A stretch of 64,000 bases of DNA, taken from the NCBI RefSeq assembly GCF_002196705.1, contig NZ_NADJ01000039.1, positions 431,631 to 495,630 on the forward strand, given 5' to 3'. Within the stretch, counting starts at the first letter, position 1, and every line of letters starts with the position of its first letter. Made by a program: the position numbers and the translations under genes. Source of the stretch: Desulfosporosinus sp. FKB (GTDB lineage Bacteria > Bacillota > Desulfitobacteriia > Desulfitobacteriales > Desulfitobacteriaceae). The notes below the pieces were generated by a model. That model saw nothing but the letters and a program-made list of their open reading frames with translations. It had not been told where the DNA came from and did not search any database. Positions 1 to 64,000 of the stretch are shown piece after piece.

Positions 1-21
1 TCCCATTCTTTCACTCCCTAT

Positions 22-103
22 CGCTAAAGCAATTATAGCAAATAAAAAAGCTGTCCCATAGCACGCTAAAGCGGTTGTAAAAAACCGTTAAAGCAATTAT
101 AAT
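22..103 (+). promoter_or_regulatory. Promoter with repeated CGYTAAAGC operator candidates
   Basis: A TTGTAA box (75-80) and a TATAAT box (98-103) with a 17-base spacer precede the XRE gene. The direct repeat CGYTAAAGC occurs at about 22, 64 and 86. The first and third copies extend to CGYTAAAGCAATTATA, and the third lies inside the promoter spacer. This is where an autoregulating repressor would bind; the repressor assignment is inference. Confidence 0.5.
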
Positions 104-128
104 TATTGTCAAAAGGAAGTATGCCTTT

Positions 129-362
129 ATGCAAAATCTTTTCAATCTCCGAACCAAACAAAAATTTTCTCAAGCTGAGCTTTCCAGACGCTCAAAGGTT
201 TCCCAAACCTATATTTCTGAACTGGAAGCCAACAAGAAGCAGCCGACCTATCCCATCCTTAAGAAACTCGCTGCCGCCCTCGGTGTTAGTATTTCCGAAC
301 TCATCGAAGAACAATCCCCCAAACAGCGGGAGGAAAACAATGGGCAGACAAGAACTTACTGA
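129..362 (+). CDS. XRE-family HTH transcriptional regulator (small)
   Basis: The 77-residue protein is almost entirely one Cro/C1-type helix-turn-helix: SQAELSRRSKVSQTYISELE is the two-helix DNA-binding core, followed by the family's PTYPILKKLAAALGVSISEL segment. The ATG at 129 follows AAGGAAG with a 9-base gap. The short charged tail overlaps the next gene by 23 bases, so the two are probably co-translated. It probably binds the CGYTAAAGC repeats in its own promoter (inference). No effector domain is present, as in many phage- or element-type repressors. Confidence 0.85.
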   Translation: MQNLFNLRTKQKFSQAELSRRSKVSQTYISELEANKKQPTYPILKKLAAALGVSISELIEEQSPKQREENNGQTRTY

Positions 363-558
363 TTTTGAGATCGGCTATAAGTACGTGCGCAAACGTTATT
401 CCGTTTTTTCCAAACGCAGCTACCGGGATTTATGGGCACTGGGAATCGCTTATCTGCAGACAAGAGGGTCTAATGCCGAGCTGTCCAGAGGCATGGGTTT
501 CTATTTCCTGGAGTTAGGCATTAAAATCCGCCTCGCTGAGATGATCCCGGACAATTAG
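340..558 (+). CDS. Hypothetical small protein downstream of XRE
   Basis: This is a 72-residue protein starting MGRQELTDFEIGYKYVRKRY, with the ATG at 340 preceded by GGGAGG. It overlaps the 3' end of the XRE gene in another frame, the usual arrangement for translational coupling. It is rich in Tyr, Arg and Leu, has no signal peptide or membrane segment, and I do not recognise a family. Co-expression with the regulator suggests an accessory or partner protein (inference). Confidence 0.6.
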   Translation: MGRQELTDFEIGYKYVRKRYSVFSKRSYRDLWALGIAYLQTRGSNAELSRGMGFYFLELGIKIRLAEMIPDN

Positions 559-581
559 AAAACCCGGCTGCACCCACACAC

Positions 582-778
582 GAAGACATTGTCTTCACAC
601 ATACTAGCCTTCTTGCAGACAATGTCTTCGCAGGAACTAGCCCTTCTTGCAGACAATGCGCCTTCTCCTTTAGCTTCCCTTAGTTCCAGACAATGTAGTT
701 GTACATATGAAGGTAACAACCTCAAATAAAAATGCCTATTCCAAATTGGACTTTGCCATCCAATCTAGAATAGGCATA
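582..778. repeat. Short AGACAATG repeats and a hairpin in a gene-free stretch
   Basis: The 559-930 gap has no gene I can support. It contains two near-identical 21-22 base units (604-624 and 637-658, ending CTTCTTGCAGACAATG), a third partial copy ending at 695, and an inverted version, GAAGACATTGTCTTC, at 582-596. A 10-bp perfect hairpin (ATGCCTATTC at 732-741 with GAATAGGCAT at 768-777) follows. It has no T-run, so terminator function is doubtful. Confidence 0.5.
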
Positions 779-930
779 ACTTCTGTTGTTTTAAATTGGT
801 CTGCGTTGTTCATTAATTCCGCAGTTTTATGGAATTATAGATTTGTAATGACATCGTAAAGCAAATCGGCAAATTTTTTAAATAACTGCATATAATACTA
901 TATAATCAAGGTATCGAAAGGAGTGGTATT

Positions 931-1200
931 GTGGCTAATACAACTAACTTAAATATTCGTGTGGATGAGGAATTAAAACGCAAGGCTGAGGCCATATTCG
1001 CCGAGCTAGGGCTTAATATGTCCACAGCTATAAATATTTTCCTGCGTTATTCCGTTCGCTACGGCGGCATTCCTTTTGACCTCCGCATTGAACAACCAAA
1101 TGCAGAAACCTTAGCTGCTATCGATGATATCAATAACAATCGCAATATGAGCAAAGCCTTTAACAGCATCAGTACTTTTATTGATGATCTGAATGCTTAG
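931..1200 (+). CDS. RelB/DinJ-family antitoxin (orphan)
   Basis: The 89-residue protein has the N-terminal ribbon-helix-helix of RelB/DinJ antitoxins (NLNIRVDEELKRKAEAIFAE, then LGLNMSTAINIFLRYSVRYGGIPFDL), which binds DNA as a dimer. The C-terminal toxin-binding tail is present. The start is GTG at 931, 12 bases after AAAGGAG. No RelE/YafQ-type toxin follows: the next gene is on the other strand and belongs to a different TA type. It may be a solitary regulator or an antitoxin whose partner has been lost. Confidence 0.85.
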   Translation: MANTTNLNIRVDEELKRKAEAIFAELGLNMSTAINIFLRYSVRYGGIPFDLRIEQPNAETLAAIDDINNNRNMSKAFNSISTFIDDLNA

Positions 1201-1251
1201 AATCAGGTACCCTTTAGTATCCCTAAAACTTATGCTTTCTGACAGTATAAA

Positions 1252-1272
1252 AAAACTGACATTGTCAGTTTT
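1252..1272. terminator. Bidirectional hairpin between relB and hepT
   Basis: AAAACTGACA is followed after one base by its exact complement TGTCAGTTTT. The outer A/T runs make it usable as an intrinsic terminator on both strands for the converging relB and hepT transcripts. Confidence 0.6.
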
Positions 1273-1311
1273 CCGAATTCCTTGAAATTATGGCAGCACT
1301 TCCGTACTTAT

Positions 1312-1746
1312 TTAATCAAACTTAATATGCCGATAATAGAAACTCTTCTTAGCGGCCTCATATTCCTCTGTATCGAAACTACCCTTATCCAGTTCTATCC
1401 CCACAATATTCATAATCGTACCTCTAAGCATTTTGAGATCATTTGTGATGATATCAAACACCATAAAAGTATCAATATTAATATAGTCATGAACTACCCG
1501 ATTCCTGAAGCTTTTTATCAACGGCCAATCCACATCCGAATATATCTGTTTAAGCTCTTTGCTGATTTTTCCAACATTCTCACCGATGTTCGTCAAAAGA
1601 TTCAGAGTGGCGTTGAAATTCATCTGCTCGTTCTTTTCGAAGAAGTCCTCAGCATTGGCACAATCTGCGAAATACAGTATGATTTTCTCGATGCACTCAA
1701 GTATATTAAGCAGATACATGAGGTCGTTCTTAATGCTCGGTAACAT
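1312..1746 (-). CDS. hepT: HepT-like toxin (DUF86, HEPN domain)
   Basis: The 144-residue helical HEPN/DUF86 protein carries the RX4HXY active-site motif as RNRVVHDY near residues 82-89. In characterised HepT/MntA pairs the toxin is an RNase-like or tRNA-targeting HEPN protein that the MntA partner neutralises by polyadenylylating the motif tyrosine. That mechanism comes from family knowledge and is not shown here. The gene overlaps the upstream nucleotidyltransferase gene by 17 bases, the standard layout of this TA system. Confidence 0.88.
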   Translation of the reverse strand: MLPSIKNDLMYLLNILECIEKIILYFADCANAEDFFEKNEQMNFNATLNLLTNIGENVGKISKELKQIYSDVDWPLIKSFRNRVVHDYINIDTFMVFDIITNDLKMLRGTIMNIVGIELDKGSFDTEEYEAAKKSFYYRHIKFD

Positions 1747-2026
1747 AGATAATCTCCTTTCTTGCTCTATGCAGCACTATGGGATTGGCATACCTTTCAA
1801 TTACAATATCTATGTGCTTATTTGTAAGTTTTTGGAGCTCATCTCTAAACACTGACAATGATCGGTAATCAACATTGTCTTCAATGAGGATATCTATGTC
1901 ATTAGACATTTCTCCTCTTGCCATAGAACCGAATACTCCCAATTTGCTCAATTTGAATTTCTTAAATAGATTATTTCGAAGCATAATACTTTCCAATTCA
2001 GATATCTGATGATTTTGCCCAGGCAT
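1730..2026 (-). CDS. mntA: MntA-like minimal nucleotidyltransferase antitoxin
   Basis: The 98-residue protein carries the MNT signature GSMARGE...DIDIL, with the two catalytic acidic residues of DxD and a third Asp later (HIDIV). The gap between GS and DxD is eight residues, two shorter than the usual GSX10DXD, but the core is otherwise intact. It lies immediately upstream of hepT and overlaps it. The expected role is AMP transfer to the HepT tyrosine (family knowledge). Confidence 0.85.
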   Translation of the reverse strand: MPGQNHQISELESIMLRNNLFKKFKLSKLGVFGSMARGEMSNDIDILIEDNVDYRSLSVFRDELQKLTNKHIDIVIERYANPIVLHRARKEIIYVTEH

Positions 2027-2330
2027 TCAGATCACACCTTCTTGTCATTATCTAAGACTTTTTTGTTTAATACCTTTGGCTAATTAAAAAACTTAACTAT
2101 TAACTTGGCATTTTTCCGTCTCCAATTATTGGTATCCCCAGCATAGCATGCGGAATTTATCCCGTCAATGTGCTTTTCTTGGTGTTAAAATATGCTATGG
2201 CTGGAGATAAATTCTCGTAAGTTACGCTGAAAACTTTAAAAAAATCTGTAAATATCTCAGGAAATCTAGTCGGATTTCCTGACTTTAATGTAATTATGCC
2301 CTACTATTTCCATATGCTAAAACAGATAAT

Positions 2331-2460
2331 TGACTCGAACAGAGGTGTACTAAGAGCAGTGAGTCAGGGATCGACTAAACTGGGGTCCTCTGTCTTGCGG
2401 AATCTCTTCATAGGCAACAACCCAAGAGTCCAGATGATGAACCCGGGTTGTTATTTTTTC
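2331..2460 (+). ncRNA. Possible structured leader RNA with terminator
   Basis: A stem pairs ACAGAGG (2339-2345) with CCTCTGT (2387-2393). A competing TGACTC/GAGTCA pairing lies in its 5' half. A terminator-like hairpin follows (AACAACCC 2416-2423 with GGGTTGTT 2445-2452, then ATTTTTTC). I could not match it to a riboswitch or T-box consensus. It lies 80 bases upstream of a TA-like operon and may be a leader or a stand-alone small RNA. An open frame at 2296-2493 across it looks accidental. The rest of 2027-2330 shows nothing recognisable. Confidence 0.35.
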
Positions 2461-2542
2461 TCAGAATGCATATTGTGTACGCTATGTACGTAATATACAA
2501 TAGGAAGTGAAAAGCATGGTTCCGAAAAAGGAGGGTGTAATT

Positions 2543-2956
2543 ATGCAAGAAGTTATTAATGCCACCGATGTCAGGAAAGATTGGGGACGTTTTATTGATA
2601 ATGTTGTGCGTTTAAAGCCCTCTTTGGTAAAACGGAACAGAGACTATCTTGCAGCTATGTCTCTAGAGCATTTGGAAGTTGTTTTAACACCATATAGGTT
2701 CACTCTTGAATATGAAAAAGAAGCCGACGGCAGTTTAAGTGGCTCTCTGAAAGAGCTGGATATCATAGCTAATGCTGCAAGTTTGGGGGCGTTAAAAACA
2801 GAGCTTACTAAAGAACTGATTGAATATGCCCAAGAATATATGGATGAGTTCGATAAATATTATGGGGCTCCCAACAGAAAGGTTCATTTCCCTTATGTTA
2901 TGCGGGTGCTGATACAGAAAGATGAGGATGCCGTAAGAGGTTTGCTTGATGCCTAA
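2543..2956 (+). CDS. Phd/YefM-like and HicB-like antitoxin-type protein
   Basis: The 137-residue protein starts at ATG 2543 after a strong GGAGGG. Residues 1-50 (INATDVRKDWGRFIDNVV, RNRDYLAAMSLEH) resemble the Phd/YefM fold. Residues 55-110 resemble a HicB partial RNase-H-like domain (FTLEYEKEADGSLSGSLKEL followed by a helical TKELIEYAQEYMDEF). The 3' end overlaps a tiny gene similar to the start of HicA toxins. The expected job is antitoxin and autorepressor (inference). Confidence 0.6.
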   Translation: MQEVINATDVRKDWGRFIDNVVRLKPSLVKRNRDYLAAMSLEHLEVVLTPYRFTLEYEKEADGSLSGSLKELDIIANAASLGALKTELTKELIEYAQEYMDEFDKYYGAPNRKVHFPYVMRVLIQKDEDAVRGLLDA

Positions 2957-3089
2957 CTGGAGAGAATTAAAGCGATTTTGTGAACGGGATGGATGGGAGC
3001 TGTACAAAGATACAGATCATTATTTTTATTGGAAAATAAAGGATTATGGAAGCTTGAAAACTAGATTAAGTATTTCAAAACAAAACTAA
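2949..3089 (+). CDS. Short HicA-like toxin, probably truncated
   Basis: A 46-residue frame begins at ATG 2949, overlapping the stop of the antitoxin gene by 8 bases. Its start, MPNWRELKRFCERDGWELYK, and the following D-H-Y-F-Y-W segment resemble the N-terminal half of HicA-type mRNA interferases. Those are normally 60-80 residues and continue with a basic stretch and a conserved C-terminal helix that are missing here. It may be a decayed toxin. The tight coupling supports a real TA origin. Confidence 0.5.
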   Translation: MPNWRELKRFCERDGWELYKDTDHYFYWKIKDYGSLKTRLSISKQN

Positions 3090-3129
3090 AAGGGCACCAA
3101 TCAGTCAATAGATCTGCTTGGCGCCCTTT
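3089..3129. terminator. Terminator after HicA-like gene, bidirectional
   Basis: AAAGGGCACCAA pairs with TTGGCGCCCTTT with one internal mismatch. A and T runs flank the stem on both sides, so it can serve both the plus-strand TA operon and the minus-strand Fe-S gene that ends at 3160. Confidence 0.65.
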
Positions 3130-3159
3130 CAAGCTACTTGTCGTTTCAAGTGTCCCTTA

Positions 3160-3690
3160 TTACTCTTGCGATACCAGTTTCAAAAAGTCATCCTCTAGCA
3201 TATACGGACAAGATGATATTTTAAAATCATTTCTTAAAGCAACAGCAAAGGCCATGCAGGTTAGAAAACCACATTTCTTGCAGTTTGTCCTTGGCAGGAG
3301 TTTATAGATATCCATCGCAGCAGGTAGTGGCCTATTGCCCTCAAATTTCGGCTGAATCTCGTTTCTTCGATTCCAAACATCGTTGACGATATTAATAATT
3401 TTGCAAGTAAACTCTTTTGCTTCCTCCCTATCCGAGATAGGGGTAATTCCAATTTCTTTGGGCCTGAATGCATATATCTTTTCTATCTTTTCTTTTCCAC
3501 CAGGCGACCAAAGCAAGATCCTGCTCTGGTGATTATAATCGACAAGTCCCTTCAGGTCGGCATTTAGATATGGGAAGACTTCGCTAATGTCATTCGCCAT
3601 GGCAATGAAGACACGATACCAGTTCGCCCCAGGATGACATCCCGGTGATGACAACTTCATTTCGTATTCTCGAATCAATTTTATTGACAT
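3160..3690 (-). CDS. 4Fe-4S domain protein (PF04060-type)
   Basis: The 176-residue protein carries near its C-terminus the four-cysteine motif CKKCGFLTCMAFAVAL...C, typical of the small Fe4S4 domain found in the corrinoid Fe-S protein large subunit and RnfB. The N-terminal 120 residues have no family I recognise. The start is set at ATG 3690 because AGAGGTGG lies 5 bases upstream; a GTG three codons earlier is possible. It is isolated, with no corrinoid or acetyl-CoA pathway genes nearby, so its partner is unknown. Likely cytoplasmic redox or cofactor protein. Confidence 0.65.
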   Translation of the reverse strand: MSIKLIREYEMKLSSPGCHPGANWYRVFIAMANDISEVFPYLNADLKGLVDYNHQSRILLWSPGGKEKIEKIYAFRPKEIGITPISDREEAKEFTCKIINIVNDVWNRRNEIQPKFEGNRPLPAAMDIYKLLPRTNCKKCGFLTCMAFAVALRNDFKISSCPYMLEDDFLKLVSQE

Positions 3691-4031
3691 TAAGGCCACC
3701 TCTAATCTTCATATTAGCGTATTCAAAAACGAATAGGCTACATTTCTCAATATCGCGCAAATGCAAATTTTTATTTTGCCTTAAAAGTTCTCTACGTTTA
3801 AATTAGTTTAACCGTTAAATAATACTCTTCAAGCGTTCTGCATTTTTCCGAATATTCCTTCTAATCTTACATTAAAATTATATCCTTCTCCGCCAAAAAC
3901 AAAAGCAGACAATCCATACATGGAGTTTTTTGAGCAATCTACTAAAGATACAAATTTGACAAGGCTTAGAATTACTCTGCCCCCCCTTGCTGATACCTTC
4001 CCTCCCAAGAATTATAGTAATGACACCACCA

Positions 4032-4071
4032 GCATAGGCCTCGCGCCGAAGGGCGCGAGGCCTATGCTTTT
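4032..4071 (+). terminator. Perfect 16-bp GC-rich hairpin
   Basis: GCATAGGCCTCGCGCC (4032-4047) is exactly complementary to 4052-4067 around a GAAG tetraloop and is followed by TTTT. It looks like a plus-strand intrinsic terminator, but no plus-strand gene lies within about 900 bases upstream. The 3691-4031 stretch shows no gene I can support. Confidence 0.6.
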
Positions 4072-4106
4072 AAGGGAGTAAGATTACACTAAATCTTACT
4101 CCCTTA
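4071..4106. repeat. Second perfect 15-bp hairpin in tandem
   Basis: TAAGGGAGTAAGATT (4071-4085) is exactly complementary to 4092-4106 with a 6-base loop. It starts within a base of the end of the first hairpin. There is no T-run on either side. Confidence 0.6.
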
Positions 4107-4193
4107 TATTCGTAGAGCTTCGTAACGGTCAGAAACCGAGTTCAATTTATAATTCAAACTAATAATAGCAAATTAAAGCGTTAACCTAAATAA

Positions 4194-4583
4194 CTACTTA
4201 AACATTAGAAGTTGGCTCGGATCGACGTCAAGGGATTTAGCGATTCTGTAAATGGCAATAACAGATAAACCATAGACAGACGTACTTTCAAGATGGCTAA
4301 TGGCAGCATAACTCAACTCCAATTTTTCGGCCAGCTCACTCTGACTAAGACCTCGCTGCTTCCGAAGAAATTGAATTTTAAAACCTATATTCTTCAAAAA
4401 TTGATTCTCATCTTCATCATCAAATTTCATCCCCAAGGATATGACCAAGCTTCTTCTCAAATCTGAAAATACTTCTTCGTGCGTATAGCGCACATTGGTA
4501 GATCTTGCTTCCAATTCTGCTTCTTTAAATTTATAGTAAATTTCATTTTCGAATAGCTTTCGTTCGTAGGCTTCAATGCTCAT
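4194..4583 (-). CDS. XRE-family regulator with antitoxin-like N-terminal helix region
   Basis: About 129 residues. The first 55 (SIEAYERKLFENEIYYKFKE..., YTHEEVFSDLRRSL) are helical and resemble the N-terminal part of antitoxins that bind ParE/RelE-like toxins. Residues 70-125 are a Cro/C1 HTH (IQFLRKQRGLSQSELAEKLE, SYAAISHLES). No toxin gene is adjacent. The ATG at 4583 is preferred because it begins the conserved-looking MSIEAYERKL, although its ribosome site is weak and an ATG at 4616 is in frame. Confidence 0.7.
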   Translation of the reverse strand: MSIEAYERKLFENEIYYKFKEAELEARSTNVRYTHEEVFSDLRRSLVISLGMKFDDEDENQFLKNIGFKIQFLRKQRGLSQSELAEKLELSYAAISHLESTSVYGLSVIAIYRIAKSLDVDPSQLLMFK

Positions 4584-4831
4584 TACAGCCCATATCACCA
4601 TAACCATTTTTAGCAAAAATACTGGCTCTGATGTTTATACCCATTTGATTATCCCCTTCTAAGTTGGCAAAACTACTTCAAGCAAAGGTTTAAGTTATAG
4701 ATGGTTCTTGCAAAGTAATGTATAATAAAAATAACAAACGCATGTTCGATAGGCAAGCTTAATTTTGTATGCTTGCACCGGTTAAACAAACGTATGCATG
4801 AATTTAGTTGAAGAAAGTGGTGACGAACAGG

Positions 4832-6994
4832 ATGAGTGACATCTTGGCGGGACTTAATGAACAGCAGCGACAGGCAGTAACTGCCACGGAAGGCTTCATA
4901 CGCGTGATTGCGGGTGCGGGGTCAGGTAAAACCCGCGCGCTGTCGCATCGTTTTGCCTATCTTGTCAATGAGATTGGCATTATGCCGTCCAACATCCTCT
5001 GTGTCACATTTACCAATAAATCCGCTCAGGAGATGAAGCATCGCATCCGCCTGCTCTGCGGCGACAACGATACCGGCTATATCAGCACGTTCCACAGCTT
5101 CTGTGTAACAGTTTTGCAGGAGGACATCAACGCTGTCCACTATCCGAAAAGCTTTCTTGTTCTTGATAATTCTGATATCAACGACATGCTGAAGATCATT
5201 TATGAAGAACGGGGCCTCACCTTGCGGCATATGACCTTCTCTAAGGCGAGAGACATGATCGAAATCCGCAAGCTGTTTAAAGATCCGGAGTACTACAAAT
5301 TTATGGTTTCTCTTTCCCTTGAAGAGCTGTACCTCAAGTATCAGAATGCCGTGGAAGCGGAGGACATTATTTTCTGGGGATACCTGTATCAGGAAAAGAA
5401 ATGTTTCGGACTCGACTACAACGACCTGATTAAATATGTACTCTACATCTTCAGTGTGGACGCTGCGATCCGGCTGAAGTGGCAGCAGCGGCTGGAATAC
5501 ATCATGATTGACGAGTATCAGGATATTGACGAACTGCAGTACCGGCTGATGAAGGTGCTGTGTGATTATCACAAAAACCTTTTTATCGTAGGCGATCCGG
5601 ATCAGACGATCTACACCTGGCGCGGTGCCCGGCTCAAATATCTGCTGGACTTTGACCAGGAATTCCCCCAGGTCCGCACCATCATGATGATGGAGAATTA
5701 TCGCTCAACACCGCAGATTCTCGCTGCAGCGAATTCTTTAATTAGAAACAATAAAAAACGCATCGACAAGGTCTTGCTTCCTACGCTGCCGGACGGGGTT
5801 CCGGTTGTTTACCATCATGCCAAAACAGCGGAGGCGGAGGCCCGCTGGGTCGCGCTGCAAATCCAGGAGCTGCTTGCTCAGGGCGTAAAACTAAGCGACA
5901 TGACAATCCTCTATCGCGCCCATTTCATCTCCCGGACGCTGGAGGAGGTATTTCTGAAAGAAAAACTTCCCTACACGATCTATAGCGGCGTACAATTTTT
6001 TGGCCGGATGGAGATCAAAGATACTCTCGCTTATCTCCGGCTCATTCTCTATAAGGACGATCTGTCCTTCCTGCGGGTTGCTAACGTGCCAAAACGCAAT
6101 ATCGGCGTGCGGCGCATGAAATTTTTGCAAGATTATGCCGTCCAAAATCAATGTTCCCTTTACAACGCTCTCGAAAGAACGATTGACCAGGAAATTTTCA
6201 AGGGCACGAAGGCCAAGGGTTTTCTCAATTTAATCGAGCATTTTTTCACAGGTTATCAGACGATGCCGATTTCCGACTTGTTAAATTCGCTCCTTGACCA
6301 AAGCGGCTATGAGGCAATGCTCCGGACGGAAGGAAGTCAGGAGCGGCTGGACAATTTGGCAGAGCTCAAACAATCGGTTTATGAATACGAGACCACAAGC
6401 GGAGAGGAAAACACCTTAGAAAACTATTTGTCTCATATAGGGCTGCTCACAAATACCGATATAGCTTCCAACAAAAATACGGTTAAACTGATGACCGTAC
6501 ATACGGCGAAGGGCCTGGAGTTTCCCTATGTGTTCCTTTGCGGTCTTGGGGAAGGCGTGTTTCCCTCAAAAAAGACCAAGACGCTTGAAGCCATGGAAGA
6601 AGAACGGCGGCTTGCCTTTGTCGCTTTCACCCGTGCGGAAAAAGCTTTGTACCTGACGGATGCGGAGGGACGGAACTTGGACGGTTCCTATCGCTATCCG
6701 TCCCGTTTCATTTTCAATGTAGCCAAGGATCTGCTGGTTTACACGGCAGAACTTGATGAAGGTCTGGTCAAGGAATCAAATTGGCATATCACCAGCAGCG
6801 AGAAGTTAATAGAAGCGAAGTCTTCAGAGTTTCCTTTCCGACCCGGCGACCGTATCGTGCACGACATCATGGGTGCCGGCGAAGTCATTGATATCAACCG
6901 TGACAAAGCTGCCTACTTAATTAAGTTCGACGGCCTTGGAACGGTGAGGAATATAAGCCTGAGAGCCAAAATCAAAGCGGAAAACGGCAGATAA
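4832..6994 (+). CDS. UvrD/PcrA-family superfamily 1A DNA helicase
   Basis: The 720-residue ATP-dependent 3'-5' DNA helicase shows all SF1A motifs: LNEQQRQAV Q-motif (8-16), Walker A GAGSGKT (28-34), TFTNKSAQEM, STFHSF, Walker B DEYQD (about 227), VGDPDQTIYTWRGA, TVHTAKGLEF and the arginine-finger region LAFVAFTRA. The C-terminal 50 residues (PGDRIVHDIMGAGEVI) match the PcrA tudor-like RNA-polymerase-binding domain. ATG 4832 fits family alignment; a TTG at 4808 is in frame. It is a stand-alone gene and probably a second UvrD paralogue. Its stop nearly touches a broken DUF364 gene. Confidence 0.92.
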   Translation: MSDILAGLNEQQRQAVTATEGFIRVIAGAGSGKTRALSHRFAYLVNEIGIMPSNILCVTFTNKSAQEMKHRIRLLCGDNDTGYISTFHSFCVTVLQEDINAVHYPKSFLVLDNSDINDMLKIIYEERGLTLRHMTFSKARDMIEIRKLFKDPEYYKFMVSLSLEELYLKYQNAVEAEDIIFWGYLYQEKKCFGLDYNDLIKYVLYIFSVDAAIRLKWQQRLEYIMIDEYQDIDELQYRLMKVLCDYHKNLFIVGDPDQTIYTWRGARLKYLLDFDQEFPQVRTIMMMENYRSTPQILAAANSLIRNNKKRIDKVLLPTLPDGVPVVYHHAKTAEAEARWVALQIQELLAQGVKLSDMTILYRAHFISRTLEEVFLKEKLPYTIYSGVQFFGRMEIKDTLAYLRLILYKDDLSFLRVANVPKRNIGVRRMKFLQDYAVQNQCSLYNALERTIDQEIFKGTKAKGFLNLIEHFFTGYQTMPISDLLNSLLDQSGYEAMLRTEGSQERLDNLAELKQSVYEYETTSGEENTLENYLSHIGLLTNTDIASNKNTVKLMTVHTAKGLEFPYVFLCGLGEGVFPSKKTKTLEAMEEERRLAFVAFTRAEKALYLTDAEGRNLDGSYRYPSRFIFNVAKDLLVYTAELDEGLVKESNWHITSSEKLIEAKSSEFPFRPGDRIVHDIMGAGEVIDINRDKAAYLIKFDGLGTVRNISLRAKIKAENGR

Positions 6995-6995
6995 G

Positions 6996-7290
6996 GAAGT
7001 TAGATAGGCATAATCCGCTTCGGGCAGCAGATATTCAGAGTCCGGCATAGGGTAGTCTCCCTCTAACGGTTCCCATTCGATGATGGAAAAATCGCAGACC
7101 GGTTCCAGCAGATTCTCCAAGTATGGAAAATGGCCGACCACCACAACCTTTTTCCCCTTGCCTTTATTCTGGGACATAATAAAGGGATCATAGCGCCGGA
7201 CATCCGAAAATTCCACGCCATTGGCTCTGGCCACCTGAGGATTGTTATAATAACACCTTCAAAGTATTTGGTTGCCACATTCCTGCCCAT
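6996..7290 (-). pseudogene. Broken DUF364 (heavy-metal-chelation domain) gene fragment
   Basis: Two frames join into one DUF364-like sequence: MGRNVATKYFEGV (from 7290) continues after a one-base loss near 7247 as YNNPQVARANGVEFSD..., then KKVVVVGHFPYLENLLEP, EWEPLEGDYPMPDSEYLLPEADYAYLT. The homology stops at about 6996, exactly where the convergent helicase gene ends, so the 3' half is missing. The N-terminal part is also short. This is a frameshifted and truncated remnant. Confidence 0.75.
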
Positions 7291-8687
7291 TACGTATTCT
7301 CTTTACTAAAATACTTATAAATTTGCCCCTGATAAAAGATCAGAACGGCTGGAACCAGCAAGAATAGAATCCTGCCCACAATAGTATTGGCGAAGAGAAT
7401 CAGTGCTCCCAACCAGCGGTTCCTGCCGCAATATAGTCCATGGACCGCCTGTCGTGTGACGGTTTTCTTCATGGCTCCTATTTGGGACATAGGGGGGTAA
7501 TTGTCGATATCCACGGTTAGTGGATTTCCTGCCTTGATAACCCGTTCTACAAAGAGCACATTATTTTCTTCAAAAAGGATGATTTGTCCTTTCACAATCG
7601 GGTACTGGACATCGACTTTCTGAAAATAGGCCAGATCATTGATCATAATCTCCGGTTCCATAGTACTGGTACTAAAGACAAAAGGGATCACTCCACGTAT
7701 GGTGACCTCTTGACCTGGGGTGGAAGAATTAATCAGGATAATGAAGACATTGAAGGCCAGGGCGGCACAAATAAAAGCAATCAGGAATAAAGTAGTCACC
7801 GTATCGACAATTCTGCCGCGCCATCCTTCTTTCACCTTGCCGCTAATCAATTTCTGCCTGCCCGTTCTGGAATCGATTTCCACCAAATTTACACCTGCCG
7901 GAATGATAGCTGAGTCGGAAGGAAGATTATAATACTTAGCCAGATTTTTGCCCCGCAACAAACATATCAGCCCGCAGACCAGCATAGCCGCCGCCTCGAC
8001 CGGCCAATACAATGAAAGCTTCAGATCGAACAGGATAAAAATATTCTGCATTAATACACGATTAGAAATAATTGCATACTGTCCCAACGTTATTTTCATC
8101 ACGAAAATAATCACAGCAGTTAAGAAGGTCCAATATCGGCCGTTAATTACTGTCTTGGCGTAAAGTGAAAACGTCATAGAAAGGATTGTCATGAGGAGCA
8201 GGTCTCCGACCCCCACCAGGTAGAGGGTTGGCAGATAAGCGGCTATGAAGGTGTATTTCAGAAAAAAAGTGAGGATTATCGTAACCGCAAAACCAACGGT
8301 ATAAATTAGCAGTACAGAATACATTAAAGCGGCAAACTTGGAAACAAGCATGCTCATTGGCCGATAGCCCATTTGAATCAGAAGATACCAGGAGTTTTTT
8401 CTGATCTCTGAGAAAAAAAGATAATCGTAGTAGACAATGAAATAGATAATGTTAAAAACGACTGCTATGTGAATATAAAGGTAAACTGTGGAAAAGTAAC
8501 TGGCTTGCATGATTTCGGGAACGACATCAGAAAGTACGCTTTTCTGTAATGTTTGAAACACAAAGTAAAGGGCAAATGAAACAAGACCCAAAAACAAAGC
8601 CGAGGTCATTTTTCGATTTGTGCTGATTTTATTTCCCATGTAGGCTTGGCGAAGTTCTTTTTTGAAATAGCTATTCTTGTAAATCAT
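7290..8687 (-). CDS. Membrane permease fused to a catalytically dead SipW-like domain
   Basis: About 465 residues. Residues 1-250 form 6-7 membrane helices like an ABC-2-type permease. A linker and another helix lead to an extracytoplasmic segment that aligns with the SipW-type signal peptidase downstream in the strand order. The nucleophile motif SGSMEP is STSTMEP here (Thr near 342 in place of Ser), and the catalytic His of VTHRII is Glu (FVERVI, near 381). Two C-terminal helices follow. It overlaps the degenerate ATPase gene by about 17 bases. Inference: a transport or holdase subunit for SipW substrates, not a peptidase. Confidence 0.7.
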   Translation of the reverse strand: MIYKNSYFKKELRQAYMGNKISTNRKMTSALFLGLVSFALYFVFQTLQKSVLSDVVPEIMQASYFSTVYLYIHIAVVFNIIYFIVYYDYLFFSEIRKNSWYLLIQMGYRPMSMLVSKFAALMYSVLLIYTVGFAVTIILTFFLKYTFIAAYLPTLYLVGVGDLLLMTILSMTFSLYAKTVINGRYWTFLTAVIIFVMKITLGQYAIISNRVLMQNIFILFDLKLSLYWPVEAAAMLVCGLICLLRGKNLAKYYNLPSDSAIIPAGVNLVEIDSRTGRQKLISGKVKEGWRGRIVDTVTTLFLIAFICAALAFNVFIILINSSTPGQEVTIRGVIPFVFSTSTMEPEIMINDLAYFQKVDVQYPIVKGQIILFEENNVLFVERVIKAGNPLTVDIDNYPPMSQIGAMKKTVTRQAVHGLYCGRNRWLGALILFANTIVGRILFLLVPAVLIFYQGQIYKYFSKENT

Positions 8688-9642
8688 GCTGCCGTATAAG
8701 CTCCTCATAGGCATTTTGCACTGTTTTAGAATTAATCTCTATAGAATCTGGTGTAAAGCCGGACTCTATGATTTTTTTATAAATAATACCATGGTCACTG
8801 ACTTCTGAAGTTTTGCGGCTGATCATCAGACTGCCGCCTTTAACGTCCAGCTCATAACCTGGAAGCAGCAGGGTAAGTTTTTCTTTCATTGACTCAACGG
8901 CTTTATCCCGGATAATCACTTCCACCTTGTCAAAGCTCAAACGAAAATTCTCAACGGTGCCGCTGTAGATTAATAGTCCATTCTTCGTTATTGCCGTATG
9001 CGAACAGGCCTTCTCGATCAGAAGGCAGTTCTGTGTGGCGAGGATTAAGGTTTTTCTTTTCTCCTTAATAAAACTTGTCATTTTGGAGATTGCATCAATA
9101 AGCACTTCATCCCAAACGTATTTAGGAAGATTAAAGACGATCATCAAGCTGTCGGAGAAAGCAGCCGCAATTAAAGTAATGACGGCTTTTTCCTCTTTGG
9201 TCAGCATATAGTTGGGTGTCAAGGAAAGGTGGCCCAATCCGATTGCTATGATTAATTCAAAAATCTCTTCCTGCAGCTCCACCCGATTAATCTTAGATTT
9301 AGCGGCAGCGAACATCAAAAATTCCAGCACATTCATATTGTTATAAAGCATCTCAGAGCCCCCGATATAAAATACATGCTTGAGAATCACCCGTTTGAGC
9401 CTCATCATGCCACGCTCGATCAACACGCATTTTCCCTTGTCATAGGGTCTGATATTTGCCATAATTTCCAACAACAGCTTGATTTCAAACAGTGACGTCC
9501 CATTGATACCCCAGATTTCCGCACTTCTGATCAACAGGTTGATATCATCCAGCACCCGCCGGGGCTTCTCACCTCCGACCAAAAAATGTTCACTTGACGC
9601 GACACCTTCCATTACTACAATCTGCTCCGGAACATGTTCCAT
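8671..9642 (-). CDS. Degenerate ABC-transporter ATPase-like protein
   Basis: The 323-residue protein has the layout of an ABC ATPase (VLDDINLLI before the P-loop position, a helical segment, signature and Walker B positions). However, the P-loop reads GINGTSLFEI (45-54) without the Lys-Ser/Thr pair, the LSGGQ position reads LTKEE, and Walker B ends VFNLP without Asp-Glu. ATP hydrolysis is therefore unlikely. The start at 9642 has GGGAG 8 bases upstream. It lies between sipW and the permease fusion in one minus-strand operon, suggesting a structural partner of that permease. Confidence 0.7.
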   Translation of the reverse strand: MEHVPEQIVVMEGVASSEHFLVGGEKPRRVLDDINLLIRSAEIWGINGTSLFEIKLLLEIMANIRPYDKGKCVLIERGMMRLKRVILKHVFYIGGSEMLYNNMNVLEFLMFAAAKSKINRVELQEEIFELIIAIGLGHLSLTPNYMLTKEEKAVITLIAAAFSDSLMIVFNLPKYVWDEVLIDAISKMTSFIKEKRKTLILATQNCLLIEKACSHTAITKNGLLIYSGTVENFRLSFDKVEVIIRDKAVESMKEKLTLLLPGYELDVKGGSLMISRKTSEVSDHGIIYKKIIESGFTPDSIEINSKTVQNAYEELIRQHDLQE

Positions 9643-9672
9643 GTTTATTTCTCCCATTAAGTCTGCTTTATG

Positions 9673-10209
9673 TTAAAACGGTATTTTGGCAAAAAATACC
9701 CCGATCACCCGATTGGGCGTGAGCAGATCCTGATCCGGTGAATTTATCGGATTATCCCCCTTTGTGCGGTAAGCTTTACTGCCGTTGTTATTAATAACCT
9801 CTATAATCCGATGGGTAACAATAGCGTTGGATAAGGTTCTGAATGTCACGATTTGATTGACTTTAAGATTTCCCGGGTCTTTAGGTATGCGGCTGACAAT
9901 CATTGTTCCAACTTCCAGCGTAGGCTCCATACTGCCGGACTCCACGGCAAAAACCTGAAAACCCAGGACATTAGGAATTCCTCCCCTGCCCTTGGTAATT
10001 TGGATGGAAATAATAGACCACACCAGAAGTAGACACAACGCTAAAAATGCCGCTCCACTCACTGTTTTCAAAGCCCTTCTTCCGTGGGGCAGCCGGCTCT
10101 CAGACGGGGCTTTTCCAGAAGATATTCCCGCCAGTTTTTCTTTTTCATGCAGGATTTCCTGGCGCATTGCTTCGATTTGTTCCTGGGTCGTATACCTTGT
10201 TGGTGTCAT
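9673..10209 (-). CDS. sipW: SipW-type signal peptidase I
   Basis: The 178-residue ER/archaeal-type signal peptidase has a cytoplasmic N-terminus, one membrane helix (about 50-72), the nucleophile motif SGSMEP (Ser93) and the catalytic His in VTHRII (His133) that replaces the Lys of ordinary bacterial peptidases. KGDNP and the terminal VIGVFFAKIPF are also typical. SipW processes TasA/camelysin-type exported proteins, and three substrates with matching signals are encoded just upstream. GAAGGTG precedes ATG 10209. It is co-oriented with the two ABC-like genes that follow. Confidence 0.93.
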   Translation of the reverse strand: MTPTRYTTQEQIEAMRQEILHEKEKLAGISSGKAPSESRLPHGRRALKTVSGAAFLALCLLLVWSIISIQITKGRGGIPNVLGFQVFAVESGSMEPTLEVGTMIVSRIPKDPGNLKVNQIVTFRTLSNAIVTHRIIEVINNNGSKAYRTKGDNPINSPDQDLLTPNRVIGVFFAKIPF

Positions 10210-10312
10210 GGATTCACCTTCTTTTAGGGGAATAGTGCCCAGCTCAACGATTGATTTTCTTATTATGTCCTATGGCTATGTAAAAAATCAAAGCATCGCG
10301 CGTCGAAAACAG

Positions 10313-10349
10313 ACAGGGCGCGAGAACTATACTAACTCTCGCGCCCTGT
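10313..10349 (-). terminator. Strong hairpin between substrate genes and sipW
   Basis: ACAGGGCGCGAGA (10313-10325) is exactly complementary to 10337-10349. On the minus strand it lies 3' of the TasA-like genes and is followed by a short T-rich stretch (CTGTTTTCG). It probably lets the abundant substrates be expressed at a higher level than sipW and the downstream genes. Confidence 0.75.
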
Positions 10350-10373
10350 TGAAATATTAATAAATTATCTTAT

Positions 10374-10904
10374 TTATTGCTGAGTCCCGGTAACAGACAC
10401 CTTAACGTCTGTTCCATAATTTGCTCCCGCATAATTGATATCTGAGTTATTGTCGCCAGGCCAGTTCACTGATACCGTATAGGTTTTCTCTTGTCCGGTA
10501 GGGCTCAGCGCAAAGGCATCGTTAAATACAATTCTGCCACTTGAGTTAACTGTACCAACAGTATCACCGTCAGAGTTTTTGACAGTCACTACCAACGGGG
10601 CTATCACACTCTTACCCGCCTCTGCTTCAACATCCACAGCAAAATTCAGGCCCATGGCAGTCTCACTTATTACATCACCGTCATAGTTTTTAACGCTGAA
10701 CTGCCAACTCGTTGTTTCAGACGGTGCTATTTTTACATCCTTCGTAAACGTATCTGTTCCGCCTTTTATTAAGGTAAATTCTTTGGCAACGACACTGCCT
10801 TCAGCAACATTATCGATCGTTGTCGTATACATAGCTAAGGTTCCGGCGACTATAGACGTGGACAGAACCAAGATAAGGGCGATAATTGTCAGTGCTTTTT
10901 TCAT
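10374..10904 (-). CDS. TasA/camelysin-like SipW-dependent secreted protein
   Basis: The 176-residue exported protein has a lysine-led hydrophobic signal with the SipW-type end STSIVAGTLAMYT. The mature part resembles TasA/CalY: DNVAEGSVVAKEF, IAPSETTSWQFSVKNYDGDVISE, repeated beta strands, and SVNWPGDNNSDINYAG. Family members form extracellular fibres or matrix components. The N-terminal 90 residues are close to those of the larger gene upstream, so the two are paralogues. No LPXTG or membrane anchor is seen. A good ribosome site (AGGAG) precedes ATG 10904. Confidence 0.85.
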   Translation of the reverse strand: MKKALTIIALILVLSTSIVAGTLAMYTTTIDNVAEGSVVAKEFTLIKGGTDTFTKDVKIAPSETTSWQFSVKNYDGDVISETAMGLNFAVDVEAEAGKSVIAPLVVTVKNSDGDTVGTVNSSGRIVFNDAFALSPTGQEKTYTVSVNWPGDNNSDINYAGANYGTDVKVSVTGTQQ

Positions 10905-10952
10905 TAGATCATTTCTCCTCCAATTCCAATTGATTATTGATCAAATTCCGGC

Positions 10953-11096
10953 TCAGTGGTTATTTATCTTGTGCAAATCAGGGTAAATAGTTGTACCGAA
11001 ACTGGTAACGCTCGTATAGTTGGAAAGAGTGCCCACGGTTAAAGAAACAAATGCTATGGCACACAAAACAAGAATTAAGAAAAGTTTTTTTCTCAT
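10953..11096 (-). CDS. 47-aa peptide with SipW-type signal
   Basis: ATG 11096 follows GGGAGGG and opens a 47-codon frame: MRKKLFLILVLCAIAFVSLT, then VGTLSNYTSVTSFG and a short tail ending INNH. The GTLSNYT segment matches the SipW cleavage-region pattern of both neighbours, leaving a mature peptide of only about 20 residues. It sits between the two TasA-like genes in the same direction. Function unknown; it could be a matrix nucleator, a signal, or a decayed TasA paralogue. Confidence 0.7.
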   Translation of the reverse strand: MRKKLFLILVLCAIAFVSLTVGTLSNYTSVTSFGTTIYPDLHKINNH

Positions 11097-11137
11097 TTTC
11101 CCTCCCTCATCTCATCCATATAATCCAGCCAGGATCC

Positions 11138-12091
11138 TTAGTTCAAGGATGCCTTGCCAAATTGACATGTTAAATCCACATTCGTAATATCGCTGATATT
11201 GCTTCCGCCAACACTAATACTTTGGATTGCCGCAGTACCCATACCCAGTGCCGGACCTCCAAAGGAAACGCTTTGTCCCGGCAAGATATCATCTGTCGCC
11301 TGATTGTTATAACCAGGGTTAAGGAATTGGTAGTTTCCCGGCGGCGAGGTGGACACTAATTTGGCATTACTCCAGACGCCGGTCAGGGTGTCCGTAGGAA
11401 GGTAGAAGCCAATGCTCCAATTGTTGATTGGCTGAGAGGTATTATTAGTGATTGTAACTTTATAATTATATTGATAAACACCGCTTTGTCCGTTTTGCCA
11501 TGGAGTTGTCGTTTCATAGTGAACGCTGACCTGCTTCCCCTGGGATGGAGATGTACTAAAAGGAATCTGAGAAGCAACAGCATTAACATTGATCATCGTT
11601 CCATAATCACTGCCTGCATACTTTGCGTCAGAAGAACCATTATCCGGCCAATATATCTGCACAAAGTAGTCCTGCTCCTGCCCATTAACTGCAAGAGGAA
11701 ATGATCCCAGAACATCAAAGGTGCCTACACCAGTCACACTGTTCAGCGCATTACCTTTCGAGTCTTTAACGGTAATTTCTAAAGGGGCTATTGCCTTTTT
11801 TCCTGACGAGGCTTGCACATTAAACGTAAGTTTGTAGTACATATCAGTTTCAGATACTGTATCACCCTCATAGTTTTTGACTTTGAACTGCCACTGAGTT
11901 GTCTCAGACGGCGCTATTTTCAATCCCTGCTGAAAGGTATCAGTACCTCCCCCTACAAAGATGAACTCTTTAGCAACGACACTGCCTTCAGCCAGGTTGT
12001 CAATGGAGACAGTATACATAGCCAATGTTCCTGCCACAATTGAACTTAGCATGACTAAAACCAAAGCTAAGATAAAAAGGATTTTTTTCAT
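11138..12091 (-). CDS. TasA-like protein with carbohydrate-binding-like C-terminal domain
   Basis: 317 residues. Residues 1-30 are a SipW-type signal (SSIVAGTLAMYTVSID). Residues 30-180 form a TasA/camelysin domain paralogous to the 176-aa neighbour (GSVVAKEF, IAPSETTQWQFKVKNYEGD). Residues 185-317 resemble a CBM2-type beta-sandwich (VTITNNTSQPINNWSIGFYL, VWSNAKLVS, NPGYN, ILPGQSVSFGG) with conserved Trp residues. A fibre-forming domain joined to a glycan binder suggests a matrix or cell-surface polysaccharide crosslinker (inference). GAGGTG precedes ATG 12091. First gene of the operon. Confidence 0.82.
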   Translation of the reverse strand: MKKILFILALVLVMLSSIVAGTLAMYTVSIDNLAEGSVVAKEFIFVGGGTDTFQQGLKIAPSETTQWQFKVKNYEGDTVSETDMYYKLTFNVQASSGKKAIAPLEITVKDSKGNALNSVTGVGTFDVLGSFPLAVNGQEQDYFVQIYWPDNGSSDAKYAGSDYGTMINVNAVASQIPFSTSPSQGKQVSVHYETTTPWQNGQSGVYQYNYKVTITNNTSQPINNWSIGFYLPTDTLTGVWSNAKLVSTSPPGNYQFLNPGYNNQATDDILPGQSVSFGGPALGMGTAAIQSISVGGSNISDITNVDLTCQFGKASLN

Positions 12092-12170
12092 AGTTCACCT
12101 CAGTGAAATCAAGGTTATTGAGAATTATTTATAATTTTATTTGTTTTATTCTATTTTTTGTTGCTTCGCT

Positions 12171-12199
12171 ATAATAGCATAGTAAAATATAGCGGTCAA
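12171..12199 (-). promoter_or_regulatory. Promoter of the SipW-substrate operon
   Basis: Read on the minus strand, TTGACC (12199-12194) and TATTAT (12176-12171) are separated by 17 bases, about 80 bases upstream of the first TasA-like start. It is a good vegetative-type promoter with a long A/T-rich leader. No clear operator was seen. Confidence 0.6.
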
Positions 12200-12363
12200 T
12201 TTGTAGATTAATCCAATTTCATTAATGGACATTGCATTATAGTTATTATTTATGCGGTTTTATTGCCAAATTATTTAAGTAAACTCATACAGTTTATTGT
12301 AAAAATAGGTCTATAAGTTTGTTTAACTTCACAAATACAAACACTAGTTAAATATTAGCAAAA

Positions 12364-12386
12364 AAGCATCTCATAAACAGATGCTT
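12364..12386 (-). terminator. Terminator downstream of the Spo0E-like gene
   Basis: AAGCATCT and AGATGCTT flank a 7-base loop and are followed on the minus strand by TTTTTT. A second hairpin (AAATAGGTTCAGCAG at 12448-12462 with its near-perfect complement at 12471-12485) lies between it and the gene. Confidence 0.7.
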
Positions 12387-12542
12387 ATCATTGATATATT
12401 CAGTTTGAAATAACAGATAATATAATTTAATGTTTCTCATAAACCAGAAATAGGTTCAGCAGAGTTTAGACTGTTGAACCTATTTCTAGTTGTAAATTTT
12501 CTCTTACCCAGTGTCTGTTCAGATGTTGTTCAGCGGCTATTA

Positions 12543-12722
12543 TTAAACATTTGTTGGTACCGCTTTTTCCATCAGCAGCTCTTGATACCTGTTTAATACT
12601 TTATCCAACTCCTGACTTGCAGTTACAACTACCGCATCTGTATAAGCCCTTCCCTCTTTTGTATTAATCAGGTTCAAGCGTAATTCTTCAATTTGCTTTA
12701 TTAATTCGTCGATCTCAGACAT
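12543..12722 (-). CDS. Spo0E-like aspartyl-phosphate phosphatase
   Basis: The 59-residue protein starts at ATG 12722, 5 bases after GGAGG. It has two helices as in the Spo0E family: MSEIDELIKQIEELRLNLIN and then the signature segment with SQELDKVLNRYQELL. The SQELD motif is what Spo0E proteins use to dephosphorylate Spo0A~P and delay sporulation. It is monocistronic with two hairpins downstream. Its position next to a matrix-type operon is suggestive, because Spo0A controls both in Bacillus; the link here is inference. Confidence 0.85.
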   Translation of the reverse strand: MSEIDELIKQIEELRLNLINTKEGRAYTDAVVVTASQELDKVLNRYQELLMEKAVPTNV

Positions 12723-12907
12723 ACTATCCTCCGTTAATTTTTATTTGGGGATTAGTGCGCCCAAAAAATCAAGTCCCCGGCAATTCCGAGGACTCTATAT
12801 TATATATTTTTTTACGTTCTTCATCACTAACTCCAGTTCAACCTATCCCCTTATTCAGATGAGATTTTAGTTTAATACTATGAGAACCTTACTTTGATAC
12901 ATAATTC

Positions 12908-13108
12908 TTATGATTTATAAAAAATAGTCCAATCAAACATTAAAACGCTGCTAAGTCTTTTCGCAGTTTTGACACCAGGGTTTTTGTTGCCTGACTCTAT
13001 TTCTGCATAATATGATCTACTTATTCCTGCTTTATTTGCAACTTGCTGCTGTGTTAAATTCCCCCGATATTTTATCAGCCACAGCCTCGTCTTGCCAAAT
13101 TCAGCCAC
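12908..13108 (-). CDS. Small XRE-family regulator
   Basis: The 66-residue protein consists of one HTH (LTQQQVANKAGISRSYYAEIESGNKNP, then VKTAKRLSSVL). The start is GTG 13108 after GGGGGG. It is divergent from a two-HTH regulator, and the shared 150-base gap contains four related palindromes, so both are likely autoregulated from the same operators. Confidence 0.8.
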   Translation of the reverse strand: MAEFGKTRLWLIKYRGNLTQQQVANKAGISRSYYAEIESGNKNPGVKTAKRLSSVLMFDWTIFYKS

Positions 13109-13127
13109 AATTCCCCCCCTTTATCCC

Positions 13128-13235
13128 GTTGCATAACGCGACTTAAATTTATCTTAATAATACAGTCGCGATTCGCGACTGTCAATGTTTTTGTTGAGAT
13201 TCGCGACACTTATTTTAAATGTCGCTTATTGCGAC
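13128..13235. promoter_or_regulatory. Array of four GTYGM-N5-GCGAC operators
   Basis: Four 15-base sites share the pattern GTYGM-N5-GCGAC: 13128-13142 (GTTGC ATAAC GCGAC), 13165-13179 (GTCGC GATTC GCGAC, extended to a 21-bp perfect palindrome), 13193-13207 (GTTGA GATTC GCGAC) and 13221-13235 (GTCGC TTATT GCGAC). Centre spacings are about 37, 28 and 28 bases. The last site abuts TATACT (13236-13241), the likely -10 of the plus-strand gene. Confidence 0.75.
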
Positions 13236-13257
13236 TATACTATAGAGGAGAGGAGGT

Positions 13258-13833
13258 ATGCTTGAAGTGTTAGGAAAAAGGCTGCTATATCTAAGAAATA
13301 AGATTAAACTCACACAAGAGGAGCTGGCAAAAATACTTTGTATGTCCCGAAGTACGTATGCCCAATATGAAGTAGACAGACGTAAACCTGATTATGATAC
13401 TCTGCAAAGAATTGCGGATTATTTTAAGGTCTCTACCGATTTCTTATTAGGACGGACAGAACATTCTGTCCTTGAAGAAAATAATTTTCCCAGCAGACTA
13501 AAGATGATACGTGAACTAAATGGTATCTCCCTAAACCAATTAGCCGAAAATCTTAACATACCTCCAACCGACATATCCCAATTTGAAACAGGCGAAAAAT
13601 ACCCCACCCCCTCTACTTTGAACATCTTGGCAGAAAGCCTGAATTGTTCTGTTGACTTTCTTCTCGGGCGAATCACTGACCCAAGACCTTATTTACTTGA
13701 AAGCCAGCAAGATTACAGTACTTTAGCCGCCCACCGTTCAGACGACCCCCTGGATGATCTGCCCGAAGAAGCGAAAAAATCGCTTGCAGAATTCACAGAA
13801 TTCATTCTTAACAAATACCGTAAAGACAATTAG
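13258..13833 (+). CDS. Tandem-HTH XRE-family regulator
   Basis: 191 residues with two complete Cro/C1 domains: residues 5-65 (LTQEELAKILCMSRSTYAQYE, VSTDFLLGRTEHS) and residues 75-140 (LNQLAENLNIPPTDISQFET, CSVDFLLGRITD), then an acidic helical tail. A protein with two DNA-binding domains fits the closely spaced operator array just upstream. ATG 13258 has GAGGAG 7 bases upstream and a second AGGAGG too close to it; a GTG at 13267 is an alternative start. Confidence 0.85.
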   Translation: MLEVLGKRLLYLRNKIKLTQEELAKILCMSRSTYAQYEVDRRKPDYDTLQRIADYFKVSTDFLLGRTEHSVLEENNFPSRLKMIRELNGISLNQLAENLNIPPTDISQFETGEKYPTPSTLNILAESLNCSVDFLLGRITDPRPYLLESQQDYSTLAAHRSDDPLDDLPEEAKKSLAEFTEFILNKYRKDN

Positions 13834-13868
13834 GGGTCAAGAGATTTGACCTTTATAATCTAAAGGTA

Positions 13869-14216
13869 TTAAATTTGTAAATTCTTGTCCTTCAAGGTTT
13901 TGATATATTCGTTACCCCAAATTGCTAATTCAGCTAACACTTTTTTAAACTTTATGCCTATATCAGTTAAAGAATATTCAACCTTCGGTGGGACTTGCGG
14001 ATAAATCTTTCTTTCGATCAATCCATTCTCTTCCAAAGTGCGCAACTGCTTCGTCAGCGTTGACTGGGTTAAATCAGGCAACTGCCGCTGCAATTCTCCA
14101 AAACGCATGGTCCTTTTACCGAGATGGTAAAGAATAAGCATTGACCATTTACCCGAAAGAACCTTCTGTGCTGTTGTATAAGGACATTTCCCAAATAAAT
14201 CCTTCTCTGTCTCCAT
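13869..14216 (-). CDS. HxlR-family transcriptional regulator
   Basis: The 115-residue winged-helix protein carries the HxlR hallmarks: CPYTTAQKVLSGKWSMLILYHL at the N-terminus, RFGELQRQLPDLTQSTLTKQLRTLEENGLIER and YSLTDIG. It is divergent from a flavin-binding-type gene. A matched palindrome lies in the gap, so it probably controls that gene in response to a redox or electrophile signal (family knowledge). GAGGAG precedes ATG 14216. Confidence 0.9.
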   Translation of the reverse strand: METEKDLFGKCPYTTAQKVLSGKWSMLILYHLGKRTMRFGELQRQLPDLTQSTLTKQLRTLEENGLIERKIYPQVPPKVEYSLTDIGIKFKKVLAELAIWGNEYIKTLKDKNLQI

Positions 14217-14228
14217 AATCTCCTCCCA

Positions 14229-14250
14229 ATAGTATCTTTTCGAATACTAT
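14229..14250. promoter_or_regulatory. Candidate HxlR operator
   Basis: ATAGTAT (14229-14235) and ATACTAT (14244-14250) form a perfect inverted repeat with an 8-base spacer, directly upstream of the hxlR-like start. Confidence 0.55.
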
Positions 14251-14329
14251 ATATCATAAACAGTCGTACTTGCCATTTCAAGACTTTTATTATAAATTTA
14301 TTGTAATGAATTTTGAAAGGGGATAACTT

Positions 14330-14722
14330 ATGCAAGAAGTTTTGGATTTTCTGAAAAAGTGCCAGACTTATTACTTAGCAACCCTGGATGGAGATCAGCC
14401 ACGGGTTCGTCCCTTCGGAACTGCCAACATTTTTGAAGGTAAGCTTTATATTCAGACCGGTAAGGTAAAGGACGTTGCCAAACAAATCATGGCCCATCCC
14501 AAAATTGAAATTTGTGCTTTTAATGGCCAGGAATGGATTCGTATCCAAGCCCTTGCTGTAGAGGATGAACGTATTGAAGCAAAGCAAAGTATGCTTGACA
14601 GCTATCCTTCACTTCAATCCCGGTATTCCGCAACCGATGACAACACACTGGTACTATATTTGAAAGATGCCGTAGCTACGATTGCTTCCTTTGCAGGTGA
14701 ACCCAAAATCATTAAATTTTAA
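14330..14722 (+). CDS. Pyridoxamine 5'-phosphate oxidase-family protein
   Basis: The 130-residue split-barrel flavin-binding-type protein shows YLATLDGDQPRVRPFGTANI, a short strand LYIQTGKVKDVAKQI and HPKIEICAFNGQEWIRIQA, the pattern of small FMN-binding PNPOx-like proteins. The substrate is unknown; many such genes are neighbours of HxlR or MarR regulators. AAAGGGG lies upstream of ATG 14330. The strong terminator at 14751-14781 follows. Confidence 0.85.
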   Translation: MQEVLDFLKKCQTYYLATLDGDQPRVRPFGTANIFEGKLYIQTGKVKDVAKQIMAHPKIEICAFNGQEWIRIQALAVEDERIEAKQSMLDSYPSLQSRYSATDDNTLVLYLKDAVATIASFAGEPKIIKF

Positions 14723-14750
14723 CTGCTGATTTAAGAGCCTGGAACTTCGA

Positions 14751-14781
14751 CAAGCCACCGTTTTCTGTGAACGGTGGCTTG
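14751..14781. terminator. Bidirectional terminator
   Basis: CAAGCCACCGTT (14751-14762) is exactly complementary to 14770-14781 around a 7-base loop, between two convergent genes. Confidence 0.75.
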
Positions 14782-14788
14782 CTTGTTG

Positions 14789-15292
14789 TTAGATCTCTAT
14801 TTCACTGGGGTCATTATCTGAGGACACAACTTGCCATTCCTGTTCATCTTCGTTAAAGTCTGCTATTTTCTCGATTGGCATTTTCATGTACTTACCCCAA
14901 GCTGTAGCAGCAATATCCCCGTTACGCAATACTATTTCTCCGGTCCCTTCGAACAATCGTTTTGAATCCTTCGTAATTCTGCCCACGACCCGTAATTCTT
15001 CATCTAAAGGAATAGGCTTTTTATATTTTAAATTTAATTCAACGGTAACTCCCCAAATCGTATCATCCTGGATCATGATTGCTCTGCCAATCGTTTCATC
15101 CAGGATTGCTCCGGCAATTCCGCCGTGCAGCCTTCCCGGATAACTTTGGTGTTCTTCAAGGGGAGTAAATATAGCGACAACTTCACTATTGTCGGTTTCA
15201 TAAAAAGAAGCTTTTAATCCAATATCATTCTTTAAGCCACAGACTAAGCACTTTCTACTATTTTGTTGTTTTTTTAGGACTTTCTGTTTCAT
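14789..15292 (-). CDS. PaaI-type hotdog-fold thioesterase
   Basis: 167 residues. A CLVCG...N segment at 15-25 precedes a hotdog domain with the family pattern YPGRLHGGIAGAILDETIGRA and VTVELNLKYKKPIP. The HGG(I)xxxxxDE stretch includes the usual active-site Asp or Glu helix. The likely reaction is acyl-CoA hydrolysis; the substrate is unknown. The start is placed at ATG 15292, 5 bases after GGAGGGAG, rather than at an upstream in-frame ATG. Confidence 0.82.
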   Translation of the reverse strand: MKQKVLKKQQNSRKCLVCGLKNDIGLKASFYETDNSEVVAIFTPLEEHQSYPGRLHGGIAGAILDETIGRAIMIQDDTIWGVTVELNLKYKKPIPLDEELRVVGRITKDSKRLFEGTGEIVLRNGDIAATAWGKYMKMPIEKIADFNEDEQEWQVVSSDNDPSEIEI

Positions 15293-15545
15293 AGTTCTCC
15301 CTCCATGGTTTACCATTTCCTCAATTATACCTCGTTTTGCAGCTCTGCTAAAACCACTTTCGGGGATTCTGTCATTTTTCGGATACAAATAGACGACATT
15401 CATTATACTATCTCCGGAAACTTATGGGAAATAAGCCCTTTTTCCGGTTCAAAACTATACATGCAGGTCCTAAAGAACCCGCATTGACTAAGCAGATGAG
15501 AATGTCTAATTGAATTTTAAGCCGGTTATGCTCGTGCAGGTAGTT

Positions 15546-15869
15546 TCAGGTAAAATGATTTAAGATTCTCTCTATATTCTGGAAATCAATAAATCTGCTT
15601 TCCCGCAGAATTTCCCGGCCTTCATGAACTATTAAAACTGTCGGCACTGTAAATACCAAGGCTTGCCCGGCTATTTCCCTCTGTTCATCAATAGATATCG
15701 TGACGACCTTAACCGGATACCCCGCAACGAGATCCATCAGCTTAGGAAAAACAGCCCTGCAGACATTACAAGTTTTCGAGGAAAAATAAAGAATCATCAA
15801 TTCTTCTTCGGACTTTAACTGTTCGAGCTGGGCTTCTGTTTGAATTTGAACCACAGATTCAATGCTCAT
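15546..15869 (-). CDS. Thioredoxin-like protein with CNVC active site
   Basis: 107 residues with a thioredoxin fold: ELMILYFSSKTCNVCRAVFPKL carries the CxxC centre (CNVC), and VPTVLIVHEGREI contains the cis-Pro (VPT). No signal peptide, so it is cytoplasmic. The start at ATG 15869 follows GGGGGAG with a longish gap. It is monocistronic and could reduce disulfides or act in thiol-stress defence. Confidence 0.8.
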   Translation of the reverse strand: MSIESVVQIQTEAQLEQLKSEEELMILYFSSKTCNVCRAVFPKLMDLVAGYPVKVVTISIDEQREIAGQALVFTVPTVLIVHEGREILRESRFIDFQNIERILNHFT

Positions 15870-15927
15870 ACTAATAACTCTCCCCCCTTTTCTACCATCG
15901 CTAAATGAGTCCTCACCACAGACTACT

Positions 15928-15989
15928 AGGACCAACCCTCTGAAAGAAAATATATCGACAAAGATATCCCTTCATTCAGTATTCCCTAT
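15928..15989 (+). pseudogene. Fragment of a second DUF169 gene
   Basis: The 46 bases at 15944-15989 differ at about two positions from 28522-28567 in the intact DUF169 gene. They encode the same RKYIDKDI(P/L)SFSIPY; upstream bases to 15928 match more loosely. The frame stays open to a stop after LKNNI. The rest of that gene is absent. Confidence 0.6.
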
Positions 15990-16027
15990 TTCTCAAAAAC
16001 AGGTCTCAAAAACAATATCTGATTAAT

Positions 16028-16058
16028 CAGCCCCTAATCTTTCGGCTATTAGGGGCTG
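16028..16058. terminator. Hairpin CAGCCCCTAAT / ATTAGGGGCTG
   Basis: A perfect 11-bp stem with a 9-base loop. The same arms recur in the hairpin at 23514-23549. It lies between a LysR gene end and a thioredoxin start and may belong to the lost DUF169 gene. Confidence 0.6.
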
Positions 16059-16128
16059 ACCGTTTCCGCGCAATATTGCTCAAAGTACTTTATCTCTATT
16101 TGTAAGTTTACATGAGTATTTTATTCTC

Positions 16129-17004
16129 TTAATTGGTTGCGCCGTCAAACCTCTCTTTAGCAAGGGAAATAAACCTTTTAGCAGATGGAGAAATTGAACC
16201 CAGAGAGGGCACGGCAATGCCAATCATTACTTTTTGTGGTGGATCAAGCGGCTTAATCACAACTCTGCCATTCCACCCACCAGAGTTCAACCCATTGTTC
16301 AAGCTGATTCCCAGCCCTGCTTCTACCATACTGTATGTTGCCTGGTTATCGGTGGTTGAAAACCGAATATTGGGTTTGACATGATTTCTTCTAAATATCC
16401 TTGCATTATCCGTATCCTGATCCGGATATGTGTCAATATAAGGTTCAGATTCAAAAGCGCTAAGCGGAAAGCAATCCGCATCAGCGTTAGGATGATTCGG
16501 AGGCAGCCATGCAACGACCGGGTTTTCTTGTAATGGAATCCATACAAAATCCCCTTCACGCTGGCTAATAATGCAAAAATCCACATTGTGGTTCTCCATG
16601 GCAAGAGTGAGTTCGCTGCTGCTTCCTTCTATAATGTGAATTTTTATTTCCGGATAAGACTGAATAAAAGCCGAAATCAACTGAGTGAGCCAGGGATAGT
16701 ATGTTCGATAAGATGTTCCTATACAAATTTCACCTAGTTCCACCCCTCGTATTTGACCACACATTTGAGAGTAGTGTTCCCCCCAATGGTTAAGTTCGCG
16801 AAAAATTGGGAGGAGTTTGTGACACTCAGCAGTAGGGACAATTCCACGGCGGCTGCGAACCAGAAGTGGAAATCCGGTTTCCTGCTCCAATGAAGCAATC
16901 ATACGACTAATTCCCGAAGGCGTATACCCCAATTTCTCTGCTGCCTTCGATAAACTTCCATTTTCCAATATACATAGTAATGCCTTGCATTTTTCAGTGT
17001 CCAT
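16129..17004 (-). CDS. LysR-family transcriptional regulator
   Basis: 291 residues. The N-terminal winged HTH reads KALLCILENGSLSKAAEKLGYTPSGISRMIASLEQETGFPLLVRSRRG. The remainder is a periplasmic-binding-like effector domain (IGTSYRTYYPWLTQLISAF, MVEAGLGISLNNGL). The start is at ATG 17004, preceded by GAGGGAG; an ATG ten codons upstream is weaker. It is divergent from an EamA transporter and LUD pair, which it probably controls. Confidence 0.9.
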   Translation of the reverse strand: MDTEKCKALLCILENGSLSKAAEKLGYTPSGISRMIASLEQETGFPLLVRSRRGIVPTAECHKLLPIFRELNHWGEHYSQMCGQIRGVELGEICIGTSYRTYYPWLTQLISAFIQSYPEIKIHIIEGSSSELTLAMENHNVDFCIISQREGDFVWIPLQENPVVAWLPPNHPNADADCFPLSAFESEPYIDTYPDQDTDNARIFRRNHVKPNIRFSTTDNQATYSMVEAGLGISLNNGLNSGGWNGRVVIKPLDPPQKVMIGIAVPSLGSISPSAKRFISLAKERFDGATN

Positions 17005-17027
17005 ATTCTCCCTCGCTAATTGATGAT

Positions 17028-17048
17028 TTGTCAAATATGAATTGACAA
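17028..17048. promoter_or_regulatory. LysR-box candidate in the divergent promoter region
   Basis: TTGTCAA (17028-17034) and TTGACAA (17042-17048) form a perfect inverted repeat with a 7-base spacer, matching the T-N11-A style of LysR sites. The right arm also contains a TTGACA -35 box for the transporter. Confidence 0.55.
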
Positions 17049-17127
17049 ATTTTCGTTTTATTCAAATTTATATTGGTTATATACTATTGTCAAGAAAGTA
17101 AGGGAGGGATATGGCATTAGAAGTAGA

Positions 17128-18039
17128 GTGTTTTCAAGAAGGCAAGCAGAAATATTGCTTGCTCTCGTAATTTTAGCCAGGAGCACTTCTTATGTAATGA
17201 CTAAAATCGGGCTTCATGATATGGGAACCTTTTCGCTTCTTGGAGTACGATTTCTGACAGCATTTCTTTTCCTGCTGCCATTTGCATGGAAGCGACTGAG
17301 CCATGTCTCAGGTAGAACATTGCTAAGAGGAATGTTGCTGGGAGCATCCTTCTTTGCAGTTATGGCCGCCGAAGTTTCATCGCTAAAGACAACGAATGCA
17401 TCAACTACTGCATTTCTGGAGAATACCGCAATTATATTAGTTCCGTTATTTGAAGCAGCCCTGCACAAGAATTTTCCCAAATTCCCCATAATTATGAGTG
17501 CAATGATTTCCCTAAGCGGAGTAGCCTTGCTAACACTGGAAGGCGGTATGTTCTCTTTGTCGGCAGGAGAATGTTTAAGCCTATTGGCAGCAGTGTTTTA
17601 TGCTTGTTCCATTATCTTGACTGATCGAATCAGCCGAAAAGATGATCCGCTGACTCTTGGGATTTTGCAGGTGGGATTTATGGGGATATACAGTATGATA
17701 GCTGCCTTTATATTCGAAACTCCGCAGTTACCTACAACCTTTTCTGAGTGGGAAATTATCCTTACCTTAGCCATCGTATGCAGTGGTTTTGGATTTACAC
17801 TCCAGCCGCTTGCCCAGAGCGGTACAACTTCTGAACGTGCCGGATTGTTTTGTGCCCTTAGCCCTGCAGGTGCAGCAATCTTGGGGAATATATTCTTAAA
17901 AGAAAAATTAGGATTGGCAGGAATCTCGGGAACACTTCTGATTTTATTAGGAATGGTCTCAGTCAACATGATTAATTTATTTCAAAAGGAGAAGAGTAGC
18001 TATGAAGTACGAAAAAATAATTCAATCATTGACACATAA
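17128..18039 (+). CDS. EamA/DMT-family transporter
   Basis: About 303 residues with ten membrane helices arranged as two EamA repeats (LVILARSTSYVMTKIGL and LLAAVFYACSIILTDRI open the halves). The protein probably exports a small metabolite. The frame opens with a GTG at 17128 without a convincing ribosome site, whereas an excellent AGGGAGGG with ATG at 17111 lies in a different frame that stops after 19 codons. Either the start has suffered a small indel or the short frame is a leader. Its end overlaps the LUD gene by 38 bases. Confidence 0.82.
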   Translation: MFSRRQAEILLALVILARSTSYVMTKIGLHDMGTFSLLGVRFLTAFLFLLPFAWKRLSHVSGRTLLRGMLLGASFFAVMAAEVSSLKTTNASTTAFLENTAIILVPLFEAALHKNFPKFPIIMSAMISLSGVALLTLEGGMFSLSAGECLSLLAAVFYACSIILTDRISRKDDPLTLGILQVGFMGIYSMIAAFIFETPQLPTTFSEWEIILTLAIVCSGFGFTLQPLAQSGTTSERAGLFCALSPAGAAILGNIFLKEKLGLAGISGTLLILLGMVSVNMINLFQKEKSSYEVRKNNSIIDT

Positions 18040-18604
18040 CGGATATAAGGTTTCATTTTTTGAAGCTTCAGACGATGCAGCAAACTATGTTGTGGAAAAC
18101 ATAAGTGGAGTTACTGTTGGGTTTGGTGATTCTGCAACGCTTGCCTCAATTAATTTTGCAGAGCTATTATCAGAACATAATTCTGTTGTCGATCCGTCAA
18201 AATATTCCGGATTAGAATTTAACGAAATTGCCAAGAAAACACTTACAACCGATGTTTTTTTCACATCGGTGAATGGCGTAGCTGAAACTGGTGAGTTGGT
18301 GAACATAGATGGGACAGGGAATCGAATAGCCGGCTCGCTATTCGGACACAAAAAAGTTTTCTTTGTTTTTGGGACAAATAAAATTGAGCCTACTCTTGAG
18401 AAGGCCATATGGCGTGCTCGTAATATCGCAGCTCCACAAAACGCAAAACGTTTTGGCTATAAAACACCTTGTGCAGTCAAAGGGGATCGCTGCTATAATT
18501 GCTCAAGTCCTGATCGGATATGCAATACACTTAATATTCATCTAAAGAAGATGAAAGGTGTTGATGCTGAGATTATCATAATCGACGAAATTCTAGGGAT
18601 GTAA
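18002..18604 (+). CDS. LUD-domain protein (LutC/YkgG-like)
   Basis: The 200-residue protein has the DUF162/LUD fold: GVTVGFGDSATLASINF, TDVFFTSVNGVAETGELVNIDGTGNR, HKKVFFVFGTNKI and a C-terminal cluster CYNCSSPDRIC. LUD proteins include lactate-utilisation subunits, but no LutA or LutB genes are nearby. It is translationally linked to the EamA transporter, with AAGGAGA ahead of ATG 18002, suggesting that the pair handles one metabolite. Confidence 0.83.
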   Translation: MKYEKIIQSLTHNGYKVSFFEASDDAANYVVENISGVTVGFGDSATLASINFAELLSEHNSVVDPSKYSGLEFNEIAKKTLTTDVFFTSVNGVAETGELVNIDGTGNRIAGSLFGHKKVFFVFGTNKIEPTLEKAIWRARNIAAPQNAKRFGYKTPCAVKGDRCYNCSSPDRICNTLNIHLKKMKGVDAEIIIIDEILGM

Positions 18605-18768
18605 AAGTGCGAAACGAAGTCTATCTTTCCGATTTTATCAAAATTACTCAATGAAGTACCCAAGACAAGGACATTAAACCTAAATCAACCGAACGATGAA
18701 TCCAAGCAGAATATTGACAGATTTCTAGTGTTCATAGTTCAATATGGCGATCATGATGGCACATATTT

Positions 18769-18805
18769 AAAAGGTAGACTTGAAGATAATTCAGGTCTGC
18801 CTTTT
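18769..18805 (+). terminator. Hairpin after the LUD gene
   Basis: AAAAGGTAGACTT pairs with AGGTCTGCCTTTT (one wobble), with A and T runs on the outside. The 18605-18768 stretch before it has no recognisable gene. Confidence 0.6.
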
Positions 18806-18827
18806 ATGTAATAACTAGGGTCTATCA

Positions 18828-19096
18828 GGCACCGTACTTTACAGCAGATTGCAATTGTTGGTCATCTGTCGACCGCTTTTTGTTTCGTGAAATAAATAAA
18901 GCTTTGGTTGATACATCAAGGCTATTTCATATCTGAAACCATATATTGATTGACTTCTTTGCGGCAGGGGTTCAATAAATCTTTCGTTCCTTGTTACCCT
19001 TTCCTATCACGGTAAGAACATCATTATCTACCTGGTAGGCGATGAAAGAGTACATCTCATTAAGTGATATCGATTTAATGAATTCCAACGTTACCC
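18828..19096 (-). pseudogene. Decayed tyrosine recombinase (XerC/D-like) C-terminal part
   Basis: Read on the minus strand, separate frames give LEFIKSISLNEMYSFIAYQV, then DNDVLTVIGKGNKERKIY (the region after the first catalytic Arg in phage-type integrases), TPAAKKSINQYM, and LFISRNKKRSTDDQQLQSAVK. Stops and frame changes interrupt it, and neither the N-terminal domain nor the HxxR...Y end is present. Confidence 0.7.
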
Positions 19097-19291
19097 CTGA
19101 GAAGTTTTGTTAATTAAATTTATGTTACGGGAACTCATAACGAAGGCAAAGAACATAAGCCTTGCCAGTAGTGTTGACGTACTTAGCGGAGATAACAGGA
19201 TTAATAAGAATGTGAATAAATTTTACAATGCATAGTCAATTGACTCATAATTTTTAACTCACCCATTTTATTGCCTCCCCTTACCAGATAT

Positions 19292-19322
19292 AACCACCCT
19301 ATGTCTCAAGTGGTGGTTTTTA
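19292..19322. terminator. Terminator hairpin
   Basis: AACCACC and GGTGGTT stems are followed by TTTTTAT. No intact plus-strand gene lies upstream, so it is probably left from the decayed region. Confidence 0.5.
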
Positions 19323-19453
19323 TAGTTTAAGCGGTCACTCAGTTGAAACAGGATGACCGTATTTTATAATTAAAGTTCTTATTGCATATTTTACACTAGG
19401 AGTTCATAATTAATTATAGGATATCACTATTTAATTTATACGGAGTTGATCCT

Positions 19454-20092
19454 ATGGATAAACAAGAACCGAAACGTCATTATCAAAGTCCCTTACGGAG
19501 CCAACAACGAGAGCTTACCCGAAACCAAATCATGAATGCATTAGTAGAGATTATTAACGAAGGGCGTATACTTACTTTCAGTGTGAAAGAAGTGGCGGAT
19601 CGAGCCGGTGTTTCCTATGGCACCGTTTATCAGCATTTTCCAACACGAGAATCTCTTTTAGAAGCACTATATGAATCTGCATCTGGAATTGTGGGGCAGA
19701 AATTGACACTAAAGTCACTAAACATCGAGCTACTACCAGAAGTGACTAAAAGAACAGCCGAAGTCTTTGAGGAACATTCGTTGATTCTTCAGGCCTTTAC
19801 CACAGCACTGGCTATGCAGAATATTCAGCCTCAGAGTAGGCGTGAGCGGGACCAGAAATACATGGAATTGATAATTGAACGTATTCCAGATATACCAACT
19901 GATGTAGCCAAACAGCGGGCAGCTATCCTTTCTCATCTTCATAGTTCATTGACATGGATTACGCTTCGGCAACGTTTTGAACTGAATGCAAATCAAACTG
20001 AAAACGCTTTAGAATGGGCATTACAAACACTCATTGAGAACCTGATATGCCAAAAACCAAGAGAATCGGAAAAAGTGGCTAAAAAAGAATAA
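19454..20092 (+). CDS. TetR-family transcriptional regulator
   Basis: 212 residues. The N-terminal HTH (NQIMNALVEIINEGRILTFS, VKEVADRAGVSYGTVYQHFPTRESLLEAL) is followed by a helical ligand domain. It lies 18 bases upstream of the phosphotransferase gene in the same direction, so it probably controls its own operon and senses the antibiotic or metabolite concerned (inference). Confidence 0.9.
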   Translation: MDKQEPKRHYQSPLRSQQRELTRNQIMNALVEIINEGRILTFSVKEVADRAGVSYGTVYQHFPTRESLLEALYESASGIVGQKLTLKSLNIELLPEVTKRTAEVFEEHSLILQAFTTALAMQNIQPQSRRERDQKYMELIIERIPDIPTDVAKQRAAILSHLHSSLTWITLRQRFELNANQTENALEWALQTLIENLICQKPRESEKVAKKE

Positions 20093-20110
20093 TCTAAGAG
20101 GAGAAAGCAC

Positions 20111-22504
20111 ATGACTCATGTTTATATGTTCAGTGAAATAAGCGTTGAAAATAGGCACCTTGCTGGCGGAAAAGGCAGCACACTGGCCTTCTTATTTCAA
20201 AAAGGATATAAAGTGCCGAATGGTTTTGTTATTCTGCCATCGGCATTTAAACAAGATGAGTTAAAGCCGGAGGCATGGAAACAAATCAAGGATTACCTTA
20301 TATCCTTGCGCAAGGAGTTTAGGGAAGAGTCCTTTGCCATACGTTCTTCAGGCCTTGCCGAGGATTCAATCGCAGCTTCCTTTGCCGGTCAGTTTGATAC
20401 TGTACTTAACCTGCACCTTGATGACGAAATCAAGGAAGGTATTGAAACGATACGTCACTCGCGGAATAGCAAAGAAGCGCAAATCTATAGCAAGGTCAAA
20501 GGAATTGATGGGTGCCATGAAATGTCGATCGTTGTACAAATGATGGTTCAAGCAGAGATATCCGGTGTTTTATTTACGGCTAATCCTGTGACGGGCAATC
20601 GCCATGAAATGTCGGGGAATTTTGTTTTTGGATTGGGAGAAGACCTTGTTTCGGGCAAAGTGAATCCATATACATTTACATTAGATCGAACTCGGTTTAT
20701 TCAATCTGTACCAAAAGAACTTAAACAATTTGCACATCAATTACAAAATCTTGGCAAGCAATTAGAAAAAGAACTGGGATGCCCGCAAGATATCGAATGG
20801 GCCATTGCTGATAAGACGCTTTATGTATTGCAATCTCGACCAATTACTACGCTGATTGGCTATAATCCAGCCACAGGGGAATGGAATGATAGCGCAAAAG
20901 GAAATTTCCTTTGGTCAAATGTTAATTTTGGCGAGGCGATTCCCGAAGTGATGACACCGCTGACTTGGACGGTGCAACGTGAGATTTATGAATCGTGGAC
21001 ACTTCTCCCTGGATACCCTTCTTCCGGAAACATTGGGGGGAGAATTTATCTAAACTTAAGTATCTTTGCCTCTATTTTACATAGCTTAGGACGAAGTAAA
21101 GACAATATTTTACGTTTTCTTGAAGGGTTATTATATACACAACTTCCCGAATGCGTTGATATTCCAGTTATCAAACTAACCAAATTATCAATTTTGCAGG
21201 CCCTGTGTAATCTCGTAAAAATTGTCTATAAACAAAGGCAGGCTCAAAAAACAGCATCATCGTTTATACAATCCAATGAACAATATTGTGAGCGGATGCA
21301 AGTAAAGATTAAGTCGAGCACAACTAATAATGATCTCATCTTATTATGGCAACGTGAACTGTTACCTCATCTTAAAAATACAGTTTGGTTTGTAATGAGC
21401 AGTGTAACTCAATTCTCTAATAATGCGCTGAGATTGCGTCGTGAAATGACAGAATTGGTTGGCAGCGATGATGCCGATAGGCTAATTTCCGGACTAAGCA
21501 GCAGTATTAGCATAGATGGTAATTCTGAGTTCCTAGAGAGTTTAGGACCGGTTCTCGGTATATCGAAGGTTGCAGCAGGGCAGATTAGCCGAACTGATTA
21601 TTTAAGGCGTTACGGACATCGAGGACCCAATGAATTTGAATTATCTGTTCCCCGTCCAGCAGAAGATGCAAATTGGTTTGATGACCAGCTAAATCAATTT
21701 AACACATCGCCGATTGACGTAGAGGAACTATTACGCAAAAGGCAATCGGAGTTTGAGAGAACTTGGAGACGTTTTGCAAAAAAGTATCCCCGAAAAGCAA
21801 AGAGTAAGCTAAATCAGATTAAAAAAATCACGGCAAAGGGCCGCATACGTGAAGCTGTCCGCTCCGAGTACGTACGCGATCGCTGGTTAGCTCGATATTT
21901 TGCACTTCGGGCCGGAGAATTGACAGGACTTAGAGAGGATATTTTCTTCTTGACCATTGATGAACTACTCGATGTTCTCACCGGTAGTCAGCACATCATA
22001 AAATTAATCCCTGCCCGTAAGCATACCTATCAAAAATATTGTGCACTACCTGCTTACCCATCTGTGATCTGCGGGCATTTTGATCCGTATGAGTGGGCTT
22101 CAAATCCTAATCAAAGAAATGATTATTTTGATGCAAATTCAAGTAATATTATTACAAATTTTGAAGAATCAAAAACGAATATCATAGTTGGTTCACCGGG
22201 ATCGGCTGGCCGTTCAGAAGGAATTGTGCGTTGCTTAAAAAGTATTACGGAAGGAGATAAACTCCAAAAAGGCGAGATTCTTGTGACATCTCAAACTGAT
22301 ATTGCGTGGACACCACTTTTCCCTCGCGCGAGTGCGATAATTACTGATGTAGGGGCTCCGCTCTCTCATGCCGCTGTGATAGCGCGCGAATTAGGGATTC
22401 CTGCAGTTTTGGGCTGTGGCAATGCAATGTTGAAACTAAAAACGGGGGATAGAGTGCTAGTAGATGGTGGCAGAGGTACTGTATCAATCTTAGGTAAATT
22501 ATAG
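20111..22504 (+). CDS. PEP-utilising phosphotransferase, rifampicin phosphotransferase-like
   Basis: 797 residues. An N-terminal ATP-grasp/PEP-synthase-type nucleotide domain (GGKGSTLAFLFQKGYKVPNGFVI, FAIRSSGLAEDS, ISGVLFTANPVTG, DIEWAIADKTLYVLQSRP) leads to a large central domain and a C-terminal swivelling phosphohistidine domain (TDVGAPLSHAAVIARELGIPAV, catalytic His753). The three-part order ATP domain, substrate domain, His domain is that of rifampicin phosphotransferases, which phosphorylate rifamycins using ATP and water. The middle region cannot be verified by eye, so a PEP-synthase-like enzyme with another substrate remains possible. GAGGAG precedes ATG 20111. Confidence 0.78.
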   Translation: MTHVYMFSEISVENRHLAGGKGSTLAFLFQKGYKVPNGFVILPSAFKQDELKPEAWKQIKDYLISLRKEFREESFAIRSSGLAEDSIAASFAGQFDTVLNLHLDDEIKEGIETIRHSRNSKEAQIYSKVKGIDGCHEMSIVVQMMVQAEISGVLFTANPVTGNRHEMSGNFVFGLGEDLVSGKVNPYTFTLDRTRFIQSVPKELKQFAHQLQNLGKQLEKELGCPQDIEWAIADKTLYVLQSRPITTLIGYNPATGEWNDSAKGNFLWSNVNFGEAIPEVMTPLTWTVQREIYESWTLLPGYPSSGNIGGRIYLNLSIFASILHSLGRSKDNILRFLEGLLYTQLPECVDIPVIKLTKLSILQALCNLVKIVYKQRQAQKTASSFIQSNEQYCERMQVKIKSSTTNNDLILLWQRELLPHLKNTVWFVMSSVTQFSNNALRLRREMTELVGSDDADRLISGLSSSISIDGNSEFLESLGPVLGISKVAAGQISRTDYLRRYGHRGPNEFELSVPRPAEDANWFDDQLNQFNTSPIDVEELLRKRQSEFERTWRRFAKKYPRKAKSKLNQIKKITAKGRIREAVRSEYVRDRWLARYFALRAGELTGLREDIFFLTIDELLDVLTGSQHIIKLIPARKHTYQKYCALPAYPSVICGHFDPYEWASNPNQRNDYFDANSSNIITNFEESKTNIIVGSPGSAGRSEGIVRCLKSITEGDKLQKGEILVTSQTDIAWTPLFPRASAIITDVGAPLSHAAVIARELGIPAVLGCGNAMLKLKTGDRVLVDGGRGTVSILGKL

Positions 22505-22615
22505 TTCTACGTCTTACTCAATGAAACGGGCAACCTTTGACTCATACTTTTCTTTTTCGCCGAACTTCCCGCTTTTCCTTCCACCGATCACCGAATTTTC
22601 CGGCAACTATGAAAA

Positions 22616-22649
22616 GACGCCATTCAGTCTATAAATCTGATTGGCGCCT
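22616..22649 (-). terminator. Terminator of the rhodanese gene
   Basis: On the minus strand, AGGCGCCAATCAG pairs imperfectly with CTGAATGGCGTCT and is followed by TTTTC, just past the rhodanese stop. Confidence 0.55.
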
Positions 22650-22659
22650 AAACTTTGTT

Positions 22660-23058
22660 CTACTTCTTACCGGATACAGTCTTATATGGCCAGCGTATTA
22701 TGCCGCCCAAATTGTAAAGATTAGAATACCCAAGCTTTAATAACATCTTTACAGCAGCTTTGCTTCGATTTCCGCTTCTACAATAAACAAAAATAGTAGC
22801 TTGCTTGTTGGGAAGTTTTTTGCCGGCTTCTCTTGCCAGAGCGTTCAAAGGGATCAACGTGCTTCGAGGAATGTGGTTCTCGACATATTCCTGTTCGGTC
22901 CTGACATCCAGAAGAATGATACCCTTCTCAGTATCCAGTCTCTTTTTTGCTTCTGAAGGATCGATCCGCAATTTATTAACTTCTTTGTCGGAGTACTTAC
23001 CGTATAGCCAGATTATTATTACTCCAACTATAATGGATATAGTTATTGTCTGGTTCAT
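22660..23058 (-). CDS. Membrane-anchored rhodanese
   Basis: 132 residues: one N-terminal membrane helix (about 5-20) and one rhodanese domain with LLDVRTEQEYVENHIP and the active-site loop YCRSGNRSK, whose Cys carries the persulfide. The likely role is sulfane-sulfur transfer at the membrane face. AAGGA lies 8 bases from ATG 23058. A perfect CstR/CsoR-like palindrome sits about 40 bases upstream, suggesting induction by persulfides or polysulfide. Confidence 0.88.
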   Translation of the reverse strand: MNQTITISIIVGVIIIWLYGKYSDKEVNKLRIDPSEAKKRLDTEKGIILLDVRTEQEYVENHIPRSTLIPLNALAREAGKKLPNKQATIFVYCRSGNRSKAAVKMLLKLGYSNLYNLGGIIRWPYKTVSGKK

Positions 23059-23094
23059 ACTGTATCCTTTCCCTTTATAATATTAATAAAGACT

Positions 23095-23119
23095 CAATAT
23101 ACCCCGTATGGGTATATTG
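23095..23119. promoter_or_regulatory. CstR/CsoR-like operator ahead of rhodanese
   Basis: CAATATACCC and GGGTATATTG form a perfect 10-bp inverted repeat around CGTAT. The ATACCC-N5-GGGTAT core resembles sites bound by CstR, a persulfide-sensing CsoR relative. No such regulator is encoded in this window. The rest of 23120-23400 shows nothing I can name. Confidence 0.55.
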
Positions 23120-23418
23120 GAATTGTAGGTCATATTATCTATTTTGTCAATCAAAATGATCTGTATATCTCGTCATATTATTAATAGCCACTGCTTCTCT
23201 TATAATAAAATCATCGATAATATCGGAGCCAAAGCAACTTACTCGGCCATCGAGAATTATAGTTATTGATAAGTGCTTTCTTGCCATCGCATCGCTGTAT
23301 AGTAGCTAAGCAAAAAGCAAATTAAGCATCAATTTTTGTCACAATGCTCGGACATACTACGTAAATTATTCTAGGAAATCTTATCTTCTGTCATCTCAGA
23401 TGAAAGGAGATGGCAAAT

Positions 23419-23499
23419 ATGTATCCTTGGTGCTGGGGTAATAGAATCTTTGGCTACAGATGTTGTTATCCATGTTATTGCCGCCCTTGGTATTGGTAA
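23419..23499 (+). CDS. 26-aa aromatic and cysteine-rich peptide
   Basis: ATG 23419 lies about 8 bases after AAAGGAG and opens MYPWCWGNRIFGYRCCYPCY followed by CRPWYW and a stop. Of 26 residues, 5 are Cys, 5 Tyr and 4 Trp. An intrinsic terminator begins 15 bases after the stop, so this looks like a complete tiny transcription unit. I do not recognise a family. A metal-binding, spore-coat-like or membrane-active role is possible but unsupported. Confidence 0.5.
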   Translation: MYPWCWGNRIFGYRCCYPCYCRPWYW

Positions 23500-23513
23500 G
23501 ATTATCTGGTGAA

Positions 23514-23549
23514 ACAGCCCCTAATGCCGTTTTTGGTATTAGGGGCTGT
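23514..23549 (+). terminator. Terminator after the 26-aa peptide gene
   Basis: ACAGCCCCTAATGCC pairs with GGTATTAGGGGCTGT (one wobble) around a T-rich loop. The arms match the hairpin at 16028-16058. Confidence 0.65.
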
Positions 23550-23598
23550 ACTTATCCGTTTCTATTGGTTCCTATTACTCAAGCCAATTATCCTTCTC

Positions 23599-24210
23599 TC
23601 ATGACCGATAACGAAGTGATTGAGTTGCTCCGGCTACCTCCGCAATGCGTCGAACCATAATGTGCGCCCGTTCTATCGCATTGACGTCTTCCCTGGACGG
23701 CTGCTGAGCGCAGACTCCTTGATGCCCGCAGTCGAAATCCCGGTGACCGTCTCCGACAATGATCATCCCCTGTACCAGCATTAGGTCATGGATTGCCTTC
23801 AGAGTGGTTTCCTGACCGCCGAAGCGAGCCATCGCAACCGTTACCGCTCCCCCCACCACATTCAGAAGTGCCTTGCTCTGCCATAGCGTATTGGTTTTGT
23901 CCCAGAAAGCCGCCAGCTGCCCGCTGATGGTGCCGTAGTAGACTGGGCTCCCGATGATCAATCCGTCTGTCCGTCTGAGTATTGCGAGCGCCTCGCCCAG
24001 CTTGTTGCCTTTGGCGCAGGAAGCGTTGCAGGGATAGGTACAGCTATCACAGAAAGGCTGGGCGAGATCATTCAACACTTCAGCCACATTGATTAACTGG
24101 GTTTCCGCTCCTAGTTTCTGAGCCGCCGACAAGGCCTCCCGAAGGAGCAAGGCTGTGTTACCATCCCGGTTGGGGCTGCCGTTGATTGCCGCTATCAACA
24201 AAGATACCAT
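23599..24210 (-). CDS. NADPH-dependent FMN reductase-like / iron-sulfur flavoprotein
   Basis: 203 residues with a flavodoxin-like fold: INGSPNRDGNTALLLREAL is the FMN phosphate loop, and GLIIGSPVYYGTISGQLAAFWDKT is the second flavin loop. An inserted Cys cluster, CDSCTYPCNASC, resembles the compact motif of archaeal-type iron-sulfur flavoproteins. The likely job is electron transfer or reduction of quinones or metals. Start at ATG 24210, with weak GGAG upstream. Monocistronic. Confidence 0.82.
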   Translation of the reverse strand: MVSLLIAAINGSPNRDGNTALLLREALSAAQKLGAETQLINVAEVLNDLAQPFCDSCTYPCNASCAKGNKLGEALAILRRTDGLIIGSPVYYGTISGQLAAFWDKTNTLWQSKALLNVVGGAVTVAMARFGGQETTLKAIHDLMLVQGMIIVGDGHRDFDCGHQGVCAQQPSREDVNAIERAHIMVRRIAEVAGATQSLRYRS

Positions 24211-24413
24211 CTCCTTAAAGACAAGCTTATTAACAAAATTCGGTACAAAGTCTGGATAAATGTGAAGCCATTAATTCCTCTAACTTAGAATTCAACAATT
24301 TGGACTAAGCCCCTGCCACATTCGTGATTTCAAGAAAATAATTTCTTGTTGGGATGTTATGTCAATAGTATAAATTCTCTTAACGTGGATAAAAATAGCC
24401 CCAATTCGCAGAA

Positions 24414-24450
24414 AAGGCCCGACTGTCATATATAATGACGGTCGGGCCTT
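24414..24450 (-). terminator. Terminator of the CoA-disulfide reductase fusion gene
   Basis: AAGGCCCGACTGTCAT pairs with ATGACGGTCGGGCCTT (one wobble) around a short A/T loop, 20 bases past the stop on the minus strand, followed by TTC. Confidence 0.75.
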
Positions 24451-24470
24451 ACAGGCTTTAAACTGCAAGC

Positions 24471-26918
24471 TTAGATAAACAAATTTACGTTGGAATCCTC
24501 TGCTTCTCCTAAATAATAACCAACTCCGCCAACTTTAATGCCGTCGAGTAATTCCTCTTGTTTGATCCCCATGACATCCATTGACATTTGACAGGCTACT
24601 ATCTCTACTCCATTGCACATTGCGGCCTTGATGAGGTCTTCGAGGGAAGAAACGTTTTTATCCTTCATAACTTTTCTGATCATTTTTCCGCCCAAGCCCA
24701 GCATATTCATCTTAGATAACTTAAGGCGTTTGCTTCCTCTCGGCATCATCAGACTAAACATCTTATCCATAAAACCCTTCTGAGTGTTGACTTTTTCATG
24801 TTTACGCAGGATATTCAGGCCCCAAAATGTGAAAAACATCGTTACTTTTTTCCCCATAGCCGCAGCCCCATTGGCAATAATAAAGGATGCTATGGCCTTA
24901 TCTAAATCTCCGCTGAAAACAATCATGCTCTTATTGTCCTTTAAAGCTGCTGCCGGCTCTTGCTTAAGCGGGTCCTTTTGCGTGCCCTTTTTGATGAAGG
25001 CTGAAATGACACCCCCGGCCTTGGCCACATCGATCAATTGATTATTAGTTCTTTTCGTCCAAGCTTTAATATCCTCATAAAAACCCGGATCAGATGCCAA
25101 AATCTTGAGTACCTGGCCCTGCTGTAAAGTGTCCATAGCGGCTTTTACCTGCATCAATGGTCCAGGACAGCACAACCCGCAGGCATCAATACTTTTATCA
25201 AAATACCCCTGAGGCGTATTCACCTCGCCAACTCCTGAATCAGACTGCCGGTTCTCAGAGCCCGGGTTCTGAGGCTGGAATTCTTGCAGGGAGACAGTCT
25301 TATAGCCGCCGGTAATATTTAATACCTTATAGCCATTTTGGCTTAAGATCCTGTCAGCAACATAACCCCTTAAACCTACCTGACAGTAACCAATGATTTG
25401 TTTGCTCTTATCGAGCTCAGCCATTCTGTCTCTTAAGCTATCGAGAGGAATGTTGAGAGAACCGGGGATGTGTCCATTGCTGAATTCCTCTTCCGTTCGG
25501 ACATCCAAAAGGATTGTATCTTTAAGTTCAGGCAGCTCTATATCCTTCCAGGCTGCCACATGAGTTCTTCCGGACAGAACGTTTTGAGCCAGAAATCCAG
25601 CCATATTTACAGGGTCTTTGGCCGATGAGAAGGGCGGAGCATAGGCTAATTCCAATTCTGCTAAATCGTCTACTGTGCCTTTTAAGCGAATGACAGCAGC
25701 AATAACATCGATTCGTTTATCAACGCCATCATAACCGATTCCCTGCGCTCCCAATACTTGGCCTTGATCATTAAAAATCAGCTTTAAGGTTAGCTGTAAA
25801 GCAGCCGGGTAATAAGATGCGTGAGCCACAGGATGAACGTAGACGACCCGGTAAGGCAGATTTGCTTTTTGCAGAGTGCGCTCATTTGCTCCTGTGCTGG
25901 CCGCCGTTAAACTGAAAACTTTGAGAATCGAGGTTCCCTGAGTACCTTTGTAAATCGAATTCAAACCCGCAATATTATCGGCAGCGATTCTTCCTTGCTT
26001 GTTTGCCGGCCCTGCCAAAGGAACAGCCGTTTTTTCCCCCGTAATAAAGTCGACAACCTCTATAGCATCTCCTACTGCGTAAACACCGTCGACATTGGTT
26101 TGCATTCTTTCATCAACGACGATATGACCTTTCGGCCCTAACTTTAAACCCGAGCCTTTTAGAAAAGCAGTATCAGGAGCTACCCCGATGGCTAGTATGA
26201 CTAGATCGGCAGAAACCATTTTTGCACTGCCCAACGTTACTTCGATTTGGCTTCCAACCTCTTTAAAGGCTTTAACGCCGTCAGCCAAGATAAGATCCAC
26301 GCCATTTTCGACTAATTCCTTTTCAGCCATGACCACCATGTCTGAATCAAAAGGTGCTAAAATGTGGGGAGCGGCTTCAACTAAAGTAACCTTCAAGCCT
26401 CTCTCGACCAGATTCTCAGCCATTTCGACCCCGACGAAACCTCCGCCGATAACTATAGCACTATCTATGCCCTTGTGATCAACATAGGCCTTAATTCTGT
26501 CTGTGTCCGGAATGTTTCTTAAGGTAAATATCTTTGTGCTTTCTATCCCTGGAATATTTGGCCGGAGAGCTTTGGCTCCCGGTGAAAGTACAAGATCGTC
26601 ATAAGATTCTTCGTAAATCCCTTGCTCCTTACTTCTGACGGTAACCAGTTTCTTTTCCGTATCGATACCAATGACTTCACTATTGATCCTTACATCAATA
26701 TTAAACCTTGCTTTCATAGCCTCAGGAGTTTGAACGAGAAGCTTCTCTCTTTCCTTAATCATTTCACCGATATAATAGGGAAGACCGCAGTTGGCGAAAG
26801 AAATATAGTCATCTCTTTCAAACAAGATGATCTGAGCTTTTTCATCCAGTCTTCTCAACCGTGCAGCAGCCGAAGCTCCCCCGGCCACTCCACCGACTAT
26901 GAGTACCTTTTTCATCAT
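24471..26918 (-). CDS. CoA-disulfide reductase-rhodanese-TusA-DsrE fusion
   Basis: 815 residues with four units in order: an FAD/NAD(P) disulfide reductase (1-445; GGVAGGASAAARLRRLDE, redox Cys44 in FANCGLPYYIG, NAD site VIGGGFVGVEMAE), a rhodanese (about 455-545; GYCQVG, Cys512), a TusA/SirA domain (about 572-650; ACGLCCPGPLMQVK) and a DsrE-like domain (about 665-815; VEIVACQMSMDVMGI). The fusion channels sulfane sulfur from a CoA or thiol persulfide to acceptors. GGAGG lies 5 bases ahead of ATG 26918. A CstR-like site occurs upstream. Confidence 0.92.
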   Translation of the reverse strand: MMKKVLIVGGVAGGASAAARLRRLDEKAQIILFERDDYISFANCGLPYYIGEMIKEREKLLVQTPEAMKARFNIDVRINSEVIGIDTEKKLVTVRSKEQGIYEESYDDLVLSPGAKALRPNIPGIESTKIFTLRNIPDTDRIKAYVDHKGIDSAIVIGGGFVGVEMAENLVERGLKVTLVEAAPHILAPFDSDMVVMAEKELVENGVDLILADGVKAFKEVGSQIEVTLGSAKMVSADLVILAIGVAPDTAFLKGSGLKLGPKGHIVVDERMQTNVDGVYAVGDAIEVVDFITGEKTAVPLAGPANKQGRIAADNIAGLNSIYKGTQGTSILKVFSLTAASTGANERTLQKANLPYRVVYVHPVAHASYYPAALQLTLKLIFNDQGQVLGAQGIGYDGVDKRIDVIAAVIRLKGTVDDLAELELAYAPPFSSAKDPVNMAGFLAQNVLSGRTHVAAWKDIELPELKDTILLDVRTEEEFSNGHIPGSLNIPLDSLRDRMAELDKSKQIIGYCQVGLRGYVADRILSQNGYKVLNITGGYKTVSLQEFQPQNPGSENRQSDSGVGEVNTPQGYFDKSIDACGLCCPGPLMQVKAAMDTLQQGQVLKILASDPGFYEDIKAWTKRTNNQLIDVAKAGGVISAFIKKGTQKDPLKQEPAAALKDNKSMIVFSGDLDKAIASFIIANGAAAMGKKVTMFFTFWGLNILRKHEKVNTQKGFMDKMFSLMMPRGSKRLKLSKMNMLGLGGKMIRKVMKDKNVSSLEDLIKAAMCNGVEIVACQMSMDVMGIKQEELLDGIKVGGVGYYLGEAEDSNVNLFI

Positions 26919-27036
26919 AAATTCCTCCATAAATCTTACATATTTTTAGTTTGATCTTTTAACTGCAAACTTTATAGCCGTTTGCAATTTTCTGTGAACG
27001 TACTTGTGATAATAAGCACTTAAGATATTTATATTA

Positions 27037-27051
27037 TACCCCTCCAGGGTA
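27037..27051. promoter_or_regulatory. CstR/CsoR-like site ahead of the sulfur-transfer fusion
   Basis: TACCC CTCCA GGGTA, with partial A/T extension, matches the core and spacing of the palindrome at 23095-23119. It lies about 120 bases upstream of the fusion gene. The next CCC/GGG pair downstream may be a second half-site. Confidence 0.45.
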
Positions 27052-27141
27052 ATGGGGTCAATGGGAAATATATAACAAAGTATTTGCCAAATAACTACCT
27101 CATCAACTGAGATAGTTATCCCGATTCAGCACCTCCTGCCC

Positions 27142-27204
27142 AGTGAACTCGTTAGCTAAAACTGAACATACTCCCACTTATAAAAGTAGGAGTCTCACGA
27201 TTGG
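27142..27204 (+). repeat. Dispersed palindromic repeat, copy A (internally deleted)
   Basis: It begins AGTGAACTCGTT and ends with a CTCCCACTT...AAGTAGGAG hairpin and TCTCACGATTGG. It keeps the two ends of the repeat seen at 36231, 46593, 54864 and 63798, but the central part has been lost. Confidence 0.65.
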
Positions 27205-27234
27205 CTGAAAGCAATGGAGAGGCTGACTTATGTA

Positions 27235-27281
27235 TTGACTGAAAATTACGACGCGTATATAATATAGTTGTCGTAACAACT
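27235..27281 (+). promoter_or_regulatory. marR promoter and overlapping operator
   Basis: TTGACT (27235-27240), a 17-base spacer and TATAAT (27258-27263). The inverted repeat AGTTGT CGTA ACAACT (27266-27281) covers the transcription start. The same half-sites recur at 27739-27752, so this is the likely MarR binding site and implies autorepression. Confidence 0.65.
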
Positions 27282-27294
27282 GAGGTGATAGCAG

Positions 27295-27720
27295 ATGGAA
27301 TTTAAGTTAGAGGATTCATTGGGGTTTATTCTAAATAAGGCGAATACAAAACTTAAAAATAGGTTATTTCAACGATTTAATGAATATAATGTTACGCCGG
27401 AACAATGGTCTGTACTAAATTGTTTATGGGCACAAGAAGGTCTTACCCCTAAAGAGTTGGCAGATATCATCTTTAAAGATAAACCAAATACTAATCGCAT
27501 TCTTGAAAAGTTACAAATGAAAAATTTGATTGTCCGAAAGCCTCATCCCGTCGATAAAAGAGCTTATCAGATCTTCTTGACAAATAGTGGCTGGGCATTA
27601 AGAGATGAATTAATTCCTAAAGCTAGGCAATTACTGGAGGAAGCTACCTTGGGAATAGAAAAACAGAAAGCTGCAGATTTGATAAAACTATTAAATCAAA
27701 TCTATGATAATCTCGATTAG
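27295..27720 (+). CDS. MarR-family transcriptional regulator
   Basis: The 141-residue winged-helix protein reads LEDSLGFILNKANTKLKNRL, VTPEQWSVLNCLWAQEGLTPKELADIIFKDKPNTNRILEKL and VRKPHPVDKRAYQIFLTNSG (the wing). GAGGTGAT precedes ATG 27295. It is followed by a DUF169 gene preceded by a near-copy of its own operator, so the two form a small regulon. The ligand is unknown. Confidence 0.9.
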   Translation: MEFKLEDSLGFILNKANTKLKNRLFQRFNEYNVTPEQWSVLNCLWAQEGLTPKELADIIFKDKPNTNRILEKLQMKNLIVRKPHPVDKRAYQIFLTNSGWALRDELIPKARQLLEEATLGIEKQKAADLIKLLNQIYDNLD

Positions 27721-27727
27721 TTATTAT

Positions 27728-27763
27728 TTATCATTATAGTTGTCGTGACAACCATAATGATAA
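27728..27763. promoter_or_regulatory. 36-base palindrome containing the MarR operator
   Basis: TTATCATTAT (27728-27737) and ATAATGATAA (27754-27763) enclose GTTGT CGTG ACAAC. The whole is symmetrical except for one base pair and the centre. It may act as marR terminator and as operator for the DUF169 gene. Confidence 0.6.
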
Positions 27764-27934
27764 TGGCTTTGGTAATAAGTCTTAAAGGAAATGGGAAAGG
27801 AGGAACTAATAACGAAGCCGGTTAAATAAATAACGTTTGCATGATCAATCGCTAGTTGTTTTAACTTAGCACGAAATAACCTGATTTCTATGACCTGCCG
27901 ATTAATAACTGAAATAAGAATAAGGAGGGTCACT

Positions 27935-28654
27935 ATGAAAAGTAAGATCGCCGATGCTATAAAACTTAAGTATCAACCTGTTGCCGTATTCCGTTCCGAC
28001 TCTAAACCAGAGGGAGCATTGCAGTTTAAGGAAGGGAAATGGGGCTGCGCAATTTCTATGTTAAATGCCGCAGCCAAAGGTCGTGTTGCCGCATTTGAGA
28101 ACAAGACCACAACATGTAGTGGCGGGAAAGTCGGCTTAGGTTTTCAACGGTTTCAATTAGGTTTTATTGAATATTTCCTCTCAACGGGCGGTGTAGGAGG
28201 CAGAGAAGGAGAATTCTACAAAAAAAGTCCTGAACTGGCCGCAAAATTTGCTGCCGGATTGCCGGACGTTGATGCAAAAACTTATCTTATTTTTAAGCCT
28301 TTGGCTGAATTAACTCAGGACGAAACACCGGAAGTCATTATCTTCCTGGTAAATGCCGACCAAATTTCCGCTCTGGTACAGTTCGCCAATTACGATAAAC
28401 CAACCCAAGACAATGTCAAAATAGAATTTGGTGCCGGTTGTCATCAGTCTGTACTATATCCTCTGGCACAAGCAGAGGAAAAAGAACCAAAGTGTGTTAT
28501 AGGACTAACCGATCCCTCGGCAAGAAAATATATCGACAAAGATATTCTTTCATTCAGTATTCCCTATAAACGATTTTTAGAGTTAGAAGAGCAAGTGGAA
28601 GAGGGTTTTTTAACTAAAGAAACATGGCTCAGCATAGCGTCACGAATTGAATAA
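27935..28654 (+). CDS. DUF169-family protein
   Basis: The 239-residue protein of the DUF169 family shows [52 protein letters not shown] and [12 protein letters not shown]. Conserved Cys residues in the CxGGxxGLGF and GAGCHQ stretches suggest metal or cofactor binding, but the function is not known. The ATG at 27935 follows AAGGAGGG. It is under the candidate MarR operator. A fragment of a second DUF169 gene is at 15928-15989. Confidence 0.85.
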
Positions 28655-28714
28655 TAGGATCGAACCTTTGTCAATCAAAGACTTAGTGAATATCTGCCAG
28701 ACTTTAAATAAACC

Positions 28715-28752
28715 AGCCGAAAGCCCACGATTTCAATCGCGGGCTTTCGGCT
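28715..28752. terminator. Bidirectional terminator after DUF169
   Basis: AGCCGAAAGCCC pairs exactly with GGGCTTTCGGCT. An inner CGAT/ATCG helix extends the stem. It separates convergent genes. Confidence 0.7.
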
Positions 28753-28786
28753 ATATCTCAAACCTATATCGGAAAATCCTTCACCT

Positions 28787-29602
28787 TTAGTCCCACCACG
28801 ACACTTGCAACGGATTTCTGTCCACTAATCGTTTATAAGTATACTTCGGAAAACCTACTAACAATCCACCGGTGACAACTCTGTTTTCCGGCAGCTTCAA
28901 AATATCCAATAATGGCTTATACTTAGCAGAGGCGCACCCTTCAAAAAATCCCGCCCAACATGTTCCCAATTCAATAGCCGGCGCATAGAGTTCAGCATAC
29001 GCCAGTGAAAAATGTGTATTATCACGTCCACGGGGTTGAAAGTTCTTTGAGGTTATAGCCACAATCAGACAGGGAGCGTTTCGTAAAATAACGTCTTGAC
29101 CGGTTTTGCGATAGGTGTCCACGACTCCAGTATAATACTGTGCCCAGGCAGAACCACTTTTTACTTGCTCTTCCATCCAATCAACTGTAGCAGCCGTTAT
29201 TTGGCGCAGCGTTTCAGCGTTATCAATGACGAGATAAGCAACACCTTGAGTGTTGCCTCCGGTTGGTGCCAATCGCGCGATATCAAGGAGCTGCACTATT
29301 TTTTCCCGTGGTACAGGATTTTGTTTGTAGCGGCGAATAGATCGTCGGGAACGGAGAAAGCGGGCTGCCGTGTCGGCATCAAGGACAGGCACCTTTTCAA
29401 GCGGCAACTGCTTGGAGAGTGGTGCCTTCACATTGTCCATTGCCGCCACAGGACAGACAGCCACACAGTGTCCACAGGCAATACAATTCCGTTCTGTGGC
29501 CTGCGGCACTTGATTGTCCATAATGATACATCCTGAGGGGCAGACTTCTGCACAGAGTCCACAGTGGATACATTTCTCTTGGTTAACTTGAATCAGATCC
29601 AT
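28787..29602 (-). CDS. Ferredoxin-nitroreductase fusion
   Basis: 271 residues. Two 4Fe-4S motifs, CIHCGLCAEVCP and CIACGHCVAVCP (first 55 residues), are followed by a nitroreductase domain (RRSIRRYKQNPVPREKIVQLL, APTGGNTQGVAYLV, GTCWAGFFEGCA). It probably passes electrons from the clusters to FMN and reduces nitro or related compounds. ATG 29602 is chosen because AGGAG lies 8 bases upstream. A TetR gene upstream in the same direction may control it. Confidence 0.9.
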   Translation of the reverse strand: MDLIQVNQEKCIHCGLCAEVCPSGCIIMDNQVPQATERNCIACGHCVAVCPVAAMDNVKAPLSKQLPLEKVPVLDADTAARFLRSRRSIRRYKQNPVPREKIVQLLDIARLAPTGGNTQGVAYLVIDNAETLRQITAATVDWMEEQVKSGSAWAQYYTGVVDTYRKTGQDVILRNAPCLIVAITSKNFQPRGRDNTHFSLAYAELYAPAIELGTCWAGFFEGCASAKYKPLLDILKLPENRVVTGGLLVGFPKYTYKRLVDRNPLQVSWWD

Positions 29603-29753
29603 ATTCATCACTCCTGCTTTCCACTTTTTCTAGTCTTCTGCAAATTCGTCATAATTAACAAATTCCACGTCTAAAATGACCATTCGTTTAAAAATGTTTT
29701 TAAAAATATACTTTTAGCAAGGGCTACATATTAGTATTAGTATAAATTACTTT

Positions 29754-30359
29754 TTACGGTATGAGTATCCTTTCAAATAATGTCTCAATCGTATTTTTTA
29801 CTGGTTTCGTTGATTTTTCGATCTTCATTCGTAACAAACTGCCTTGCCAAGCATCCCAGAACAAATCAGCTAAACATTCTGCCGATAAATCGATCCTGAC
29901 TTTACCACTCTTCTGGCCACTTAGTAAACGTTGCGCTAATATCTCTTTGAATTCACCGACAGCAATCTTTAACGCCACACGACATTCTTCACTGGCTTCA
30001 CTGATTTCACCTGCTAAGTTACCCAGCAAGCAACCCTTCTTGGGATCAGCAGATTCATATGCTGCAGCGAGCTGTACAAAAACTGTACTTAACGCCAAAT
30101 ACGCATCGCCATGATCTTCTGCCTCCAACAAAGTTTGCCATTGCTCAATATGAGTTTCGGTATAAAAACGAATAATTTCTACGCCGAACTCTTCCTTGCT
30201 GGCAAAATAATTATAGAATGAGCCTTTAGGAATACCAGCAATAGTGGCGATTTCTTGAATACCAGTGGCATTAAAGCCTTTTTGCTCAAAAAGAGCTAAG
30301 CCGGTTTCTAATAGTTTCTTTTTCGTTTGTTCTAAGTCTTCGCATTTTTTTCTAGCCAT
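29754..30359 (-). CDS. TetR-family transcriptional regulator
   Basis: About 201 residues. The HTH reads KKKLLETGLALFEQKGFNATGIQEIATIAGIPKGSFYNYFASKEEFGVEII. The C-terminal region (AAYESADPKKGCLLGNLAGE) matches the TetR_C type found in regulators of reductase genes, such as AcuR- or NemR-like proteins. It lies upstream of the ferredoxin-nitroreductase gene on the same strand. The start is ATG 30359 by family alignment; a second ATG at 30383 is possible and neither has a clear ribosome site. Confidence 0.85.
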   Translation of the reverse strand: MARKKCEDLEQTKKKLLETGLALFEQKGFNATGIQEIATIAGIPKGSFYNYFASKEEFGVEIIRFYTETHIEQWQTLLEAEDHGDAYLALSTVFVQLAAAYESADPKKGCLLGNLAGEISEASEECRVALKIAVGEFKEILAQRLLSGQKSGKVRIDLSAECLADLFWDAWQGSLLRMKIEKSTKPVKNTIETLFERILIP

Positions 30360-30600
30360 GCTTTTAATTATATAACTGGTCATATTAATTGTAAATATGG
30401 CTTTGCTGATGAATATGTTTCTTCAAATGGTCTAAAGTGAACCAAAACAGTCCTCCTTTTAGAAGTCAATCCCTAGATTGCTAATCCTACTTGCTTAAAA
30501 AATGCAACTTAGGATAATTGCTCCCTGTTTTTATTTTTGGTGGAATTGCAGGGATATTAAGAACTTGTAATTTCTTCCAGATCTATTGTTATCGCTGCCA

Positions 30601-31200
30601 TTAATTGCTTTCTAACGGCAGATGTTTAAGTACACATTGAGATTCAGCATTCTGCATTGAGTTACTACCTTTCTTTAAGTCGTTGATTTTATCAATGACT
30701 TTGTTTCCAATCGTTGGTCTTTTATAACAAAACAACATATTCCCTGTTTTATCTAATAAGGTAATAATTAATTCTTCTGAACTTTCGTCTTCAAAATCTG
30801 ATATAATTATTCCTCTTCTATTATTTACCAATTCCTCGCTACTATGATTTTTGTTGTTAACAACTAATCTATCAGCAGCTTCCAAAATTTCATTATCGTT
30901 AATTATTAATGAAATATAGCTAATATTACCGATTCCCCTTCCACCACCCTTAGAAAATCCAACTGAAACTTTAGCTATATCAGAATTATTGTTTGAATAT
31001 CCATGACTTGCAGATATCATACCATTTTGGTCAGAAGTTAATCGCCAATCTCCTTGCTCTTCAAGTGTTTGGTACAAAATGACTGTGTAATTCCCAATAT
31101 CTTGAATATCCAAAGCATCTACATTATTTCGTTCTAAGAAATCATTAATCTGATTTAAGTTTAGCGGACTATAATCTGATTTCACAAACATATACCTCAT
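30601..31200 (-). CDS. Hypothetical protein
   Basis: 199 residues with no signal peptide or membrane segment that I can see, and no family I recognise. The composition is Asn/Ser/Ile rich (SNNNSDIAKVSVGFSKGGGR, IISDFEDESSEELIITLLDK), which differs from the flanking metabolic genes. ATG 31191 has a closer GAGGT and could be the true start. Two tiny membrane-protein genes lie just upstream in the same direction, so the three may be one accessory cassette. Confidence 0.55.
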   Translation of the reverse strand: MRYMFVKSDYSPLNLNQINDFLERNNVDALDIQDIGNYTVILYQTLEEQGDWRLTSDQNGMISASHGYSNNNSDIAKVSVGFSKGGGRGIGNISYISLIINDNEILEAADRLVVNNKNHSSEELVNNRRGIIISDFEDESSEELIITLLDKTGNMLFCYKRPTIGNKVIDKINDLKKGSNSMQNAESQCVLKHLPLESN

Positions 31201-31297
31201 TCTAAAATATATTGGGGCCTCGCTATAAAATATTAAGTGTTAACTTAGTCCTCCACTTATAAAACATAACAATGAGTGACACTATATAAGAAACAAT

Positions 31298-31468
31298 TCA
31301 CGATTGAGTGGCAATAATAGCTCCTGTTATCAAAAGAAGTCCAAGGGTTGAACCAATTGTGTTGAAACCAGTATTTTTGTCATCCTTATGCACCTTCTCA
31401 ATAACAGAAACTAGATTATTTACAAAAAGGAAACAAGAAACTGGCAGTAGATACACTAAAAAAGCCAT
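31298..31468 (-). CDS. 56-aa two-helix membrane protein
   Basis: ATG 31468 follows GAGGAGGAG. The protein has two hydrophobic helices (AFLVYLLPVSCFLFVNNLVS and TIGSTLGLLLITGAIIATQS) joined by a charged loop, EKVHKDDKN. I do not recognise a family. The strong ribosome site and good hydrophobic periodicity support expression. Confidence 0.6.
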   Translation of the reverse strand: MAFLVYLLPVSCFLFVNNLVSVIEKVHKDDKNTGFNTIGSTLGLLLITGAIIATQS

Positions 31469-31607
31469 CGGAACTCCTCCTCTATTTGGCACACATTTCA
31501 GATAAACTGACTTACTACTCGGCAATTATCTCATCTCATGAAAATGGCTAAATCTTGTGTCACTATCAATATCGACAATGTCGTACAAGGCAAATTTTAA
31601 ATGCAAC

Positions 31608-31754
31608 CTATCTATAAGCTCTCTTGATTTTCTTCCATAAATATTCAAGGAATCCCACAAAATCAATACGCTTAGTATTATTAAAATTCATAAGAACATT
31701 AATAATAACCGTACTTATTATTAATGCAATTACCATATTTAAAATATCATACAT
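31608..31754 (-). CDS. 48-aa single-helix membrane peptide
   Basis: ATG 31754 follows GAGGG. An N-terminal hydrophobic helix (ILNMVIALIISTVIINVLM) is followed by a basic amphipathic tail (EYLWKKIKRAYR). The pattern resembles small membrane stress peptides or type I toxins, but no antisense RNA was identified. It is upstream of the 56-aa membrane protein in the same direction. Confidence 0.5.
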   Translation of the reverse strand: MYDILNMVIALIISTVIINVLMNFNNTKRIDFVGFLEYLWKKIKRAYR

Positions 31755-31941
31755 ATTATTTTACCCTCTTAGAATTTGCCGCCTACCAATACAGCTCGAA
31801 TAAGAATTGGCAGAAGTCAAATTAGCCTTTATACTTATTAAACATGTTTTGTATTGGGTCTTCAGAGAAAGAATAATTTGCTTCATTTTCCTTCTGCGAG
31901 AAGAAAAATGTTCAAAATAGAACCAACATTTATAGGCTAAT

Positions 31942-32931
31942 TTAAAACGTAAATAAGTGTTTTTGAGGAAACAATCCTAGGACTCCGCCAGTATGAATAA
32001 ATAGGATATTTTTGCTGTTTCTAAAGGTTCCCTTTTTAATTTCTTCTACTAGTCCAAACATTGCTTTACCAGTATATACGGGATCTAAAATGATTCCCTC
32101 TAGTTTAGCGAATTCATGAATAAAGCGAAGCTCTTCTGGTCTGCTCAATGAATAACCTCCGCCCACATATCCATCTATGATATGAATTTCGTCTTTTGAA
32201 AAATGTAAATTCACATTGAGATATTGCATACTTTCATGTGAAATTTTGTAAATCTCATTTTTGAAGTGTTCCTCATCTTCACAAATGTTGATGCCATAGA
32301 TTTCACCAGTATACCCTAGTGATTTACTTGCTAGGAACAGTCCAGAATGAGTTCCACCAGAACCTACTGCCAGTACAATTCTATCAAAATGAACACCCAG
32401 CTCTTTTTCCTGAGAAATAATTTCCACCATGGCATTATAGTATCCAAAGCCACCAATTCCATTAGATGCGCCTTCTGGTATGATATAAGGTTTACACCCC
32501 TGCTCCTCTAATTCTAACTTGATTTTTTCCATAACTTCAGTTCTAATATTTTTATATTCATCTGGGGTGATAAAGTAAATCTCAGCACCCAAAAGCTTAT
32601 CTATTAACAAGTTGCCATCTGATTCTATCTCTGCGTCCCCTTTTAAAACAAGAACTGATTTTATTCCAATTCTTGAAGCTACTGCCGCCGTGGCTCTACA
32701 GTGATTAGATTGAGACCCTCCACAGGTAATAAGTACATCACACCCTTGATTAAGAGCTTCCTTTACAGAAAATTCGAGTTTTCTTATTTTATTACCAGAT
32801 ACCTCAGTTCCTGTTTGGTCATCTCTTTTTATATAGATGTTGGGTCCACCCAGTTTTTGCGATAACCTTTCTAGTTTTTCAATCCTTGTTGGCAAGTTTG
32901 CAAACATCATTTTCTCTGGAATTTTAATCAT
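31942..32931 (-). CDS. PLP-dependent D-cysteine desulfhydrase / ACC deaminase family
   Basis: 329 residues of fold-type II PLP enzyme: IYIKRDDQTGTEVSGNKIRKLEF contains the Schiff-base Lys (SGNKIRK), ITCGGSQSNHCRATAAVA binds the cofactor, and VGSGGTHSGLF holds the phosphate. The family includes D-cysteine desulfhydrase (pyruvate, H2S and ammonia from D-Cys) and ACC deaminase; the sequence alone favours the former. Monocistronic. It may contribute sulfide to the sulfur-handling theme of this region. Confidence 0.88.
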   Translation of the reverse strand: MIKIPEKMMFANLPTRIEKLERLSQKLGGPNIYIKRDDQTGTEVSGNKIRKLEFSVKEALNQGCDVLITCGGSQSNHCRATAAVASRIGIKSVLVLKGDAEIESDGNLLIDKLLGAEIYFITPDEYKNIRTEVMEKIKLELEEQGCKPYIIPEGASNGIGGFGYYNAMVEIISQEKELGVHFDRIVLAVGSGGTHSGLFLASKSLGYTGEIYGINICEDEEHFKNEIYKISHESMQYLNVNLHFSKDEIHIIDGYVGGGYSLSRPEELRFIHEFAKLEGIILDPVYTGKAMFGLVEEIKKGTFRNSKNILFIHTGGVLGLFPQKHLFTF

Positions 32932-33244
32932 AGAATCGGCTCCTCTTATATTAAATTTATATAATGATTGATTATCCTTTGTACTCGTTTATAAAATGCC
33001 TAGTCGCTCGGCAGACGATTCAGTAAGAGTTCGAGGTCCATGATGTTTAGCTTTCTGCACTAAATTATTGCATTCCTTCAAGTTCTTGCCTCTATGTTAA
33101 TAGCTTTTCGTTATCTTATTATCCGAAAATTATAATGATTAATATTTATCCATTTTTATTACCAGTCACCTTAAAATTAATAATTTGCTAGACATTCTAG
33201 ACATTATCAACACCGATACATGAAAACTCCAATTTCACCGAAAT

Positions 33245-33450
33245 CAAGATTTATCGCCTAATTGTGAACCTCTCCTACCTACACTTCACTGAGAGATAGG
33301 AGCTTTCAGCAAGCCCAAAATGCATATCTCAAGGGTATCTCGTTAGAGATGCCTCACCCAATAGGCGTGAGTCCATCATTTCGGTAAGGCCGGCAACTCT
33401 ATGCAATTTCTGCATACAGGCCAGGTTTATAGTATCTACTACTTCTTACC
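33245..33450 (-). ncRNA. Right end / guide-RNA-like scaffold of TnpB relic
   Basis: Immediately 3' of the TnpB remnant the minus strand has several local hairpins, including GCCTATTGGGTGAGGC, ATCTCTAACGAGAT and the terminal CTCCTATCTCTCAGTG...GGTAGGAGAGG, preceded by GATGGACTC. The position and fold suggest the omega-RNA scaffold and transposon end that TnpB loci encode. The dispersed repeats also contain GATGGACTC. This is inference from layout. Confidence 0.4.
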
Positions 33451-33800
33451 TTAGGCAATCCGTAGATACTTTGACTCTTCTACATATGATTCTCGAAACA
33501 CCCCATATTTGTGATTGCCCAAGATATTCTTGGCTCCGTATATCCCGGTGTTCTCGAAATCCACAAGTACACCTGTAATTTCTAGAGGTGGTTTTCTTTC
33601 TTCTCCCACAAACAGGACATATTTGTGGAGTATAGGATTCATCGACCATTTGGGGGACTAATCCCTTCAACGCCAATTTATAGTGTAGGTAGTGGTTCGC
33701 CCAAAATGCCACTGAAACATTTTTTGATTATGCTTAATATCCCCGCGATAACTGCCACTGAGGCGTTCAAACTGATGATTAGAAAAACAATGCCAGCCGG
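33451..33800 (-). pseudogene. TnpB (IS200/IS605-type OrfB) C-terminal remnant
   Basis: At least two frameshifts separate pieces that join into the TnpB C-terminus: KHNQKMFQWHFG, then HYKLALKGLVPQMVDESYTP, the zinc ribbon CPVCGRRKKTTSRNYRCTCG, REHRDI, and finally GAKNILGNHKYGVFRE...KYLRIA. The N-terminal RuvC part is missing. No TnpA was seen. Confidence 0.8.
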
Positions 33801-33990
33801 TCCTGTTCTTATCGAACATTGAGATGAGGGTGTTCAGAAAGTCGATTTTTTGAAGTGAGTTTTTATTACCCCTTCATCCAAAGTCGAAAAGGATGACGGA
33901 CTTCTTCAAAGATTATCCACGGCTTTTTCCTCTATACTATTGTAATTGTCCTTCTTATTCGTCACGCAACTGTTGTTTGTTGTCTGCATC

Positions 33991-35127
33991 CTATTCTTTC
34001 AAAATCACGAATAACCCGACAGCTGCCAACAGGCCCATGCTTGCTCCAAAATAGAAAGGTGCTGAAGCGCCCAGAATATCCCATAAGAGTCCAGCGAATA
34101 AGGAAGCAGGTAACAATGCCAAGCCAACCAAAGTTGCATGCAAACCAATGACAGTACCTCGTAAGTGGCTAGGTGCTATATCCGTCAATAAAGCCTTTTC
34201 CACTCCTTCAGTAAAGGCAATATAAAATCCATAAACAACAAACAGTGGCCAAAGAGCAGTAATATGAGTTACTAAGGCAAACCCAAGGTATACAAAAGCG
34301 TAGATGAAGTAACCACCAACAAGAATACGCCTGCGGCCTATGAAATCAGACAATCTGGCCATAGGATAAGATAAAATGCCGTAACTTATGTTATAGGCCA
34401 AATATAGTAAGACAACTAACGGTGCAGAAGCACCCAGCTTACTGGCTCTAAGTAAAAGAAATTGATTGGATGAATTACCCAGATTAAATATAAAAGCTAA
34501 TATTAAAAAGGCTTTAAGTTTAGCATCTAAAGATGACCATGCAAAAGATAATTTCTTCTTATCAGTACTTATTTCATGAGGTTGCCGGACAATAAATAGT
34601 GTAACTACTCCCAGAAAAGCCGGTATCATTGAGAATAAGAAAATTCGTTTGTAGTTGCTTATATTTCCGATTAAAAGAAAATAGGCAATCGTGACTCCTA
34701 GTGCCGCTCCAAAGGTATCCATCGCTCTGTGTAAGCCGAAGGCATGGCCACGGGCTTCGGCTTTAGCGGATTCAGCAATGAGGGCATCGCGGGGAGCAGT
34801 CCTTATCCCTTTACCCAAGCGATCAATCACTCGTGAAATTAATACCCCACCCCAGGAACCAGCAAAGACAAGTACAACTTTCCCCAGGAGTGAACTCCCA
34901 TAGCCGACAATTGCCAATTCCTTTTTCTTCTTAGTCTTATCTCCCCAATAACCTGAAAATACCTTTAACAGGCTGGCGATGCTCTCAGCGATTCCTTCAA
35001 TTACACCAACAATTGCCGGACTAGCTCCAAGCGTAGCAGTCAAAAAGATCGGTATGAGTGGATATACCATTTCCGAACTTATGTCCGTCAATAAGCTAAC
35101 GATTCCTAAAACTACTATGTTAAACAG
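33991..35127 (-). CDS. MFS transporter (fluoride-riboswitch operon)
   Basis: About 378 residues and twelve membrane helices, with the MFS loop SRVIDRLGKGIRTAPRDALIAES between helices 2-4 and a second-half repeat (SDFIGRRRILVGGYFIYAF). The annotated-style TTG start at 35091 would remove half of helix 1; the frame stays open upstream to a CTG at 35127 that has AGGGGGG 6 bases before it, giving LFNIVVLGIVSLLTDISSEM. I therefore prefer 35127. It is the last gene of the crcB, DUF190, MFS run. Confidence 0.78.
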   Translation of the reverse strand: MFNIVVLGIVSLLTDISSEMVYPLIPIFLTATLGASPAIVGVIEGIAESIASLLKVFSGYWGDKTKKKKELAIVGYGSSLLGKVVLVFAGSWGGVLISRVIDRLGKGIRTAPRDALIAESAKAEARGHAFGLHRAMDTFGAALGVTIAYFLLIGNISNYKRIFLFSMIPAFLGVVTLFIVRQPHEISTDKKKLSFAWSSLDAKLKAFLILAFIFNLGNSSNQFLLLRASKLGASAPLVVLLYLAYNISYGILSYPMARLSDFIGRRRILVGGYFIYAFVYLGFALVTHITALWPLFVVYGFYIAFTEGVEKALLTDIAPSHLRGTVIGLHATLVGLALLPASLFAGLLWDILGASAPFYFGASMGLLAAVGLFVILKE

Positions 35128-35279
35128 ACGTTATCCCCCCTTATTTCGAGCGATTAACTCATGAATTTAATGAGTTTTCCCCCGGCCAAGGCAAATAAAT
35201 GTCCACCAAGTTTATGACTATCTGAATGAACTACATGCAACGAGAAGTTGAATTTGGAAACCAGGGCTGACCTTCTTGG

Positions 35280-35609
35280 CTACTGTTCTTTTCCATGTTT
35301 GTAAACCTGTATATCTGTAGAAAAAACTAAACCTTTTGGGACCATTGAACAAATTTCAGGAATTAGAGGATCAATTTTTTCAGCGACATCTACAATTTCT
35401 AATATCATTGGTAAATCGGAGGATAACTCTAATAAACGTGCAGTTCGAAGTACTTTATCCTGTCCATAACCTTCGATACCTCGACTGACCGTAACCCCTC
35501 CTATTCCTTTTTCTTTGAGCCAGTAAACTAAATACTGATAAAGAGGTTTATGTTTATACCGTTCACTTTCTCCCAGATAAACTTTTAATAATTTGGCTTT
35601 CCCTAGCAT
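35280..35609 (-). CDS. DUF190 protein (PII-like, CrcB-associated)
   Basis: The 109-residue protein shows AKLLKVYLGESERYKHKPLYQYLVYWLKEKGIGGVTVSRGIEGYG and DLPMILEIVDVAEKID, the DUF190 pattern. The fold is related to PII signalling proteins. DUF190 is repeatedly found next to crcB and is thought to regulate or support fluoride export (family knowledge). It sits 68 bases downstream of crcB with AGGAGG-like spacing and is under the same riboswitch. Confidence 0.88.
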   Translation of the reverse strand: MLGKAKLLKVYLGESERYKHKPLYQYLVYWLKEKGIGGVTVSRGIEGYGQDKVLRTARLLELSSDLPMILEIVDVAEKIDPLIPEICSMVPKGLVFSTDIQVYKHGKEQ

Positions 35610-35677
35610 ATTTAAACAAGCCTCCTTTTTTAATTAAGTTATTTACAATTGTGAACATCAAACTGCAAAAATAAGAA

Positions 35678-36049
35678 TTAAACTAAACGGGCAAGTCCCA
35701 CTCCTAATGCAGCTCCAGCAAATCCAATGATTACAGTTGAAACTGTATATAGGCCTGCTGTAAGTAAACTGCCACCTTCAAGTAACATAATAGTTTCATA
35801 ACTAAATGTAGAAAAGGTTGTGTAAGCTCCCAGGAACCCTATGCCTATGCCAAGACGCCATAATGGACTTATTGATAATTTTTCTATAAATAATATGTTC
35901 AGAAATCCTAATAAGAAAGCCCCGGTAATATTAATTATAAAAGTGCCTAATGGAAAACCCTGGCTCCATTTACCAGATACCCATAATCCGAGACCATAGC
36001 GGGACAATGCCCCTAAAGCGCCCCCTAATGCAATGACTAAAATATTCAA
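35678..36049 (-). CDS. crcB: Fluoride channel CrcB/Fluc
   Basis: The 123-residue protein with four membrane helices carries the Fluc signature: GGALGALSRYGLG, FPLGTFIINITGAFLLGFL (with the Asn of the pore) and GFLGAYTTFSTFSYET (the Phe-box and Thr/Ser track). It works as a dual-topology dimer exporting F-. A start ATG/TTG region near 36049 follows AGGAAGGAG. A fluoride riboswitch with terminator lies directly upstream. Confidence 0.95.
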   Translation of the reverse strand: MNILVIALGGALGALSRYGLGLWVSGKWSQGFPLGTFIINITGAFLLGFLNILFIEKLSISPLWRLGIGIGFLGAYTTFSTFSYETIMLLEGGSLLTAGLYTVSTVIIGFAGAALGVGLARLV

Positions 36050-36071
36050 CGTCTTTACTCCTTCCTAAAAA

Positions 36072-36152
36072 AATAAAATGGCTCCTACTGAAATAGTTTC
36101 AGTAGGAGCCATCAGCATTATGCAATGCAATAGCGAGCTCCATCGCAAGTAA
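36072..36152 (-). promoter_or_regulatory. Fluoride riboswitch with overlapping terminator
   Basis: On the minus strand, GCGATGGAGCTCGC is followed by TGCATAATGCTGATGGCTCCTAC, matching the fluoride (crcB motif) aptamer consensus with its pseudoknot elements. The 3' part GGCTCCTACTGAAA (36080-36110 region) forms a 14-bp terminator hairpin followed by a T-rich tail. Fluoride binding should prevent termination and switch on crcB. Confidence 0.88.
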
Positions 36153-36230
36153 GGTTATCACATGTACCTAACTCATTAATATCATAACTGAAATTATTCA
36201 TTAAAGCAAATCATATTTTAGAGCTAAACC

Positions 36231-36385
36231 AGTGAACTCGTTCAACTAAAGTTGAACATCGGGGCTTCGGTGACGAAAGCGCCTAGCCCATAACAAATGC
36301 TATCGCGTTGGAAGGATGGACTCTACCCCACCGAAGCAGGTATGGGAACCACTCACACTTGTAGAAGTGGAAGTCTTACGATTGG
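36231..36385 (+). repeat. Dispersed palindromic repeat, copy B
   Basis: Full-length form: AGTGAACTCGTTCAAC with its palindrome, the ATCGGGGCTTCGG segment, GAAGGATGGACTC, and the terminal hairpin and TCTTACGATTGG. It is nearly identical to copies at 46593 (minus strand) and 63798. Confidence 0.75.
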
Positions 36386-36493
36386 TTAAACGTAAAATTT
36401 ACGAAAAAGATAGGGAATCTCTCGGATGATCTATTTCCAATCTTTTATCTGAGGGACATCTTACGGCTAGCATTAAGGACTTAAAGATAAAGA

Positions 36494-36527
36494 AAGGCAG
36501 GCAAAAAAATACTGCCTGCACCTTTTT
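36494..36527 (+). terminator. Hairpin GCAGGCA / TGCCTGC with T-run
   Basis: A 7-bp stem flanked by AAAG and CTTTTT. It may terminate transcription entering from the repeat at 36231-36385 before the attenuator promoter. Confidence 0.5.
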
Positions 36528-36545
36528 ATTAGTCTAAGAATCTGG

Positions 36546-36575
36546 TTGATTCTTCCACAAGGATTATGTTACTAT
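36546..36575 (+). promoter_or_regulatory. Promoter of the ABC-F leader
   Basis: TTGATT (36546-36551) and TACTAT (36570-36575) are separated by 18 bases, 35 bases upstream of the leader-peptide start. Confidence 0.45.
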
Positions 36576-36609
36576 ATTCATAGTAATTCAGTGAAGGAGG
36601 TGTGGTAGG

Positions 36610-36762
36610 ATGAATCGCGATTTTGCAATGCTCCGTCTTGAACAGTTGCCAATAGCAATCTTTGGAATCATGCATGCAGTTTCATTTAACGGGATAGCTA
36701 TGCCCATTTTTAGGCAACTGAGTATGGATCAACAAAATTGCGAAATGACACACCTACCATAA
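36610..36762 (+). CDS. 50-aa leader peptide of the ABC-F gene
   Basis: ATG 36610 follows AAGGAGG with a 9-base gap and opens MNRDFAMLRLEQLPIAIFGI and 30 more codons, ending THLP at TAA 36760. It precedes an attenuator and an antibiotic-type ABC-F gene, the arrangement used when drug-stalled ribosomes on a leader allow readthrough. The stop codon overlaps an AACCGCA stretch that can pair with the 3' arm of the terminator. Confidence 0.65.
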   Translation: MNRDFAMLRLEQLPIAIFGIMHAVSFNGIAMPIFRQLSMDQQNCEMTHLP

Positions 36763-36817
36763 CCGCAACAAAAATTTGAAGCTGCGACCGTAGGGACATT
36801 TCCCTGCGGTTTTTTTA
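36761..36817 (+). promoter_or_regulatory. Transcription attenuator (terminator/antiterminator)
   Basis: Terminator: ACCGTAGGG (36787-36795) pairs with CCCTGCGGT (36802-36810), then TTTTTTT. Alternative: AACCGCA (36761-36767) pairs exactly with TGCGGTT (36805-36811), which would break the terminator. A ribosome finishing the leader covers AACCGCA and favours termination; one stalled earlier leaves it free. Confidence 0.7.
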
Positions 36818-36861
36818 TGCTTAAATCGGTATAAGTGTCGTTTCCCCGGAGGAGAATGAAC

Positions 36862-38787
36862 ATGATTATTGATTTTCAACACACTAAACTATCTTTTGGC
36901 TCCAATGAAGTGCTTACTGACGTCTCCTTTGAAATCAAGCAAGGAGAACGAGTAGGTCTAATAGGCCGTAATGGAACAGGAAAGTCTACAATTTTAAAAT
37001 TAATCATAGGATCCCTTCAACCTGAACAAGGGCTAATCGCCATACGCAAAAATACCAAGATTGGGTTCTTAGCACAGGTCCCTGAATATGACGCCAAAAT
37101 GAGCGTCTATGACGTATTGGAACAGTGCTTTCAAGAAGTAAAGAAGTGGCAGCAGCAGCTAGAACGATTAGAACAAAAAATGTCCGACCCCATCAACGCA
37201 GAGAATAATAACCTTAGTCAGCTTATACTGGAATATGGCAAACTTCAGGAGAAGTTCGAAGAGGCTGGTGGTTACCAAATCTCTTCCCGCATCGACGGGA
37301 TTGCCAACGGACTCGGTATCACGGCGGATTACTATCCACGGCCATTTCCTTCTTTATCCGGCGGAGAAAAAACGAAGGTAGGTTTAACAGCCTTACTATT
37401 GACGCAGCCTGATGTTTTATTGCTGGACGAACCAACCAATCACCTGGATATGTCCTCCATTGAATGGCTTGAGATTTTTTTAAATAACTATAGGGGCACT
37501 GTCATCGTTGTTTCTCATGACCGTTACTTTTTAGATAAAGTGATAACTAAAACTATCGAGCTGGAAGACGGAGAAGCTGTAACTTATCAAACGAACTATA
37601 CCGCCTATCAGAAAGAAAAAGAGAGCCGCCTGCTCTCAGAGTTTGCAAATTATCAAGAACAACAGAAAAAGATCAAAAAGATGCAGGAATCCATCAAACA
37701 ATTAATTGAGTGGGGCAACCGCTCCAATCCACCGAATCCCGGTTTTCACCGCCGCGCCGCATCTATGCAAAAGGCCTTAGATCGCATGATTAAATTAAAG
37801 AGACCGATCTTAGAACGCAAAAAAATCGACCTGAATCTTGAACAAAGTGACCGTTCCGGGAAACAAGTGATTTCGCTGGAGGGAATCAGCAAATCCTATG
37901 CTAACCGCTTGCTTTTCAGTCAAGTCAGTGCCCAACTATTTTACGGCGAACGGATCATCCTCATCGGCAAAAACGGCTGCGGTAAAAGTACTCTTCTGAA
38001 ATTGATCTTAGATCAGGGAAACCCAGATCACGGTGAAATACGCCTTGGCTCACGAGTTGACATCGGATACCTCTCCCAAGACAGTGCACCGCTCAAATCC
38101 GACCAAACCGTCCTTCAGTATTTCCGTGCAGAACTGGAAATGGATGAAGGTGAGGCGAGAAAACAGTTAGCGAAATTTCTCTTCTACGGTTCCGATGTTT
38201 TTAAGAAGATTAACAGTTTGTCCGGCGGAGAATGGAGCCGGTTGCAGCTGGCATTACTCATGTATCAAAAGCCAAACCTGTTATTGCTCGATGAGCCAAC
38301 TAATCACCTGGATATTGATTCGCGTGAAGCGCTGGAAGAAGCATTGGCCGAATTTCCCGGCACACTGCTGGCAGTCTCTCACGACCGGTATTTTATCAAT
38401 CGTTTGGCTCATAAGGTCTGGGTGCTTGACCAAGGTGAGGTTACTGCCCACTTGGGCAATTATAATGACTATCTGGAAAGAAAGGCGAAACAAATTATTA
38501 AAATCGCAAGTAAAACAGACAGTCCGGCAAACCTTGCTAGTGAACGGGGGCAGCAAGTTAAAGCATCTGTTGCAAAGGAAACCCATCTGTGTAAATCAGC
38601 CGCTCAACTAGAAAAGGAAATAGCCGCACTGGAACAACAACTTCTTGATATTGAGGCTCAAATGTCTGCCCCTGTAATTTCTTCCGACTCATCAGAACTT
38701 GCCTCGTTCCAGCATGAACGGGAGGCTATTGAAGACCGGCTTAATTTATTGTATGACAAGTGGGTCATCATATCTGACAAGTCCTAG
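36862..38787 (+). CDS. ABC-F family ATPase, likely ribosomal-protection type
   Basis: 641 residues, two ABC domains and no membrane part. Walker A motifs: GRNGTGKST and GKNGCGKST; signatures: LSGGEKTKVGL and LSGGEWSRLQL; Walker B: LLLDEPTNHLDM and LLLDEPTNHLDI. A charged linker of about 100 residues (YQEQQKKIKKMQESIKQL) separates them, as in VmlR/Lsa/Vga-like proteins that displace drugs from the ribosome. The C-terminal coiled-coil extends beyond the second domain. GGAGGAG precedes ATG 36862. The attenuated leader strongly suggests antibiotic induction; the drug class is unknown. Confidence 0.88.
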   Translation: MIIDFQHTKLSFGSNEVLTDVSFEIKQGERVGLIGRNGTGKSTILKLIIGSLQPEQGLIAIRKNTKIGFLAQVPEYDAKMSVYDVLEQCFQEVKKWQQQLERLEQKMSDPINAENNNLSQLILEYGKLQEKFEEAGGYQISSRIDGIANGLGITADYYPRPFPSLSGGEKTKVGLTALLLTQPDVLLLDEPTNHLDMSSIEWLEIFLNNYRGTVIVVSHDRYFLDKVITKTIELEDGEAVTYQTNYTAYQKEKESRLLSEFANYQEQQKKIKKMQESIKQLIEWGNRSNPPNPGFHRRAASMQKALDRMIKLKRPILERKKIDLNLEQSDRSGKQVISLEGISKSYANRLLFSQVSAQLFYGERIILIGKNGCGKSTLLKLILDQGNPDHGEIRLGSRVDIGYLSQDSAPLKSDQTVLQYFRAELEMDEGEARKQLAKFLFYGSDVFKKINSLSGGEWSRLQLALLMYQKPNLLLLDEPTNHLDIDSREALEEALAEFPGTLLAVSHDRYFINRLAHKVWVLDQGEVTAHLGNYNDYLERKAKQIIKIASKTDSPANLASERGQQVKASVAKETHLCKSAAQLEKEIAALEQQLLDIEAQMSAPVISSDSSELASFQHEREAIEDRLNLLYDKWVIISDKS

Positions 38788-38794
38788 AAAATAA

Positions 38795-38830
38795 GGTTCC
38801 CTGATTAAAGAAAGCTTTTATCAGGGAACC
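38795..38830 (+). terminator. Terminator of the ABC-F gene
   Basis: GGTTCCCTGAT is exactly complementary to ATCAGGGAACC around a 14-base loop, 8 bases after the stop. Confidence 0.7.
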
Positions 38831-38933
38831 GGAAACTAATCTCTACGCATTCAACTATTCGTCAAAATATGAATACTTCCTTAAAGGATATACTCCCCAT
38901 TATTAACCTAACTAGCATATCGATAATGCGAAT

Positions 38934-39274
38934 CTATTTGTATACCATTTCAAATTCCTCGGTTACTTCATTAAATGATAATAAAGTCACTTTTGTTGTC
39001 TTTATAATGCACTGAGCCGAACCTTGCCAGTCTACAATAATACTAAGGTCTCCAACTTTAGGTAATGTTTCACCTGTTATTTCGTACGAATAATACAATC
39101 CCGTTGTTGCTCTTTTAATACCCTGTTTTACTAACTCTGCTAAAACATCAGCACTTTTCTCATTGTCACAAAATGCCAAGATGTATAATTTTTGTTTGTA
39201 CCCACAATTTCTTCGCCTATTGATATTAAATAATTCACCCACATTTCTTTTATTGATATATGTTCATCTGCCAT
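38934..39274 (-). pseudogene. Broken ASCH-domain gene
   Basis: From ATG 39274 (after AAGGAG) the frame reads MADEHISIKEMWVNYLISIG through NYTSWHF, then a one-base loss moves the rest (CDNEKSADVLAELVKQGIKR, LPKVGDLSIIVDWQGSAQC, TKVTLLSFNEVTEEF) to another frame. The C-terminal 40 or so residues of ASCH proteins are missing. Intact ASCH proteins bind RNA or act as amidohydrolases. Confidence 0.75.
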
Positions 39275-39449
39275 GTTCTTACTCCTTTAATTCACCTTCA
39301 ATAATTCACATTATGCTACTTTGCTCTCTTCAACCCCTGCCTTTTGGAAGCTTACCATTATTGGCCTAACCAATATATGAATAATGTGGAATACAATTAA
39401 AATATTCCAACAACCCATATGCTCATAATCTATGAAATCTATATCACAC

Positions 39450-39676
39450 TTATCTTATCTCCATCTTAATATCTTCGCGGCATTTTTCATGAAACACCAT
39501 GCGCCATTCCACATCATCCACCGTACGAAGCAATAGTGGATACCATCCACACCTGTCCAGCCGATCACTTTCGCACCCTTTGGCGTGCAGAAATAGTTGC
39601 TTTCGCTCTCGTTACGCTCCAAGCCAATGCGAGAGCTGTCAATATTTAGTTTCAGATATTTTTCGTAAGGCGACAT
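39450..39676 (-). pseudogene. Frameshifted hypothetical gene
   Basis: From ATG 39676 (after GAGGTT) the frame reads MSPYEKYLKLNIDSSRIGLE through GWTGVDGIHYCFVR, then a frame change gives TVDDVEWRMVFHEKCREDIK before a stop. The joined text looks like the N-terminal part of a longer cytoplasmic protein; I cannot name the family. Length and frame suggest decay. Confidence 0.55.
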
Positions 39677-39906
39677 TATAACCTCGCATTCTATGCATAT
39701 CACGAATTAATATTTTTCCTTAAAAATAGCACTTATAGGTATCGTGCCTCCTGATATGGATATAAATTAAGGAATGGTATCCATTTTTTATTCCCGTTAT
39801 CCAAAGTAAATCAGTTTTTTTATATCTATCGCCAGTCGACTTAAGGGATATGCTTCTAACTATCCCAATGGGTCACGAATAAGAAAAATGCAAAGAATAT
39901 TTTAGG

Positions 39907-40350
39907 TTATAAAGATTTTGCAAAATACACTCGTCTGTAACCGTCTTCTAATCGGCGTCCCACTTCGACAAACCCTAGCCCATGATAGTACCTAATATTT
40001 TCAGTCATTAACTCGTTAGTGTAAAGATTGACTTCTTGCAAACCCGCTTTTCTAGCAAAATTTAAAGCAAACTCAATTAATTTACGTCCAATTCCCCTTC
40101 CTTGGAAATCTGGGTGAACTGCCACATTTTCGATAAATAGGGAATTCCCTTTTGGGAAAAAGACAATAATGCCCATAAATTCTTCCGAATCTGTTGCTAT
40201 ATAAACAACATTCTCCTCAATAAGTTTAGAATAATCTGAAAGCATAGGAGCGGGCTTTTTACACATTCTTTCAATGTACACGCTATAAGACATATATACA
40301 CATTCAAAAATGGCCTGTTCATGTTTCTTTTCAGCAAGCCGAATATCCAT
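39907..40350 (-). CDS. GNAT-family N-acetyltransferase
   Basis: 147 residues with GNAT motif A LFIENVAVHPDFQGRGIGRKLIEFAL (acetyl-CoA pyrophosphate loop) and motif B NIRYYHGLGFVEVGRR. The substrate is unknown. It sits alone between decayed genes and LysE. Confidence 0.9.
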   Translation of the reverse strand: MDIRLAEKKHEQAIFECVYMSYSVYIERMCKKPAPMLSDYSKLIEENVVYIATDSEEFMGIIVFFPKGNSLFIENVAVHPDFQGRGIGRKLIEFALNFARKAGLQEVNLYTNELMTENIRYYHGLGFVEVGRRLEDGYRRVYFAKSL

Positions 40351-40563
40351 ACTTAATACGCACTCCTTAAATTATTAATAGGAAACAAACTGTGGCCTCT
40401 GAACTAAAGCCTTCTGATCGTGATGCCCACATGCTGAAGGGTTTAAGCATTATTGCTAGTTGTTCTCGTTCGTATGGTAAGTTTATAACTCTGCAATAAT
40501 GTACTATCTGCCTTTAATTTTAAAATGTATAATCATGAAAAAATTCCTGAAAGGGGTTTCTTC

Positions 40564-41163
40564 ATGAATATTACATCTTTTTTAATATACTGTGTTATTG
40601 TTACATTTACACCTGGGCCTACAAATATTGTTATATTGTCCATAGCACATAATTTGGGGACAAAAAAGGCAATGGAATATTCATGTGGTGCAACGATTGC
40701 TTTTGGTTTATTACTTAGTATCTCTACTGTGTTAAATACTGTACTTCTAGCAGTAATACCAATGATTTTGATTGTTATGCAGGTACTTGGAAGCTTTTAT
40801 ATGCTCTATCTTGCTTATAAAATATACAGAATGGATATATCAGAGTCGGCTAATGAGTTACAAACTGCTACTTTTATTTCGGGTTTTCTTATGCAGTTTA
40901 TAAATCCAAAAGTTGTACTATTTACAATGACAGTAATTCCAAGCTTTGTTATGCCATACTATACTGCTCCGCCTGCGCTTGCAGCATTTACTGCGTCTAT
41001 AACAATTATCGGCTTTTGCGCATTTGTTACATGGGTTTTCTTTGGGGTAGTGTTCAAGGAATTTTTGCAGAAATATCAAAAAACCGTTAATGTAATTATG
41101 GCATTATTTATAGTTTATTCCGCCATAATTGCATCTGGGATAGTTGAGCTAATTAAGAGGTGA
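40564..41163 (+). CDS. LysE/RhtB-family amino-acid exporter
   Basis: 199 residues and six membrane helices with the family opening ITSFLIYCVIVTFTPGPTNIVILSIAHNLG and the central INPKVVLF segment. The likely substrate is a cysteine- or threonine-like amino acid. ATG 40564 (after AAAGGGG) is chosen over an upstream in-frame ATG. It overlaps the AraC gene, which starts 4 bases before its stop, so the regulator is coupled. Confidence 0.9.
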   Translation: MNITSFLIYCVIVTFTPGPTNIVILSIAHNLGTKKAMEYSCGATIAFGLLLSISTVLNTVLLAVIPMILIVMQVLGSFYMLYLAYKIYRMDISESANELQTATFISGFLMQFINPKVVLFTMTVIPSFVMPYYTAPPALAAFTASITIIGFCAFVTWVFFGVVFKEFLQKYQKTVNVIMALFIVYSAIIASGIVELIKR

Positions 41164-41945
41164 TTCATACGGAAAGATTTATATATAAAAAATCAGCGGG
41201 CATTACTGCGTTGTCAGCAAGCTTTACTGATTTCAAATATAAAAAGCACTCCCATAAGGAGTATGCATTAGGTGTAACATTGCGGGGTATTCAGGAGTAT
41301 AAGTTGGATGGAAGTTTACAGTTGTCATATCAAAATGGCGTCATGCTTTTTAACCCGGAGCAACCCCATGACGGTATGGCACATGATAAGACAGGGCTTG
41401 ATTATGTTATGGTATATATTGAGCCAAAAATATTTTTAGAGATTCTTAAAAAAAAGGATATAGTTCGCTTCTCTTCTCCGATTGTATATAATTACAGGCT
41501 TCAACAAATAATCTTAAACCTTTCTTGTGCAATATTAAGCGGAAAAGATGAAGCATTATGCAGTGAATTGCTATTATCTCTTTCGGATAGCTTTACTCAA
41601 CCCAATCTGTATATAAGTTACAAGAAGGATAATCATTTAACCAGAAAAGCAAAGGATATGATTCATTGCAGTCTGGAAAATGTACTAAGACTTGATGACA
41701 TCTGTAAGGAACTTGATATTTCGAAATTTCAGTTCATCAGGATGTTTAAAGCGAATACTGGAATTTCGCCATATCAATATTTTCTAAACTGCAAGGTAGA
41801 ACGTGCAAAGCAATTAATAGAAAAAAACAAAGATGTCTATTTGGCAGTAGCAGAATGTGGTTTTGTTGATTTAACACACTTAAATAAGCATTTTAAATGC
41901 ATATATGGAATAACACCTTTTGAATATATGTCCTCCCTGAGTTAG
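41160..41945 (+). CDS. AraC-family transcriptional regulator
   Basis: 261 residues: an N-terminal cupin sensor (residues 10-110, HSHKEYALGVTLRG, FNPEQPHDGM) and a C-terminal double HTH (LRLDDICKELDISKFQFIRMFKANTGISPYQYFLNCKVERAKQLI, VAECGFVDLTHLNKHFKCIYGITPFEY). The start is GTG 41160, sharing GTGA with the LysE stop. It probably controls the exporter. Confidence 0.92.
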   Translation: MIHTERFIYKKSAGITALSASFTDFKYKKHSHKEYALGVTLRGIQEYKLDGSLQLSYQNGVMLFNPEQPHDGMAHDKTGLDYVMVYIEPKIFLEILKKKDIVRFSSPIVYNYRLQQIILNLSCAILSGKDEALCSELLLSLSDSFTQPNLYISYKKDNHLTRKAKDMIHCSLENVLRLDDICKELDISKFQFIRMFKANTGISPYQYFLNCKVERAKQLIEKNKDVYLAVAECGFVDLTHLNKHFKCIYGITPFEYMSSLS

Positions 41946-41992
41946 AGAACGTGCCCCTTATAATCTTATCCAACAACATGGTTTCCTGCCAA

Positions 41993-42439
41993 TTATTTGT
42001 GTTTGATTTTTCTCTTAATATTAATGAGTTTTTGAATATCTAACAGTTCATTGTCATCTTCCAACCGATAATGTACCCAACCGCCTTCACCACATGGATA
42101 ACGATTTTCCCATAATTCCTTTGTTTTAGGGAGCATATTATTTAACTCTTGAGATAATCTTTGCACTTCACTCTTACCTATTGTAATTGTAACGGTAAAT
42201 GAATCTTTTTCAAAAAACACATAACATAAAAGTTTATTTTTGTGGCTATATTTATATCCCCACCCATAGTTGTTACCGAATGGGAATTTTAGCTCACGTA
42301 TTATGTCATAATTATTATGCAAAAATGTTTCAAGTTTTGTCAGCCTCTCAACGGCTTCATTACCTAACAGCATATTTATTTCAGAAGATGAAGGCATCAT
42401 CGTCTTATCAAGGAATCTTTGGGTCTTTTTTTGACACAT
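41993..42439 (-). CDS. DUF3788-family protein
   Basis: The 148-residue protein matches the DUF3788 pattern: ETFLHNNYDIIRELKFPFG, GWGYKYSHKNKLLCYVFFEKDSFTVTITIG, and WVHYRLEDDNELLDIQKLINIK. The function is not established. AGAGG precedes ATG 42439. A decayed GyrI-like gene lies upstream in the same direction, a common neighbour type. Confidence 0.75.
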   Translation of the reverse strand: MCQKKTQRFLDKTMMPSSSEINMLLGNEAVERLTKLETFLHNNYDIIRELKFPFGNNYGWGYKYSHKNKLLCYVFFEKDSFTVTITIGKSEVQRLSQELNNMLPKTKELWENRYPCGEGGWVHYRLEDDNELLDIQKLINIKRKIKHK

Positions 42440-42481
42440 AGTTTAATACCTCTTTATTATAGGTGTCCACAGCTGGTAATT

Positions 42482-42705
42482 TCATCCATTACTACTTGGA
42501 TAATACTCAAAATTCAAACCATATTCAGTGTTAGGAGCATACCCAGCATTCGGTGGAGTTTTTTCAAAATATCTGTCCAAGCGTCCTCTGCTGTCATAGT
42601 CTGTTGCACATTAGCTATAGCACAATTAGTTCCTGGTATGCACTTATAGCACGCACCCGTTGGTATTTTATACACATTACGTCCAATATCATCATCTCCC
42701 TCTGG
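42482..42705 (-). pseudogene. Remnant of a GyrI-like / AraC effector-binding domain
   Basis: The minus-strand reading IGRNVYKIPTGACYKCIPGT, NVQQTMTAEDAWTDI shifts by one base in a T/A run to FEKTPPNAGYAPNTEYGLNFEYYPSSNG and stops. The W-x2-I-F-x-(9)-GY...FEYY layout is that of GyrI-like small-molecule-binding domains. The N-terminal two thirds are absent. Confidence 0.5.
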
Positions 42706-42859
42706 TCAATAAATAGTCTTCGCATTACCCATAGCGACTTAATCAATAACATTATAAATTTAAGTTTGCGAATTTACCAATAATGGTGACACCCAATGAG
42801 AATAAACTAAACGAGGCTTTTTGGGGAGTACACACGAGGCGTAAAGATTGGTAGTCCAA

Positions 42860-42890
42860 AAAAGGACTGAAATCAAAATTCAGTCCTTTT
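42860..42890. terminator. Terminator of the chemoreceptor gene
   Basis: AAAAGGACTGAA is exactly complementary to TTCAGTCCTTTT with a 7-base loop, directly past the MCP stop on the minus strand. Confidence 0.8.
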
Positions 42891-42914
42891 TCCTGATTGT
42901 ATTCATACAACAGA

Positions 42915-44699
42915 TTAAACTTGAAACGTTTCTGTAGCAGCTTTTAGCTCTTGGGCCATATCAGAAAGCATTTTGCTCCCTGTTGCGATTTGTTCTATCG
43001 AAGCAGCTTGTTCTTGTGTAGATGCAGAGACCGTCTGTGTTTGGTTCACGATGGTTTGACTCACCCTATCCAGTTCTTGAATTGCATCGACAATTTGAGT
43101 GCTTCCAGACGCTGTACGCTTTATTTCTTCAGAAATTCCCCGTATTTCAACAGATGTTGAACTCACTAGTTCACTGATTTCTTTAAATGTTTGCCCGGCA
43201 CTTCTTACGACATCCATACCCGCAGACACCTCTTTGGTCCCCTGACCCATGGTTGTTACCGCTTTTTGAGTGTTACTTTGAACCGCTGAAATTAATTCCG
43301 CGATTTGGTGGACAGCTTGACCGGATTGTTCAGCGAGCTTTCTTACCTCTTCAGCTACTACAGCGAACCCTTTACCTTGTTCTCCTGCCTGTGCCGCTTC
43401 AATAGCGGCATTCAGTGCCAGTAAATTGGTCTGTGAGGCAATACCCGATATCATTTCCACAATCTGGCTTATCTCTTTCGACTCGTCGCCCAGTTCTTGT
43501 ATGACTTCTGCAGAGGCACCCACTATTTTTTCGATTGTATTCATTTGTTCAATCGTTTGGTCAATAGCATTACTTCCCTGGAGAGCTGCTTCAGTGGCTT
43601 TTTCCGATGTGCTCACAACTTCTTGGGAATAAGATAACATTTTATTGATGCCATCCATAATGTTGCTAACAACCTCTCTTGATTTTTCGACGACTGCAAG
43701 CTGCTTCTCAGTTCCATGGAAGACATCAGTTATCGCCAAGGTAATTTGGTTGGATGCCTGAGCCGATTGCTCTGCTCCAATACTCAGTTCGTTTGATGTC
43801 GAAGCAACTTGTTCTGACGATAAACTAACTCTTTGAACAAGTTCTCGTAATTGTTTTGACATTGTGTTCAAAGAGTTACCTAAACGCCCAATGGCATCGT
43901 CGCCTTCCGCTTTAATTTCAGGAACGTTAAGTTTTCCATTGGCAACTTGAATAGCAGTTTCCGCCATCGGCTCTAGTTGTTTTGTTAATTTACGGTTAAC
44001 GATCAATGAGAAGCCTATGGAAACAAGTATTACCAATAACATTCCTGCAATTGTATACGTAATCGATAATCGATTTTCCTGATCTACTGACGCTTGGCGC
44101 TGAGCTATTGTCTTTTGAATATCATCCACATAATTTCCTGTTCCAACGATCCATTGCCAAGGCTTAAACTCCAATGTATACCCTCGTTTAGGGTATTGAG
44201 TCTTATCATTGGGGTCTGCTTTGGGAAACCAATAATTCACATAGCCTCCACCAGCGATAGCGGCTTTTCGGATCTCCTGAATATAGTAAATACCCTTGGA
44301 ATCTTGGGCATTATTTCGATTGGTTCCTAAAAGTGATTGATTTGTTCCATGAAAAACACAAAGGCCGTCGATAGTGTCTCCCCAAAAATAGCCTTGATTC
44401 TTATCTCCATAACGCATCTGTGTCATAACGGTTGTCGCCAGATATTTAGCCTGTGCTTCCGTGAGCTTTCCTTGCTGCTCTTGAGCATAAATCCCATTCA
44501 AGATACTAATGGCTTGCTGTGTTACAAAGCGAATATTTTGATCATAGCTTTCATTAAGAGCCTTTGTATAAATGTCCATACTATTTTTACTGTTCGTTTC
44601 AGTTTTATAAATGTTTATTGTGCCAACTCCTATGGCAACTAAAACAGATACAATAATTAAGGCTAAGATATTTCGGTTAAGTTTTTGTCGCTTGAACAT
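42915..44699 (-). CDS. Methyl-accepting chemotaxis protein with Cache sensor
   Basis: 594 residues: membrane helix at 12-32, an extracytoplasmic single-Cache domain (about 40-185; [46 protein letters not shown]), a second helix (about 210-232), HAMP (about 235-290) and a signalling domain ending in the hairpin tip [39 protein letters not shown]-type sequence. It senses a small ligand, often a carboxylate for this sensor, and controls CheA. Monocistronic; no che genes nearby. Confidence 0.94.
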
Positions 44700-44965
44700 A
44701 CTACGGCTTCCTCTCTGTTACAGTTAGTTGTATGTATTATTTATTTGTTATGCATCTCTGATATTCTCTGGATATTCAACATTTTTTTCATAAATCCTCT
44801 CTATTTTGTCAAAATGAGTCTTTTTCGGCATAATCGGTTACAATTCTGAAATATCAAAATTCAGCCTCCATTTCCTATGAAGCTGTATCTCCACGCTACT
44901 TTATAAAGTAACCGCAGGCAACATTTATTACTGAAAGTTATCTCCTGGATATTGCTCAAAACGAA

Positions 44966-44989
44966 AAGGCCCGTATGGCAACGGGCCTT
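44966..44989 (-). terminator. Terminator of the nitroreductase gene
   Basis: AAGGCCCGT and ACGGGCCTT form a perfect stem, followed on the minus strand by TTTTCGTTTT. The remaining 44700-45130 stretch contains an ACACTAA/TTAGTGT mini-hairpin (about 45054-45073) and no gene I can support. Confidence 0.7.
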
Positions 44990-45130
44990 GAACCTGGCAA
45001 AACCTATATTGTTGGGATTAATGGGCCATTTACGATAATATCGGCCACACTTCTACACTAACAGTATTAGTGTACCAGGAGGTGTCGCAATGGGAACTGT
45101 TGGTAAATGACCTTTTACAATTAATCATAT

Positions 45131-45769
45131 CTAAATAAACCAAGTCGTTACTTCTTCAACTGAAGCCATTGCTGGCTGAGGTGGATTTTGAGCAGGATAT
45201 CCTATTGCACAACCATCCAATCTATACTCACCCATAGAGAGATTTAACAAGCCGCAAAACTCGCTGTCCTGCTCCATTTGGCTCGTTATTGATACCAGAT
45301 GGAAGCCAAGTCCGAGCGACGTGGCCTTTAACCACATGTTTTCCATACAGTAGGAGATGGACTGGTGCTGTACATCCGGAATACCTTTCTTTTCAGCAAC
45401 GACTATATAATATGGCGCGCTGCCGATACCTAAAGGACCTTGTTGTGCGGTCATTTCTAAACGTTTCAGAAATCCTTGACCTTGAGTTTGCAGAAATGGA
45501 TTGGTATCCAGCTGTGACTTGAATTGTTCGGCAAGGACAGCAGCCTTCTTTTTAACAACGTTCGCTAGTTGAGTAAGGAGCTGATTATTACGAGAAATTA
45601 CAATAAATTTGCGCCCATCCTTTCCGGTGTTAGCTAAGGCGGCAAAAGGTGCTAAGACACCTGCCTGAATAATTGCCTCAATATCCTCCTTAGCAGGTGT
45701 TTCGGCAGTAAACATACGAATTGAGCGGCGGGATTTCAAGACTTCATCCAAATTTTGATTGCTAGGCAT
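45131..45769 (-). CDS. Nitroreductase-family protein
   Basis: 212 residues. LDEVLKSRRSIRMFTAETPAKEDIEAIIQAGVLAP is the FMN-binding start, and the C-terminal third (LGLGFHLVSI) and YRLDGCAIGYPAQNPP close the flavin site. FMN-dependent and probably NAD(P)H-linked; the substrate is unknown. It lies 20 bases downstream of the AlkD-like gene, in the same operon. Confidence 0.85.
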   Translation of the reverse strand: MPSNQNLDEVLKSRRSIRMFTAETPAKEDIEAIIQAGVLAPFAALANTGKDGRKFIVISRNNQLLTQLANVVKKKAAVLAEQFKSQLDTNPFLQTQGQGFLKRLEMTAQQGPLGIGSAPYYIVVAEKKGIPDVQHQSISYCMENMWLKATSLGLGFHLVSITSQMEQDSEFCGLLNLSMGEYRLDGCAIGYPAQNPPQPAMASVEEVTTWFI

Positions 45770-45789
45770 TTACTATTCCTCCTTGGGCC

Positions 45790-46482
45790 TTATTTTACTT
45801 TCAGTGTCCGCAAGTATGTCTTTGTTTCGTCGCTGATCCGGTAACTCTCAATCGCCTTCTGGATAGCTTTATTGTGCGTCCACTTCTCCAAACGCTGTTC
45901 CTGAATATACGGCAAGGACGCTTCATACTGCTTGGCCAATGCCGTTGCGAAATACCAGGCGATCATCATGTTGACATAGTATTCGTCCGACCGGAGACTC
46001 GCCACAAGCTCAAGCATCTCTTGCTGAAAAGCATCATCGAGATAAAAGCTCATCAGCATTCCAATCCCGAAGCGCACCGTATAGGTCCGGTCGGATAACA
46101 GCCAGACTTTGATTTTTTCGAAGAGTTCGGGCAGATGCTTTTTAAATATCTTTGGTGAAATCAAGTCACAGGTTGCCCAGTTGTCTATGTACGGCAGAAA
46201 CTCATCAACAGCGGCAACAACGGCATTATAATCCTTGATCGTTTCAATCAGGAAGCCGTGCAGGTTATTTTCCTCATAATACGCGTGCGGCAGGATTTTA
46301 AGAAACTCCAAAGCCTCCTGCCTTTTGGAAAATTCCCTGGCGAGCTTCCGCAGATCCGGCGTGCGGACGCCGATCACGGTTTCCGGGTTCACTGTCGGCA
46401 TAAGTTTGCTCGCAAACTCTTTGTATTTTAGATCCTGAAGCTCGAATAACCGACGCCGGATCTCTTCTTCAATATTGCTCAT
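45790..46482 (-). CDS. DNA alkylation repair protein (AlkD-like)
   Basis: The 230-residue all-helical HEAT-like-repeat protein shows GVRTPDLRKLAREF, IDNWATCDLISPKIF, MLMSFYLDD, YYVNMMIAWYFATALAKQY and THNKAIQKAIESYRIS. AlkD excises N3- and N7-alkylpurines without base flipping. The Asp/Trp in NWATCD match the active-site region. An MGMT-type gene follows nearby on the other strand, making a small alkylation-damage group. Confidence 0.9.
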   Translation of the reverse strand: MSNIEEEIRRRLFELQDLKYKEFASKLMPTVNPETVIGVRTPDLRKLAREFSKRQEALEFLKILPHAYYEENNLHGFLIETIKDYNAVVAAVDEFLPYIDNWATCDLISPKIFKKHLPELFEKIKVWLLSDRTYTVRFGIGMLMSFYLDDAFQQEMLELVASLRSDEYYVNMMIAWYFATALAKQYEASLPYIQEQRLEKWTHNKAIQKAIESYRISDETKTYLRTLKVK

Positions 46483-46592
46483 ATCATTCTACCCTTCATC
46501 AACGAATGTTATAATAACCGGAACTAATCAGCCTGATCACATTAACCGAATAATTGCTTAGAAAACAAGCCAAGGGCTATTCGATAGTTCAT

Positions 46593-46750
46593 CCAATCGT
46601 AAGGCTCCCGCTTCTCCTAGTGGAGTGATTTTCCTACCTTGCTTCAGTGGGGGAGAGTCCATCCTTCAGCGCGATAGAATTTGTTATGGGCTAGGCGCTT
46701 TCCTCAATCAACGAAGCACCGATGTTCAGCTTTAGCTGAACGAGTACACT
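46593..46750 (-). repeat. Dispersed palindromic repeat, copy C
   Basis: It contains the same parts as copy B in reverse orientation: plus strand starts CCAATCGTAAG and ends with TTCAGCTTTAGCTGAACGAGT. The repeat falls in a 440-base gap between an AlkD-like gene and an MGMT gene that shows no other feature. Confidence 0.75.
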
Positions 46751-46924
46751 ATGATACAATAGAAACGAAAAAAACGCAGCGCTACCATTCGTTATTTTAC
46801 CACAACAAGAACGAATTCGGAACTGGTGTTCGGTAATAATTTGGGGGCGGCTATTCATCTCGCCGCCTAAAGAGAATAGGAGTCTTCTCGCCGCAAAAAG
46901 ATAGAATTGGCCAGGTGAATTAAA

Positions 46925-47236
46925 TTGAACAGAAAAGAATTTTCTAATAAAGTTTATGATATTGTCAGGGATATCCCCCCTGGTAACGTCGCCACTTATG
47001 GAATGATCGCCGTTTTATCAGGTTACCCACAATGTTCAAGAATGGTTGGGCAAGCATTGCATCATGCCCCGGATTCTCACGACATCCCCTGCCATCGGGT
47101 TGTGAATCACCAAGGTCGTTTAGTTCCAGGATGGACAGATCAAAAACGGCTCCTAGCCAACGAAGGTGTTCACTTTAAAGAAAACGGATGCGTGAATTTA
47201 AAAAAGTATCTTTGGGACTTTGTATCAAAGACTTAA
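46925..47236 (+). CDS. Methylated-DNA-protein cysteine methyltransferase (MGMT, short form)
   Basis: 103 residues, just the C-terminal DNA-binding and active-site domain: VYDIVRDIPPGNVATYGMIA, the Arg finger region SRMVGQALHHAP and the IPCHRVV motif with the acceptor Cys. The N-terminal domain of Ogt/Ada is missing, as in many short Atl/MGMT proteins, but here the Cys is present, so alkyl transfer is plausible. Start TTG 46925, about 7 bases after AGGTGA. Confidence 0.88.
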   Translation: MNRKEFSNKVYDIVRDIPPGNVATYGMIAVLSGYPQCSRMVGQALHHAPDSHDIPCHRVVNHQGRLVPGWTDQKRLLANEGVHFKENGCVNLKKYLWDFVSKT

Positions 47237-47364
47237 CGCACTTGAAAATAAATATGGCCTGATTGTTTAGCCTCCCCGTCAAAATTGTCGATAGACATAT
47301 CTCCTGCCTCATGGGCTTTGCTGCCAAAAAGGAACAAATCTATGGACCCCTCATCGAAGAGTAT
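47233..47364 (-). other. Possible remnant small ORF
   Basis: The minus strand carries an open stretch ILFDEGSIDLFLFGSKAHEA through HIYFQVR and stop, with AGGAG 7 bases ahead of an ATA codon. No accepted start codon is present, and it overlaps the MGMT stop. It could be the tail of a lost gene or a gene with a mutated start. Confidence 0.25.
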
Positions 47365-47398
47365 GCCCTTGCTCCTTTCTAAAGAATTCGCCGTTAAT

Positions 47399-47926
47399 CT
47401 ACCCTCTGTATTTTTTCGTTAATCCTTTTAAGAAATTTCGAGCATACTTATCGCCGCACTCTTTATAATTCTTATGCCCTTCTCTTCGCAACAGAGCTCC
47501 CAGTTCTCCTTTTGTTACGATAATTCCTGTTTCGGCAAAGATATCTATCATCTCTTCACTTGTAAGGGAGAGCGCTATTTTCAATTTCTTAAGCAGGATA
47601 TTATTAGGATTTTCATTGTTCTTAAGCCCCGTACTTTCAGAAGACTCTGGTTTTTCATCCTGCTTTCCTCGCTTATATGTAATTAAACCATTTAAGAATG
47701 ACTCTAACATACTATTTTTGCATCTGATTCTTTCTTCCTTAGATTCCACATCACCCTGATCTTCAGCCGTATCATTATGACGATAAGGGTTCATTGATTT
47801 AATGAGCATCTTTTTTACCAAGTCTTCCGTTAGTTCAAGGCCGCCAAGCTTGAATATCTCGACCATCTCAGTATCTCTTAAATTTAGCGCATATCTTATT
47901 CTAACTAAAATATCATTATTATCCAT
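47399..47926 (-). CDS. DUF1456 (YehS-like) protein
   Basis: 175 residues with two DUF1456 repeats: NDILVRIRYALNLRDTEMVEIFKLGGLELT and ILLKKLKIALSLTSEEMIDIFAETGIIVTKGELGALLRREGHKNY, separated by a low-complexity charged linker. The function is not established. GGAGG precedes ATG 47926. Confidence 0.88.
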   Translation of the reverse strand: MDNNDILVRIRYALNLRDTEMVEIFKLGGLELTEDLVKKMLIKSMNPYRHNDTAEDQGDVESKEERIRCKNSMLESFLNGLITYKRGKQDEKPESSESTGLKNNENPNNILLKKLKIALSLTSEEMIDIFAETGIIVTKGELGALLRREGHKNYKECGDKYARNFLKGLTKKYRG

Positions 47927-48183
47927 CGTAATCCTCCTAAATCTTCCCTAGACTATCCATTATAGCATGAATATTTGATCAGCAGAGCTGACGATACCAT
48001 CACCATCAGAGAGTTTTTAGTGAAAAATGTTTTCGATAAAACATAACCTATCGACAGCCCAGTTACCAAAAGGTAACTGCCCCCACTTAAACTTCCGAAG
48101 TTTCTGTCTTAACGTATTATGCCCCTCTATTTCCATATACTAATCCAGATAATATGTTAAAGACAGAGGAGTGCACAAAAATT

Positions 48184-48552
48184 ATGACGATAAATCTAAC
48201 AAATCCAATTACAGAAAATCTGACGATCGAACAGCTTGCGGGGCAAAATGATGATTGCTTTGGTAAGCGTACCGGGTATGAGGTTATTGCCGATGACGAA
48301 GTTTTTGCTCTTATTCCCCAAGCTGAGGAAGAAGAAACCGCTCAAATTGGCGAGATTGTAACGGTCAGTTCCTTTGGGTTACCGAGAAGAGCTCAGGTAG
48401 TAAGGGTACTATCCGGCTTCGAAGACGACTATACAGATCAACGAATTATAGAAGGAAATGAAGTTATATACAAAGTTCAAGAATATACCTACAGTCAAAC
48501 GGAAGGTAAAAAAGAGTATAGTTATGAGATTAAGAAAGAGATTTTAAACTGA
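48184..48552 (+). CDS. Hypothetical protein
   Basis: 122 residues beginning MTINLTNPITENLTIEQLAG, rich in Glu/Asp and predicted soluble. There is no family I recognise. GAGGAG lies 12 bases before ATG 48184; an in-frame ATG at 48154 has no ribosome site. It is flanked by long gaps; the hairpin AGTTACC/GGTAACT at about 48061-48078 lies upstream. The 48553-48883 gap shows nothing I can identify. Confidence 0.55.
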   Translation: MTINLTNPITENLTIEQLAGQNDDCFGKRTGYEVIADDEVFALIPQAEEEETAQIGEIVTVSSFGLPRRAQVVRVLSGFEDDYTDQRIIEGNEVIYKVQEYTYSQTEGKKEYSYEIKKEILN

Positions 48553-48883
48553 ATATCGAAAACTCCCAATCAACCCAACGCAAAGATGTGAACGAAACCC
48601 TATTCGATCCTATTAGCAGCCACACGCCGGGCGTTATAGACGAGCGTTATAATATTCTCAAACTATACAAATATAACTGCAAAATTTAACTGGTAAATTG
48701 TTCACTAAAAAGCAACTAAGTACATATCTTAAGAACGTGCGTGAGTTTGCATTCTTTTTACAAAAATTTTACACCAGTTATCTTGAGAATTAACATTATT
48801 CCTATAGAATTGATTTAGGCAATCCGTCTAACCTCTTTTAGAAAACCCCATTCCAATTAATTGGTTAAGATTAAGGAGGAACT

Positions 48884-49156
48884 ATGTTTCTACATTCCTG
48901 TAAAGAACTATCCCAATTATCTCATGAAATTGATCGACTTTGGGTACCCGAACTACGCGCTGCCAGTGATAAGCTGACATTTAGCGCTATTAAGGAAAAG
49001 ATTCTGGAAATCCTGGGAGATTTATATGGTGAAAACTCCAGGGAATTTAGAGTAGTCAAGCTGACTAATTCGCCGGCCACTGTTGTTAAAGTAGTAAACC
49101 ATATTATTGAGCGAAACAACCAGAGCTCATCCCATATTAATGTAGTTAACATGTAA
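48884..49156 (+). CDS. Hypothetical small helical protein
   Basis: The 90-residue protein starts at ATG 48884, 6 bases after AAGGAGG. The sequence is helical (CKELSQLSHEIDRLW, LTFSAIKEKILEILGDLYG). I do not recognise a family and see no membrane segment. It is followed by a terminator-like hairpin at 49196-49235. Confidence 0.55.
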   Translation: MFLHSCKELSQLSHEIDRLWVPELRAASDKLTFSAIKEKILEILGDLYGENSREFRVVKLTNSPATVVKVVNHIIERNNQSSSHINVVNM

Positions 49157-49195
49157 GTTATACGAATAATTCATGGAGTATCAGAAATCAAAAAG

Positions 49196-49242
49196 GCGTT
49201 TTCCTCTCACTGTTGTCAAAGTGAAAGGAGAGCGCTTCTGTT
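49196..49242 (+). terminator. Hairpin after the 90-aa gene
   Basis: GCGTTTTCCTCTCACT pairs with AGTGAAAGGAGAGCGC (one mismatch, two wobbles), followed by TTCTGTTTC. It is also near the end of the convergent M50 gene. Confidence 0.5.
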
Positions 49243-49283
49243 TCAGTGTGCCAATTTGTATGGTTTGGCTGAGGGATCTCTAA

Positions 49284-50126
49284 TTAAAATCTTCTATATG
49301 TCTCAAGTATTTGGAGAGTATACCAGACACCTGAGCCTAAACCGGCAAGCAAACCAAAGTAGAGAACTGCAAAAATATTCCGTGTTTCAGGCGATACTTC
49401 GTAGAACTCTTTTTCGGTTCCTTTCCAGTGTTTATAGATTTGAATACCCCCTAAGATGATGATCAAAACGAGAATTGGATTGAAAGAGGTAATGGTAAAA
49501 TAAATCAAGATCGGTATTCCGATCAACCATAAATAAGGCGAAATCGCAGTAGTTACCCGGCCTCCATCCAGTGGATGAACCGGTATCAAATTAAACAGGT
49601 TAAGAAGAAACCCCGTATAGGACAGTGCTAAAACAAGTTTAGAGCCGGTAGCTAGATAGAAAAGAAATAATAGTCCCGCAGCCAAGGAACCTGCAAAAGG
49701 CCCTGCATAACCAACTTGAGCATCCATTTTAGCATTGACAGGAGGTTCTTTAAGCTGTATTAAAGCACCGACAAAGGGAATAAAAATTGGTCCTGAGACC
49801 GGCAGTCCTACCCATTTGGCCATAATATAATGGCCCATTTCGTGGGCAAAAAGTAAGGCGACAAAACCTACGGCATACATCCAGCCAAATGTCCAGGCAT
49901 AGATCACGATTGTAATAAGCATTGAAAAAGCAGTTGTCCCAAATTTACCAAGCTTTAATAAAACAAAGACAAATTTAAGCTTTGGTAAAACCAATAATAA
50001 TCCTGCTTTGAATTTTACCAATAGACCTATGATGACAGCAATTACACCGGCTAAACCTTTTTTCTTTTTGGGGGATAGTTCCGGAGGTACATAATTTTGT
50101 TGTTCAGCATGTACGTTGCTATCCAT
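49284..50126 (-). CDS. Site-2-type intramembrane metalloprotease (M50)
   Basis: The 280-residue membrane protein has the zinc motif HEMGH (in ALLFAHEMGHYIMAKWVG) and the second-ligand motif HPLDGGR. The N-terminal 35 residues (KKKKG after VPPELSP) are cytoplasmic, followed by an amphipathic and hydrophobic region, and about six helices in total. There is no PDZ domain, so it is a minimal S2P-like protein. The substrate is unknown. ATG 50126 follows AGAGGAGAAG; an upstream in-frame ATG is less likely. Confidence 0.85.
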   Translation of the reverse strand: MDSNVHAEQQNYVPPELSPKKKKGLAGVIAVIIGLLVKFKAGLLLVLPKLKFVFVLLKLGKFGTTAFSMLITIVIYAWTFGWMYAVGFVALLFAHEMGHYIMAKWVGLPVSGPIFIPFVGALIQLKEPPVNAKMDAQVGYAGPFAGSLAAGLLFLFYLATGSKLVLALSYTGFLLNLFNLIPVHPLDGGRVTTAISPYLWLIGIPILIYFTITSFNPILVLIIILGGIQIYKHWKGTEKEFYEVSPETRNIFAVLYFGLLAGLGSGVWYTLQILETYRRF

Positions 50127-50665
50127 TTTCTTCTCCTCTCTAATAGAGAATATTCTAAGGTTAGTACTTTGTAAGGCCATTAAGTTTCTAATCCGAGAAA
50201 TATTCTTAATTCAGACTTACAGTCTGACCATAACGATGCTAATGGATCTATAAGCTTCTTTAACTCATCCCATTTTAGAAAAAAAGAATATGAATTGCGT
50301 TTAAATGTCTAAAGGCCAAGTACCCTGCCAATTGATTCTTTAAACTTTCCGAAATAATAAAATCACGATAATTTGTAGCTGTTGTCATTTAAAAGTTTGC
50401 TATGCCAATGATTACCGCTTGGAAGATTGCCATCAATGTTTTTCCCGATGATTTTAAAAATACAGGTACTTGGAAAAGGCATCCCCTCGATCCAAGTTAA
50501 TCAAATCAACAGGAGACTTAAGGTGATGAGTAATTGACCTAATAGAGAGAAATACTTATCAGGGGAGCAGCCTTGAGAGCAGCTCACTCACATAATCAAC
50601 TCCCAATATTTTACTTTATTATAGATATTGTATCATCTGCGATCAGGCTTGTCATTTGAGGCAAA

Positions 50666-51583
50666 TCAATATTGAGCTTCGATTTCTTTTATCCGCCGAT
50701 AGAGTTCTTGGTTTACTGGTGTTGCTGCACCGTATTTTTCCCCTAACTCCAAAACTGCCCCAGAAAATAATCCCACCTCGCTAAAACGTCGGGCTTCCAT
50801 GTCCTGCCGCATGGATGGTTTGCCTTCCGGATTTAAGGTATCTAAGAGATTCAGCCAATAGGTTAAATCCGTCTCTGTCAAATTAATGCCTTCCTTTTCG
50901 GAAAGAACCATAACTTCTCTCATAGCGGCAATCATTGTATCTCTCGCCGCACCCTCTTTTTGAATCCCGCCATAGTTGCTCTCATACACCGCAACAGTTT
51001 GGTTGACACCGACATTGAGCATAAATTTACCCCACATGCGCCGGTTCATATCCGTTACTGCTTCAAAGGGTACCGCCATGCCTTCGAAAAATTGAGCAGC
51101 CCGTTTCACTCGTTCTGAGATGAGCCCCGGTTCGCCTTCGCCAAAGACCAGCATCCCCATATGGGCATAAGTTAATTGATTGCCAACTTTTACGGCATCC
51201 ATGCCCTGGGCTACACAGTAGAGAATTTTGTCCATCCCGTAAGTCTGCCCGATAATTTTTTCGCTGCTAATTCCATTCAGTGCCGATAAGATGATCGTAT
51301 GTTCCCCGACCTGATTTTTAACGGCTTTGACAGCATCCTGCAAACCATTGTACTTGACGGCAAAGATCAGCAGATCGGCCGGCTCTCCTTTGTCCTCAGG
51401 TGTCAGATAATTGAATCGGCAGCGCTCACCATTGCAATAAAGAGAATCCCTTTGATACCTTCGAATTCTTTCTTGATCAGCAATAATGCTTAAATCCCCT
51501 TGGGGCATTCTCTTGCTCAAATGATGGCCAAATAAAATTCCTAAGGCTCCTAAACCGATAATTGATACCTTTTTTATCTCCAT
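50666..51583 (-). CDS. Ketopantoate reductase-family oxidoreductase (PanE/ApbA)
   Basis: 305 residues: Rossmann motif SIIGLGALGILFGHHL at the N-terminus, FAVKYNGLQDAVK, and the C-terminal helical domain with the catalytic Lys in MNRRMWGKFMLNVGVNQ. It normally reduces ketopantoate to pantoate using NADPH; many paralogues act on other 2-keto acids. No pantothenate genes are adjacent. The 50127-50665 gap upstream shows no gene I recognise. Confidence 0.88.
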   Translation of the reverse strand: MEIKKVSIIGLGALGILFGHHLSKRMPQGDLSIIADQERIRRYQRDSLYCNGERCRFNYLTPEDKGEPADLLIFAVKYNGLQDAVKAVKNQVGEHTIILSALNGISSEKIIGQTYGMDKILYCVAQGMDAVKVGNQLTYAHMGMLVFGEGEPGLISERVKRAAQFFEGMAVPFEAVTDMNRRMWGKFMLNVGVNQTVAVYESNYGGIQKEGAARDTMIAAMREVMVLSEKEGINLTETDLTYWLNLLDTLNPEGKPSMRQDMEARRFSEVGLFSGAVLELGEKYGAATPVNQELYRRIKEIEAQY

Positions 51584-51619
51584 AACACAATAACCTTTCT
51601 CTCTATTAATATTGTATGT

Positions 51620-51769
51620 TTAGTTCCCAATACTTCGATCCACTAAATATTGCATAGCTGGGAACTTATCAAAAAAAGCTCGGGCCAGCTCGTTCCGGGC
51701 TAAGATGTCTTCCTCCGCCAAAGTACAAAATACACAATCAGGCATCTTACTTCCCCTTGTTACTTTCAT
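51620..51769 (-). pseudogene. Truncated HIT-family gene
   Basis: From ATG 51769 (after GGAAGAG) the reading MKVTRGSKMPDCVFCTLAEE and ARNELARAFFDKFPAM matches the N-terminal third of histidine-triad nucleotide-binding proteins, with the CxxC zinc pair. It then ends YLVDRSIGN. The HxHxH triad is missing. Confidence 0.65.
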
Positions 51770-51837
51770 CACTCTTCCTTTTTCGCCGGATCTTCCTAAG
51801 TTCCCTCCCGCCAATCGCTAATTTTCTCAAAATAACA

Positions 51838-51875
51838 AAATGGGACGCCATTATCAGGTGAATTGCGTCCCATTT
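51838..51875. terminator. Hairpin AAATGGGACGC / GCGTCCCATTT
   Basis: A perfect 11-bp stem with flanking A and T runs, upstream of the truncated HIT gene. The 51876-52112 stretch has no gene I can support. Confidence 0.65.
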
Positions 51876-52112
51876 GTTAATTCTATTCGTTTAAGTTCTA
51901 TCCGAAGAATTAAGTTCTTGCAGAAAGATAAGTTCTTACAGATTATTATCTCTGAAATGGCTATCGAGTACGAAAAGATCTAATATAAGCATTTAGAACC
52001 TTCCACCTGGCCCTCAATAACATAAGTATTAATAAAGAACTATTTTTCCTTCTATGCAGAAGTCCAAATGAAATGGGTTGATAATTATTGATTACTGACT
52101 AATCCCTTAAAT

Positions 52113-52760
52113 TTAGCTCCTTGCTAAACGAACTCCCATGTCAAAAGCTTTCTGGCAATCAATTGGGAATCGTTCGGCTTTCACTTGAGCCTTGTGTTTG
52201 ACATTAAACATAGATGCCTCGTACTTGGAATAATCATCAAATTGATAGGTATCCGCAGAGATCATGAATTCAGAGGGTCCTCCTAGTAATTGCAGCATGT
52301 TTTTGTTAGGCTGAAAGACATTTTCTTCGTATTTTACTTGTTGCATAATTTCCTCGGGAACATTCATGGTATAGATAAAACCCGATGCTAACTTACCTTG
52401 GAAAACAGATCGATGTCCTTCATTATAGGAAAGGTTGGAAAATAACAGGCGTTCCAAAAAAGCACGTATCTCGGCGGTAACATTCCCAAAATAGATGGGG
52501 GAGCCGATGAGGAGGACGTCGGCTGCTAAGACTTTCTCAAGAACATTTTTTAAATCATCTTGTACGGCACAATGTCCGGCGTTCTTGATGTTTTTCCGCT
52601 TACAAGCAAAACAGCTGATACAACCTTTAAAATTCAAGTCATATAAATGTACGATCTCCGTTTGGGCTCCGACCGATTCAGCACCTTCAAGAGCTTTATG
52701 TAATAGCGTAGCAGTATTCCATGTTTTTCTTGGACTTCCATTGACAGCAATTACTTTCAT
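52113..52760 (-). CDS. Flavodoxin-like NADPH-dependent reductase / iron-sulfur flavoprotein
   Basis: The 215-residue protein shows IAVNGSPRKTWNTATLLHKALEGAE (FMN phosphate loop), a Cys group (CISCFACKRKNIKNAGHC) as in iron-sulfur flavoproteins, and DVLLIGSPIYFGNVTAEIRAFLERL. It is a paralogue of the gene at 23599, with different Cys spacing. Role: electron transfer or substrate reduction. Divergent from an EamA gene. Confidence 0.85.
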   Translation of the reverse strand: MKVIAVNGSPRKTWNTATLLHKALEGAESVGAQTEIVHLYDLNFKGCISCFACKRKNIKNAGHCAVQDDLKNVLEKVLAADVLLIGSPIYFGNVTAEIRAFLERLLFSNLSYNEGHRSVFQGKLASGFIYTMNVPEEIMQQVKYEENVFQPNKNMLQLLGGPSEFMISADTYQFDDYSKYEASMFNVKHKAQVKAERFPIDCQKAFDMGVRLARS

Positions 52761-52979
52761 GGTATCTAGTCACACCCTCTGTTGATTATTTTAGTTAGTT
52801 AATTATACTCTCAAACAATCAATTGACAAAATAGTTCTGCCGCTGATTTGTCTCAAAGGCGAGAATAATGCCTCGCTCAATGAACAACTATTTGCTTCTC
52901 GTTCCTTGATATTTTTCAAGCTTAGTCTATAATTGGTTTATTATTTGAATCTGAAGTCAGTTTGAGAGGAGCGCTGGTA

Positions 52980-53918
52980 TTGTCTGATAAAAAGGTTCAC
53001 CTTTTAATGGTGCTGACATCTATTTTTTGGTCGGGTGCTTTTATTACCGGTAAAATAGCCGTAGGAGAATTTCCACCCTTTGCCCTTACATTCTTTCGTT
53101 TTCTCTTTGCCTTACCATTTATTTTCGCAATTCTCTACCTCCGAGAGCCCGGCAACCGCATACCCCGTGGAAAACAATGGCTGCCGCTCCTTCTGCTCGG
53201 CTTCATCGGGACATTTTGCTATCACTCCTTATTTTTCACATCCTTAAAATATACCTCAGCTATAAATTCATCACTTATCGGGGCTATGAATCCCATAGTC
53301 ACAACCTTTTTAGCCGTATTGTTCTTTGCTGAACGATTAACGCCCTCCCGGTTATTGGGTTTGATCTTATCGTTTTTGGGAGTTTTCTTTGTCATTACCA
53401 ATGGAGACCTGCAATTAGTTTCTCAAATGCGTTTCAATAAAGGTGACATTGTTATGCTGGTTGCCGTTTGTTGTTTTGCTGTTTATTCATTACTCAGCCG
53501 CCGTTTTATGAAACGATATAACTTATCTCCGCTGATGGTAACTGCTTATACTTTTTTGATCTGCGTTATCATTTCTTTCCCATTCTTCTTGTGGGAAAAG
53601 CCTTCTGCTTATCTAGCTTCAACCTCAGCCAGCGGCTGGCTTTCTATCCTCTATATGAGTGTCTTCGCCTCAGTGCTGGGCTATCTCATTCAGATGGTCG
53701 CAATTCAACGGATTGGGGCCCCTCGAACAGCTATTTTCGTGAATCTGGTACCGATCTTTACAATTATTCAGTCTGTGACCATCTTAGGCGAATCTGTCAC
53801 TCTCTTTAAACTTCTAGGAGCGGCCATCGTCATTTCAGGCGTTTATTTAACAACACGGCCTGAAGCAAAAAGCATGTATACAGAACGCTCTAAGAGCAGC
53901 TCTAAAAATATAGCCTAA
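52980..53918 (+). CDS. EamA/DMT-family transporter
   Basis: About 312 residues and ten membrane helices in two EamA halves (LTSIFWSGAFITGKIAVGEFPPFALTFFRFLFALPF; VAVCCFAVYSLLSRRFMKRY). TTG 52980 is preferred: GAGGAG lies 8 bases upstream, and the protein then starts MSDKKVHLLM. The substrate is unknown. It is unrelated in detail to the EamA gene at 17128. Confidence 0.87.
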   Translation: MSDKKVHLLMVLTSIFWSGAFITGKIAVGEFPPFALTFFRFLFALPFIFAILYLREPGNRIPRGKQWLPLLLLGFIGTFCYHSLFFTSLKYTSAINSSLIGAMNPIVTTFLAVLFFAERLTPSRLLGLILSFLGVFFVITNGDLQLVSQMRFNKGDIVMLVAVCCFAVYSLLSRRFMKRYNLSPLMVTAYTFLICVIISFPFFLWEKPSAYLASTSASGWLSILYMSVFASVLGYLIQMVAIQRIGAPRTAIFVNLVPIFTIIQSVTILGESVTLFKLLGAAIVISGVYLTTRPEAKSMYTERSKSSSKNIA

Positions 53919-53992
53919 TTGAATTTCGTTTAGGATTCTTGTAAAGTTAAAGTTTTCCGAAAACATTAAATTGAACTATGAGAGAGATTAAA

Positions 53993-54817
53993 ATGGAACA
54001 ATTATTAGCCGGAGCCCTTAAAATCAGCTTCCTTGAATTAATCAGTCTTGTCGGACCGTTGCTTGTCATCGGACTGATATTAGGCATCCTGGAGCGTAAA
54101 ACAAACCAAAATTTCTTCGCTGCTTTTGGCTATAAAGGAATTTTGGCGACTGCCTGGCTGGGCACTCCGGTGCACGAACTGGGACATGCTTTAATGTGCC
54201 TTATTTTTGGTCATAAAATTACCGACCTGAAATTACTAAAAATTAATCGCACAAATGGTACCCTCGGGTATGTCTCTCACTCCTATAATCGGAGGAGTAT
54301 CTATCAATCGGTTGGCAATTTCTTCATTGGCATAGCACCTCTCCTCAGCGGGATTGGCGTTCTGTTTCTTTGTCTGCACTTTTTCTTACCAAATTCATTT
54401 AAGACCTTTGAACTTTATTGGAAAACAAGTGGACTGTCTCAACCTTCCGACCTGACTTTTTTCAAAGAATTTTTCAAGGGCACTCTTGTTCTAATGAAGA
54501 GTCTTTTTACCCTAAATCATGTATTAAGCCTAAATTTCTGGATTTTTTTGTTCATTGCCATTTGTATTTCATCTCACATGGCCTTAAGTTGGGCAGACAT
54601 TGAAGGAGCAGCTCAGGGACTCCTTGTTCTTTACTTAATGCTCTTTATGCTTTCAATCCTCGGGACCTCTCTGGGTTTTAATACCTACGGTTATATCGAG
54701 AAGGTAACCCATTACACTACCTATATAGTCGCTCTCTCAGAGTTGGCTTTAATCTGTTCCTTATTAAGTTTGGGATTAAGTTTTATTCTGTCTGCCGCCA
54801 GGAAAATTAAGTTTTAA
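53993..54817 (+). CDS. Membrane protein with HELGH zinc-protease motif
   Basis: 274 residues and about seven membrane helices. TPVHELGHALMCLIFGHKI gives an HExxH motif inside a hydrophobic helix, as in site-2 and related intramembrane metalloproteases. No second-ligand NxxPxxPxDG or HPLDGGR motif is evident, but HMALSWADIEGA near 205 could supply the third ligand. ATG 53993 is chosen after GAGAGAG. Function unknown; the protease role is an inference from one motif. Confidence 0.6.
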   Translation: MEQLLAGALKISFLELISLVGPLLVIGLILGILERKTNQNFFAAFGYKGILATAWLGTPVHELGHALMCLIFGHKITDLKLLKINRTNGTLGYVSHSYNRRSIYQSVGNFFIGIAPLLSGIGVLFLCLHFFLPNSFKTFELYWKTSGLSQPSDLTFFKEFFKGTLVLMKSLFTLNHVLSLNFWIFLFIAICISSHMALSWADIEGAAQGLLVLYLMLFMLSILGTSLGFNTYGYIEKVTHYTTYIVALSELALICSLLSLGLSFILSAARKIKF

Positions 54818-54863
54818 ACATCAGGAAAGAATTTAAACAGAGTTTTAATCTTTCGGCCGCAGC

Positions 54864-54956
54864 AGTGAACTCATTCAGCTGAAGGATGGACTCTACCCCC
54901 GCCGAAGCAAGGTATAGAACCACTCCCACTTGTAGAAATAGGAGTCATACGATTGA
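54864..54956 (+). repeat. Dispersed palindromic repeat, copy D (internally deleted)
   Basis: AGTGAACTCATTCAGCT runs directly into GAAGGATGGACTC and the terminal hairpin and CATACGATTGA. The central ATCGGGG...TATCGCG portion of the full repeat is gone. No gene is present in the 54818-55087 gap apart from this. Confidence 0.65.
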
Positions 54957-55087
54957 ATAAATGCTATTCATATAACATCAAACGAGGAAGGGAAAATCCG
55001 GCTTCATCGAATCCGAGCGGCTGTGAAGTTGGTCTCACTTATACCGAGAAAAGCATTTAACCGATGGTCATAATTCCTGATCGAACA

Positions 55088-55132
55088 AAAGAGCCGTTGA
55101 AGAATGAACGTTTCGTTCTTCAATGGCTCTTT
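55088..55132 (-). terminator. Terminator of the Ehr operon
   Basis: AAAGAGCCGTTGAAGAA pairs with TTCTTCAATGGCTCTTT (one wobble) and is followed on the minus strand by TTTGTTCG. It lies 65 bases past the last gene. Confidence 0.75.
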
Positions 55133-55196
55133 CTATATTATTGATAAACCCAATTGTTGAATTCTCTTTATTTAATTCTCTCTATATTAACTCTCT

Positions 55197-56057
55197 TTAT
55201 TTAACTCTATCTATGGCTTTCAGGATTCCATAGATGATCGCCTGCGGTCTCGGGGGGCATCCCGGAATATAGACATCCACAGGTACCAATGAATCAATGC
55301 CGTTATTTGTGGCATAAGTATCTCTGAAAATTCCTCCGCTGCAGGCACAGGCACCTACGGCGACAACAAGCTTGGGATCAGGCGTTGCTTCATACGTTTT
55401 AACCAAAGCCTGCTGCATATTTCTGGTTCCGGTTCCTGTTACCAACAACATATCGGCATGCCGCGGCGAGGCAACAAAGCTTATCCCGAGCCTTTCCAGA
55501 TCGTTAAAAGGATTATTCAAAGCATTAATTTCGTAATCACAGCCATTACAGGATCCGGCATCAACCTCCCTGATTTGGAGACTTCGGCCAAAAATCCTCT
55601 TGATAGTTACTTGTAGATCGCTGCAAATAGTTTCGTAGGAGGTGTTTGCTAAATTATCTTCTTTAATTATAGCAGTCTTATTAATAGATTCATCGTTGTT
55701 CTTATTACTTAAAGGCGTATCACTTAAGGCATTAGTACATAAAGCATGACTATTCAGCGTTACCTTATCCCTTACGGCCAGTTCAAATTTATTAGTCGTT
55801 TGGACTGCACCAACCGGGCAAATCTCCTCGCACAGAATACAAAAGATACACTTTGCGTAGTCGATGCCAATGCTCCGGGCACTTTTATCAAGGCCAATGG
55901 CATGAGAAGGACAATGTGAGGCACAGTCACCGCAGAAATTACATTTCGCCGTATCTATCTCCGTTTGGCCCAGAAACGAAGCGGGAGTAAGGCTTCTATT
56001 GGGATAATCCTGCGTCAGCCTTGGATATTTGATAATTTTTTTCAAAGTATTGAACAT
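55197..56057 (-). CDS. Fused ferredoxin (HyfH-like) and NuoB/HyfI-like subunit of the Ehr complex
   Basis: 286 residues. Residues 39-50 and 70-81 are two complete 4Fe-4S motifs (CNFCGDCASHCP and CIFCILCEEICP). A 60-residue Asn/Thr-rich linker follows. From about 150 on it is a NuoB-like small subunit with SCNGCDYE (170-173), GACACSGG (237-239) and PGCPPRP (267), the expected ligands of the proximal cluster. In Hyf and Hyc these two subunits are separate genes; here they are one protein. It forms the electron path into the soluble arm. Confidence 0.9.
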   Translation of the reverse strand: MFNTLKKIIKYPRLTQDYPNRSLTPASFLGQTEIDTAKCNFCGDCASHCPSHAIGLDKSARSIGIDYAKCIFCILCEEICPVGAVQTTNKFELAVRDKVTLNSHALCTNALSDTPLSNKNNDESINKTAIIKEDNLANTSYETICSDLQVTIKRIFGRSLQIREVDAGSCNGCDYEINALNNPFNDLERLGISFVASPRHADMLLVTGTGTRNMQQALVKTYEATPDPKLVVAVGACACSGGIFRDTYATNNGIDSLVPVDVYIPGCPPRPQAIIYGILKAIDRVK

Positions 56058-56088
56058 ATCTATCTTCCTTGCTTTATATTAAAATTCA

Positions 56089-57798
56089 CTATAAATCGTT
56101 TCCGGCATAGGAAAGATTGAAACTCTTATTAATCAGAGGAAAATCCGGGACAATATTTCCCTTAACAGCATGGCAGAGAGCAGGCCAGTTGCAAAAGGAA
56201 GGAGTTCTGATTTTATACCGATAAAGGGTATTATGCTCTCCGGTCATCACCCAGTGAATATTTTCGCCTCGCGGAGCTTCGGTTAACCCGAAAGCGAACC
56301 TATAGGGTTTGACCTCCGTGATTGGTTCACAAACTTTCCCCACAGGCATCCCTTCAATAGCCTGAATCATTAAGTTAATCGCTTCAAAGCTCTCTTCAAT
56401 TTTGGTATTCATCCTGCAGTTGATATCACCATTGTTGTGTTCCGGGACCTTAAATTCCAAGTTTGGATAAGCCGCATAGGGGAACGCTTTGCGAACATCG
56501 TAACGTATCCCTGATGCTCGTCCTCCCGGTCCGACAGCATTCAGATCCGCAGCTATTTTGGTTTCCAGGATGCCTGTGTTTTCAACTCTGTCGATAAACA
56601 TACTGTTCGATTTGATAATAGTCACGGTGTCTTCAAGTTCGGAACGAATGTTTAACAGCAGCTCAATCAGCTTAGCTTCCTTACCGGAGACGAAGTCCTT
56701 TCTGACTCCGCCCAATTTATTGACACTTCTTAAAAACCGCATACCGCAGAGTTCATCAGCGACGGAATAGGCCCAGCCTCTCATCATTTGAAACTGAAAG
56801 TTGGCAAAACCGTAACCTGCGTCGAGACAAATTCCGCCAAGGTCACCTAAGTGACTGGTGAGTCTCTCCAGTTCAGCAAAGAGAACTCTGGTATAGGCTG
56901 CTCTAGGAGGAATCTTCGTCTCAGAGATTTCTTCAATCGCCTGACAGTAGGCCAACGAATTGGCAAAAGTCTCATCCCCTGAGATCCGTTCGGCAATGAA
57001 TAGGCACTTTTCCATACTTTGACCTTCAGCTAATTTTTCAATCCCTTTATGAACATAATACAACTGCGCTTCGAGATTGATGATCGGTTCACCCGCAACA
57101 CTAAACCGGAAGTGACCGGGCTCGATAATCCCGGCGTGTACCGGACCGACGGGGATCTCATAAACACCTTCGCCCGCTACTTCCTGAAAGCGGATTTTTT
57201 CCCGAGCAAAATCCGGCTTTTGCCCAAGAGCAAAATCCTTGCGCAGAGGATACGCTCCTTGGGGCCAATTGCCGTGAAAGACGAGTCGTTTAGCATCGGG
57301 ATGCCCAACCGGCACAATTCCGAACAAGTCCTGAATTTCACGTTCATACCCTGAGGCAGCGTGGACATGATTGCTAATCGAGGGTATCTCCATAGTTTCT
57401 GGGTCTGCTTTAGTTTTGATCACTAGAAGCATTCCCTCTTCTCTAACCGCAAAGACATAATATACGGCATAGCCCGCTTGGAAACTTCGTTCGTCATTGG
57501 CGAACATTAAGACGAGCGGACAGCCAAGTTCCTGAATATAGCAGCAAATCTCTTTGATTTTTTCCAAAGGTGCTTCAAGATAATAGACATTATCCTGTTC
57601 CTGCGAAAATTTATCGTCGTGATCGCTGAAGCTGACATGCTGCCAATTATCTTTATCAGTACCCAATGTGACTTGGGGATTATTAGTTGATCGTTTCGCA
57701 GTCAGTGGAAAGGCGATCTCTGAAAATTGTTGGCCGGAAAAAAACCTGAGAGAAAATTTACTCTCAAGATTCCCTTTTAAGTTCGATGTCATCACCAT
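56089..57798 (-). CDS. Large subunit (HyfG/HycE-like) without Ni-Fe ligands
   Basis: 569 residues: an N-terminal NuoC-like domain (about 60-190) and a NuoD-like domain (about 210-569; VGPVHAGIIEPGHFRFSVAGE, LGGICLDAGYGFANFQFQMMRG, GPGGRASGIRYDVRK). In hydrogenases the first Ni-binding motif is RxCGxC; here the same place reads ERISGDETF (271-278). The second, DPCxxC near the C-terminus, is replaced by PLINKSFNLSYAGNDL with no Cys. It therefore cannot bind a Ni-Fe centre in the known way. GAGGAGGG precedes ATG 57798. Confidence 0.92.
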   Translation of the reverse strand: MVMTSNLKGNLESKFSLRFFSGQQFSEIAFPLTAKRSTNNPQVTLGTDKDNWQHVSFSDHDDKFSQEQDNVYYLEAPLEKIKEICCYIQELGCPLVLMFANDERSFQAGYAVYYVFAVREEGMLLVIKTKADPETMEIPSISNHVHAASGYEREIQDLFGIVPVGHPDAKRLVFHGNWPQGAYPLRKDFALGQKPDFAREKIRFQEVAGEGVYEIPVGPVHAGIIEPGHFRFSVAGEPIINLEAQLYYVHKGIEKLAEGQSMEKCLFIAERISGDETFANSLAYCQAIEEISETKIPPRAAYTRVLFAELERLTSHLGDLGGICLDAGYGFANFQFQMMRGWAYSVADELCGMRFLRSVNKLGGVRKDFVSGKEAKLIELLLNIRSELEDTVTIIKSNSMFIDRVENTGILETKIAADLNAVGPGGRASGIRYDVRKAFPYAAYPNLEFKVPEHNNGDINCRMNTKIEESFEAINLMIQAIEGMPVGKVCEPITEVKPYRFAFGLTEAPRGENIHWVMTGEHNTLYRYKIRTPSFCNWPALCHAVKGNIVPDFPLINKSFNLSYAGNDL

Positions 57799-57825
57799 TC
57801 GTGCCCTCCTCTTCCCCTCATACGC

Positions 57826-59298
57826 CTATGTTCCAAGAATGATACCTTGAGCCTTTGTGATAAGTTCTTTTAGATCTCCCGGCAGATAAAGTCCGCTGAC
57901 TGCAATGCCAACCAGCAGAATGACCAGACAAACGGTCCCCGGAAGATTTACTTCACCGGCCTGCAAGTTCTCATCACCCGGCTCACCGTAAAAGATCTTC
58001 AGTAACGTTACGGCAATCCCGGCAAATACTGCGGCCAATAGCAAGACAAAAATTACCCCAACCCATTTGTAGGGTCCGTTAAATACAGCAACCACAATGC
58101 TGAACTCACTGGCAAAGACACTGAAAGGCGGAGTACCGGCAATGGCAAACAAGCCCAGCAGGAAGACCGTCCCCGTTACCGGCATTATTTTCAGGACTCC
58201 CTTGAGCTTGGAAATCTGTTTGGTGTCATATTTTTGTAAAATATTGCCCGATGAAAAAAACAGCATTGATTTGGTCAGAGAGTGGTTGATCATGTGCATA
58301 AGCCCTCCGAAAACAGACAAGGGAGAGTATAACCCCATGGCAACAACAATAATTCCCATGTGTTCGATACTGGAATAGGCCAGGAGTCTTTTGTAGTCTT
58401 TTTGGGTAAGGATGAAGACGGCCGCCGTGGCAATGGATAAAATTCCAATACCGATGAGAAGCCTTCCGGTAAAAGTGCTGCTTCCCTGATTATGATTGAC
58501 AATGACTGCCGCACGAATGATTCCGTACAGCGCAGTGTTCAAGAGGACCCCAGACAGCAGGGCACTGATTGGAGAAGGGGCTTGACTATGAGCGTCGGGA
58601 AGCCAGTTATGCATCGGAGCAAGACCGGCTTTCGTGCCAAAACCAATCAGAATAAAAATAAAGGCCAGTCGTAAAACAGAACTTTTCAGCGAAGCTGCCT
58701 TAGCATATAGAGCAGTCCAGTCTAAAAATGAGCTGCTGTTCAGAACACCGGCCGAGGAGAGATGAAGCAGGATGATCCCCAGTAAGGCTATGGCAATTCC
58801 CACCGAACAGAGAATCACATACTTCCAGGCAGCCTCCAAAGCATGTTTATCATTATAAAACCCGACTAAAAATGCTGAAGATAAGGTTGTAGCCTCAATA
58901 GCAATCCACATCAGACCCATATTTTTTACCGTTAAAGCGAGTACCATTGTAAAAATGAAGGTATACATCAGACTATAATAGAGGCCCAGTCTTTCCCGTC
59001 TAATTTTATCGTGCTTAATCTCCGCCTCTAAATAACCTGGCGTAAAAATGGCTGCCATAAAACCAATGATCAATACAATATCCAAAACAATCATGCTTAA
59101 AGCATCGACGTAGAAGAAGCCGCCGTAAGAAGCGTATTGGACACTGCCGTGAAGCAGCACCTCACGATTCAGTCTTAAGGCCAGGATCAGCAGCAAACTT
59201 GAAGCCCCAACGCTTATGGCATGCCGGAATTGGCTTTGTTTGACGGTTAATAACAACAGAACTGCAATTAAAGGTACGATCAGGAGTAAAATGCCCAT
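57826..59298 (-). CDS. HyfF-like proton-antiporter-type membrane subunit
   Basis: 490 residues, about 14 membrane helices, and the Mrp/NuoN-like proton-translocation core: GLMWIAIEATTLSSAFLVGFY (key Glu), FGTKAGLAPMHNWLPDAHSQAPSPISALLSG (key Lys and His) and YSSIEHMGIIVVAMG. It is 28 bases upstream of the large subunit. One of two antiporter-like pumps in the operon. Confidence 0.93.
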   Translation of the reverse strand: MGILLLIVPLIAVLLLLTVKQSQFRHAISVGASSLLLILALRLNREVLLHGSVQYASYGGFFYVDALSMIVLDIVLIIGFMAAIFTPGYLEAEIKHDKIRRERLGLYYSLMYTFIFTMVLALTVKNMGLMWIAIEATTLSSAFLVGFYNDKHALEAAWKYVILCSVGIAIALLGIILLHLSSAGVLNSSSFLDWTALYAKAASLKSSVLRLAFIFILIGFGTKAGLAPMHNWLPDAHSQAPSPISALLSGVLLNTALYGIIRAAVIVNHNQGSSTFTGRLLIGIGILSIATAAVFILTQKDYKRLLAYSSIEHMGIIVVAMGLYSPLSVFGGLMHMINHSLTKSMLFFSSGNILQKYDTKQISKLKGVLKIMPVTGTVFLLGLFAIAGTPPFSVFASEFSIVVAVFNGPYKWVGVIFVLLLAAVFAGIAVTLLKIFYGEPGDENLQAGEVNLPGTVCLVILLVGIAVSGLYLPGDLKELITKAQGIILGT

Positions 59299-59307
59299 CT
59301 TTATATC

Positions 59308-59982
59308 TTATCCTTTCAGGTTATTCAGTTGATCTGTATCAATGGAGTCAAATTTTTCATTGATACGAAACGTCATAACACCCATAATCAACACAAAGGT
59401 AAGAAGGTCAATAAAGATCCCCAGGTCAACGATAAAGGGCATCCCTTGAGTTGAGTACATCGCGGTGATATAAAGACCGTTTTCGATGACCAAAAAGCCG
59501 ATGATCTGGCCGATCGCTTTCTTACGACTGATCATAAATAATAGACCAATCCAAATCACAGAGACCGAGTTGACAAGCTGCATGTTTAAAACGTCCTGAC
59601 TAATCCCGTCAACCCCTGACAAGGTGAAGTAAGAAAACACAACGAGTCCGCAGCAGAGCAGGACGAGGATAGGAATATTTAAAATGAAGTCTTTTTCAAC
59701 TTTGTAGCTGACATTCTTATAAGTTTTGTTCAACATGTTAGGAATATAAAGAACCTTGAGGATCATGATGAGCAGGCACACCACCAGAAAATCCCACCGT
59801 CCCTCGCTCATCAGACTTCGGAGCCCCATGATGCCGGCGGCTAAAGCTATCAGGAACGACTGAATCCGAAAGGTTTTAATGTAGGAATTGATTCTTTTAT
59901 TAGCCATCAGGACGAAGGAAGATAATAAGATTAAGACCGATAGAGTTTCTAACAAATTAGAATTCACAGCCAAATTAGACAT
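59308..59982 (-). CDS. HyfE-like small membrane subunit
   Basis: The 224-residue protein with about six to seven membrane helices matches HyfE: SYIKTFRIQSFLIALAAGIMG at the N-terminus and PFIVDLGIFIDLLTFVLIMGVM at the C-terminus, a NuoK/MrpC-like arrangement. It overlaps the end of the HyfC-like gene by 8 bases; GGGAGG sits within that overlap. Confidence 0.9.
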   Translation of the reverse strand: MSNLAVNSNLLETLSVLILLSSFVLMANKRINSYIKTFRIQSFLIALAAGIMGLRSLMSEGRWDFLVVCLLIMILKVLYIPNMLNKTYKNVSYKVEKDFILNIPILVLLCCGLVVFSYFTLSGVDGISQDVLNMQLVNSVSVIWIGLLFMISRKKAIGQIIGFLVIENGLYITAMYSTQGMPFIVDLGIFIDLLTFVLIMGVMTFRINEKFDSIDTDQLNNLKG

Positions 59983-60931
59983 GCTTACCTCCCAGGATCA
60001 AAAACTGTAAAACACCTAAAAATGCAAGAATAAAGGACAGGGCGGCCAGATTAGGAATGCTGAAAAGTTTTAATTTTACCGTATTAACCTCAATAATTCC
60101 CATGGCCAAAGCCAGCAGGATGACCTTTAGTAAATAAATAAGAAGTGAAAGGATCAGAGCCCCCAAACCCATGAACCCAATCATCTGATCTTGGGGGATT
60201 AAAATATTCACAAACAAAGTCATAAAAACAAGCTGTTTTACTGCGGCACCGTATTCTAATAGAGCCAAATGTCTCCCAGAATACTCCAGAATCATTGCCT
60301 CATGAACCATTGTTAATTCCAGATGTGTTGCCGGGTCATCAACCGGTATGCGGCAGGTCTCGGCAAGGATAATAATTAATAAGGCCAGGCCTACCATGAT
60401 ATAGACCGGATGGGCTAAGGGAAGCCCAACTTTCTGAACTGTTTCCATGATCTGAGGCAGCGAGGTTGAGCGGGAAATAAGGGCAACCGTGAACATCGAG
60501 ATCAGGATAGACGGTTCAATGAGCGCAGAAATCATGGCCTCCCTGCTGCTGCCCATTCCGCCAAAGGTACTTGCCGTGTCCAGAGCTGCAATCATCAGAA
60601 AAAACCTGCCGAGGGCCAAGATGGAAACAACCATAATAAAATCTCCAGGAATTTGCGGCGGCAGAATCTTCGTCGAAACAGGAACAAGCAGGGCCGCAGC
60701 CAGGGCTGTCGCAAAGACAATATAGGGAGTCACATGAAAAATCCACGAAGAAATGTTCGAAACGACGGGCTTCTTTTTAACGAGCTTGTATAGATCAAAA
60801 TACATCTGCAAAACTGAAGCACCTTTTCTTTTTTGGCTCAAGGCCTTAACCTTTTTGATCAATCCATTAACGAAAGGTGCAACGAGTAAAATGACTAATA
60901 ATTGAATCAAGAGGTAAACAATACTGTTCAC
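59975..60931 (-). CDS. HyfC-like (NuoH-type) membrane subunit
   Basis: The 318-residue protein with eight membrane helices shows QRKGASVLQMYFDLYKLVKKKPV and LALLIIILAETCRIPVDDPATHLELTMVHEAMILEYSG, the NuoH/HyfC signature facing the soluble arm with conserved Glu and Asp residues. GTG start at 60931 after AGGGGGAG. It anchors the soluble arm to the pumps. Confidence 0.93.
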   Translation of the reverse strand: MNSIVYLLIQLLVILLVAPFVNGLIKKVKALSQKRKGASVLQMYFDLYKLVKKKPVVSNISSWIFHVTPYIVFATALAAALLVPVSTKILPPQIPGDFIMVVSILALGRFFLMIAALDTASTFGGMGSSREAMISALIEPSILISMFTVALISRSTSLPQIMETVQKVGLPLAHPVYIMVGLALLIIILAETCRIPVDDPATHLELTMVHEAMILEYSGRHLALLEYGAAVKQLVFMTLFVNILIPQDQMIGFMGLGALILSLLIYLLKVILLALAMGIIEVNTVKLKLFSIPNLAALSFILAFLGVLQFLILGGKHV

Positions 60932-60966
60932 TGCGCAATCTCCCCCTTCCTAACAAACTTTAATCC

Positions 60967-63024
60967 TTAAGCAAAGCGGTTATATAACATTAACAACAAG
61001 ACCAGTGCAAAAATGTACAAGAGATAGTTGTGAATACTGCCGGTCTGAACTCTAAACTTTGTCCTCTTGGAAAACCTGAGAAGCGCCCTATAAAGAGGTT
61101 CATACAGGTAATCTTCAAAAATCGAAGTAACCGTGGTGGAATACATGATCGATTCCGGATGATACATCGAATCCCCTTCGACAATCGTTTTGCGGACCGG
61201 TCTGAATAAGGCCCTAAAGACAATCTTAATCGGTTTAGAAAAACCTGTAGCACTATACTGCATGCGGGAATTCAAAGCCTCAAAGCCACAATCCCAAGTC
61301 CCATATCGACGTTCGATGTATTTTCCGCCCACAATTCTAATCACGATGAGCGCAAGAAGAATGATGGCACCCAAAGCGAGGATAAAAGCAAGGGGAGATA
61401 TGCTGTTGACTGAGATCGTTAACGGGTAATAGGCCAGCATAAACCCTCCTTGAAGCTGACCGTAGATGGAACCGCCGCCTACACTAAAAACGACCTTGTC
61501 CAAAAGCTTAATCATCGTTAATGGAAAAAGGCCAATGCCCAGACAGAGGGCTGCAAGTATTCCCATCCCTAGCGTCATCGTTGCCGGAACGTCTTGGGCT
61601 TTAGCTGCTTGCTCGCTTCGGGGCAGACCTAAAAAAGATATGCCGAAAAGTTTGACAAAACAGGCTGCAGCCAGAGCCCCTGTCAAAGCAAGTGCTGCCA
61701 CAGCTAAAACAGCTAAGAAATTAAGTCCGATATGTTCCGGAAGGATATTAGCAAAAAGCGATTGATAGGTCAGCCATTCACTGACAAAGCCATTGAATGG
61801 AACAATAGCCGATATTGCCAGCGAAAAACACAGGACAAACAAGGCTGTAAGCGGCATTGTTTTAATGAGGCCGCCTAAATCCTCGATATTTTTAGTATGG
61901 GCTGCATATTGAATAGCACCGGCACCGAGAAACAAACCGCCTTTAAACAATGTATGGTTAAAGGTATGCAAAAGAGCGGCCGTCAGGGCCAGCCCGCCGA
62001 CAATTTGATGATGCTGGGCAAAGGCGATAAAAGAAACACCCAAGCCGATCAGGATAATCCCGATATTTTCCACGCTGTGAAAAGCTAAAAGCCGCTTGAT
62101 GTTATGCTCCATTAAGGCATAGGCCACGCCGAGAACGGCAGACAGAACGCCGAGAATTAAGATCACAATTCCCCACCAGGTATTTTGGATACCCAGATAA
62201 CACAGCACAAAACGAACCAGTCCATAAATTGCCGTCTTAATCATGATGCCCGACATCAGCGCCGAAACATTGCTGGGGGCCGCCGGGTGGGCGTGAGGCA
62301 GCCAAATATGCAGCGGGATAACACCAGCCTTCGTTCCGAAACCAATCAAGAAGAGCACAAACACAATATTTTTAACTATCCCAGGGATTGCCATCGTGTT
62401 TGCGTTTAACGCAAAGGACTTTGTATAACTATAAATGATAACAAACCCAATGAGGAGCAGGGCTGTGGCTATATGAGTCATGACGATATACACTGTCCCT
62501 GCTTTGGTGTTTTCCTCTTTCTCTGCTTCGAAAACTACTAAAAAGTAGGAAAACAGAGACATGGCTTCCCAAAATATGTAGAAGCAAACTGTATTGGCTG
62601 AAGTCAGGACTCCGATCATCGCAAGAATAAACATTGTATATAACAAATTAAAAAGTCCAATATTTCTTTTTCCGTTGTAATGGGAAAGATAGCCGATAGA
62701 ATAGATGGAAACGCTGAACACTAAGACAGATAGGGCCAAAACAAAGAACGCCGAAAGGTTATCCAGGTTCATCTCTAGAGATATGAACGGGATGGCGGAC
62801 GATAGGTTAATCAGTTCAAGAGGGTTAACTGCAAACAGAATTTTAGCCACAGCAGCTGCTCCTCCCAGACCGGAAGCGACAATACAGAAGGCATTTACCA
62901 AGAAGCTGCCGGTCATACCGGTTTTATCCGGTTTCCTGAAGAAATAGATAAGAGCCGAAGCAGCGGCACCCAGTACATACAATAAAACAGACATCAAAAA
63001 TAAATTGCGCACATATAGCTCCAT
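60967..63024 (-). CDS. HyfB-like (NuoL-type) proton-antiporter subunit
   Basis: 685 residues with 16-17 membrane helices. The proton path shows CFYIFWEAMSLFSYFLVVFEAEKEENTKA (key Glu), FGTKAGVIPLHIWLPHAHPAAPSNVSALMSG (Lys, His) and AFHSVENIGIILIGLG. The C-terminal 130 residues include a lateral helix-type stretch (GTWDCGFEALNSRMQYSATGFSKP). GGAGG precedes ATG 63024. Second antiporter-like pump of the complex and first structural gene of the operon. Confidence 0.93.
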   Translation of the reverse strand: MELYVRNLFLMSVLLYVLGAAASALIYFFRKPDKTGMTGSFLVNAFCIVASGLGGAAAVAKILFAVNPLELINLSSAIPFISLEMNLDNLSAFFVLALSVLVFSVSIYSIGYLSHYNGKRNIGLFNLLYTMFILAMIGVLTSANTVCFYIFWEAMSLFSYFLVVFEAEKEENTKAGTVYIVMTHIATALLLIGFVIIYSYTKSFALNANTMAIPGIVKNIVFVLFLIGFGTKAGVIPLHIWLPHAHPAAPSNVSALMSGIMIKTAIYGLVRFVLCYLGIQNTWWGIVILILGVLSAVLGVAYALMEHNIKRLLAFHSVENIGIILIGLGVSFIAFAQHHQIVGGLALTAALLHTFNHTLFKGGLFLGAGAIQYAAHTKNIEDLGGLIKTMPLTALFVLCFSLAISAIVPFNGFVSEWLTYQSLFANILPEHIGLNFLAVLAVAALALTGALAAACFVKLFGISFLGLPRSEQAAKAQDVPATMTLGMGILAALCLGIGLFPLTMIKLLDKVVFSVGGGSIYGQLQGGFMLAYYPLTISVNSISPLAFILALGAIILLALIVIRIVGGKYIERRYGTWDCGFEALNSRMQYSATGFSKPIKIVFRALFRPVRKTIVEGDSMYHPESIMYSTTVTSIFEDYLYEPLYRALLRFSKRTKFRVQTGSIHNYLLYIFALVLLLMLYNRFA

Positions 63025-63067
63025 GAATAATTAGACCTCCAAAAATTTACGGATTTTCTCTTGGTAC

Positions 63068-63616
63068 TTAGCAAATCCCCTTCCAGAAATTTTCCCAAAT
63101 CTCTTCCAAATGAACTGTAACATTTTCAGCTTGATAGATAATGACGCTTGATAAGATGCCATGAATCAAAGCCATATAGGAAATTGCCACTGTTTCCGGA
63201 TTTTGATTGCGAATAATCCCCTCCTTCATATTGGCCCGAATGATATCTTTGACGATTTGAAAGCGCTCCTCAGATAAGGTATGTATTTTGGCAATCAACG
63301 TTTGCGCAAAGGCTTGCGGCGGAAACAAAAGCAACCTTTTCCAAAAATACAGCTTCGTTTGAGATCTATCGTAATAATTCAAAATCATAAAAAACATGCT
63401 TTTCAAATCCCGATAGTGCTCATTGATTTCTAAAAAATATTGATTGATCTCTTGATCAATCACCTCATACAACAGCTCCTCTTTACTGGCAAAATGAGCA
63501 TAAATAGAGGCTTTTTGTATCCCGACTTCACTTGCCACTTCGGATAAGGAAAACTCGTTTCCTTTATAAGCAAACAATTTGAAGGCAGAATCCATAAGTC
63601 TTTTCTTTGTTTCCAT
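63068..63616 (-). CDS. TetR-family regulator of the Ehr operon
   Basis: About 182 residues. The N-terminal HTH reads KKRLMDSAFKLFAYKGNEFSLSEVASEVGIQKASIYAHFASKEELLYEVID and the rest is helical. ATG 63616 (CAGGAG 11 bases upstream) is chosen because the 51 bases that an earlier start would add contain a palindromic operator. It lies 43 bases upstream of the HyfB-like gene, so it is probably the first gene and repressor of the operon (inference). Confidence 0.85.
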   Translation of the reverse strand: METKKRLMDSAFKLFAYKGNEFSLSEVASEVGIQKASIYAHFASKEELLYEVIDQEINQYFLEINEHYRDLKSMFFMILNYYDRSQTKLYFWKRLLLFPPQAFAQTLIAKIHTLSEERFQIVKDIIRANMKEGIIRNQNPETVAISYMALIHGILSSVIIYQAENVTVHLEEIWENFWKGIC

Positions 63617-63641
63617 TGCAGCAACACTCCTGACTAATTGC

Positions 63642-63659
63642 CTACCAAACGTTAGGTAG
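63642..63659. promoter_or_regulatory. Candidate TetR operator of the Ehr operon
   Basis: CTACCAAACGTTAGGTAG is a palindrome except for the two symmetrical A positions. It lies just upstream of the tetR start. Confidence 0.6.
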
Positions 63660-63797
63660 TCCTGCAAAGTATAGTCTTTGACCTTTAATCTGTCAATGTA
63701 GTCGTGATTAATTTTACTAATACTCGGTTAATATCTCATTTGATGTCGATAACATGATTTGAAGCCTTGTTTGGAACACTTTTAAAACTGAAGTGTC

Positions 63798-63973
63798 AGT
63801 GAACTCGTTCAGCTAAAGCTGAACATCGGGGCTTCGGTGACGAAAGTGTCCTGTGGACACTTTCGCCGAAAGCGCCTAAGCCATAACAAATTCTATCGCG
63901 CTGAAGGATGGACTCCCCCACCGAAGCAAGGTATGGGAAACACTCCCACTTGAAGGGGGAGTCTTACGATTCG
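63798..63973 (+). repeat. Dispersed palindromic repeat, copy E (longest)
   Basis: Full form with the AGTGAACTCGTTCAGC palindrome, CGGGGCTTCGG, an extra hairpin GAAAGTGTCC...GGACACTTTC, TATCGCG, GAAGGATGGACTC, and the terminal hairpin CTCCCACTT...AAGGGGGAG with TCTTACGATTCG. Confidence 0.75.
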
Positions 63974-64000
63974 ATAAATAACGGATACCCTTTTCCGACA

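What the first reader, a model, noticed from the sequence alone, without database searches (positions are those of the whole stretch)
7290..12091. SipW/TasA locus carrying a degenerate ABC pair and a dead SipW domain
Three exported proteins with SipW-type signals, an intact SipW peptidase (Ser93, His133), an ABC-like ATPase without Walker A Lys, LSGGQ or Walker B Asp-Glu, and a permease fused to a SipW-like domain share one strand and close spacing. An ATPase-dead ABC pair next to a signal peptidase is not the usual tasA operon. Possibly it forms a docking or assembly platform for fibre subunits at the membrane.
Basis: partly seen in the sequence, partly recalled or inferred. Interest (0 to 1): 0.82.

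Follow-up and report, generated by a model that had tools for sequence, protein, structure and literature searches.

The report
Dead-enzyme platform for TasA-like fibres
Some anaerobic bacteria carry, next to their surface-fibre genes, a conserved pair of membrane proteins built from a transporter motor and a signal-cutting enzyme that have both lost their active sites, and these probably hold and hand over fibre subunits rather than catalyse anything.

Summary
In a Desulfosporosinus-type genome one strand carries two TasA-like fibre subunits (one with a CBM2 domain), a 47-aa peptide with a SipW-type signal, an intact SipW, an ABC-type ATPase with every catalytic motif lost, and an ABC-2-type permease fused to a SipW-like domain lacking the catalytic His. 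This is not local decay. In 28 of 28 aligned orthologues the Walker A Lys, LSGGQ, Walker B D/E and H-switch are gone, the replacing residues are mostly fixed, and dN/dS is about 0.1. The SipW-ABC-permease core keeps its order, with overlapping ABC and permease genes, across several Clostridia lineages. Among 151 related genomes the full-length permease occurs in exactly the 18 that have these TasA-like genes. SipWs of these clusters share an N-terminal motif (YTT.EQIE.MR; 19 of 19) not found in the SipW-like proteins checked from elsewhere. A hairpin between tasA and sipW suggests the module is made in low amounts. Best reading: a non-catalytic membrane platform that docks SipW and holds or hands over cleaved subunits, comparable to the dead signal peptidase SipA of streptococcal pili. 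That role is inferred, not shown. The 47-aa peptide resembles a natural minimal TapA.

The parts
11138..12091 (-). TasA-like subunit with C-terminal CBM2 domain, 317 aa
   Evidence: SipW-type signal by sequence; CBM_2 at residues 189-297, 3.6e-8, over cut-off
10953..11096 (-). 47-aa peptide with SipW-type signal, predicted mature part about 22 residues; candidate minimal TapA-like initiator
   Evidence: Homologues between the two TasA-like genes in most loci; dN/dS 0.14. Role inferred
10374..10904 (-). TasA-like subunit, 176 aa
   Evidence: Alignment A3, invariant Y26 at the predicted P2' position; first 71 columns match camelysin-type proteins
10313..10349 (-). 17-bp hairpin with T-rich tail between tasA and sipW, candidate attenuator
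9673..10209 (-). SipW signal peptidase, intact Ser93 (9931-9933) and His133 (9811-9813)
   Evidence: NF046067 4.8e-27; TIGR02228 2.2e-20, 73.1 bits over its cut-off 51.85
10159..10194 (-). YTTQEQIEAMR-type motif in the SipW N-terminus, candidate docking motif (approximate coordinates)
   Evidence: 19 of 19 cluster SipWs, none of the controls; docking inferred
8671..9642 (-). Pseudo-ATPase of ABC fold, 323 aa (the listed ORF begins at 9657)
7290..8687 (-). ABC-2-type permease (residues 1 to about 254) fused to a pseudo-SipW domain (about 325-430) between two further TM helices, 465 aa
12171..12199 (-). Possible promoter, TTGACC-17-TATTAT with TG before the second hexamer
   Evidence: promoter-like sites in the region are no more frequent than in shuffles, so weak

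Best explanation
The ABC-like protein and the permease/pseudo-SipW protein form a non-catalytic complex that serves as the membrane assembly platform of a TasA-like fibre. Subunits leave through Sec (assumed). The intact SipW docks on the platform through its cytosolic N-terminal segment and cleaves their signals. The extracellular pseudo-SipW domain, which keeps the strand around the former active site but not the catalytic pair, holds freshly cleaved subunits or their N-terminal donor strands until the next subunit or the 47-aa peptide completes them. The 47-aa peptide supplies a first donor strand, as TapA is thought to do in Bacillus subtilis, and the CBM2 subunit gives the fibre a carbohydrate-binding part. 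Shown: gene content, order, dead sites, purifying selection, co-occurrence, fold. Inferred: complex formation, docking, hand-over, initiator role, export route.
For: All catalytic motifs lost in 28 of 28 ABC orthologues with mostly fixed replacements; dN/dS about 0.1 for ABC and permease; ABC and permease genes overlap in every locus record measured; full-length permease and TasA-like gene in the same 18 of 151 genomes; SipW N-terminal motif in 19 of 19 cluster SipWs and in none of the controls; pseudo-SipW domain resembles SipA, a dead signal peptidase essential for pilus polymerisation (PMC4049620); hairpin between tasA and sipW in 21 of 22 loci, consistent with low expression of the module; residues 44-57 of mature TapA suffice in B. 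subtilis (PMC10151520).
Against: No interaction or phenotype data. Bacillus subtilis, B. cereus and Clostridium perfringens make SipW-dependent fibres without such a pair, and BsaA polymerises on its own (PMC7395162), so a platform is not needed for all such fibres. The co-occurrence is not corrected for shared descent. The permease model has modest confidence. Membership of these subunits in the TasA fold was shown only for the N-terminal part.
Confidence: 0.5

Rival explanations
1. The pair is only a membrane anchor: the pseudo-SipW domain grips the fibre base and the ABC-like parts are structural, with no part in ordering assembly.
For: Same dead sites and co-occurrence data; TapA-like anchoring proteins are proposed in B. 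subtilis (PMC9674648).
Against: Does not explain conservation of the cytosolic ABC-like protein or the SipW N-terminal motif.
Confidence: 0.2
2. The complex is a sensor: the pseudo-SipW domain reads the load of uncleaved or unassembled subunits and signals inward through the pseudo-ABC protein.
For: Extracellular domain joined to a cytosolic partner through a permease (topology inferred); sensory ABC modules are known in general (own knowledge).
Against: No kinase or regulator is a constant neighbour in the loci read.
Confidence: 0.13
3. The pair still transports something, either without ATP or with a nucleotide site built differently.
For: ABC fold and ABC-2-type membrane fold are kept.
Against: Walker A, Walker B, signature and H-switch are all lost in all 28 orthologues.
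Confidence: 0.1
4. The two genes are decaying remnants of a former transporter.
For: Loss of catalytic motifs; a 50-aa remnant of the permease in one related genome, G002 (L110).
Against: Open frames in distant lineages (one internal TAG was flagged for G033, although a full ORF is listed), dN/dS about 0.1, mostly fixed replacements.
Confidence: 0.01

Closest known systems
SipA (Spy0127) of Streptococcus pyogenes pilus loci, PDB 4n31
   Same: Signal-peptidase fold without catalytic residues, encoded with surface-fibre genes, essential for polymerisation (PMC4049620); best signal-peptidase match of the pseudo-SipW domain, Z 8.5
   Different: Stand-alone protein of the Ser-Lys type in sortase-built pili; not fused to a permease and not paired with an ABC protein
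Bacillus subtilis tapA-sipW-tasA operon
   Same: SipW, SipW-dependent fibre subunits and a small or minor donor-strand partner
   Different: No ABC or permease gene; TapA is a full protein although its first 14 mature residues suffice (PMC10151520)
Clostridium perfringens sipW-bsaABCRSD operon
   Same: SipW plus fibre-forming secreted proteins in a clostridial species, with a terminator and readthrough inside the operon (PMC7395162)
   Different: Carries a two-component system; no ABC or permease gene is described
NosFY / PmtCD-type ABC-2 transporters
   Same: Fold of the ABC protein and of permease residues 1-254
   Different: Those have working nucleotide sites; here all motifs are lost and a pseudo-SipW domain is added

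Membership tests
SipW / ER-type signal peptidase (gene 9673-10209) | Catalytic Ser and His and SipW family match | tested here: met
   S93 and H133 invariant in 19; TIGR02228 over cut-off; NF046067 significant but under its cut-off (94.8 of 190)
SipW / ER-type signal peptidase (permease C-terminal domain) | Catalytic Ser and His | tested here: not met
   Thr (Ser in two) and Glu, Gly or Ala at the two positions
ABC ATPase | ABC fold | tested here: met
   1vpl profile match 1.5e-13, Z about 20
ABC ATPase | Walker A, signature, Walker B, H-switch | tested here: not met
   Absent in 28 of 28 orthologues
ABC-2-type permease | Six-helix ABC-2 fold | tested here: met
   Six hydropathy peaks in residues 29-244; Z about 13 to NosY over 228 residues, on a model of modest confidence and without a significant Foldseek E-value or Pfam hit
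TasA / camelysin (PF12389) | Match to the family model | tested here: inconclusive
   3 of 20 members, best 0.0048; hhalign 88.7% over 71 columns, signal included
TasA / camelysin | Donor-strand polymerisation | not testable with these tools
   Needs structure or microscopy of fibres
TasA / camelysin | SipW-type signal with aromatic P2' residue | tested here: met
   Tyr26 invariant in 20; aromatic P2' of TasA described in PMC10269814 (abstract); cleavage site predicted by eye
TapA (47-aa peptide) | Folded Ig-like domain after the donor strand | tested here: not met
   Predicted mature peptide of only about 22 residues, so it is not filed as TapA; the works-like claim rests on TapA 44-57 sufficing

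The most novel reading that the evidence does not exclude
A Gram-positive, energy-independent counterpart of an outer-membrane usher: a pseudo-ABC complex with a pseudo-signal-peptidase domain that couples signal cleavage by a docked SipW to donor-strand polymerisation of a surface fibre.
Probability: 0.3. Interest if true: 0.85.

Novelty: new variant of a known kind. Interest (0 to 1): 0.7.

Why it matters
How TasA-type fibres are started and fed at the membrane is open, and no membrane assembly machine is described for SipW/TasA systems in the papers read. A conserved module that always travels with one branch of these fibres gives a testable candidate. It is also a case of two enzyme families losing catalysis in one operon while staying under strong selection, and it may include a naturally minimal fibre initiator.

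Tried and rejected
Pfam for the ABC protein: no hit for the window copy and only 5 of 25 orthologues, so annotation can miss it. PDB sequence search with the permease profile: nothing at E 1. PDB search with the TasA profile: only a weak S-layer match, 0.0044. Viral contigs: no relative of the permease. Rfam: nothing in the window at gathering scores. Literature searches for this gene set or for pseudo-ATPase ABC proteins: nothing matching, in open-access papers only. Distance-matrix correlation between the proteins did not discriminate. Decay was rejected on selection data. My pattern for SipW active sites missed SDSM-type sites, so only the N-terminal motif result is used; that too is a pattern match, and a few control ORFs are truncated or fused and lack a comparable N-terminus.

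Full report
Setting. The window lies in a genome (G000) whose closest named relatives by this locus are Desulfosporosinus. On the minus strand, in transcription order, are a TasA-like protein with CBM2 (12091-11138), a 47-aa peptide (11096-10953), a TasA-like protein (10904-10374), SipW (10209-9673), an ABC-like protein (9642-8671) and a permease with a SipW-like C-terminal domain (8687-7290). The starts used for the last two follow the orthologues.

The ABC-like protein is a true ABC fold without a working site. The window copy has no Pfam hit, but NCBIfam ABC models match it, best 9.7e-11. The profile of 25 orthologues matches Thermotoga 1vpl at 1.5e-13, and the AlphaFold model (pLDDT 87.5) matches ABC ATPases at Z about 20. 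On these alignments the Walker A Lys is Ile in 22 of 28 and never Lys, the next position is Lys or Arg in 28 of 28, LSGGQ is LT.EE-like, the Walker B Asp is Asn in 27 of 28, the catalytic Glu is Leu, Phe or Val, and no His is left at the switch. The most conserved stretches are the rewritten signature and residues 89-112; that the latter faces the permease is inferred from ABC architecture.

The permease. Residues 1-254 match NosY and ABCG/PmtD-type membrane domains (Z about 13), and residues 329-430 match signal peptidases, S. pyogenes SipA being the best of these at Z 8.5. Confidence of this model is modest (pLDDT 69) and no Foldseek E-value is below 0.001. SipW homology is also supported by sequence: NF046067 at 1.3e-5, Peptidase_S26 in four orthologues, best 4.5e-4, and hhalign 95.4% against the SipW profile. 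The nucleophile position is Thr in nearly all and Ser in two. The His position is Glu in 25 of 25 rows of A1, and Gly and Ala in the two further divergent loci L103 and L104. Hydropathy gives six TM helices, then one on each side of the pseudo-SipW domain; that this places the domain outside is inferred.

Conservation and context. The order TasA-CBM, peptide, TasA, SipW, ABC, permease recurs in Desulfosporosinus, in other genera of its family and order, in Anaerobacterium and in unclassified Clostridia; the peptide was not found in every locus. In G033 and G041 three genes on the opposite strand lie between the TasA part and SipW-ABC-permease. In G528 and G494 the core precedes the TasA-like genes, and a small SipW-signal protein has a CBM5/12-like stretch (8.9e-6 in L103, just under cut-off; weak in L104). 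Among 151 related genomes 18 have a full-length permease and the same 18 have this TasA-like gene. Among 391 genomes of the class of Anaerobacterium, 6 have a full-length permease, the centre genome included; none of the 15 genomes with camelysin-family (PF12389) proteins in a 196-genome sample is among them. Median dN/dS in the genus is ABC 0.11, permease 0.08, SipW 0.17, TasA 0.09 and peptide 0.14 (synonymous sites are near saturation, so these are rough). ABC and permease genes overlap in all 52 locus records measured, some of which are the same genome fetched twice.

SipW N-terminal motif. All 19 SipWs of these clusters begin with a YTT.EQIE.MR-like motif before their single TM helix. None of the 19 SipW-like ORFs from elsewhere and none of the 13 beside camelysin-family genes (a few of these are truncated or fused) has it. 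This is a correlation; docking on the pseudo-ABC complex is my inference.

Expression. A 17-bp hairpin with a T-rich tail separates tasA and sipW. A strong hairpin, different in sequence, occurs at that place in 21 of 22 loci, most with some T-rich tail. Low readthrough would make SipW, ABC and permease scarce relative to subunits, as expected for machinery. No expression data support this yet.

The 47-aa peptide. Its predicted mature part is about 22 residues. In B. subtilis the 14 mature residues 44-57 of TapA suffice for biofilm formation (PMC10151520), and TapA is thought to give the first donor strand (PMC9674648). In L016 and L018 the equivalent gene is longer (255 and 190 aa). The proposed role rests on analogy.

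Comparison. SipA of S. pyogenes is the nearest functional precedent: no peptidase activity, a kept peptide-binding groove, essential for pilus polymerisation (PMC4049620). The SipW systems read about in B. subtilis, B. cereus and C. perfringens include no such pair.

Verdict. An assembly platform is the best-supported reading at about 0.5; anchor, sensor and residual transporter remain open.

Noticed in passing
window 12543-12722 (-), 12908-13108 (-), 13258-13833 (+): Upstream of the operon lie a Spo0E-like protein (PF09388, 4e-11) and two XRE-type HTH proteins. Spo0E-like and SinR-like regulators touch biofilm control in Bacillus, but a link here is untested.
   Followed up: partly
window 6917-7234 (-): A 105-aa ORF matches only positions 1-72 of DUF364 (4.1e-13), directly downstream of the operon; it looks like a truncated gene fragment.
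   Followed up: no
L110:7008-7160: A 50-aa ORF 79% identical to part of the permease, with no other cluster gene beside it: a remnant of a lost cluster in another genome of the genus.
   Followed up: partly
L091:1477-2599: Two SipW-like ORFs in tandem; the second reads TDLMENDL where SGSMEPT is expected, so another active and possibly inactive signal-peptidase pair may exist without an ABC protein.
   Followed up: no
window 1312-2026 (-): Two overlapping small ORFs that look, by eye only, like a HEPN-MNT toxin-antitoxin pair.
   Followed up: no

What the first reader, a model, noticed from the sequence alone, without database searches (positions are those of the whole stretch)
7290..8687. Permease fused to a SipW-like domain with both catalytic residues replaced
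The SGSMEP nucleophile motif is STSTMEP, and the VTHRII histidine is FVERVI. Ser to Thr and His to Glu in one protein, beside an active SipW, points to a pseudo-peptidase that binds signal peptides or partners SipW rather than cleaving.
Basis: partly seen in the sequence, partly recalled or inferred. Interest (0 to 1): 0.72.

Follow-up and report, generated by a model that had tools for sequence, protein, structure and literature searches.

The report
Dead transporter with pseudo-peptidase beside SipW
A conserved bacterial gene cassette pairs an apparently working signal peptidase (SipW) and its surface-protein clients with a transporter that seems to have lost both its ATPase chemistry and its peptidase chemistry, yet is kept under strong selection, so it probably works as a membrane scaffold or chaperone for building surface structures.

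Summary
The ORF at 7290-8687(-) is a six-helix ABC-2/type V permease domain followed by TM, SipW-like S26 domain, TM. The nucleophile Ser is Thr351 and the general-base His is Glu390 (474-aa numbering). This is not a local mutation: among 27 distinct orthologues Glu is invariant and Thr holds in 26, using all four Thr codons; one has Ser, none has His. dN/dS of the domain is about 0.1. The pair always follows an intact SipW (Ser/His/Asp 23/23) and its client genes: two cargo proteins (one with a CBM2 domain) and usually a mini-gene. In 60 related genomes, cassette-type SipW and the fusion occur in exactly the same 16. Best reading: a non-hydrolysing ABC-derived scaffold whose pseudo-peptidase head binds SipW clients or SipW itself. 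It resembles the streptococcal pilus pseudo-peptidase SipA, but fused to an ABC permease with a dead ATPase partner. Binding is inferred, and no confident structure of the S26 domain was obtained.

The parts
7290..8687 (-). ABC-2/type V permease fused to a pseudo-S26 (SipW-like) domain; in-frame ATG also at 8714
   Evidence: 27 orthologues
7923..8651 (-). Six-helix permease domain resembling NosY/ABCG/ABCA type V exporters
   Evidence: AlphaFold model pLDDT about 65-92 over most of it; VIA-align Z 13.0, rmsd 3.7, 216 aligned to NosY 7qba_D, and ABCG/ABCA rows
7419..7700 (-). Extracytoplasmic pseudo-S26 domain, residues 339-432 of 474, with a TM helix on each side
7662..7664 (-). Thr351 codon (ACT) at the nucleophile Ser position
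   Evidence: Thr in 26/27, codons ACC 10, ACT 7, ACA 5, ACG 4; Ser once
7545..7547 (-). Glu390 codon (GAA) at the general-base His position
   Evidence: Glu in 27/27
8671..9657 (-). Degenerate NosF-like ABC ATPase (pseudo-NBD); overlaps the permease gene
   Evidence: Foldseek E 2.7e-14 to NosF 7osf_B; catalytic motifs lost in 21 sequences
9673..10209 (-). SipW, with intact Ser, His and Asp
   Evidence: TIGR02228 over cut-off; Ser/His/Asp conserved 23/23
10313..10349 (-). Strong hairpin (17 pairs) between cargo and sipW, a possible attenuator
   Evidence: hairpins at the same place in 15 of 16 loci inspected, weak in L037
10374..10904 (-). Small cargo protein with SipW-type signal peptide
10953..11096 (-). 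Mini-gene, 47 aa: SipW-type signal peptide plus about 20 residues
   Evidence: present in all 8 Desulfosporosinus-type cassettes checked
11138..12091 (-). Large cargo protein: N-terminal domain paralogous to the small cargo, C-terminal CBM2 domain
   Evidence: PF00553 E 3.6e-8; alignment

Best explanation
The permease-S26 fusion and its NosF-like partner form a catalytically dead ABC-type membrane complex (six-helix permease domain plus pseudo-NBD) that carries a pseudo-signal-peptidase head on the outside of the membrane. It works as a scaffold or holdase for the SipW clients encoded in the same operon. The head's retained peptide cleft would bind the client's signal peptide or N-terminal segment, or SipW itself, so that cleavage and assembly at the surface are coupled. 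Shown here: homology, loss of both sets of catalytic residues, strict conservation, purifying selection, gene linkage. Inferred: complex formation, peptide binding, assembly role.
For: S26 homology in 27/27. Thr 26/27 and Glu 27/27, with four Thr codons in use. dN/dS median 0.098 for the domain against 0.197 for SipW. Pseudo-NBD: Walker A Lys lost in 21/21, Walker B Asp to Asn in 20/21, catalytic Glu to Leu/Phe/Val, no H-loop His (by the 1vpl alignment the Lys position is the column printed 'WalkerA T/S'). SipW intact 23/23. The same 16 of 60 genomes carry both. Cargo genes lie upstream wherever the locus reaches. The pseudo-domains form one clade, 100/100, apart from cassette SipW. Precedent: SipA, a signal-peptidase homologue without Ser/Lys, is essential for pilus polymerisation (PMC4049620).
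Against: No interaction was tested. SipA's substituted residues are not conserved in other species and are dispensable (PMC4049620), whereas Thr and Glu here are held, so the SipA analogy does not explain why these two residues are fixed. The S26 region of the model is low in confidence. The cargo did not match a TasA or camelysin model, so fibre assembly is a guess from the SipW link.
Confidence: 0.6

Rival explanations
1. The permease and pseudo-NBD regulate or sense: the complex monitors SipW or cargo at the membrane and signals or gates, and the pseudo-peptidase head is a ligand-sensing domain rather than an assembly chaperone.
For: Both enzymatic activities look lost while sequence is kept; type V exporter relatives such as NosFY serve maturation of another protein (NosDFY with NosZ among the best matches). 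B. subtilis SipW is described as bifunctional in controlling surface-adhered biofilm (title of Terra et al. 2012, cited in PMC4551309).
Against: No regulator or kinase gene was seen to travel with the cassette in the loci read.
Confidence: 0.2
2. The S26 domain is an active peptidase with unusual chemistry: Thr351 as nucleophile helped by Glu390 and the retained Asp404.
For: Thr and Glu are as conserved as structural residues; Asp404, aligned with the SipW catalytic Asp, is kept in 26/27; one orthologue has Ser, nested inside Thr lineages.
Against: No S26 enzyme with Thr/Glu is known to me; an intact SipW is always next door, so the cassette does not need a second peptidase; the partner ATPase looks dead too.
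Confidence: 0.07
3. The S26-like domain lost its enzymatic role and now only anchors or stabilises the permease, with no part in signal-peptide handling.
For: Loss of catalytic residues; no binding shown.
Against: Strict co-occurrence and adjacency with SipW and its cargo and lower dN/dS of the S26 domain than of SipW itself.
Confidence: 0.1
4. Decaying pseudogene or sequencing artefact.
For: A 73-aa remnant in one Desulfosporosinus genome.
Against: Open frame in 27 orthologues, dN/dS about 0.1, synonymous codon variation at Thr351.
Confidence: 0.01

Closest known systems
SipA of Streptococcus pyogenes pilus operons (pseudo-signal peptidase)
   Same: Signal-peptidase homologue that lacks the catalytic residues, encoded with a surface-polymer gene set, needed for assembly (PMC4049620)
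   Different: SipA lacks a Ser-Lys dyad and is not fused to a permease; its Asp/Gly replacements are not conserved across species and not needed. Here the domain is SipW-like, fused to an ABC permease, with conserved Thr/Glu and an intact SipW next door
SipW-TasA-TapA operon of Bacillus subtilis
   Same: Dedicated ER-type signal peptidase next to its secreted clients; clients here would have an aromatic residue at P2' if cut after TLA, as TasA does (PMC10269814)
   Different: The Bacillus operon (tapA-sipW-tasA, PMC4551309) has no ABC-derived partner; cargo here does not match TasA or camelysin models
NosFY and other type V ABC exporters (ABCG, ABCA)
   Same: Best structural matches of both the permease domain (NosY, Z 13.0) and the ATPase (NosF, E 2.7e-14)
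   Different: ATPase motifs lost; the permease carries an added S26-like head

Membership tests
Peptidase S26B / SipW signal peptidase | Sequence homology to SipW over TM, box B, box C and the His box | tested here: met
Peptidase S26B / SipW signal peptidase | Ser nucleophile | tested here: not met
   Thr in 26/27, Ser in 1/27
Peptidase S26B / SipW signal peptidase | His general base | tested here: not met
   Glu in 27/27
Peptidase S26B / SipW signal peptidase | Catalytic Asp of the GDN box | tested here: inconclusive
   Asp404 aligns with it in the two orthologues whose printed alignment reaches that far; Asp in 26/27
Peptidase S26B / SipW signal peptidase | S26 fold in a structure model | tested here: inconclusive
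   Region pLDDT 33-75; weak LexA and SpsB matches, E 0.7 or worse
Type V (ABC-2) ABC exporter | Six-helix permease domain | tested here: met
   Z 13.0 to NosY; mostly helical models can reach similar Z by chance, so moderate on its own
Type V (ABC-2) ABC exporter | ABC ATPase fold in the partner | tested here: met
   Foldseek E 2.7e-14 to NosF; PDB profile hits E 5e-12
Type V (ABC-2) ABC exporter | Walker A Lys, signature Gly, Walker B Asp/Glu, H-loop His | tested here: not met
   absent in 21 sequences
SipA-like pilus pseudo-signal peptidase | Stand-alone signal-peptidase-like protein | tested here: not met
   Fused to a permease in all 27 orthologues
SipA-like pilus pseudo-signal peptidase | Operon with pilins and a class B sortase | not tested
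   No sortase recognised by eye among the ORFs read, but no profile search was run
SipW-TasA fibre operon | Cargo matches TasA/camelysin models | tested here: not met
   No such match for the two window cargo proteins in Pfam or NCBIfam

The most novel reading that the evidence does not exclude
A signal-peptidase accessory machine of a new kind: an ABC transporter that has lost its ATP chemistry is retooled, with a pseudo-peptidase head whose Thr/Glu pair is fixed, into a partner of an active SipW that couples signal-peptide removal to assembly of surface proteins, and it spreads between Bacillota lineages as one cassette with its clients.
Probability: 0.4. Interest if true: 0.75.

Novelty: new variant of a known kind. 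Interest (0 to 1): 0.6.

Why it matters
If right, it adds a pseudo-enzyme complex to bacterial signal-peptide processing: both the motor and the protease of a transporter have been switched off and kept for another use. It would give a testable bacterial model for non-catalytic partners of signal peptidases, and for how surface proteins are handed from secretion to assembly in anaerobic Bacillota such as Desulfosporosinus.

Tried and rejected
Profile of the whole fusion against PDB sequences: no match at E 1 or better. Pfam on the window permease and pseudo-NBD: nothing useful. A search with the most divergent orthologue (L037) for a sister family with intact catalytic residues found only S26-domain matches at E 2.6e-7 or weaker; L083 (422-aa open frame) was not read, so an active fusion elsewhere is not excluded. 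Literature searches for an ABC permease linked to a signal peptidase in a SipW context found nothing in the held open-access library, which does not show absence elsewhere. One search was a script error, repeated. Chance S26 match and pseudogene decay were considered and rejected. The L032 Ser is best read as a reversion, but the tree is rooted at its midpoint only and the grouping with L041 is modestly supported (91/63).

Full report
What is there. The window lies in a Desulfosporosinus-like genome (closest named relatives of the cassette are Desulfosporosinus). On the - strand, genes follow one another from 12091 down to 7290: large cargo, a 47-aa mini-gene, small cargo, sipW, a degenerate ABC ATPase gene, and the permease fusion. 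There are 164 bases between the small cargo and sipW, 15 between sipW and the ATPase gene, and an overlap between the ATPase and permease genes. This looks like one operon. A strong hairpin lies between the small cargo and sipW (10313-10349), and a hairpin is found at the same place in 15 of 16 loci inspected, with differing sequence; that would fit more cargo than machinery, but this is inference.

The fusion. Its first half models as a six-helix permease domain like NosY, ABCG and ABCA (Foldseek's own E-values are weak, and helical bundles can reach similar Z by chance, so I read this together with the ATPase neighbour). Its second half is TM, extracytoplasmic S26-like domain, TM, as in many SipW-type peptidases. 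Homology is shown by three profile comparisons, not by pairwise BLAST. The alignment puts Thr351 on the Ser and Glu390 on the His; Asp404 aligns with the GDN Asp in the two orthologues whose printed alignment reaches that far.

Conservation. I read 27 distinct orthologues, the window included. Residue 351 is Thr in 26, using ACC 10, ACT 7, ACA 5, ACG 4; Ser in one (L032). Residue 390 is Glu in 27, GAA 23 and GAG 4. In the domain these rank with structural residues. Synonymous spread at an unchanged Thr means selection, not recent descent. dN/dS medians are 0.098 for the S26-like part, 0.12 for the whole fusion, 0.176 for the pseudo-NBD and 0.197 for SipW, from the pairs with usable dS (YN00 in an experimental module). 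The L032 Ser sits inside Thr lineages, so it is best read as a reversion.

The partner ATPase. The model is good (pLDDT 84.5) and matches NosF (E 2.7e-14). By the alignment to 1vpl, the Walker A Lys is Ile/Val/Leu/Met/Ser in 21 sequences (the column printed 'WalkerA T/S'; my label there was off by one), Walker B Asp is Asn in 20 and Glu in one, catalytic Glu is Leu/Phe/Val, and the H-loop His is never His. So ATP hydrolysis is unlikely.

The system. SipW in the cassette keeps Ser, His and Asp 23/23. Among 60 relatives (own genome included) the full-length fusion is in 16 genomes and cassette-type SipW (236 bits or more) in the same 16; other SipW-like proteins score 95 bits or less. In 398 genomes drawn across the phylum the full-length fusion is in 4, so it is patchy. 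The tree groups Anaerobacterium with a genome of the window's own order (86/93), which hints at transfer. The pseudo-domains form one clade and the cassette SipWs another (100/100 and 100/99), so the pseudo-domain was not repeatedly copied from its neighbour.

Cargo. Both cargo proteins begin with a SipW-type signal (AGTLAMYT) and share an N-terminal domain; the large one adds CBM2. The mini-gene, about 44-52 aa, is a signal peptide plus about 20 residues and is present in the eight Desulfosporosinus-type cassettes checked; several other lineages have longer versions or a third cargo. TasA cleavage has Phe at P2' (PMC10269814); here a Tyr takes that place if cleavage is after TLA, which I infer.

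How it may work. SipA shows that a signal-peptidase homologue without catalytic residues can be essential for assembling a surface polymer (PMC4049620). I propose the same principle here, on an ABC-derived, non-hydrolysing base. The difference that needs explaining is that Thr and Glu are fixed here and their counterparts in SipA are not. That leaves room for a binding or, less likely, a catalytic role of the pair.

Noticed in passing
window 10953-11096 (-): 47-aa gene made of a SipW-type signal peptide and about 20 residues, present in the eight Desulfosporosinus-type cassettes checked; longer versions elsewhere.
   Followed up: partly
window 10313-10349 (-): Strong hairpin between the small cargo gene and sipW; hairpins recur at the same place in 15 of 16 loci.
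   Followed up: partly
L074:1435-3552 (-): Protein of about 700 aa with a receiver-like start and acidic linker fused to an S26 domain that keeps SGSM, THR and GDAN.
   Followed up: no
L045, L046, L050, L077: Multi-TM domain fused to an S26 domain with catalytic residues kept; in L045, L046 and L050 next to another conserved protein.
   Followed up: no
G002:C13:75046-75201 (L019): 73-aa open-frame remnant of the fusion in a same-genus genome without the full-length gene.
   Followed up: no
window 931-1200 and 1312-2026: Antitoxin-like short protein and a HEPN/MNT-looking gene pair, judged by eye from the translations.
   Followed up: no
window 4808-6994: UvrD/PcrA-like helicase, judged by eye.
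   Followed up: no
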